Below are positions 1 through 23,633 of a stretch of 23,633 bases of DNA, piece after piece (position 1 is the first letter of the stretch; every line of letters begins with the position of its first letter). The translations under genes were made by a program, and so were the position numbers. Below the pieces are notes generated by a model. It had not been told where the DNA came from. It saw only the letters and a list, made by a program, of their open reading frames with translations, and did not search any database. The DNA is from a virus: positions 1 through 23,633 of IMG/VR virus record IMGVR_UViG_3300037010_003744. The stretch is one strand, 5' to 3'.

Positions 1-269
1 GCAGGCACCTCAGCCTGAATGAATGTCCAGGTGACGAAGGATGCACACCAGGCAGCGCCTTTGGTAAAGCCGCAGGTCTTCAGGTAAGCTTCCACTTGCA
101 CACCATCGTTGTGGCCGGTGGCTTCGCGCACGCCGAGCTGTGAGGTGTAGACCGCAGAAACTTTTTCGATGATGACCTTTCGGTCGCGCGTTGACTGATC
201 TACAGGATCAGCCCGCAGAGTGCCAAGCCCAATAAATAATAGGCCAAGACACACAATGAAATTACGCAT
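1..269 (-). CDS. Secreted CHAP-type peptidoglycan hydrolase (endolysin), 3' end cut by window
   Basis: The first 89 or so codons of a minus-strand gene are visible, read from an ATG at 269. Residues 1-20 form a signal peptide: a short n-region, a hydrophobic core (FIVCLGLLFIGLG) and an LRA-like cleavage site before DP. The mature part carries the pattern REATGHNDG, then VEAYLKTCG, then GAAWCASFVTW. This is the order seen in CHAP-like hydrolases of Bacteroidota phages, and the Cys of AAWC would be the nucleophile. Two holin-like membrane proteins lie directly upstream, forming a lysis cassette. The start overlaps the upstream gene by 70 bases, so a later start without signal peptide is possible, but the signal peptide is convincing. 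The catalytic His lies outside the window. Confidence 0.75.
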   Translation of the reverse strand, partial: MRNFIVCLGLLFIGLGTLRADPVDQSTRDRKVIIEKVSAVYTSQLGVREATGHNDGVQVEAYLKTCGFTKGAAWCASFVTWTFIQAEVP

Positions 270-571
270 TGTTGTAGGGGGGTTAGGGTTGAAAAATTAG
301 AATCGAAACTTTCAGATAGAAACTGAAATACTTTAGGGAACTGTACCCGGCACAAGAGCCATGCGCTGAAGCTGAAGGCACAGAACGCAGTGAGAGCAAA
401 GATGATTTTTTGAAACACGGCCACATCATAGGTGGCGGCGGTCTGGTCGAGGAAGTGAATCACGACGATCGAGATCACCCACAAAACAATCGACACCGGG
501 CCGAGGATCAACTCATTCCAGGTCTGAAAAAATTTAATCACCAGGGAGAAAAGGTTCTTTATTTTTTCCAT
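200..571 (-). CDS. Three-TM membrane protein, holin-like
   Basis: This 123-aa protein has three clear hydrophobic segments (about residues 21-41, 54-74 and 102-123), with a short charged N-terminus and a soluble stretch of about 27 residues between the last two. No family is recognised. Its place between a second small membrane protein and a secreted endolysin suggests holin or holin-assisting function in host lysis. It overlaps the upstream membrane gene by 13 bases and the endolysin start by 70 bases, so the three genes are probably translated together. The last TM segment and the endolysin signal peptide are encoded by the same DNA in different frames. Function is inferred from context only. 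Confidence 0.6.
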   Translation of the reverse strand: MEKIKNLFSLVIKFFQTWNELILGPVSIVLWVISIVVIHFLDQTAATYDVAVFQKIIFALTAFCAFSFSAWLLCRVQFPKVFQFLSESFDSNFSTLTPLQQCVISLCVLAYYLLGLALCGLIL

Positions 572-738
572 ATCGATTTCAAAAGCTTGTTGGTGAAAAA
601 TCCGATTACTGCTCCTACTACTGCCATGATGATCGTCTGAACGAGATTGTCCAGGAAGCTTACCCCGAATACACTCGCGACGATCGTGCCGATGGAACCG
701 CCTAAGATTCCTTCAGCGTTGTTTTGGATATGACTCAT
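559..738 (-). CDS. Small two-TM membrane protein, holin-like
   Basis: The 59-aa protein from the ATG at 738 has two Gly-rich hydrophobic stretches (about 11-28 and 32-50) and a basic C-terminal tail (NKLLKSIWKK), a layout typical of small phage holins. An in-frame GTG at 747 gives three extra residues, but the ATG is preferred. It follows the major capsid gene after a gap of about 80 bases that holds a hairpin, and it overlaps the next membrane gene by 13 bases. Gly-rich helices such as GGSIGTIVAS and VVGAVIGFF suggest helix packing in the membrane. It could instead be a pinholin or a regulator of the 123-aa neighbour. Confidence 0.55.
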   Translation of the reverse strand: MSHIQNNAEGILGGSIGTIVASVFGVSFLDNLVQTIIMAVVGAVIGFFTNKLLKSIWKK

Positions 739-765
739 TCCTTTCACTTGCTTGGTTAGGTAAGC

Positions 766-802
766 CCGGAGAGTAGAGCTCGGGTGAGGAGGTGCTCTCC
801 GG
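766..802. other. Hairpin between capsid and lysis genes
   Basis: CCGGAGAG (766-773) and CTCTCCGG (795-802) form a perfect 8-bp inverted repeat with a 21-base loop. It lies in the gap between the major capsid stop and the first lysis gene. There is no T run after it on the minus (coding) strand, so it is not a classic intrinsic terminator. It could be an RNA processing or stability element that lowers lysis gene expression relative to capsid. Confidence 0.35.
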
Positions 803-821
803 AAAAAGTGATTACCATGTC

Positions 822-1748
822 TTACGCCTCGATGAGCGCAGCCACACCGGTTTGTGAGTTACGGCTCGCCGTTCCACCACCACGGATGGCAACGTTGAGG
901 CCCACACCACCGGCCAGTTCAGGTTTTTCGTACGGGTCCATAAACACCGCAGGAGTTCCCTTCACATAGCGCACAAATTGAGGGTGGAAGAAAATCGCAC
1001 CGATGAAGTCGGTTGTTCCACCGGCCGATCCCACGGCGCGTTTCGCGCCGGTGTTATCGAATGCCGTAGTCCGGCTCCGCAGGAACACCTCGAACGTGAA
1101 AATCCGCGCGATCGCACCCGGAGTCAACGGCTCGGCAAACAACGCGTTGTTGCTGTCGGTACCGGTACCGTAGGTTTTCTGTATCGCGAGAATATCTTCC
1201 AGGAATGGCGGAGGGATAACTACGCGCCGTCCTTCGACCGGAATGTTCCACGTGTTGAACAACGTCATCATCGCAATCCAGTCGCTTTCCTGGGTAACCT
1301 TGCGGGTACCGGTTGCACCTGGTGCGGTAGCGGCGCGGGTGGCAGTGCCCGTGGCAGACTTGATGTTTGCCGCCAAGCTCGGAGCCCATCCGTACATGAT
1401 GCGGTCAGCGAGTGACGTCATCAGCGAGTTGGTATGCTTGTACAACTTCGCTGCGCGCTTGTTATAGCTCGTCAGCAATTGGTTGTTCCAGCTGATGGGT
1501 TGTGGATTCGTGATCAGGAAGTCCGCACTGTACGTCTTCTTCGTATCTTCTTCCATCACCGTTTCAAGCGGCAGCTTGGTAGGGTTCACCAACACCGTGC
1601 TGGTGCCGGTCTCATCCTGGGGAATGGTGATCGTATCCACATCAACGCCAGCGGCATCGCTTTGGCAACCTTCGTAAAAGCTGTTGTTCGGGAACAATGC
1701 TTTCTGAACATCGCTGGATATAAGGACTTTGAGAGCTTCGTTTGCCAT
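822..1748 (-). CDS. Major capsid protein, Mu T-like
   Basis: The 308-aa protein sits downstream of the ClpP-like protease/scaffold and a small head protein, the position of gpT in Mu. The length matches Mu-type major capsid proteins of about 300 residues. It begins MANEALKVLISSDVQ. A central part has extended hydrophilic strands and an Ala/Gly/Thr-rich stretch (about residues 128-148). The C-terminal half includes IFFHPQFVRYVKGTP and YEKPELAGGVGLNV, in the style of HK97-fold coat proteins. No protease cleavage site is obvious at the N-terminus. The leader is A/T-rich without a Shine-Dalgarno sequence. It would assemble with the scaffold made from the C-terminal part of the protease gene. The call rests on position, size and style rather than a single motif. 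Confidence 0.8.
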   Translation of the reverse strand: MANEALKVLISSDVQKALFPNNSFYEGCQSDAAGVDVDTITIPQDETGTSTVLVNPTKLPLETVMEEDTKKTYSADFLITNPQPISWNNQLLTSYNKRAAKLYKHTNSLMTSLADRIMYGWAPSLAANIKSATGTATRAATAPGATGTRKVTQESDWIAMMTLFNTWNIPVEGRRVVIPPPFLEDILAIQKTYGTGTDSNNALFAEPLTPGAIARIFTFEVFLRSRTTAFDNTGAKRAVGSAGGTTDFIGAIFFHPQFVRYVKGTPAVFMDPYEKPELAGGVGLNVAIRGGGTASRNSQTGVAALIEA

Positions 1749-1808
1749 GATTATTTCAGTTTAAAAAATTCGGTTTAAGGGGTTATTGGGCGTATGAAAT
1801 GTGCTGGC

Positions 1809-2174
1809 TTAGTTGATCTGGATTTGCGGGGCCAATTGGCTGAAAGAAGTTCCATCGAACGAGAACAATATCTTCACCGTCTTGCTGGCAACTCCACTCA
1901 ACACAGTGGCGTTGTTAAAGCCGGTACCGAGCGTCACCGTGCGGATATTTCCATCGCAGGTAATCCACAATTCGAGAATTGCTCCGGCCTTCAACTCTGC
2001 ATCCAGGGGACCCGCGTTGAGCGTGATGTTACCGGTGAGCGACAACTTCTCAATCACATACTGATTGTCGATGCCGCTGTTCCCTTCTTTGGTCAGTATC
2101 TGCACTGTACCGGCACCGCTTGCAATGCTAGTGGGAACGTCAGCTTTACCGAAGGGCCATCTTGATTTTTCCAT
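1809..2174 (-). CDS. Small head protein, possible decoration protein
   Basis: This 121-aa protein is predicted to be mostly beta: alternating hydrophobic strands with many Thr, Gly, Val and Asn, for example VIEKLSLTGNITLNAG and SKTVKILFSFDGTSFSQL. It is encoded between protease/scaffold and major capsid, in the same direction and with gaps of about 60 bases on each side. Head decoration or capsid-stabilising proteins often lie at this position and have this composition. I do not recognise a specific family. It could also be another structural accessory such as a spike component. The ATG at 2174 follows an A/T-rich leader. Confidence 0.55.
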   Translation of the reverse strand: MEKSRWPFGKADVPTSIASGAGTVQILTKEGNSGIDNQYVIEKLSLTGNITLNAGPLDAELKAGAILELWITCDGNIRTVTLGTGFNNATVLSGVASKTVKILFSFDGTSFSQLAPQIQIN

Positions 2175-2233
2175 GATAGGGTATCTTTAAAATTTTTGAA
2201 TTCGAGGGTTTAGAAAATCGGGTGTGGCTTTTT

Positions 2234-2755
2234 TTACAGAGCGAATCCTGCCAGGTCGGATTCTTTCAGTTCTACACCATGCTCTGCTTTGAAGAGCGCG
2301 ATGTATTTCTTCGGCTCCTTGGTGAGCATCTGATGAAGACCTTTTTCGTCTTTCATCTGCCAGTCGGTCAGCGTCCAGTCCTTACGATCCTGGCGTCCGC
2401 CGTTTTCGGCGGAGTTGCCTTTAAGCTGCGCGATAACTTCGCTCAACCGTGGCTCATCTTCCTTGGTAGGAAGCATGTCGTAGGCTGCATCGATGTTGAT
2501 AGCAGCAACGGCTTTGATGTTCTCCAATTTCTTGGCATCAGTTACGCCGCGTTCTGTCGCGATCTTCATCAACAAGTCAACCGCTTTGCTGTCGTTGGCA
2601 GTACTGGCAGCCGAAGCGGCGGGTGCAGCAGCGGCATGCGCAGCAGCACCAGGAGCGGGAGCCGGTGTATTTTTCAAAGCAGCAACGGCCGCGTTGATTT
2701 GTTCATCAGTAGCATCAGCCGCGAGGCCGAGTGTCTTAATCAATTGATCTTTCAT
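2234..2755 (-). CDS. Probable internal-start scaffold protein (Mu Z-like)
   Basis: An in-frame ATG at 2755 lies exactly where the protease domain gives way to the scaffold region, and would make a 173-aa protein beginning MKDQLIKTLGLAADATDEQI. The bases before it are A/T-rich, like other starts here. In Mu the scaffold Z is made from an internal start in the I protease gene, and lambda Nu3 is made the same way from the C gene. The protein has an Ala/Pro-rich linker and charged C-terminal helices. That it is made as a separate product is an inference. Confidence 0.5.
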   Translation of the reverse strand: MKDQLIKTLGLAADATDEQINAAVAALKNTPAPAPGAAAHAAAAPAASAASTANDSKAVDLLMKIATERGVTDAKKLENIKAVAAINIDAAYDMLPTKEDEPRLSEVIAQLKGNSAENGGRQDRKDWTLTDWQMKDEKGLHQMLTKEPKKYIALFKAEHGVELKESDLAGFAL

Positions 2756-3409
2756 GAGATTTGAATTTTCAGGAGTTGGGTTTTCGGGATAAAAGATTTT
2801 GTCGTAGGTAGCCGCCATCTTTTCCCACGGTGTGGAGTTGGCCAGCACCGGAAGTTTTTTTTCTCCGGTCGGAATTTTCCGATCGGCAAGCTTTACATCA
2901 ATAGACTGCTGGGCGTTGAACCATTTATCCTTTCCGCTCAACCAGTTTGTCATGATCCAGGACTTCTCCTTACCTGTTCGCGTAGCGAATACATCGGCAA
3001 TGTCTTCGTTCAAAGATTCGAGCTGATCAGCATCAGCGCGGAGTTGGGTGACTGTTCCCATTGAAATCATGCGGCCTTCATGCACCATCATGCGCGCGTT
3101 GCTTGCTATCTCTGTTTCATCACAGTTGGCAGCAAACACAGCGGCCATCGATGCGGCCAATCCTTCAATGCGACAAATAGTTTTGATTCCTTTGGATCGG
3201 GCCTCCTGGACTTTGTTGCCCATTGCTATGCCTTCATAGATTGATCCGCCTCCGGAGTGAGTAGGAAAAATAATCTGCTTCGCACCCTTTGCAATCACCT
3301 CATCCATCGACTTGCTGAAATCAGCAGCATTGGCTTTCTCCCATTGAGAGATAGTGCCATACATTTTGATTTCGTAAGTGTCTTTAGCGACTGCTTTTGG
3401 CTCGAACAT
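2234..3409 (-). CDS. ClpP-like head maturation protease with C-terminal scaffold region (Mu I-like)
   Basis: The N-terminal half is a ClpP/S14-type protease fold. Counted from the ATG at 3409, it begins KDTYEIKMYGTISQW, has the SGGGS turn, then GLAASMAA with the nucleophile Ser near 87, and MMVHEG with the catalytic His near 110. The C-terminal half is low-complexity Ala/Pro (around 247-270) followed by charged helical sequence, as expected of a scaffold. The segment LIKTLGLAADATDEQINAAV resembles the scaffold part of Mu gpI-type proteins. An ATG at 3487 would add 26 basic residues; I prefer 3409, which has an A-rich leader and matches the usual start of the domain. It heads the minus late arm, divergent from terminase. 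Its role would be cleavage of scaffold and head proteins during maturation. Confidence 0.85.
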   Translation of the reverse strand: MFEPKAVAKDTYEIKMYGTISQWEKANAADFSKSMDEVIAKGAKQIIFPTHSGGGSIYEGIAMGNKVQEARSKGIKTICRIEGLAASMAAVFAANCDETEIASNARMMVHEGRMISMGTVTQLRADADQLESLNEDIADVFATRTGKEKSWIMTNWLSGKDKWFNAQQSIDVKLADRKIPTGEKKLPVLANSTPWEKMAATYDKIFYPENPTPENSNLMKDQLIKTLGLAADATDEQINAAVAALKNTPAPAPGAAAHAAAAPAASAASTANDSKAVDLLMKIATERGVTDAKKLENIKAVAAINIDAAYDMLPTKEDEPRLSEVIAQLKGNSAENGGRQDRKDWTLTDWQMKDEKGLHQMLTKEPKKYIALFKAEHGVELKESDLAGFAL

Positions 3410-3547
3410 TCTAAATTTTTTTATCCCTTTGTGAAATAGTGAACCAAAAATCACAGACATTGCACGGATAAAAAATCTTCTCTTCATCTCACCTCCGGGA
3501 TTGTTTACGTCACCTGTTTCATTTCAGCAGATCACCAAATAGTTGCC

Positions 3548-3578
3548 TTTCAAAGCGCATGTTTTCGCGGCACTTTTG
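3548..3578 (+). promoter_or_regulatory. Candidate promoter for the packaging arm
   Basis: TTTC at 3548-3551, a 19-base spacer and CACTTTTG at 3571-3578 resemble the Bacteroidota promoter form TTTG/N19/TAnnTTTG, with one mismatch in each box. The small terminase ATG at 3583 is only 4 bases after the -7 box, so transcription would start at or next to the start codon. The imperfect -33 box would fit a late promoter that needs a phage activator. This is inferred from spacing and consensus only. Confidence 0.35.
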
Positions 3579-3582
3579 CTGA

Positions 3583-4050
3583 ATGATGAATGATAAAAAA
3601 GAAGCTGCGAAAGAATTATTCGACGCCGGCTTCGATCAGAAGAGCATCGCTCGTGTGCTCGATGTATCTGAGAAATCAATTTCCTCCTGGGCTACCAAAT
3701 ACAACTGGAAAGAAAAGCGCGCCAAGAAAAACATGAGCCGCGAAGTAGCTGAAGACGACGTGTGGGAGTTGATCAACTACCAGACACGCGCGCTCAAAAT
3801 GCGCAAGGATCAATATGAGGAGAAGTTCAAAAAGAAAGAAACAGAGTCACTCACACTCCTCGACAAAGGTGATATCGACGCACTTCAAAAATTATTCACC
3901 ACCATTAAGAGCAAACAATTAGAGTGGGCTACCGTGGTGAACATCATGAAAGAATTCATCGACTACGTGCAGGTGGCCGATCTGGAGCTCGCTAAAAATC
4001 TCATTCCCAAAGCCGACGATTATCTCAACATCAAACGCGCTGAGTTGTAA
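3583..4050 (+). CDS. Terminase small subunit with N-terminal HTH
   Basis: The 155-aa protein has an N-terminal helix-turn-helix (about residues 8-45: AKELFDAGFDQKSIARVLDVSEKSISSW), typical of small terminases that recognise the packaging site. The rest is a charged, helical oligomerisation region (MRKDQYEEKFKKKE and onward). Its stop overlaps the start of the large subunit by one base (TAATG), the usual pairing. Two ATGs occur in tandem at 3583 and 3586. In a Mu-like phage this protein would direct packaging from the phage end into flanking host DNA. It is the first gene of the plus-strand late arm. Confidence 0.8.
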   Translation: MMNDKKEAAKELFDAGFDQKSIARVLDVSEKSISSWATKYNWKEKRAKKNMSREVAEDDVWELINYQTRALKMRKDQYEEKFKKKETESLTLLDKGDIDALQKLFTTIKSKQLEWATVVNIMKEFIDYVQVADLELAKNLIPKADDYLNIKRAEL

Positions 4051-5657
4051 TGGCAAGGATTGATGATAAAGTCTATCAGGATTGGCTTGAATTATGCAGT
4101 CGCATAAAAAAGCAAACTACACCTATTCGGGATGAAACACCGGAGCAAAAACGCCAGCGCATCAGCGAGCTGTTGTTGATTCGTAACTTCGAGAAGTTCT
4201 GCCAATATTATTTCCCGCACTACATCGACTCTAAGTTTGGTTGGTTTCATAAAAAAGCAGCCAACGAAATTCTTAGCAAAGAAAACGTCACCGTGCTGCT
4301 CGAGTGGGCGCGTGAGCATGCCAAGTCCGTGTTTGCCGATGTGTTTATTCCGCTCTGGTTGAAAGCCACCGGTCAGCTCGATGGCATGATACTCGCCAGC
4401 GAAACAGAAGCCAAAGCAGCCAAGCTGATCGGTGATGTGCAGGCAGAGTTGATGAACAATAAAGCATACATCAACGACTTTGGTGAGCAGCGCACTATAG
4501 GCAGCTGGAGCGACGGCAGTTTCATTACAGCCGATGGCATTGGCTTCTGGTCTTTTGGTATTGGTCAAAACCCTGCCGGTGTGCGCAACGCAGGCCGCAG
4601 ACCAAACTACGGTGTGGTGGATGATGCCGCATCGAAGAAGCGAGCGAAGAATCAAGAGCTCGTTAAGCAAGATTTGGATTGGGTTAACGGAGAGTTCTTG
4701 GGGTGTTTGAGTATCAAAGGCAAACGCCTGGTCTTTGCCAACAACCGTACGGCAAAGAACGACCTTACCGCACACTTTGCCGGAGATGTGAAAGAGGGCG
4801 ACCCGATACGGCCGGGCATTGTGCACATCAAAGTTTTCGCTACCGAAGACCCGGTCACGCACAAGATGTTGCTCATCGAAAACGGAGGTGTACCGGCATG
4901 GCCACGCTACACCGTTGAAAATATTCAGGCGCGTATTTTGGAGATGGGCTACCGCAGCTCGCGCAGGCAGTTCTATCACCAGCACATTGAAGACGGTGAC
5001 ATATTCCGTGAGGAACACTTGCCGTGGGATGATGTACTGCCGCTCGATGAATACGATCAGCTCATCACGTACAATGACCCAAGTTACAAGGGGGCCAAGA
5101 AAAACGATTTTAAGGCCATTGTGCTCGTTGGCCGAAAAGGCAAGTACTATCACATCATCTGGGCGTGGGTGCGTCAGGCAAGCCGTGTGGCGATGGTATC
5201 GGCTCATTACGACATTGATGAAGCCATCCGCAAAAGGTCATTCGTACCCGGCTTAAAACCCGGTCACCGAGAGGTGATTTGTCCACATTACCTGGAGGCG
5301 AATTTTCTTCAGGAAGAATTGTATATGAGCGAGTACGACAGCGAAGGCGAAAGCCGTGGCAAGCTGTTGCGCCTTCGGGCAGACAAGCGCGCCAAGCCCG
5401 ATAAGTTTGGCCGCATTGAAGACCTGTCTCCACTGGCTGAGCGTGGACTGATTGTTTTCAATAAAAAGTTGCAGAAGAATAGCGACATGATCACCCTGCG
5501 AGAACAGTTCCTTGCCTTCCCCAACGGCCACGATGATGGGCCTGATGCCGTGGAAGGAGCAATCTATTTGCTGACGAAAACCAATCGCCGATCGGACGAT
5601 CGCCCGGCCGGGCAAATGATGGGTAAATACAAACACTCCAGCGCACGCCAGGGATGA
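4050..5657 (+). CDS. Terminase large subunit (Mu gp28-like)
   Basis: This 535-aa protein is the DNA-packaging motor and nuclease. The N-terminal ATPase part shows FHKKAANEIL, then the deviant Walker A of Mu-like terminases (WAREHAKS, residues 86-93) and the Walker B YGVVDDA (187-193). The C-terminal RNase H-like nuclease starts at ITYNDPSYKGAKKNDF, with a likely metal ligand Asp343, and ends with NGHDDGPDAVEGA near 500, which carries the final acidic ligand. Length is normal for the family. It is coupled to the small subunit by a one-base overlap and to the following 45-aa gene by ATGA. The upstream motif style REHAKS rather than classical GxxxxGKS is the main evidence for a Mu-type rather than a lambda-type terminase. 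Confidence 0.92.
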   Translation: MARIDDKVYQDWLELCSRIKKQTTPIRDETPEQKRQRISELLLIRNFEKFCQYYFPHYIDSKFGWFHKKAANEILSKENVTVLLEWAREHAKSVFADVFIPLWLKATGQLDGMILASETEAKAAKLIGDVQAELMNNKAYINDFGEQRTIGSWSDGSFITADGIGFWSFGIGQNPAGVRNAGRRPNYGVVDDAASKKRAKNQELVKQDLDWVNGEFLGCLSIKGKRLVFANNRTAKNDLTAHFAGDVKEGDPIRPGIVHIKVFATEDPVTHKMLLIENGGVPAWPRYTVENIQARILEMGYRSSRRQFYHQHIEDGDIFREEHLPWDDVLPLDEYDQLITYNDPSYKGAKKNDFKAIVLVGRKGKYYHIIWAWVRQASRVAMVSAHYDIDEAIRKRSFVPGLKPGHREVICPHYLEANFLQEELYMSEYDSEGESRGKLLRLRADKRAKPDKFGRIEDLSPLAERGLIVFNKKLQKNSDMITLREQFLAFPNGHDDGPDAVEGAIYLLTKTNRRSDDRPAGQMMGKYKHSSARQG

Positions 5658-5791
5658 TTGAAACTATGCCCAACAAATTGCACTTCGTTTGCTTCGTCGA
5701 AGTTAAGTACGATGAAGTACGCAACGCTTCCAATGTTCTTGTGCTCTCCGATGGTAAAGATATTTATGCATTCACCTTTAACCTTAATTGA
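5654..5791 (+). CDS. Small protein of 45 aa, unknown
   Basis: A short frame begins at the ATG of an ATGA overlap with the large terminase stop and ends three bases before the DUF1320 gene, so it fills the gap exactly. It reads MIETMPNKLHFVCFVEVKYD and continues through VLVLSDGKDIYAFTFNLN. The alternating hydrophobic pattern suggests a small beta protein. I do not recognise it. The tight coupling on both sides supports translation. A head-completion or packaging accessory role is only a guess from position. Confidence 0.6.
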   Translation: MIETMPNKLHFVCFVEVKYDEVRNASNVLVLSDGKDIYAFTFNLN

Positions 5792-5794
5792 AAT

Positions 5795-6265
5795 ATGGCT
5801 CTATCCGATTTTATCACCAAGGCTGATTACTTGTATCAGATCAAGACCTACAAGCTCGACCAGATTACCGAAGCTTCCGACGCTACGATCGACGCGGCTG
5901 AAACCGAAGCGCTCGGACAAGTTCAGGAGTTTCTTAGCGGACGCTACGACATGAATCTTGAGTTTGCTAAAACCGGAGCTAATCGCAATCAGGCATTGCT
6001 GCGCTGGGTGAAGTGCCTGGTGCTGTACTATCTCTACGAGCGTATCCCGGACGCACTTGTGCCGGAGCGTGTGATCAAAAACTATGACGACACGATGGAG
6101 ATGCTCAACAAGATCAGCGACGGCAAAATGAACTGCACACTCGCGCAGCTTCAGGAGTCTGACACAGATGGCAATGCAGAGCCGCTCACAAAAACACGTT
6201 GGGGAAGTCAGCCTGTGCGCTCGCAAGGAGATGGCTTTATCAACATCAACAAATTCGGAGCTTAA
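5795..6265 (+). CDS. DUF1320 (Mu gp36-like) head-tail connector protein
   Basis: The 156-aa protein matches the DUF1320 pattern: an N-terminal FITKADYLYQI segment, then Asp/Glu-rich helices with TEALGQVQEFLSGRYDMN, a hydrophobic helix (LLRWVKCLVLYYLYERIP) and a C-terminal WGSQPVRS. This family corresponds to gp36 of Mu, a head-tail connection protein. Length agrees with the family. It lies between terminase and portal, whereas in Mu it follows the capsid gene, so gene order is rearranged. A short A-rich gap precedes the portal start. Confidence 0.8.
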   Translation: MALSDFITKADYLYQIKTYKLDQITEASDATIDAAETEALGQVQEFLSGRYDMNLEFAKTGANRNQALLRWVKCLVLYYLYERIPDALVPERVIKNYDDTMEMLNKISDGKMNCTLAQLQESDTDGNAEPLTKTRWGSQPVRSQGDGFININKFGA

Positions 6266-6277
6266 AAATTTACTCTT

Positions 6278-7543
6278 ATGAAATTTGGATTAACCCGCGT
6301 GATCAACGCGCTCCCTGAGGGGATACGAAACGCCATCATGAACAGTGCCATTGAAGGCAAAGCCAAAAAGTATTTCAATGATGACGGCAAGCGCCTGAGC
6401 TTCGACATCACGGCGCGAAGGGTATTCGTGGCGCAGATGCAGCAGGATGAATTGAAGATGGCTATCATGGCCGCAGAAAATCCCGAGTTTCCAAACCGGT
6501 GGCTGCTCTATGAAATCTACCGGCAGGCGGTTCGTGAGTCACATACACGCAGCGCCATCCGCAATAACATTCTCAAAACGGTTGGCTCTCCTTTTGCCGT
6601 GTTCAAAAAAGGGTCGGAAGAAATAGACGAAGCTTCTACCCGCATTCTGCAAAAGACATGGTTTCATGATTACCGATCGCACTTTCACTCCACACCGTTT
6701 TACGGACACACGCTCATTGAGTTTGGCAAAATGATACCAAGCACAGAGCCCGGTATCGCGATGGAGTTTTCTGATGTAAAACTTTTCCCGCGCGAGCACG
6801 TGCGCCCGGAGACCGGCGAGATATTGATCAACGTGGGCGACACCATCGGTATTCCATACCGCAAGCCTCCATTCAACAAATGGTTGCTGGAAGTAGGCGA
6901 ACACGACGATCTTGGATTATTGCTGAGCGTAGCCAAAGAAGTGATCTGGAAAAACTATTCGCGTACCGATTGGAGCCGCCATAGCGAAAAGTTTGGTATG
7001 CCGATTTTGGCGATCAAGACAGCCACCAAAGATCAAAAAGAGATAAACCGGCTCGAACAGATGGCCAGCCAGTTTGGATCAAATCTTTGGGTGATCATCG
7101 ACGACCAGGATGAAGTAACCATCCTTGAATCCAAAGGGAAAGACTCGCACCAGATTTATCTGGAGAAAGCAAAGTACTGCGATGAGATGATCAGCAAGAT
7201 CATCAACGGCCAGACCGGTACCAGCGATCAGAAATCATTTGTTGGCGCTGCTGAGGTACATGAGCGTACCGAGGATGAGTTTATTGAGGACAACAAAAGG
7301 CGCGAAACCTTCTACAACAACGAGACGCTGTTTCCTTTCCTCATCGGCAAAGGTTATCCGCTGAAAGATCGTGAGTTCCGCTATCTCGATATCGACAAAG
7401 ATGGCGACGACGAGCCCGATGGCGACGAAGAACTCGACGACCAGGGCAACCCCATCAAGCCCGTGAAACCAAAACAAAAAGTGAAAGGCGCTGGAGGTGG
7501 CCTCACAAAAAAAACTTCAGCTCCGCGCAACTTGTTCAGATAA
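6278..7543 (+). CDS. Portal protein, DUF935 (Mu gp29-like)
   Basis: The 421-aa protein is a DUF935 portal, forming the DNA channel at the head vertex. Recognisable segments are LLYEIYRQAVRESHTRSAIRN near the start, TLIEFGKM, YSRTDWSRHSEKFGMP in the middle, IINGQTGTSDQKSF and EDEFIEDNKRRETFYNNETLFPFLIG. It ends in an acidic stretch (GDDEPDGDEELDDQGN) and a Lys-rich tail with GAGGGLTKK. It is somewhat shorter than Mu gp29. The last codons run over an A8 stretch at 7507-7514 followed by a hairpin that contains the stop codon. A -1 shift there would join this frame directly to the MuF frame, giving a 703-aa portal-MuF protein. Confidence 0.9.
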   Translation: MKFGLTRVINALPEGIRNAIMNSAIEGKAKKYFNDDGKRLSFDITARRVFVAQMQQDELKMAIMAAENPEFPNRWLLYEIYRQAVRESHTRSAIRNNILKTVGSPFAVFKKGSEEIDEASTRILQKTWFHDYRSHFHSTPFYGHTLIEFGKMIPSTEPGIAMEFSDVKLFPREHVRPETGEILINVGDTIGIPYRKPPFNKWLLEVGEHDDLGLLLSVAKEVIWKNYSRTDWSRHSEKFGMPILAIKTATKDQKEINRLEQMASQFGSNLWVIIDDQDEVTILESKGKDSHQIYLEKAKYCDEMISKIINGQTGTSDQKSFVGAAEVHERTEDEFIEDNKRRETFYNNETLFPFLIGKGYPLKDREFRYLDIDKDGDDEPDGDEELDDQGNPIKPVKPKQKVKGAGGGLTKKTSAPRNLFR

Positions 7544-7563
7544 CACAGGCAGCGGCGGAGCTG
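7507..7563 (+). promoter_or_regulatory. Candidate programmed -1 frameshift signal (portal to MuF)
   Basis: An A8 run (7507-7514) supplies the heptamer A AAA AAA in the portal frame, one of the most slip-prone sequences known in bacteria. Four bases later a perfect 9-bp inverted repeat begins: CAGCTCCGC (7518-7526) with GCGGAGCTG (7555-7563). The portal stop TAA (7541-7543) is in the 28-base loop. After a -1 shift the frame is open from AAC at 7513 through the whole MuF domain to 8388. No phage of this type is known to me to use this exact signal, so its function is inferred from sequence layout. Transcript slippage on the A run is an alternative. Confidence 0.65.
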
Positions 7564-7605
7564 TATCCCAAAAAAGTAGTCGAACCTTTTCAGGCAAAAG
7601 ATGGA

Positions 7606-8388
7606 GTGGATCTGTCTCAGCTTTTTGCATCCGTCACCGAGCGGGTGTACAACAAACTCATCGAGGCCGGTGACATCGACGAAGCCACCTGGCAAGCCAC
7701 CACCGACGAGCTGTGGAAATCTGTGGCCGAAGGCTACGGCATCAATCCGGTCGGTGAGTTCTCCAGGGCAGAGAAATTTATCCTGGAGCTGCGCGCCAAC
7801 GTCAATGTTTTTGCGGCCTTTAAGAACCACTTAAACATCATTGAACTGGTGAATGAGCTTACCGGTCCCGACGACAAGCCGGTGCCCTTCAGTGAGTTTA
7901 AAAAACATGCGCTGAGCATCAACGAGAAGTACAACAAAAACTACTTGCAGGCCGAGTACAACTACGCTACCGCCGCAGGCCGCGCTGCCGAAAACTGGAA
8001 AGCAGTAGAAGCACGTGGCGGAAAGCTGCTGTACCTCACCCAGCGCGATGGGCGCGTGCGCGATGCTCACCGCGAGCTGGACGGCACGGTGCTGGCCATC
8101 CACAATGAAGACGGCTCAATTAATAATTTCTGGACCATATACTATCCGCCAAATGGTTGGAACTGCCGGTGTTACTCCCGGTGGAGAAACAACGACACGC
8201 CCACGGTGATGCCGCAGGGATTCCCGGACGTGAAAGAAATGTTTCAAAATAATGTGGGCATTACCGGCCAGGTATTTACTGACGCACATCCATTCATCAA
8301 AGAGGTAGGACGCGACCAGGCAGAAAAAATTCGGCAGCAAGCCGAGAAGATGCAGAAGGAATGGGAAGCTAAACACGTAAAGGAATGA
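7606..8388 (+). CDS. MuF-type head morphogenesis protein (Mu F/SPP1 gp7-like), probably translated by frameshift from portal
   Basis: The 260 codons from a GTG at 7606 encode a minor head protein of the Mu F / SPP1 gp7 family. The signature is near residues 145-190: LTQRDGRVRDAHRELDGTVL, then YYPPNGWNCRCYSR, with the conserved NCRC cysteines. Such proteins bind the portal and a few copies enter the capsid. There is no ATG in frame before or near the domain. The frame is open upstream to the A8 run inside the portal gene, adding 31 residues from NFSSAQLVQITQAAAELYPK onward. Either GTG 7606 is the start, or more likely the domain is made as a portal fusion. It is joined to the gpG-like gene by ATGA. 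Confidence 0.85.
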   Translation: MDLSQLFASVTERVYNKLIEAGDIDEATWQATTDELWKSVAEGYGINPVGEFSRAEKFILELRANVNVFAAFKNHLNIIELVNELTGPDDKPVPFSEFKKHALSINEKYNKNYLQAEYNYATAAGRAAENWKAVEARGGKLLYLTQRDGRVRDAHRELDGTVLAIHNEDGSINNFWTIYYPPNGWNCRCYSRWRNNDTPTVMPQGFPDVKEMFQNNVGITGQVFTDAHPFIKEVGRDQAEKIRQQAEKMQKEWEAKHVKE

Positions 8389-8855
8389 TACGCAACATCA
8401 ACACCGGCCAGCCGATCGGCGGTGACTTTCGCAGCGCGGCAGAAAAGCTACGCGTATTTACCACCGAGCAACTTCCGGAGTTCACCGAGATGGCCGCACA
8501 GGATATCGTTGACAAAAGCTTTCAGGGTGAACACTACGAAGGGAACACCAGCAAGTGGAAAGGCCGGAAGAAGGAAGAGCAGCCGGGAAAGGAACGTGGT
8601 GGCCGTAGAGCACTGCTGGTAAAGACCGGCGCGCTCGTGGAACAAACCAAAGCCGAGCGCCGTGGCATGGATGTGGTAATCGCCAGCAACACGCCCTACA
8701 GCCAGGTACACAACGAAGGGTTGAGAGCTGGCCGTGGTGCAGGATTCCAGATGCCGCAGCGACAATACATGCCCATACCCGGAGAGACAAACCACGAGCT
8801 CGAAGCGCAGATCGATCGGTTTGTTGAAGATCATTTAGACAAAATTTTTGGATAA
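8385..8855 (+). CDS. Phage virion morphogenesis protein (Mu gpG-like)
   Basis: This 156-aa protein fits the phage virion morphogenesis family represented by Mu G, which acts in head completion or tail joining. Supporting features are the N-terminal helical region with LPEFTEMAAQDIVDKSF, the central WKGRKKEEQPG followed by RRALLVKTGALVEQTKAE (the common 'L..TG.L..S' pattern), and the C-terminal VIASNTPYSQVHNEG, a strong family signature, with MPQRQYMPIPGE. The ATGA overlap with MuF couples the two, as in Mu where F and G are adjacent. The length is typical. Confidence 0.85.
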   Translation: MIRNINTGQPIGGDFRSAAEKLRVFTTEQLPEFTEMAAQDIVDKSFQGEHYEGNTSKWKGRKKEEQPGKERGGRRALLVKTGALVEQTKAERRGMDVVIASNTPYSQVHNEGLRAGRGAGFQMPQRQYMPIPGETNHELEAQIDRFVEDHLDKIFG

Positions 8856-8868
8856 CCCATAAAAAGCC

Positions 8869-9429
8869 ATGTACACCTATCCGTATCAGATCATCAAGAA
8901 GAAACTTCAGGCCGACGTACCCGAGCTGAAAGAAGTTGATTGGTTCCTGCATCAGTACGATACAACCAAAAAGGAAGGCAACTTTATGACGGCGGAACCC
9001 GGAGTGTACATCGAGTTTCCGGCAGAAATTGAGTTGCAGCAGCTTGGCTTTAACATTCAGATGGCCGATGTCACCTGGACGCTGCACCTGGCCACTACCA
9101 ATGTGTTTGAAGACGACCGGCGCGTGCAGAAGGTGAGTGCCACCGATCATGCCATGATCATGGATAAGATTTTCCGCAGCCTGTTAAACTGGAGTAGTAA
9201 GCTTTCGTACTTGCCGGCCTTCGCAGCGCTCGCCGGTACATCCACTGATCAGCGCGTGGTAGGCACCATTGCACGGGTGGGTATCAATCCGCCGCACGTG
9301 TTAAAATCGCTGATGGTCACCAAGCAAAAGTTTCGTTGCGCGATGTACGATCATGCTGCCAATCCAACCTTGCAGACGATCATGAACGTGCCACTTCAAA
9401 TCAGCTCGACGGTTCGCGTAATTCAGTAA
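8869..9429 (+). CDS. Probable tail completion/terminator protein (gp37-position)
   Basis: The 186-aa protein follows the gpG-like gene in the connector arm. It starts YTYPYQIIKKKLQADVPELKE, an amphipathic N-terminal helix, then alternates strands such as PGVYIEFPAEIELQQLG and ADVTWTLHLATTNVFED. This is the alpha/beta layout of small tail-terminator or head-tail joining proteins. I do not recognise a specific domain. The position after DUF1320, portal, MuF and gpG makes a head-tail joining role likely. The leader is A-rich (ATAAAAAGCC) and there is no overlap with gpG. The gene is followed by a separate promoter for the next small gene. Confidence 0.5.
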   Translation: MYTYPYQIIKKKLQADVPELKEVDWFLHQYDTTKKEGNFMTAEPGVYIEFPAEIELQQLGFNIQMADVTWTLHLATTNVFEDDRRVQKVSATDHAMIMDKIFRSLLNWSSKLSYLPAFAALAGTSTDQRVVGTIARVGINPPHVLKSLMVTKQKFRCAMYDHAANPTLQTIMNVPLQISSTVRVIQ

Positions 9430-9464
9430 ATAAAAAAGATATCCACAACCGAACCGATTGTTTG

Positions 9465-9494
9465 TTGATAACTGTTAAACCTTCGTTATTTTAC
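9465..9494 (+). promoter_or_regulatory. Bacteroidota-type promoter for the 85-aa HTH gene
   Basis: TTG at 9465-9467, exactly 19 bases, then TATTTTAC at 9487-9494, close to the TAnnTTTG box. The ATG at 9499 is 4 bases after the box, so the transcript would start at or within a base or two of the start codon, giving a leaderless message. The same geometry appears before the small terminase gene. Confidence 0.5.
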
Positions 9495-9498
9495 AACA

Positions 9499-9756
9499 AT
9501 GACAGAAGGCCAGTCTACAGCACATCCCGAAACGCTTTCCCTTTTCAGCGGCGAGTTTGCCGTCAATGATCGTGTCGCTAAAGTCACAGCGATCAAAAAA
9601 AAGAACTTTTCAGCGCGCAATAAGCGCATTCAAATCCGGTTCAATGAGCTGCACAACGACAAGCGCATTCGCTACGACGATGTGATGGAAACGCTGGCTC
9701 TTGAATTCTGCCTGGCGAAGAGCACGATCCTGAAAGCGCTCAAATCAAAGGAATAA
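9499..9756 (+). CDS. Small HTH-like regulatory protein, 85 aa
   Basis: The protein has a variable N-terminus with PETLSLFSGEF and a conserved-looking basic core: SARNKRIQIRFNELHNDKRI, followed by RYDDVMETLALEFCLAKSTI. The last part looks like a helix-turn-helix ending in a recognition helix (AKSTILKALKS). Short proteins of this form are common in Bacteroidota mobile elements, but I cannot name a family. It has its own promoter and converges with the minus-strand genes on a shared bidirectional hairpin. Its last four codons and stop lie inside the 42-base repeat that recurs at 10279. A late-gene activator role, taking the place of Mu Mor or C, is possible but not shown. Confidence 0.6.
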   Translation: MTEGQSTAHPETLSLFSGEFAVNDRVAKVTAIKKKNFSARNKRIQIRFNELHNDKRIRYDDVMETLALEFCLAKSTILKALKSKE

Positions 9757-9788
9757 AAAAAGCGCTGATTTCTCAGCGCTTCCACAAA
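9742..9788. repeat. Direct repeat copy 1 flanking the cargo module
   Basis: A 42-base stretch (9742-9783) is identical to 10279-10320 and extends five more bases if a single C insertion in the second copy is allowed. It covers the last codons of the 85-aa gene and the terminator hairpin. Spacing between copies is 537 bases. The unit probably marks duplication or recombination when the two-gene module was inserted. Confidence 0.9.
9760..9781 (-). terminator. Intrinsic terminator (minus strand; may also serve plus)
   Basis: AAGCGCTGA and TCAGCGCTT form a perfect 9-bp stem with a 4-base loop. On the minus strand the stem runs into a seven-T tract, ending the two-gene module. On the plus strand it directly follows the stop of the 85-aa gene and may also stop that transcript. 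Confidence 0.8.
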
Positions 9789-9796
9789 GTAGGGGT

Positions 9797-9994
9797 TTAT
9801 TCCCTTATGGCTCTCATAACCGTACAACGATGAATAGTTACCTCATCGTCTTTGTAGGGCCTATTATTGCGAGAAATGTGATAACTGATCGTATCGTAAT
9901 TTCTGCCCGGATTATGCTCTAAAAAAACAGTAAGGGTCGAGTAGCACTCTACCCGACCGTCTGCCCAAACCGCAATGATCACTTTATTCACCAT
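9797..9994 (-). CDS. Cargo module protein 2, 65 aa, unknown
   Basis: From the ATG at 9994 the protein reads MVNKVIIAVWADGRVECYST and continues with LTVFLEHNPGRNYDTISYHI, a basic stretch and EVTIHRCTVMRAIRE. It looks like a small alpha/beta protein. The frame is open to an earlier ATG at 10063, but the start at 9994 overlaps the upstream stop by only 11 bases and is preferred. It is the second gene of a repeat-flanked pair with its own promoter, and it ends just before a terminator. I do not recognise it. The position and insulation from the phage operons suggest expression in the lysogen. Confidence 0.55.
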   Translation of the reverse strand: MVNKVIIAVWADGRVECYSTLTVFLEHNPGRNYDTISYHISRNNRPYKDDEVTIHRCTVMRAIRE

Positions 9995-10178
9995 CAGCGG
10001 CAGAGCATAAGCCCAATTTATAAGCCTCTTCACGAGTAGCGTTGATGTGTTCTGTGGGGTCAATGATCATCACTTGAATGGTATCATCCCAGCTTTTAAG
10101 GTTACCGCGTTGCTCGTTAAAATCAATCACTTTGTAATTTGATGGGTTCATTGCACTGACTTCTTTAATCGTTTTCAT
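9984..10178 (-). CDS. Cargo module protein 1, 64 aa, unknown
   Basis: The 64-aa protein starts MKTIKEVSAMNPSNYKVIDF and contains KSWDDTIQVMIIDPTEHINA, then REEAYKLGL. It is the first gene after a clear Bacteroidota-type promoter, with a leader of about 20 bases, and is translationally coupled to the next gene by an 11-base overlap. No domain is recognised. Three TACGTAA-like sites over its promoter suggest it is controlled by a DNA-binding protein, possibly one of the pair. The pair could confer a lysogen trait such as exclusion, or act as a small toxin-antitoxin, but nothing in the sequence decides this. Confidence 0.55.
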   Translation of the reverse strand: MKTIKEVSAMNPSNYKVIDFNEQRGNLKSWDDTIQVMIIDPTEHINATREEAYKLGLCSAADGE

Positions 10179-10199
10179 TTTGCTGTTTGTTTTAAATTG

Positions 10200-10249
10200 T
10201 TACGTAAATATACCACTTAATACGTAAAAGTCAATAGTTTGTTACGAAA
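10200..10249. promoter_or_regulatory. Three operator-like TTACGTAA repeats
   Basis: TTACGTAA (10200-10207, a perfect palindrome), ATACGTAA (10220-10227) and TTACGAAA (10242-10249) are spaced by 20 and 22 bases, about two helical turns. They cover the -7 box, the spacer and the region upstream of -33 of the cargo promoter. A repressor binding along one face of the DNA would fit. The binding protein is unknown. Confidence 0.45.
10205..10234 (-). promoter_or_regulatory. Promoter of the cargo module
   Basis: On the minus strand TTG (10232-10234), a 19-base spacer and TATATTTA (10205-10212) give a good Bacteroidota promoter. The predicted start is near 10199, about 20 bases before the ATG at 10178. 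It is overlapped by the repeated TTACGTAA-like sites. Confidence 0.6.
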
Positions 10250-10278
10250 AAAGCATAATATTTTTGTAATACTTTTAA

Positions 10279-10326
10279 AAATCAAAGGAATAAAAAAAGC
10301 GCTGATTTCTCAGCGCTTCCCACAAA
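10279..10326. repeat. Direct repeat copy 2 flanking the cargo module
   Basis: 10279-10320 is identical to 9742-9783, then continues with one extra C and five matching bases. This copy also includes the bases that encode the C-terminus of the 85-aa gene at the other copy, although here they are not part of any gene. It therefore looks like the derived copy. Confidence 0.9.
10297..10318 (-). terminator. Intrinsic terminator of the early operon
   Basis: The same 9-bp stem, 4-base loop and seven-T tract as at 9760-9781 lies 42 bases after the stop of the last early-operon gene. It would end leftward early transcription and insulate the cargo promoter. Confidence 0.8.
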
Positions 10327-10359
10327 TAGATCCCGTGTGAATCCCGATCTGTCGATCGG

Positions 10360-11253
10360 TCACTTACGCGCTCTTTCCTCTCTACCTGTGTATAAAATTG
10401 GACTAAGTGTGCTCTGAATTTTTTGTTGCTCCCAAAGAAAAATTAAAGAATTCTGAAACTGATATATCATGTTTATCAATCGTACCTTAAAAGGAATAAT
10501 GGTGAGTTCTTCAATTGGGATAAATATTGGATTGCTGCTATATTCTTCATAGTAAAAAACGAAGTGCCAACCATATCCAACTATAAAATCTCTCCGCAAT
10601 CTAACGGGGATGATGATATGGGGCTTTTGCTTTGGGCTAACATTATTCAGTATCGATATTATGCCTCTTAAATCCTGCTCGGTGATTTTCTTGTAGCTCA
10701 ATTCAATTAAGTTTCCTTTGTTCGGTTTAATCTCCATCATGAACACCGTGTCCTTTTTAAGGTAGTAAGTATAGGTAGTGGTGATAAAGTGATGGTTCTC
10801 GCTGCGGCCCAGCTTCAGGATGTAGGTGCCATCTTGCCCGTAGTTTGTTTTAAGGCCCGTCTGGCTGTAGAAGTTGACGTGCGTGTGTTTGTCCTTCACC
10901 TGAGCCACAAAGCTGACCAGCTCGCTATACGATGCCCGCAGCTTCACATACTTCTGATCGTAGCCTTCGGTGGTCTGCGCTGAGGCGAAGAGGGAGCAGA
11001 AGAAAAAAAACACAGGTAACATTTTACCTTTCAGTGCAGATAAATCAGTTTTTTTATACTTGAGTCGTTTCACTTTTATCTCTACACCTGCTAAATAAAA
11101 CTTAACATCTCGCCATTCATATGGCTTACCTGCTGCTTTTTTATCTAACTCATCTAATCTTATAACTTCTCCTCTACTCAGAGGTCTTATTTGATCTTGT
11201 TGACGCTTCCTCAACAATTTCATTTCGCTTTGTTCTTCTTTAGTTAACCCCAT
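10360..11253 (-). CDS. 297-aa ORF with buried signal peptide; possible fusion or secreted cargo protein
   Basis: Residues 1-76 are a charged cytoplasmic-type segment (MGLTKEEQSEMKLLRKRQQD, later YEWRDVKFYLAGVEI and RLKYKKTD). At residue 77 an in-frame ATG (11025) begins a textbook signal peptide: MLPVFFFFCSLFASAQ followed by TTEG. If translation starts there, a 221-aa exported protein results, with strands such as GTYILKLGRSENHHF and TYYLKKDTVFMMEIK. The family is unknown. The first 76 residues may be a separate or truncated phage gene fused in frame; the pattern YxWxDVxFxLxG faintly recalls phage tail-tube proteins. It is the last gene of the early operon, after GemA, and an early-operon place for a secreted protein is odd. 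Confidence 0.6.
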   Translation of the reverse strand: MGLTKEEQSEMKLLRKRQQDQIRPLSRGEVIRLDELDKKAAGKPYEWRDVKFYLAGVEIKVKRLKYKKTDLSALKGKMLPVFFFFCSLFASAQTTEGYDQKYVKLRASYSELVSFVAQVKDKHTHVNFYSQTGLKTNYGQDGTYILKLGRSENHHFITTTYTYYLKKDTVFMMEIKPNKGNLIELSYKKITEQDLRGIISILNNVSPKQKPHIIIPVRLRRDFIVGYGWHFVFYYEEYSSNPIFIPIEELTIIPFKVRLINMIYQFQNSLIFLWEQQKIQSTLSPILYTGREERARK

Positions 11254-11306
11254 ATTTGTGTTTGTTAAATGTCCTCGATGTTCATGCCTTCTAAATTACT
11301 GATTTC

Positions 11307-11705
11307 TTAAACTCCCTTCAAATACTGTTTATAAACCTCTTCAAACTGGCTTACCAGCTTCGGCAACTCCTCGTAGGTGTGGCCATCAAGTGCCTTGTGC
11401 GCATGGCCGTACTTCATGCACCAACTATTGATCCGCTCCATATCCACATAGCCCTTTTTTGTCCAGTTCATTTCGTGCGCCAGGCTCAATATCTTGTTGC
11501 GCATTTTATCGCTGCGTTTGTCCGTCACGTCAAGGCTTTTTAAGTGGCCGATGAGCGCACCGGCTTCGGCATAGCTCAGGTCTTTCGTGCTTTCGCTGCG
11601 GCCGGCCGTGAAGCTGCTCACTATGCTTTTCTTATCGTCGGTCAATCCATTCTTGTTGAACAGCGCATGGATCGCCCGGAGCTGGTTGGCGGTGAGGGGT
11701 TTCAT
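11307..11705 (-). CDS. gemA: GemA-like regulatory protein (Mu gp16, DUF1018)
   Basis: The 132-aa protein from the ATG at 11705 begins MKPLTANQLRAIHALFNKNG and shows the family order: KSIVSSFTAGRSESTKDLSY, EAGALIGHLKSL, DKMRNKILSLAHEMNW and a C-terminal INSWCMKYGHAHKALDGHTY with ELPKLVSQFEEVYK. This matches the GemA/gp16 family of Mu-like phages, which modulates host gene expression and DNA supercoiling. The start is fixed by the ATGA overlap with the upstream gene; a longer frame to 11735 is therefore unlikely. Its place near the end of the early operon matches Mu. Confidence 0.85.
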   Translation of the reverse strand: MKPLTANQLRAIHALFNKNGLTDDKKSIVSSFTAGRSESTKDLSYAEAGALIGHLKSLDVTDKRSDKMRNKILSLAHEMNWTKKGYVDMERINSWCMKYGHAHKALDGHTYEELPKLVSQFEEVYKQYLKGV

Positions 11706-11992
11706 AGAGAAAATAAATTTAGTTGGGAATTCCATCTCACGAATCGGGATTTATGCACGCCAATGGGAAGGATGTAGTTATGCTGCACAACCGTATCGCC
11801 AACCCCCCATTCACCGTGACCTGATGGAACGAGTTTGTAAACAAATGAATCATCAGTTTCTCCGATAATTGTTATTTCTTCTTCCTTCTTAACCCATCCT
11901 ACAGGAAGTGTGTATTCACCGGTCTCCACTCTGAACACCCCTAGTTTTGGTTGGTCGAAGGCTTTGAATTCAAATAGCGGTTTCATAGTCAT
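11702..11992 (-). CDS. Unknown 96-aa early protein
   Basis: The protein reads MTMKPLFEFKAFDQPKLGVF, with strands FRVETGEYTLPVGWV, EEEITIIGETDDSFVYKL and VVQHNYILPIG. It appears to be a small all-beta protein. Its start overlaps the HNH stop and its stop overlaps the gemA start, both as ATGA, so it is part of a coupled series. No family is recognised. Confidence 0.65.
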   Translation of the reverse strand: MTMKPLFEFKAFDQPKLGVFRVETGEYTLPVGWVKKEEEITIIGETDDSFVYKLVPSGHGEWGVGDTVVQHNYILPIGVHKSRFVRWNSQLNLFSL

Positions 11993-12342
11993 CGTTTAAA
12001 TAGTTCTTCTGTCAAATCAAAAAATGATACCCCTTTATCGTCGTGCTTTACTAATTTTAACGGTATTACTTTCTTTGGTATCCACTTCTTCGATTTCCTT
12101 CGTGCCAAGCGGGATTCAACATCAAGCCTTCTCGACCTGTAATATTCTAACGGCAATTCTCTCATATCATGCCCACGGATCGAATTGCAGATTTTATGAG
12201 TTGCCCGGACCGGCCCCTTCTTTCCGCCTAACACAACCGGAACAATATGATCCGTAGAGACTTCCTCGGGCTTCATTTCATCTCCACAGAGTGCACAAAT
12301 CCAATCTTGCTCAGAAGCCAGCATTCTCAGTTTTTGATTCAT
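11989..12342 (-). CDS. HNH endonuclease
   Basis: The 117-aa protein has the HNH fold near its N-terminus: CALCG (C16, C19), STDHIVPVVLGGKKG (D31, H32), and THKICNSIRG (H49, C52, N53). The catalytic DH and the C..N elements are present. The C-terminal half is basic (SRLARRKSKKW) and may bind DNA. It could be a free-standing homing-type nuclease or a phage enzyme acting on host or phage DNA. ATGA overlaps on both sides make it an integrated part of the operon rather than a recent insertion. Confidence 0.8.
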   Translation of the reverse strand: MNQKLRMLASEQDWICALCGDEMKPEEVSTDHIVPVVLGGKKGPVRATHKICNSIRGHDMRELPLEYYRSRRLDVESRLARRKSKKWIPKKVIPLKLVKHDDKGVSFFDLTEELFKR

Positions 12343-12554
12343 AACGCTAATCTTAATTGCGGCGCCAGCGCCATCACGGGAAACTCGGAATAGAGCATTT
12401 CACCGTTTGCGAGGTTGAGCGCCTTTTGCTTTTTACGGTAGTGTATATCGCGGCACCTGTTGCACACCAGCTCGCCGGTGTCGCCATCGCGGAAGCCTCT
12501 GAACAGGCCGTTGGGTTTCATACCCGGATCAGTTTGGCAGTGCGTGCAGATCAT
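12339..12554 (-). CDS. Small zinc-ribbon-like protein, 71 aa
   Basis: Two CxxC pairs (C3-C6 and C31-C34: CTHC and CNRC) 24 residues apart, with a basic segment after the second (RYRKKQK-like), suggest a zinc ribbon. The protein is 71 aa. It is coupled by ATGA to the membrane gene upstream and to the HNH gene downstream. It may bind DNA or RNA polymerase, but its function is unknown. Confidence 0.65.
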   Translation of the reverse strand: MICTHCQTDPGMKPNGLFRGFRDGDTGELVCNRCRDIHYRKKQKALNLANGEMLYSEFPVMALAPQLRLAL

Positions 12555-12784
12555 AGATATTTTTTCTTAAACCATCTCACCAAGTCGATGATCTTAAATA
12601 CGATCGAAATGATTGCCACCTCAACGAGAATGGCAAACAGAAGCATGCCGATGTAGATGCCTTCATCTTCTCCACTTTTCATCTGCGGCTTGAGTAGGAT
12701 GTCCATCAAGAACACCAGCCCGAACGGGAAAAACAAAATGGTTAACAGTAAAACTGTATCCCAAAATTCTCTTGCTTTGGTCAT
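12551..12784 (-). CDS. Two-TM membrane protein, 77 aa
   Basis: There are two strongly hydrophobic segments (about 10-31 and 43-66) joined by a short acidic loop (SGEDEG), and the C-terminus is basic (RWFKKKYL), consistent with both termini inside. It is encoded in the early operon, far from the lysis genes, so a role in superinfection exclusion or host membrane modification is more likely than lysis. No family is recognised. The stop overlaps the next ATG. Confidence 0.6.
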   Translation of the reverse strand: MTKAREFWDTVLLLTILFFPFGLVFLMDILLKPQMKSGEDEGIYIGMLLFAILVEVAIISIVFKIIDLVRWFKKKYL

Positions 12785-13066
12785 TTAAAATCTTATTCTA
12801 TATGTTCTATTGATAAAATCCTTTACCTTCTCATCCACCGGAAGTTGATGCACATAAGGCATATCGCTATGAAGTTGAAACCAGTGTTCCCATTCGTCCG
12901 AATCAATATTGGGTTCATTTGAGCAAGTCGATTGGAGTTCCGTTACCTTCCAGAAAGTCTTCGATGGATGTCTATCCCATCCTGTCGCCTCATAAACCAG
13001 ATCGCCACTACAGTAAGGACATAGTCCTTTGAAAGTAAATTTTGTAGTTGGAGTGACGATTTTCAT
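12785..13066 (-). CDS. Unknown 93-aa protein with CPYC motif
   Basis: The protein has CPYC at residues 16-19 and a single further Cys at 48 (STCSNEP), in a Trp-rich context (TGWDRHPSKTFWKV, WEHWFQLH). The Cys pair could be half of a metal site, perhaps completed by His residues. Its stop abuts the membrane gene start, and its start overlaps the upstream stop as ATGA. I do not recognise a family. Confidence 0.6.
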   Translation of the reverse strand: MKIVTPTTKFTFKGLCPYCSGDLVYEATGWDRHPSKTFWKVTELQSTCSNEPNIDSDEWEHWFQLHSDMPYVHQLPVDEKVKDFINRTYRIRF

Positions 13067-13338
13067 TTCATCAACTGTTTCGCCTTCTCGATCAATTCCT
13101 CCTTATGCTTCAATAATTCGGTCTTGATTACTCTCTTTATTTCAAGCATGATCTTTTCCGAAACTACGATACCTACTGACACCATTCCTGGTTTCAATCC
13201 AGAAAAAGAAATTCCATCATAGTATGCTATTGTTTCTGTAACATCAGATAAAACACTAATTTTTGAAAGCTGCATTTCTATAAATTCCTTCTCCTCATTG
13301 ATCGCTTTAATAGCGCTTAATTTCTCTTCGATGTTCAT
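13063..13338 (-). CDS. Unknown 91-aa coiled-coil protein
   Basis: The N-terminal helix (MNIEEKLSAIKAINEEKEFI) and the C-terminal helix (LKHKEELIEKAKQLMK) are strongly charged with heptad-like spacing, flanking a central GISFSGLKPGMVSVGIVVSE that looks like a hairpin of strands. Such a layout suits a small oligomer. The start lies within the end of the upstream gene (32-base overlap) and the stop overlaps the next ATG. Function is unknown. Confidence 0.6.
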   Translation of the reverse strand: MNIEEKLSAIKAINEEKEFIEMQLSKISVLSDVTETIAYYDGISFSGLKPGMVSVGIVVSEKIMLEIKRVIKTELLKHKEELIEKAKQLMK

Positions 13339-13621
13339 GGTTTAAGGGGTTTTGTTTTGGTGAAAATTTTGCTTCGACCATCGCTCTGTGATAAAGAAAC
13401 TCCGGGCAATCGTTTATTTTGTTGGTGCAGGTCTCACCATAAATCTTGCCGCAGTTGCAGCCGTGGTTGATATAGCCGTATTCCTTGCCGTCGATGTAGT
13501 AATGAAAGAATGGCCGCTCACCGTTGGGCGTGGTGATCCAATGGCTGAAAAACATTTCGGTCCCGGCGATGACCACCTTCTCTCCTGGAGAGAACGTGCG
13601 AGTACCTGTGATTACTTCCAT
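13307..13621 (-). CDS. Unknown 104-aa Cys-containing protein
   Basis: From the ATG at 13621 the protein begins MEVITGTRTFSPGEKVVIAG and includes the aromatic strand HYYIDGKEYGYINHG followed by four cysteines (C55, C57, C65, C72). These could form a metal site. The frame is open upstream to 13759, but this start overlaps the previous stop by only 10 bases and is preferred. No family is recognised. Confidence 0.55.
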   Translation of the reverse strand: MEVITGTRTFSPGEKVVIAGTEMFFSHWITTPNGERPFFHYYIDGKEYGYINHGCNCGKIYGETCTNKINDCPEFLYHRAMVEAKFSPKQNPLNHEHRREIKRY

Positions 13622-14046
13622 TCGTTTTCCCAATAGCGGTTTCGTAAATAAGTATCCGGGTCGGCTTTCGTCTTCCAGGTGTTCAGCATCAGGTGCCGGT
13701 CGTAGCCACGCAGTCCGAAGTAGGCGTTCACCTGGTCGGCCTCGCTGAGCTTCGTCCATAGCTTCTCGCAGCGGAGCCGGTTGCGCTTCATGTTGTATTT
13801 GCTCCAGAACTGATCGAAGCTGATGCGGTAGCCTTGCTCCTGAATATTGATCGACTTGGCTGAGGCAAATGCCTTGTTGAAATTATCGTCGCTGTAATAC
13901 ACCGGCAGTGCATTCTTGAAAAATGAAATCTGCTCTTCCGTCATTTCGCAATTCAGAAAGTCAATGTATAGCAGCTTGGCGTCTTGGCCGTAGAGCACTT
14001 GTATCTCACCGGTGAAAGCTGCTGAGGTGATGAGGTAGCGTTTCAT
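13612..14046 (-). CDS. Replication-protein C-terminal-domain-like, 144 aa
   Basis: The second half carries FDQFWSKYNMKRNRLRCEKL, then W..L, YFGLRGYDRHL and DPDTYLRNRYWENEW. This is the pattern seen at the C-terminus of many phage replication proteins (F..FW..Y..K..+..AE..W..L ... P.TYL....WE). In those it is thought to contact DNA or the helicase. The first half (MKRYLITSAAFTGEIQVLYG) is a small domain of unknown type. ATG at 14046 is chosen for its ATGA overlap with the upstream gene. With the RecA-like ATPase two genes upstream it may act at replication restart after transposition. Confidence 0.55.
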   Translation of the reverse strand: MKRYLITSAAFTGEIQVLYGQDAKLLYIDFLNCEMTEEQISFFKNALPVYYSDDNFNKAFASAKSINIQEQGYRISFDQFWSKYNMKRNRLRCEKLWTKLSEADQVNAYFGLRGYDRHLMLNTWKTKADPDTYLRNRYWENEWK

Positions 14047-14219
14047 GATTGAACTAATTTTTTGATTTTCCTTTTCCTGTACCGGGTTATGTATTTGCGT
14101 ACGAAGCACCGAGCCTGTTGCTCATCGATGAAGCAAAAAAATTGAACAATCTCAACGTTAGTAAGCGGCTGCCTGGCATTGAATTGTTTGAGCGGATGAA
14201 ATACAGGCGCTGCTTTCAT
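14043..14219 (-). CDS. Small basic protein, 58 aa, unknown
   Basis: A 58-codon frame fills the gap between two coupled genes exactly, with ATGA overlaps at both ends (14216-14219 and 14043-14046). It reads MKAAPVFHPLKQFNARQPLT, then a helical FFCFIDEQQARCFVRKYITR and a very basic end (RKRKIKKL). It may bind nucleic acid. It is short and easily missed, but the coupling on both sides makes it credible. Confidence 0.6.
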   Translation of the reverse strand: MKAAPVFHPLKQFNARQPLTNVEIVQFFCFIDEQQARCFVRKYITRYRKRKIKKLVQS

Positions 14220-14401
14220 TCTTGCAATTTTACTTCGCTCAAACTCTCCTCGATCGCCTTGAGCATACCAGCATTATCATTATCAATAATGATCTGGTTC
14301 TTCTTTGGGTTGCTCTCTACAATATTGATCGCTCCCCGGATGAAGTTCAATTGATCGTCAAGCGACGGTAAGGGCTGTTGATTGTTCTGTTGTGCTGGCA
14401 T
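14216..14401 (-). CDS. Small protein, 61 aa, paralogous to part of the 224-aa early protein
   Basis: The protein begins MPAQQNNQQPLPSLDDQLNF and ends with AGMLKAIEESLSEVKLQE. Both ends match the N-terminal region of the gene at 16797-17471 (PSIQEQIDFINNNIKAAE and MLRAVRENLIAVKLYN), which points to a shared small helical domain within this phage. It starts within the 3' end of the ATPase gene (44-base overlap) and its stop overlaps the next ATG. Function is unknown. Confidence 0.6.
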   Translation of the reverse strand: MPAQQNNQQPLPSLDDQLNFIRGAINIVESNPKKNQIIIDNDNAGMLKAIEESLSEVKLQE

Positions 14402-15062
14402 CTTGTTTTTGTTTTGCTGGTGTAGTGATAATTTTTCTGTACTCTTTGCCCCAATATTTCTTCGCACCTTCTTCCCAGATCACGTAAGGGTTGTTGCCTC
14501 CGTAGCGACTGATGACGAAGCCCACATAACCTTCTACTCTTATTTTTATTCCGGCATCGTATCGGATTTTATCGGCGGTGCGGCCGTCGGGGTTTTTGCC
14601 TTTGGCGTGGCTGATGAAGATGAAGCTCTTGCGCTTAAACCTTTCCTTCATGGCTTTGTATTGCTCGTAGCTGATGTTGAAATATTGAATGCTGTCGATC
14701 ACAATGAAGCGTGCGCTTTTCTTTTTGGCTAGCCGCTTCATCAGCTCATCGTAGGTCATTTCATGATCGGCAAAAACAATTTTACCGTTGTGGCTTTGTT
14801 CATTCAGGTGGCGAAGTGCAGTGAGCTGCATGGTGCTTTCCGTGCCTTCCTCCAGGCCCACATAGAGCACGTTGCCGTAAGGCATTAAGGTTTTCAACAG
14901 TTGCATGATCAGGTTGCTCTTACCGTTGCCGCTTTGTCCCCAGATGATCATTACAAAGTTGTCCGTCAACTTGCCGAAGCTGTGAACGATTTCATCCGAA
15001 AGATTTTCGAGGAAATGATAAGTGCGCTGTAGGAGCTGCTTTAAGCCGAGAACTTTTGCCAT
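14358..15062 (-). CDS. RecA-like NTPase (RadA/AAA_25 type)
   Basis: The 234-aa protein has a Walker A GQSGNGKS (42-49), GNVLYVGLEEG (63-73) typical of RecA/RadA-type folds, a Walker B RFIVIDS (118-124) and a sensor-like FIFISHAKG (148-155). The C-terminal tail is low complexity (KQKQDASTTEQSTALTVA). In phages such ATPases serve as helicases, recombination proteins or DNA-segregation factors. In Mu, transposition intermediates are turned into replication forks by host proteins, and a phage ATPase here may assist. It is joined to the upstream 65-aa gene by TAATG. The exact family within RecA-like NTPases cannot be fixed by eye. Confidence 0.75.
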   Translation of the reverse strand: MAKVLGLKQLLQRTYHFLENLSDEIVHSFGKLTDNFVMIIWGQSGNGKSNLIMQLLKTLMPYGNVLYVGLEEGTESTMQLTALRHLNEQSHNGKIVFADHEMTYDELMKRLAKKKSARFIVIDSIQYFNISYEQYKAMKERFKRKSFIFISHAKGKNPDGRTADKIRYDAGIKIRVEGYVGFVISRYGGNNPYVIWEEGAKKYWGKEYRKIITTPAKQKQDASTTEQSTALTVA

Positions 15063-15259
15063 TACCTGAGTGATTGTTTTATCCTGTCTATTTCTGCTTT
15101 CGTGTGTGGCTCTCCTTTTTTGATACCGCCGATTTTCTTTTTCGGGTAGTTCTTTGTGAAATATTCGCGCGCTTCACGTTCGGTGTTTAATATGATTTCT
15201 ACTCGTTGAAGGATTACCGCGTAATCAGGTTGATAGTATATAATGTGGTATTTCGGCAT
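15062..15259 (-). CDS. Unknown 65-aa protein
   Basis: The protein begins MPKYHIIYYQPDYAVILQRV, has a helix with NTEREAREYFTKNYPKKK and a basic C-terminus. It could be a small alpha/beta protein with one sheet and one helix. Its stop overlaps the ATPase start by one base (TAATG), so the two may act together. No family is recognised. Confidence 0.6.
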   Translation of the reverse strand: MPKYHIIYYQPDYAVILQRVEIILNTEREAREYFTKNYPKKKIGGIKKGEPHTKAEIDRIKQSLR

Positions 15260-15266
15260 AAAGGGT

Positions 15267-15389
15267 TTACTTTTTCTTTTTCGGTTTTCGCATAATGAAT
15301 TGGTCGAACAAGGCGATTAATCCTACTTTGAGCACATCGTAAATCATGAGCGCAAATAGATAGCAAAGGCTGTAGTATATCCAGTTCAT
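15267..15389 (-). CDS. Single-TM small protein, 40 aa
   Basis: A 40-codon frame starts at an ATG that overlaps the upstream stop by one base (TGATG) and ends shortly before the 65-aa gene. It encodes MNWIYYSLCYLFALMIYDVL, continuing hydrophobic to about residue 32, then RKPKKKK. This is a single membrane span with a strongly basic cytoplasmic tail. It fills what would otherwise be an empty gap. Function is unknown. Confidence 0.55.
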   Translation of the reverse strand: MNWIYYSLCYLFALMIYDVLKVGLIALFDQFIMRKPKKKK

Positions 15390-15928
15390 CACTTTACAAT
15401 TTGCATTCCGTTGAGTCCTACTATTTCGGGCTTGGCGTAGACGGCTTCAATTTCCTTCGCTGTTTTGTTTACTGCCTTTTCAAAAAGAGGAGCCTGCCGT
15501 GTCGCCATCGGTATCGTGGGCGTCTCAATCTTCTCCAGGTTCTCCAGGGCGTCAAAGAGCAGGTTCATGTTTTGCTGGAATAGGGAACCGACTTCAATTA
15601 CCTGAGGTGAGGGCTTGGTGGCCGTATCGACTTTACCGATGTTCCGCGTCAGGTGAAAGTGCTTTACGAGTGTGCTGAGCATCTGCGTGAGAATGAATAC
15701 CTGCGCTTCGTGGGCTTGAAACGTTTTCGGGATGATCGCGCCCATGTCGTACATGAAGCGGAAGATCAGATCGATCTTGGCACGGAGCGCCTTTTGATCG
15801 TCGGTGAGTGTGATGATTTTAGCGTGCTGAGCACTCTCCATTTCGCAACTAGGATAAATACACCGTTTGCCTAAAATGCAACTGCTTCCTTCAATGGAGT
15901 TAGGACATTTATTTTTTGAGTTATCCAT
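15389..15928 (-). CDS. Unknown 179-aa protein with N-terminal Cys cluster
   Basis: Four cysteines in the first 28 residues (C8, C17, C23, C28) look like a metal-binding knuckle. The rest is helical, with DDQKALRAKIDLIFRFMYDM and FQQNMNLLFDALENLEKIE. A Cys cluster plus helical body suggests DNA or protein binding. It overlaps the upstream gene by 8 bases and the 40-aa gene by one base. I do not recognise a family. Confidence 0.6.
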   Translation of the reverse strand: MDNSKNKCPNSIEGSSCILGKRCIYPSCEMESAQHAKIITLTDDQKALRAKIDLIFRFMYDMGAIIPKTFQAHEAQVFILTQMLSTLVKHFHLTRNIGKVDTATKPSPQVIEVGSLFQQNMNLLFDALENLEKIETPTIPMATRQAPLFEKAVNKTAKEIEAVYAKPEIVGLNGMQIVK

Positions 15929-16154
15929 TGCTCACCTCCTTCTTCTTTTTGTCTTCCTTCCAAACCTTATTGAGCATTGTCTCGTGGTTAGCTTCGATGC
16001 GGGTAATAATATCTTCACGCACCAAATCAAAATTTTTAATGTTGCTTTTCCAGTCCCTCAAAAGGTAATCGACATGCTCAATGGTCGCCCGTTTTGAAAT
16101 AGAAATGATCTTGTCTCCTGATAATAAATAACCTTGAAAGCCCTGGTTTCTCAA
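15921..16154 (-). CDS. Unknown 77-aa protein; start probably displaced by a frameshift
   Basis: The open frame begins at a TTG (16154), which is unusual here. An ATG at 16176 overlaps the ASCH stop as ATGA, as expected in this operon, but its frame ends after 32 codons. A one-base change in the A4 run (16155-16158) would join it to this frame, giving MKFPKIKLRNQGFQGYLL and onward. The body has DYLLRDWKSNIKNF and a Lys-rich tail (KEDKKKKEV). This is either a real start at TTG, a frameshift mutation, a sequencing error or a programmed shift. Function is unknown. Confidence 0.5.
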   Translation of the reverse strand: MRNQGFQGYLLSGDKIISISKRATIEHVDYLLRDWKSNIKNFDLVREDIITRIEANHETMLNKVWKEDKKKKEVSNG

Positions 16155-16172
16155 TTTTAATCTTAGGAAATT

Positions 16173-16598
16173 TCATCTTAGTTTGATTAGTTGTTCTGGT
16201 ATATCTGCTTCCCAAATACTGAGCTTACCGAGCATGGGAATCGGCTCGATCATCTGTGGCTCCTCCAGCTCCCAGCCGTAGTAGCCGGGCCAGTAGTTGC
16301 CAAACTTTAGTTCCTTCTCCGTGAGCATGTGTTTTATTTCTTCCACACGTGCGCAGTTCACCAGCTTCACTTTACCAATGATGGCTCCGGTTTGCAGCTT
16401 CGATAGATCAGGAAGTGCGGCCTTGAAAAAGGGGTCTTGCTGGCACACGTTGTAGTCGCTGAAATAAAACTGCTGCCCGGCGTGGATGTATAGGTCGCCG
16501 CGGTAATTTGTCTGCCAGTTGCGCGTCTCAAACTCCTTGTGACCCGTCACAATGAGATGGGCAAACGGCTGCTTTAGGGTGATGCATTTTATCTTCAC
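16173..16598 (-). CDS. ASCH domain protein
   Basis: The 141-aa protein has the ASCH fold signature: LKQPFAHLIVTGHKEFETRN (8-27) with the conserved P/A..I..G.K..E.R pattern, and YRGDLYIHAG (32-41). The central strand AIIGKVKLVNCARVEEIKH also matches. ASCH domains resemble PUA domains and are thought to bind RNA or modified nucleotides; related proteins act on N4-acetylcytidine. In phages they occur in early operons, often near nucleases, and may act on host RNA or modified bases. The start overlaps the membrane gene as ATGA. The ligand cannot be inferred. Confidence 0.8.
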   Translation of the reverse strand: MKIKCITLKQPFAHLIVTGHKEFETRNWQTNYRGDLYIHAGQQFYFSDYNVCQQDPFFKAALPDLSKLQTGAIIGKVKLVNCARVEEIKHMLTEKELKFGNYWPGYYGWELEEPQMIEPIPMLGKLSIWEADIPEQLIKLR

Positions 16599-16804
16599 GG
16601 CTTCACGGTTTTTTCGTCGGTCTTATCTTCCCATTTTTCGCCGAGAGCGTCGCAGTGGGCCGGAGGGAATCCGCGCTTCCATACAGCGAAGAATCTCAGC
16701 GTAGCCTCATAAGCCAGGTACAAGTATTTTGACACAAGCCAAACAGTAAGCGTAAATGTGGCGCACATTGCCCAGTAAGGAATCTCGATGGTGATGTTAT
16801 TCAT
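16595..16804 (-). CDS. Single-TM early protein, 69 aa
   Basis: Starting at the ATG at 16804, which overlaps the upstream stop by 8 bases, the protein reads MNNITIEIPYWAMCATFTLT with one membrane span to about residue 31, then a basic and acidic tail (EKWEDKTDEKTVKP). A longer frame exists to 16846 but the coupled start is preferred. It may be a membrane-targeted exclusion or anchor protein. No family is recognised. Confidence 0.55.
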   Translation of the reverse strand: MNNITIEIPYWAMCATFTLTVWLVSKYLYLAYEATLRFFAVWKRGFPPAHCDALGEKWEDKTDEKTVKP

Positions 16805-17471
16805 GGCCCACCTCCGTTTCCACATAGTGCGAAAGAAGATTTTCAATGTCGCTGATCACGGGGCCGGCATTAATGCCCGACTCCTTGATAACAGCCTTCG
16901 CGCGAAGTAGCATCGTCACAAACTCGGTGATCTCCTCATTGATGTTGGTGGGCTGGTTACCCGGCATTGAGGTGAGTTCGTCGGTGATAGCCCGTATAAA
17001 CCACTTCGTCATTTTGAGGGTCTTCAAAATGTTGAGGTGATAGAGCATATCATCTTCGTGCCAAGGCTTAAAATCTTTCAGTGAACTTTTACGAAGCGTT
17101 TGCACGTATGCATCGACATACACGATTTGTCCATCGATGTTTGTTGAGAGCAGCCGTCCAATTTCTTCGCGTCGGCGATCGGTAATAACCTCGGGTTCTG
17201 AGCGCTCGGAGGCCATGTTGTAAAGTTTTACCGCGATCAGATTTTCACGAACGGCGCGAAGCATTACGGCGTGATTTTGCAAATCACTTTTAAAAGCTTG
17301 CTTCTCTTCTTCGCTGGATGCTTCATCGAAGAAGTCCCATCCGGTAATATCCTCTTCGGCGGCTTTGATGTTGTTATTGATGAAATCGATCTGCTCCTGA
17401 ATGGACGGTTTGTCTTCCGCGTTCGGCAGTTCGGGCGCAGTTTGCCCCGAATTGTTGCTTTTTGTGGTCAT
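16797..17471 (-). CDS. Unknown 224-aa early protein
   Basis: The protein is helical and acidic. A low-complexity start (MTTKSNNSGQTAPELPNAED) leads to PSIQEQIDFINNNIKAAEED and ..MLRAVRENLIAVKLYNMAS; this pair is shared with the 61-aa protein at 14216-14401. A second part contains RREEIGRLLSTNIDGQIVYV and the C-terminus has VTMLLRAKAVIKESG. It begins the second part of the early operon after a structured 170-base gap. Function is unknown. Confidence 0.65.
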   Translation of the reverse strand: MTTKSNNSGQTAPELPNAEDKPSIQEQIDFINNNIKAAEEDITGWDFFDEASSEEEKQAFKSDLQNHAVMLRAVRENLIAVKLYNMASERSEPEVITDRRREEIGRLLSTNIDGQIVYVDAYVQTLRKSSLKDFKPWHEDDMLYHLNILKTLKMTKWFIRAITDELTSMPGNQPTNINEEITEFVTMLLRAKAVIKESGINAGPVISDIENLLSHYVETEVGHE

Positions 17472-17640
17472 GTTGCTGGTTTTTATTGTCCTTCCTTCCT
17501 GTTGTGAGGGGTAAAAGCCCCCCGCTTATTCGTGGGTAAAGGGTCGAATTTCCCTGTGTTAAGCGGCGCTATCGGGGGTCGCGCCGTTTAACTTTCTCAT
17601 CCCTAAGTATCCCCGAATCCAACCGCTATGGCGTAGCAGG
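17472..17640 (-). ncRNA. Structured intergenic region in the early operon, possible cis RNA element
   Basis: This is the longest gap in the early operon, with no ORF that fits. It holds a strong stem: GTTAAGCGGCGC with GCGCCGTTTAAC (12 bp with one G-T pair, 11-base loop), a GGGG/CCCC hairpin with loop TAAAAG near the 224-aa start, and a small GCTA/TAGC hairpin near the Gam stop. There is no T run, so it is not a simple terminator. It separates the transposition genes from the following accessory genes. It could be an attenuator, a stabilising element, a protein-binding leader or a strong gyrase/enhancer-like DNA site as in the middle of Mu. I cannot assign an RNA family. Confidence 0.35.
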
Positions 17641-18078
17641 TTATTCCTTTTTAGCTATTACTTTCATGCTCTCCTTCGAGTCGATCTCCACGCCCATCGC
17701 TTTGATCAACTTGCGCTCACCGGCATCTAAAAAGGCTTTTTTAATCGGCGAAAGCTTCAGTGCCTTTTGCACATCTACCATTTCCGGGTAAGCATTCTGA
17801 AAAGTGGAGAGGTCGAATTTCTTGCCAAGCTTCACAAAGCTGTTGCTGCTGATGTGCAGATACCCGTCTTCAAAAATCAGGTTGTCATTTACAAAGAAAG
17901 GACGCGCCGCTTCACCGATCGCAAGGAGTTCCTTCTCCGTCTCATCCATTTCCACCGAAAGCTTGTTAAGGTCTTCTTTGATGGAGTCAGCTTTTTTCTT
18001 CCACGCAATGCTGAGTTCTGCGTAGCGGGTCATCAGCTCTTCGCCTCTGGCCAGTGCTTTTTGTTCTGTCTTGTTCAT
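17641..18078 (-). CDS. Host-nuclease inhibitor Gam-like protein
   Basis: The 145-aa protein has the features of Mu Gam: a long N-terminal coiled coil (about 5-55: ARGEELMTRYAELSIAWKKK and onward with EDLNKLSVEMDETEKEL), then the short strand GYLHISSN, and a helical C-terminus with VQKALKLSPIKKAFLDAG and KAMGVEIDSKE. Mu Gam is somewhat longer and binds DNA ends as a dimer to protect them from host nucleases. Its position after the transposase genes agrees with Mu. The identity is good by length, coiled coil and context, though weak in single residues. It is coupled by ATGA to the upstream gene. Confidence 0.7.
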   Translation of the reverse strand: MNKTEQKALARGEELMTRYAELSIAWKKKADSIKEDLNKLSVEMDETEKELLAIGEAARPFFVNDNLIFEDGYLHISSNSFVKLGKKFDLSTFQNAYPEMVDVQKALKLSPIKKAFLDAGERKLIKAMGVEIDSKESMKVIAKKE

Positions 18079-18440
18079 AGTTGTTCTGGGTTATGGTTTA
18101 AAAAAATTAACTGTTCAATCGCTTCCATCTTTTTGTAGCTATAGTCGCGCGTGCATATCATGTCATCCATGCGCTTGAGCAGGTTCACTATACTGCTATG
18201 ATCGAGGTTCAAGTCCTTGCCGATTTTTGTCACGGTATCCTTCAAATGTTTCCGGATCAGGTAAGCGTACACCATCTTAGCATCGATCACGTGGCCCCGA
18301 CCTCGTGGCTTGGTCAGTTGAGCTATTGTGCAATCAAATTCAAGGCAAACTTTAAGTCTTACCTGAGCGCGTGTTTTTTCCTTTCGAAGTTGCGCGCGCC
18401 AGGCGTTCACCGAAGTCAATATTTCATCGAGCTTTATCAC
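18075..18440 (-). CDS. Stand-alone DnaA domain IV-like DNA-binding protein
   Basis: Residues 25-95 match the C-terminal DNA-binding domain of DnaA: QVRLKVCLEFDCTIAQLTKP, RGRGHVIDAKMVYAYLIRKH and IGKDLNLDHSSIVNLLKRM. The DHS(S/T) signature at 80-83 is the DnaA-box contact motif. The AAA+ domain is absent, so this is a domain IV-only protein of 121 aa. It may bind DnaA boxes in host or phage DNA, either to redirect replication or to regulate transcription. It lies between the unknown 138-aa gene and Gam, and overlaps Gam by ATGA. Confidence 0.8.
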   Translation of the reverse strand: MIKLDEILTSVNAWRAQLRKEKTRAQVRLKVCLEFDCTIAQLTKPRGRGHVIDAKMVYAYLIRKHLKDTVTKIGKDLNLDHSSIVNLLKRMDDMICTRDYSYKKMEAIEQLIFLNHNPEQL

Positions 18441-18857
18441 CTACACCTTTTGCGTTTCGTGTTGAATCAGCTCCTTGATCATCATCGCGTAGCTTTCCTG
18501 AAGAATCCTACCGTTCGGGTAAATCGCTTTACTAAGAGTAAGCGCATCGTGAACATCATTATAGGTTTCGTGCATCTCGTCAGTCGAATAGGTGGTGTTA
18601 ATCACAAACTCAATGAAAGCCTGGTCGCGGTTGGTCCAGTGGTTGCGCCACCATTTCCAAAAGTCAGCCGTGGCGCTGATGCTATTCACTGCATGCTCAT
18701 CGTTCCTCAGATAGTGTTTCAGGTAGGCCAGTCCGCTTTCGTATTGAAAGGTGTTGTAGGCCATTTCATCCCATCTTAGGAATTTCATCACCGCGCGGCG
18801 CAGGTCGTCCGCGCGGTTTTGTTGCCCTGTCCGTTGTCCGGTTGCCTCGTTTTTCAT
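18441..18857 (-). CDS. Unknown 138-aa early protein
   Basis: The protein reads MKNEATGQRTGQQNRADDLR, then MKFLRWDEMAYNTFQYESGL, ADFWKWWRNHWTNRDQAFIE and MIKELIQHE. The Trp-rich central motif FWKWWRNHW is striking. A later in-frame ATG (18788) is possible; a 9-bp GC-rich hairpin (18790-18817) lies directly before it. It follows MuB with a 22-base gap and abuts the DnaA-like gene. I do not recognise a family; a role in transposition or replication is inferred from position only. Confidence 0.65.
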   Translation of the reverse strand: MKNEATGQRTGQQNRADDLRRAVMKFLRWDEMAYNTFQYESGLAYLKHYLRNDEHAVNSISATADFWKWWRNHWTNRDQAFIEFVINTTYSTDEMHETYNDVHDALTLSKAIYPNGRILQESYAMMIKELIQHETQKV

Positions 18858-18863
18858 TGTGAG

Positions 18864-18881
18864 CGCTTTTAAGCGTTTTTT
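18864..18881 (+). terminator. Weak plus-strand terminator-like hairpin (antisense)
   Basis: CGCTT and AAGCG (18864-18875) form a short stem with a minimal loop, followed by six T on the plus strand. It lies at the 3' end of muB against the direction of transcription. It is too short to be sure, but it matches the stronger plus-strand terminator at 19773. Confidence 0.3.
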
Positions 18882-19743
18882 AAGCGGCTTTTTTCATCAC
18901 CTTCATGGAGTACTTGTGGATCGAGCGTTTTGCCCTCCGCAGGTCACCTTCGCACTCATTATATATAGAGTGCAGATATTGGGGGTCGCTGATGCCGTTA
19001 GCCCGAGCGATTTCAAACACTTCCTTTTCGGTAGCAGCTGGCAGGTCGATGAACTTCCGGCCGATCCTGGAGAAGATTTCAGCGTATCCCTTTTTGTTCT
19101 TCCTCCGGCCGTTGGTGATCCGCTTGGCAAGGTGGCTGGTGGCCATCATCACGATGCCCATGTTGCCTTCCAGCTTATTATAAAGAGTGATGAAGAAGTA
19201 GAGGATCGAATCCGATACTTTGTCAAACTCGTCAAGGATCAGCAGCAGGTTTTCTTTCTTCAAAGAAGTCTCAATGATCAAGTCCATCATTTCCGGCACG
19301 TTCAGTCCGGTGTTGGTCTTACCCATCTTCTCTAAAATCTGTTGCAGGAAAGTCTTCCGGTTCATGTACTCCGAGCAGCTGATCAGGTACACGTTGTTGC
19401 GCTTCTGTTCGAAGTATTCAGCCACGAAAGTTTTGCCGCTGCCGGAGTTTACCGTGAAGGCGTACACGTTGCCATATTCGCGGGCATCATCGAGCAGATC
19501 GATCTGAAGACTGGCCGCTTGCGTCGGCACAAACTGCCACTTCGATTTGTTATTGAATCCTACCTGCTTGCCAACGTTGCGCCACATGTCGTCGCTGATG
19601 CTTTCCCATTCGCCCTTGCGGATGTTGATCACCGTGGCTTCGCTTACATTTTTAAGCGCACCTACCGCTTTGGCCTGGCTTGGATACCGCTCAACGAAAG
19701 TCTTGAGGAGCATCTGGATTTCTTTTTTCTGTGAATCGTTCAT
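18880..19743 (-). CDS. MuB-like AAA+ transposition target ATPase
   Basis: The 287-aa protein has an N-terminal HTH-like part (SEATVINIRKGEWESIS, about 34-50), Walker A VNSGSGKT (98-105), Walker B LLLILDEFD (166-174), sensor MMATSHLA (199-206) and an arginine-finger region FSRIGRK (224-230). Length is slightly below Mu B (312 aa). MuB binds DNA as ATP filaments, selects target DNA and stimulates MuA. It is encoded directly after MuA with a 61-base gap that holds a plus-oriented terminator hairpin. The N-terminal HTH followed by ATPase order is the same as in MuB and IstB-related proteins of transposable phages. Confidence 0.9.
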   Translation of the reverse strand: MNDSQKKEIQMLLKTFVERYPSQAKAVGALKNVSEATVINIRKGEWESISDDMWRNVGKQVGFNNKSKWQFVPTQAASLQIDLLDDAREYGNVYAFTVNSGSGKTFVAEYFEQKRNNVYLISCSEYMNRKTFLQQILEKMGKTNTGLNVPEMMDLIIETSLKKENLLLILDEFDKVSDSILYFFITLYNKLEGNMGIVMMATSHLAKRITNGRRKNKKGYAEIFSRIGRKFIDLPAATEKEVFEIARANGISDPQYLHSIYNECEGDLRRAKRSIHKYSMKVMKKAA

Positions 19744-19772
19744 AGTTTTGGGTTTTAGAAGTTTTAGTTATG

Positions 19773-19808
19773 CCCTGATCGTGTCGAGCGGTCAGGGTCT
19801 TTTTTTAT
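19773..19808 (+). terminator. Plus-strand intrinsic terminator between muA and muB (antisense)
   Basis: CCCTGATCG and CGGTCAGGG form a 9-bp stem (one T-G pair) with a 7-base loop, followed by TCTTTTTTTT on the plus strand. Genes here run on the minus strand, where no T run follows. It may stop antisense transcription into muA or stabilise the muB 5' end. Confidence 0.6.
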
Positions 19809-21763
19809 ATTTGGTCGAGGTAATCTATTTCTCCATTGGCGTTTATCGGTAGCAGTATCCGCTGCTCTGCCATTTGCTTCAGCTCCTTCACCATCACACC
19901 GGCTTGCAACAAAGTCTCTGCGTCAATGCCGGCCGAGTCCAATACCTGCTTGCGTCGATCCGCTTTCGCAGCGATGTAGTTCACATCGTCGCGCTTTTCG
20001 TTCAGCGAAGCATTCAGGTAAGTGCGGCTATCCAGGTGAGAGTCTTTCAGGGCGCGGGAATTCAATCGCGCATCAACGGCCATCAGGCGAACTTTGTCGT
20101 GATCCGTTACTAACACCCTGCTCATGTCATAAGGGTCGTAGAATACGCTCACTCGTTTGCCAACATATTCCATGAGGCTTTGGACTTGAAGGTCGTAGCT
20201 GTATTTTCTGTTGTTAATTTGAGGTTCTATTCCTCGGTTGGTGATCTGTGTGCCATCGCCGTTGCCGGTGTGTTCAATGCCAAACTTCAATAGGAACTGC
20301 TCGTCGGTGATAATTCTCTTTTCATTGGCAGGAAGAGCATTCATGGCATTCAACCATTGCTCATGTTTGCTGATGCCGTTGCTTTGTGGCAGGTGGCGAA
20401 GGCTGTGGAAGAAATTTTCGATTTGTTGTATGGCTTCGTTGCCAATCATGGGCCTGTTCTTCGCGTTGCGTTGCAGTACCTCCTGATTTACGCCGCGATA
20501 CTTTGCGGTCATGTTATTACCGCTGTAATTATTCGCTCTGATTTTAAGGCAACGCTTCCAGTGTGGTGACCCAAAGAATGGTTCGATGTAGCCACGATGC
20601 TTTGAGCCTACAGGAGTCTTAAAATATTTGCCTAGCGATTGATAAAATGGCTCCAACTCTTTGATCGCCCATCGGTCGGTCTTGGATTCGTGAGGAAGTA
20701 TCCAGCTGCCGGTTAGTTCGCGAATGTGATACATCGCGCTTAGGTAGGCGGCGCGCACCAGGTCGGTGCTCAGGCGCTCAGCATACGCATATCCCAACAC
20801 ATAATCGTTGAAGCTATCCATCACCACAATCGCTTTGTACTTATGAAAGGGTGAGTGTGGTGTTTTGTCGTCCGGGTCAATGAACAACAAGTCGAGGTGG
20901 TTATCGTCACTTTCCACCATATACAGCGGCGCAGTCGGTCTGAATCCTTTTACTTGTGGAATGAACTTCTCGTTCAGCTCTGCGTTGCCTTCGCGGAACA
21001 TGATGATCTCATGCTCCTTCTTTCTGCGCCAGTTGCCAACCGTGGCAGCGTCAATCATTTTGTAGGCGTTAGCCTTTGCCCATTTGTTGTACTGCCACGA
21101 AATGAAAACATCGTCGTATTGGTTCGGGTGAGAAAGCATTTCTACTAGTGTGCTTTCGCTCAGCTCGTCCTTTACCTTTGCGGCAAGCTTGTTGCCAAAC
21201 CTCCAGTCGATCAGCGAAGCATAACCACCGGCTGTGTATTTTTTCAGTGCCGAATCTTCTCTTACGATCAGCCTGTCGTAGCTGGTGGGTAGGTCTATCT
21301 TTTCAATCTTGATCAGCTCAATGCAGTGAAGCCAAAACTTGTCGATCGAGAGGTTAAGTAACTTTTTAAGAGCCTTCTTATCGGCCACCATGTTCTTAAA
21401 CATATTGAGCCAGCTTGCGGCCTTGGTGTATTTCTCTACGTGTTCGCTGCTCAGCTTTTTGCTGCCGTCATATTTATAGTCCAGATAAAACTTCTCAGCT
21501 TCATGGTCAAACTTCACAAGGTCACGGATCGGCTGGCGCGCCATGAAGTCGTAAGGGTTACCAAAGCGCGCAATTACCTTCTTCTTATTTTCCTCGTTCA
21601 GCTTTTCGTATCCAATCAATACACGGCGCTTGTCGTCCGGGTCATTCATGAAGTGCCAACTAGGAGAATTACGAAGCTTGGCATTCTTCAAAGTGTTCTC
21701 GCTGAATCCACACTCAACGCCCTCACGCCATTCAAGAAATAATGTGTTATCAATGTTTCTCAT
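19805..21763 (-). CDS. MuA-like DDE transposase
   Basis: The 652-aa protein is the size of MuA (663 aa). The N-terminal part (1-280) carries DNA-binding regions such as VECGFSENTLKNAKL and ATVGNWRRKKEHEI. The catalytic core follows. ESDDNHLDLLFID (D287 by comparison with the first Asp of MuA) is followed by YKAIVVMDSFNDYVLGY, PHESKTDRWAIK (second Asp, D363) and SKHRGYIEPFFGS (catalytic Glu, E394). The C-terminal part holds the Mu-transposase beta region (SYDLQVQSLMEYVGKRVSVF and YDMSRVLVTDHDKVRLM) and a helical tail for MuB contact. The start overlaps the upstream stop as ATGA. D363 is offset from the expected alignment, so its identity as the second catalytic Asp is less certain than the other two. 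Confidence 0.95.
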   Translation of the reverse strand: MRNIDNTLFLEWREGVECGFSENTLKNAKLRNSPSWHFMNDPDDKRRVLIGYEKLNEENKKKVIARFGNPYDFMARQPIRDLVKFDHEAEKFYLDYKYDGSKKLSSEHVEKYTKAASWLNMFKNMVADKKALKKLLNLSIDKFWLHCIELIKIEKIDLPTSYDRLIVREDSALKKYTAGGYASLIDWRFGNKLAAKVKDELSESTLVEMLSHPNQYDDVFISWQYNKWAKANAYKMIDAATVGNWRRKKEHEIIMFREGNAELNEKFIPQVKGFRPTAPLYMVESDDNHLDLLFIDPDDKTPHSPFHKYKAIVVMDSFNDYVLGYAYAERLSTDLVRAAYLSAMYHIRELTGSWILPHESKTDRWAIKELEPFYQSLGKYFKTPVGSKHRGYIEPFFGSPHWKRCLKIRANNYSGNNMTAKYRGVNQEVLQRNAKNRPMIGNEAIQQIENFFHSLRHLPQSNGISKHEQWLNAMNALPANEKRIITDEQFLLKFGIEHTGNGDGTQITNRGIEPQINNRKYSYDLQVQSLMEYVGKRVSVFYDPYDMSRVLVTDHDKVRLMAVDARLNSRALKDSHLDSRTYLNASLNEKRDDVNYIAAKADRRKQVLDSAGIDAETLLQAGVMVKELKQMAEQRILLPINANGEIDYLDQI

Positions 21764-22086
21764 GCGAAAAGAGTTTTATGTAGTGCGCTTTTTAAATTGA
21801 CAAGATTGATATCTCTCTCATGCCGTATCATCCACATCAAAGCAATTGCCTCAGCGGGTGTGAAAACTATCTTGCGTAACCCAGGAAGATTTAAGTGTAA
21901 ATTTTTCCGGGTGTAGATATTTAAGATTATGAAGTAGTGTAACTGACGAAGTATTTGCGTTTCGTTAAACACTGTTCTGGAAAATCCGAATCCCAGAGAA
22001 ACAAGTAAACATTGATTCAATCGTGCTCTGCAAAAGAGATCGAGTTCAATCGATATGTTATTCGCCTTAGTTTTTTTTACGACCAT
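21760..22086 (-). CDS. Unknown 108-aa early protein
   Basis: The protein starts MVVKKTKANNISIELDLFCR, has LGFGFSRTVFNETQILRQLH, and ends with TPAEAIALMWMIRHERDINL. Start overlaps the regulator by 20 bases and the stop overlaps the muA start as ATGA, supporting a real gene in the early operon. It is basic and hydrophobic. No family is recognised; a role in regulating or assisting transposition is possible from position. Confidence 0.6.
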   Translation of the reverse strand: MVVKKTKANNISIELDLFCRARLNQCLLVSLGFGFSRTVFNETQILRQLHYFIILNIYTRKNLHLNLPGLRKIVFTPAEAIALMWMIRHERDINLVNLKSALHKTLFA

Positions 22087-22303
22087 GACGCGTGGTTTTT
22101 GAGTTGAGCGGAACCAGTTTTTCGAGATGCTTGATCAGGTTGCTTTTCCCGATGCCGTATTCTACCAGCAGATTTTCGATGGTGGCGTTATCGCGGTCGC
22201 CATTGCGTACCATCCGAACGTACCTCGGAGAATGCCCCGTTATATCGGCTACAGTCTGGGCTATATCATCGCGGGTGGAGGCGGTTCTTAAAGTTTTAGC
22301 CAT
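22067..22303 (-). CDS. Small HTH early regulator, Ner-position
   Basis: The 78-aa protein is the first gene of the early operon, the place of ner in Mu. It contains DDIAQTVADITGHSPRYVRM followed by VRNGDRDNATIE, which resembles a helix-turn-helix of Bacteroidota phage regulators ('TGHSP.YVR.V.nG.R'). The C-terminus is basic (SKTTRHGRKKN). It probably represses the early promoter or the repressor promoter after infection. It does not match Ner in sequence by eye. The leader from the predicted start is about 37 bases. Confidence 0.7.
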   Translation of the reverse strand: MAKTLRTASTRDDIAQTVADITGHSPRYVRMVRNGDRDNATIENLLVEYGIGKSNLIKHLEKLVPLNSKTTRHGRKKN

Positions 22304-22345
22304 TGTTTTTGTGCTGTGGTTTTTGTTCCTTTATGTGGAACGGAA

Positions 22346-22375
22346 CAAATATCTCAACTAAATTGAGATTCTCAA
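22346..22375 (-). promoter_or_regulatory. Early promoter (leftward)
   Basis: On the minus strand TTG (22373-22375), a 19-base spacer and GATATTTG (22346-22353), a one-mismatch match to TAnnTTTG. Both operators overlap it: one covers the -33 box, the other the spacer and the edge of the -7 box, so repressor binding would block it. Confidence 0.7.
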
Positions 22376-22386
22376 CATAATTGAGA
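22351..22386. promoter_or_regulatory. Tandem palindromic operators of the repressor
   Basis: Two inverted repeats, TCTCAA-5-TTGAGA, lie at 22351-22369 (with outer AT/AT pair) and 22370-22386, with centres 18 bases apart. They sit between the divergent repressor and early genes and are directly adjacent, so cooperative binding by the XRE/S24 repressor is expected. Confidence 0.75.
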
Positions 22387-22397
22387 TTATTTATTTT

Positions 22398-23252
22398 ATG
22401 AATCTGATTTTTGGCAAAAACCTGCGTTTCCTTCGAAAGCAAAAAGGGCTTAATCAGTCGGAAATCGCTGATTTTATAGGCAAGGGAGCCACTACCGTGG
22501 GAAATTGGGAAAAGGGAATAGCTGAGCCCAATTTTACTGAGCTAACGGAAATTGTCAATTATTTTGATATTCCAGTCTTCGATCTGCTGTATACCGATTT
22601 AGAGAGTGCGCACCTAATCGAAGGAGAAAAGGGGGGTAAAAAACAGGTGAAAAGCACACCTAAGTACACACCCAATAGCACACCTAATCGAGTAAATGAA
22701 CCGTTCGTCGAAATTGCGAGGATGCCGAAAGTGGTCACGGTTGGGGCCGATCAGCTCGATAATATCGTGTTTGTCCCGGCGCGGGCGCGGGCCGGTTATC
22801 TTTCTGGCTACGGCGATCCTGAATTCATCCAAAGCCTGCCAAGTTACCGGCTTCCTGGCTTAAATAATGGCACCTACCGGGCCTTTGAAATATTCGGGCA
22901 CTCCATGGTTCCCACTTTCAATGAGTCCGATGTGGTAGTGGGCAGCTTTGTCGAAAATATTGCCGAAATACGCTCAAATCGCATTCATATCATCGTTACC
23001 AAGCGCGATGGAGTGGTCGCCAAGCGGGTCATAAACCGTGTCGCCACAGACGGAAAGCTAATTCTAAACAGCGATAACCAGCGCCATCCTGGCGAGTACC
23101 CACCCATTGTCATCAGCCCCGATGAAATCCTTGAAATTTGGTACTCGGTGCTCTTCATGAGCCGCCAGATGCGCGCACCAGGCGAACTGGCCAACCGCAT
23201 CACCGAAGTAGAATCCCGTTTAACCTTGCTGGAGCAGCGCCACCTCAAATAG
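22398..23252 (+). CDS. Phage repressor, XRE HTH plus S24 peptidase domain
   Basis: The 284-aa protein has an N-terminal XRE HTH (6-62: GKNLRFLRKQKGLNQSEIAD, VGNWEKGIAEPNF), a Thr/Pro/Asn-rich linker (80-105) and a LexA/cI-type S24 domain. The Ala-Gly cleavage pair is in ARARAGYLSG (A132-G133), the nucleophile Ser169 is in FGHSMVPTF and the general base Lys209 is in VVAKRVINRV. This predicts RecA-stimulated self-cleavage and SOS induction, unlike Mu c. A C-terminal helix (VESRLTLLEQRHLK) follows. No Shine-Dalgarno is seen, and operators lie directly upstream, so it probably controls its own synthesis. Confidence 0.92.
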   Translation: MNLIFGKNLRFLRKQKGLNQSEIADFIGKGATTVGNWEKGIAEPNFTELTEIVNYFDIPVFDLLYTDLESAHLIEGEKGGKKQVKSTPKYTPNSTPNRVNEPFVEIARMPKVVTVGADQLDNIVFVPARARAGYLSGYGDPEFIQSLPSYRLPGLNNGTYRAFEIFGHSMVPTFNESDVVVGSFVENIAEIRSNRIHIIVTKRDGVVAKRVINRVATDGKLILNSDNQRHPGEYPPIVISPDEILEIWYSVLFMSRQMRAPGELANRITEVESRLTLLEQRHLK

Positions 23253-23300
23253 CTCCCAAAATTGAACCGGAATGGAAGACGTTAGAACGTTTCGTTTTTT

Positions 23301-23340
23301 GGCCGTTTGTAAAAAACCGCCAACCTGTTCAAAAATCGCA
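23301..23340. other. Proposed phage terminus with transposase-binding-like repeats
   Basis: Read on the minus strand from 23340 the sequence begins with TG (TGCGATTTTTGAAC) and repeats GCG(A/G)TTTTT at 23339 and 23320, with an inverted copy near 23291-23302. Mu ends begin with TG and carry repeated MuA sites. It lies just past the repressor and before a host-like gene fragment. A second end is not in the window, so target duplication cannot be checked. Confidence 0.45.
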
Positions 23341-23381
23341 CTTTTTATATTGTAATATTATGGCGTATGGTTCTTACCCCC

Positions 23382-23552
23382 TTAATCTTCTCTCGATGTA
23401 AAATCAATATCGAGATACACATAGCCAGTCCCGAATGAATATTTAGGATTCTTGTAGTTAGGGGTGTTAAAAAGATTTGGGTGAAAGCACTCAAGGCTAC
23501 TGACTTTGATTTCGCCATACTCGTTTGAACCTTTGCCATATTCCCTTGCTAA
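23382..23552 (-). pseudogene. 3' end of a host gene, interrupted
   Basis: The minus frame ends TGYVYLDIDFTSRED-stop at 23382 and is open back to 23552, about 56 codons (including LAREYGKGSNEYGEIKVSSL). It has no start of its own; the frame runs into the IS21-like end. It appears to be the C-terminus of a host protein that lost its start to an IS insertion. No family is recognised. Confidence 0.45.
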
Positions 23553-23633
23553 TGTAGAAAATCCGGTGTAATTGACCACCTCCGTCCGGCGCATTTGACC
23601 ACCTAGTAGTTGATGTCAAAAAAGTGCTGCCAG
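23553..23633. mobile_element. End of an IS21-family-like insertion sequence (partial)
   Basis: The stretch begins TGTAGAAAATCC and carries two near-identical units, ATCCGGTGTAATTGACCAC (23561-23579) and a copy TCCGGCGCATTTGACCAC (23585-23602), a 23-base period. IS21-family ends carry such tandem repeats with GTGGTCAA cores and begin with TGT. Transposase genes would lie to the right, outside the window. Confidence 0.55.

Follow-up and report, generated by a model that had tools for sequence, protein, structure and literature searches.

The Mu-like phage analysed here very probably makes its portal protein in a short and a long form, the long one carrying an additional head protein, and many related phages keep the same gene layout with different candidate slip signals. 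The DNA is a stretch of 23,633 nt, positions 1 to 23,633 of the IMG/VR virus record IMGVR_UViG_3300037010_003744, which we call the window. Comparison of its sequence with those of relatives makes it highly likely that a portal-MuF fusion is produced by programmed -1 slipping, in the window mainly by the ribosome. By most comparative tests the portal end has the marks of a conserved -1 recoding signal, the exception being the ranks of window-type stems over 40 nt.

The portal gene (6278..7543, plus strand) encodes a 0-frame product of 421 aa that matches Portal_Mu (PF06074, E=1.9e-52; 179.1 bits against a curated cutoff of 23.9) and the portal protein family PHROG 113. Its end reads ACA AAA AAA ACT TCA ... 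AGA TAA, the stop codon occupying 7541-7543. The -1 frame is free of stops from 7375 to 8385 and closes with TGA at 8386-8388, and its stretch at 7513..8388 (plus strand) encodes 291 aa, the predicted C-terminal MuF part of the fusion, with a Phage_Mu_F match (PF04233, E=1.1e-10; 42.6 bits, cutoff 29.6). The earliest ATG, GTG or TTG in this frame is a GTG at 7606, 65 nt 3' of the portal stop, and the earliest ATG lies 668 nt 3' of that stop, in agreement with the original prediction of a frame open over 7513-8388 with no ATG before or near the MuF domain. The predicted lengths of the two products, 421 aa for the portal and 703 aa for the fusion, were likewise recovered, the latter as 412 portal codons plus 291. 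Pfam gives only MuF and a sub-cutoff Ge1_WD40 match in the MuF part, and no toxin domain in this frame. AlphaFold models of the MuF part and the portal (mean pLDDT 45.6 and 41.6) were too poor for use. The pair sits between a gp36-like gene and a neck-like gene.

Near the end of the portal gene is the slippery heptamer A_AAA_AAA (7507..7513, plus strand), which is in phase with the portal frame and part of an A8 run at 7507-7514. After a spacer of 4 nt (7514-7517) follows a perfect stem of 9 bp, with its 5' arm at 7518..7526 and its 3' arm at 7555..7563 on the plus strand. Inner pairs join 7527-7528 to 7552-7553 (2) and 7531-7535 to 7545-7549 (5), which brings the predicted fold to 16 pairs, with the portal stop inside its terminal loop. 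The arrangement of A8 run, spacer and stem with the stop in the loop had been proposed from the letters of the window, and both coordinates and fold are confirmed. Folding of 7500-7575 gives -23.5 kcal/mol with a z of -4.2, none of 200 shuffles being equally stable, and the 75 nt 3' of the heptamer fold with a z of -2.6. Within the portal gene itself, the 60 nt after the heptamer out-fold every sampled window (dG rank 0.0); over a window of 40 nt, too short to span the stem, the site does not stand out (rank 0.88). A third element of the signal was overlooked by the original prediction, a Shine-Dalgarno-like GGAGG at 7493..7497 (plus strand), 9 nt 5' of the heptamer. The ribosomes of the bacterial group in which the GGAGG of the window clade would act are thought to use Shine-Dalgarno pairing little for initiation, and 2 of 11 gene starts checked in the window carry a Shine-Dalgarno-like sequence. 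The start of a protease gene at 3487 on the minus strand has GGAGG near upstream, unlike most of the window starts checked.

The closest known parallel in form is the E. coli dnaX (tau/gamma) signal, which is made up of A_AAA_AA(G), a Shine-Dalgarno-like sequence about 10 nt upstream and a stem-loop about 5 nt downstream, the upstream stimulator of such signals acting from about 9-14 nt. The window shares all three parts. The heptamer has the X_XXY_YYZ phase, as AC[A AAA AAA]ACT in the window and in 8/8 members of its clade; the 3' structure is stable in the window and weaker in some relatives; and GGAGG lies 9 nt (7/8) or 12 nt (1/8) upstream. The gene is a different one, and the shift in the window adds a second domain whereas that in dnaX truncates the product. 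Rfam covariance models gave no match in window 7300-7800 (up to E=5) or in six relatives (gathering threshold).

Scanning IMG/VR with the window portal yielded eight loci (L002-L009), one of which, L002, matches the window at 100% identity along 7263 bp and was left out of the counts as maybe not independent. Clade counts of 8 therefore refer to the window plus L003-L009, which have best-segment identities of 79-44% and form six clusters at 80%. All seven of these relatives carry a long -1 frame at the portal end together with an in-phase A_AAA_AAG or A_AAA_AAA, and in none does the MuF frame contain a start codon closer to the portal stop than 50 nt, so the same layout with its -1 offset, which had been suggested as a check, is present throughout. 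GGAGG precedes the heptamer in all eight clade loci (by 12 nt in L009). Each time it arises from a Gly-Gly pair that uses the codon GGA, although only 8-36% of the glycine codons in these genes are GGA. Elsewhere in the eight portal genes GGAGG occurs nine times in all (0-4 per gene), and because the loci are related no probability is given for its conservation. It was found in none of 32 representatives of other groups within the 28 nt upstream, 4 of which have a weaker Shine-Dalgarno-like tetramer. Over 60 nt, the stems of 4/7 window-type clusters are in the top 5% of their own gene (combined p=1.5e-6); over 40 nt this holds for only 1/7. Three further searches added no member to the clade: a scan of genome contigs with the window-clade alignment gave no relative, a scan of viral contigs with the L009 portal gave only two contigs, both already in the set, and blastn of window 6001-9000 against phage records gave no match.

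A wider survey covered PF06074 portals from GenBank phages, IMG/VR and GTDB genomes. Of 102 loci entered, five were dropped, three that end inside or at the portal end (L028, L032, L037) and two that duplicate others (L104 and L054, duplicates of L007 and L015), and the remaining 97 were grouped at 80% portal identity into 51 clusters. The portal stop is spanned in 41/51 clusters (86/97 loci) by a -1 frame 200 codons long or longer, and 39 of these 41 (84/86 loci) have an A- or T-homopolymer heptamer in phase within the last 27 codons. The same was seen near the end of 5 of 177 control ORFs, which were taken from the same loci, start with ATG, have at least 120 codons, lie on the plus strand and are neither portal, MuF nor curated genes. 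Counted by codon position, the heptamers occupy 52/1,107 in the last 27 codons of the 41 clusters and 11/16,763 in portal bodies, and their enrichment at portal ends is therefore more than chance. The two clusters without one are L022, which has A_AAT_TTT in phase and, by eye, an apparent GC-rich inverted repeat at the stop, and L100 of the RR1-B group, where the -1 frame is present but there is no run and the genes overlap as ATGA. The MuF domain was found with E of at most 0.001 in the window and in each of 10 other -1 frames checked, 9/11 scoring above the Pfam cutoff; L020 (29.0 bits) and L022 (20.6 bits) fall below 29.6, and the other 8 of the 10 further loci pass. A scan of viral contigs with the Elizabethkingia portal found no relative. 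In L076, a Barnesiella MAG, the portal frame ends early in comparison with its sister L066, leaving no -1 frame, and this locus was not used as a representative.

The candidate signals are of three types, the first being that of the window, A6-A8 with GGAGG and a stem. The second, T_TTT_TTC followed by a hairpin, occurs in 20 clusters, among them hankyphage-type phages (L016, L080), Prevotella and Barnesiella prophages, Elizabethkingia phage TCUEAP3 and gut contigs. In an alignment of 20 sequences its hairpin arm starts 6 nt 3' of the heptamer, and the stems are in the top 5% of their own gene in 16/20 clusters over 40 nt (combined p=2e-18) and in 8/20 over 60 nt, although in L024 the hairpin is absent from the 75-nt minimum-energy fold. 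For four of its seven pairs there is at least one sequence in which both sides have changed, and 0/500 shuffles and no slid version matched the covariation score, a result that is inflated by relatedness. The third type consists of A9-A10 runs in 12 clusters (Peternella type, fF4 and RR1-B type), none with GGAGG. Runs of A9 are found in fF4 (L012) and five RR1-B-type clusters (L082, L093, L096, L098, L099) and A10 in five Peternella-type clusters; Peternella itself has A10 together with A7. Whether ranked over 40 or 60 nt, only 2/12 clusters of this type place a stem in the top 5%.

A transcriptional slippage site is a long homopolymer, of about 8-9 or more, and requires no structure. For the A9-A10 groups, slippage of this kind is probably to be preferred over a ribosomal slip. 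By locus, such runs stand at the portal ends of L015, L055-L061, L012, L082, L088-L093, L095-L099 and L101, which are candidate transcriptional slippage sites. The same could be proposed for the window, with an extra A put into the A8 run by RNA polymerase and the longer mRNA then read as one frame by normal ribosomes, but we consider this unlikely there. The A8 runs of the window and L005 would by themselves allow it, and the A9 or A10 of other groups, in clusters without GGAGG and mostly without a top-ranking stem, are what it would lead one to expect. However, 5/8 loci of the clade have only A6 and one (L009) has A7, which lowers its likelihood, and it needs neither the GGAGG of 8/8 loci nor the well-ranked stem of 4/7 clusters, yet the clade keeps both. 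The T6C relatives, moreover, retain a covarying hairpin.

Ribosomal slipping must also be weighed against synthesis of MuF as a separate protein, from a GTG, TTG or non-standard start or by termination and reinitiation at the portal stop, a reading that fares slightly worse than transcriptional slippage and that we regard as improbable. The GTG at 7606 would offer a start in the window, and in 10/41 clusters the MuF frame has an ATG, GTG or TTG within 30 nt of the portal stop that could permit coupled initiation. Annotators do place such starts, at differing points in two hankyphage-type records, but 31/41 clusters have none that near, and a separate start leaves heptamer and hairpin unexplained. 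In the two records (L016, L080; PQ571270, PV107408) the annotated MuF start overlaps the portal stop in one and lies downstream of it in the other, and 1947/2000 bases around the portal stop are equal. In L008 and L009 the first possible start comes some 100 codons into the frame, beyond sequence that is conserved in the manner of a protein. Across the 100 codons that separate the portal stop of L008 from its earliest possible start, the two loci differ by 42/30/70 substitutions at codon positions 1/2/3, with 48 identical residues and a third-position excess of binomial p=6e-5. This pattern argues that the stretch is translated, which initiation at a standard start cannot bring about. The window and L003 differ by 6, 4 and 12 substitutions at positions 1, 2 and 3 over the 20 codons of their equivalent interval, and in pairs more distant than these the pattern is weaker or absent, near saturation. 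Independent MuF initiation is rejected for the window clade, and is a possibility in the 10 of 41 clusters with a nearby start.

An A8 run misread in sequencing or assembly, or a decaying prophage with a frameshift mutation, is a very unlikely explanation and was rejected, for although homopolymers are error-prone and the identical L002 is perhaps not independent, the same -1 offset persists in seven relatives from six clusters, whose A runs vary from 6 to 8 and whose flanks differ.

Portal-MuF fusions also exist as single ORFs. L094 is one ORF of 1024 aa holding portal and MuF parts, the first of which is 76% identical to the portal of phage RR1-B up to ...VKKN, and the second, from that KK on, 79% identical to the -1 frame of RR1-B. 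A protein of the L094 type would in RR1-B need a shift at its A9 run. Both domains are likewise held in single ORFs by L014 (Porphyromonas, 853 aa) and L021 (855 aa), and the window MuF matches L021 residues 447-697 at 34%. The existence of these in-frame fusions means that the fused protein is a workable form, and together with the layout of L003-L009 and the conservation between L008 and L009, L094 as a relative of RR1-B lends support to the portal-MuF frameshift that had originally been read from the window. Recoded versions would yield a mixture of products, unlike the single-ORF fusions.

The three fusions are among the 10 clusters without the -1 frame (L010, L011, L014, L021, L081, L083, L086, L087, L094, L102), and 7/51 clusters (L010, L011, L081, L083, L086, L087, L102) lack both a long -1 frame and a fusion. 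In FPSV-S27 (L010) and lotta8-1 (L011) a distinct MuF-like gene has a start of its own just 3' of the portal stop, the MuF genes of Vibrio martha (L081) and Pasteurella AFS-2018a (L083) are annotated separately, and the unannotated Klebsiella Kp4866-3 (L087) shows a long +1 frame. The original prediction named, as evidence that would count against it, homologues in which MuF has its own start and the signal is missing; such homologues are absent from the clade and occur in L010, L011 and the Vibrio and Pasteurella loci. As separate MuF genes are found in distant relatives, the layout is lineage-wide and not universal.

In the mechanism that we propose, an elongating ribosome would meet AAA AAA with GGAGG upstream and the stem downstream, which together would help two tRNALys slip back by one base. 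Most ribosomes would stop at 7541 and release the 421-aa portal, and a fraction would continue in the -1 frame to give the 703-aa fusion. Because portals are rings of subunits, about twelve in number, fused and plain subunits could co-assemble in one ring, and a frameshift of roughly a tenth, set against such a ring, would leave a few MuF domains tethered at the portal through the hydrophilic linker of the portal C-terminus. Related lineages would reach the fusion through T_TTT_TTC and a hairpin, through A9-A10 runs (probably by transcriptional slippage) or through a plain in-frame ORF. We infer the slipping, the co-assembly and the ratio of products, including the 'fixed ratio' of the original prediction, from the layout and its conservation.

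The tail-assembly chaperone frameshift of phages, lambda G/GT, was reportedly described by Xu and colleagues in 2004. It too is a programmed slip in a phage structural operon that gives a short protein and a minor long form, although the pair there lies between the major tail and tape-measure genes and that of the window consists of the head genes portal and MuF. Frameshifts of the G/GT type are cited in parts of two papers (PMC6316719; PMC2628397), and capsid and tail-tube frameshifts are on record for the major head protein of phage A2 and for SPP1 gp17.1* (a title cited in PMC5009743; PMC6316719). These are, as here, virion proteins with a minor C-terminally extended form, but there a shell or tube subunit gains the extension, and here the portal gains MuF. 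In-frame portal-MuF fusions are reported for Microbacterium cluster EA/EB phages (in part of PMC7302621), and PBECR fused to MuF and portal domains in a section of PMC5512222. Like L014, L021 and L094, the Microbacterium fusions join the same two domains in one ORF, and unless the product is processed MuF would be present on every portal subunit. In SPP1, according to part of PMC5576092, gp6 is the portal and gp7 the MuF protein, the latter encoded by a separate gene and bound non-covalently.

Among the open PMC papers listed, no title, abstract opening or excerpt examined describes a portal-MuF frameshift, and no open PMC paper was found to combine DUF935 with a frameshift. The word 'portal' does not occur in the portion examined of a frameshift review (PMC5009743) or in a genome-wide frameshift survey (PMC3711429), and the word 'frameshift' is absent from papers on hankyphages (PMC12135933; PMC6199706), Peternella (PMC8776804) and MuF proteins (PMC5576092; PMC11699363; PMC5512222). 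The mechanism is known in kind; for this gene pair and range of phages we found no report in the open literature searched.

Beyond MuF, the -1 frames of several relatives carry CdiA_C (L008, L009), Gln_amidase (L016, L020), PBECR2 (L012, L082) and LPD3 (L018). As these MuF frames end in domains of toxin, nuclease and polyvalent-protein types, the slip signals may set the dose of a phage-carried payload. A wider proposal is evenly poised in our judgement, namely that recoding of portal to portal-MuF is general in PF06074 phages and has been re-invented repeatedly (as GGAGG with a stem, T_TTT_TTC with a hairpin, A9-A10 runs or one ORF), and that portal rings are mixed, few of their subunits bearing MuF and, in certain gut Bacteroidales phages, an enzymatic or toxin-like payload whose dose and capsid targeting a translation signal would govern, with the GGAGG of the clade perhaps acting on elongating ribosomes. 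MuF proteins are carriers of phage-borne antibacterial toxins, and annotations treat them as genes of their own whose starts are guesses. If MuF is instead made as a recoded extension of the portal, current assumptions on its N-terminus, copy number and capsid route would be wrong, also for the Bacteroides hankyphages, which are widespread. Such recoding would be a further conserved frameshift among the structural genes of tailed phages, testable in cultured phages, and would offer a natural experiment in which one product is reached via several slip mechanisms.

The head genes of the window lie on both strands, with the major head protein and a Clp-type protease on the minus strand (822-3487) and terminase, portal, MuF and neck protein on the plus strand (3583-8855). 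A small ASCH-domain protein is encoded in the early region at 16173-16598 on the minus strand.
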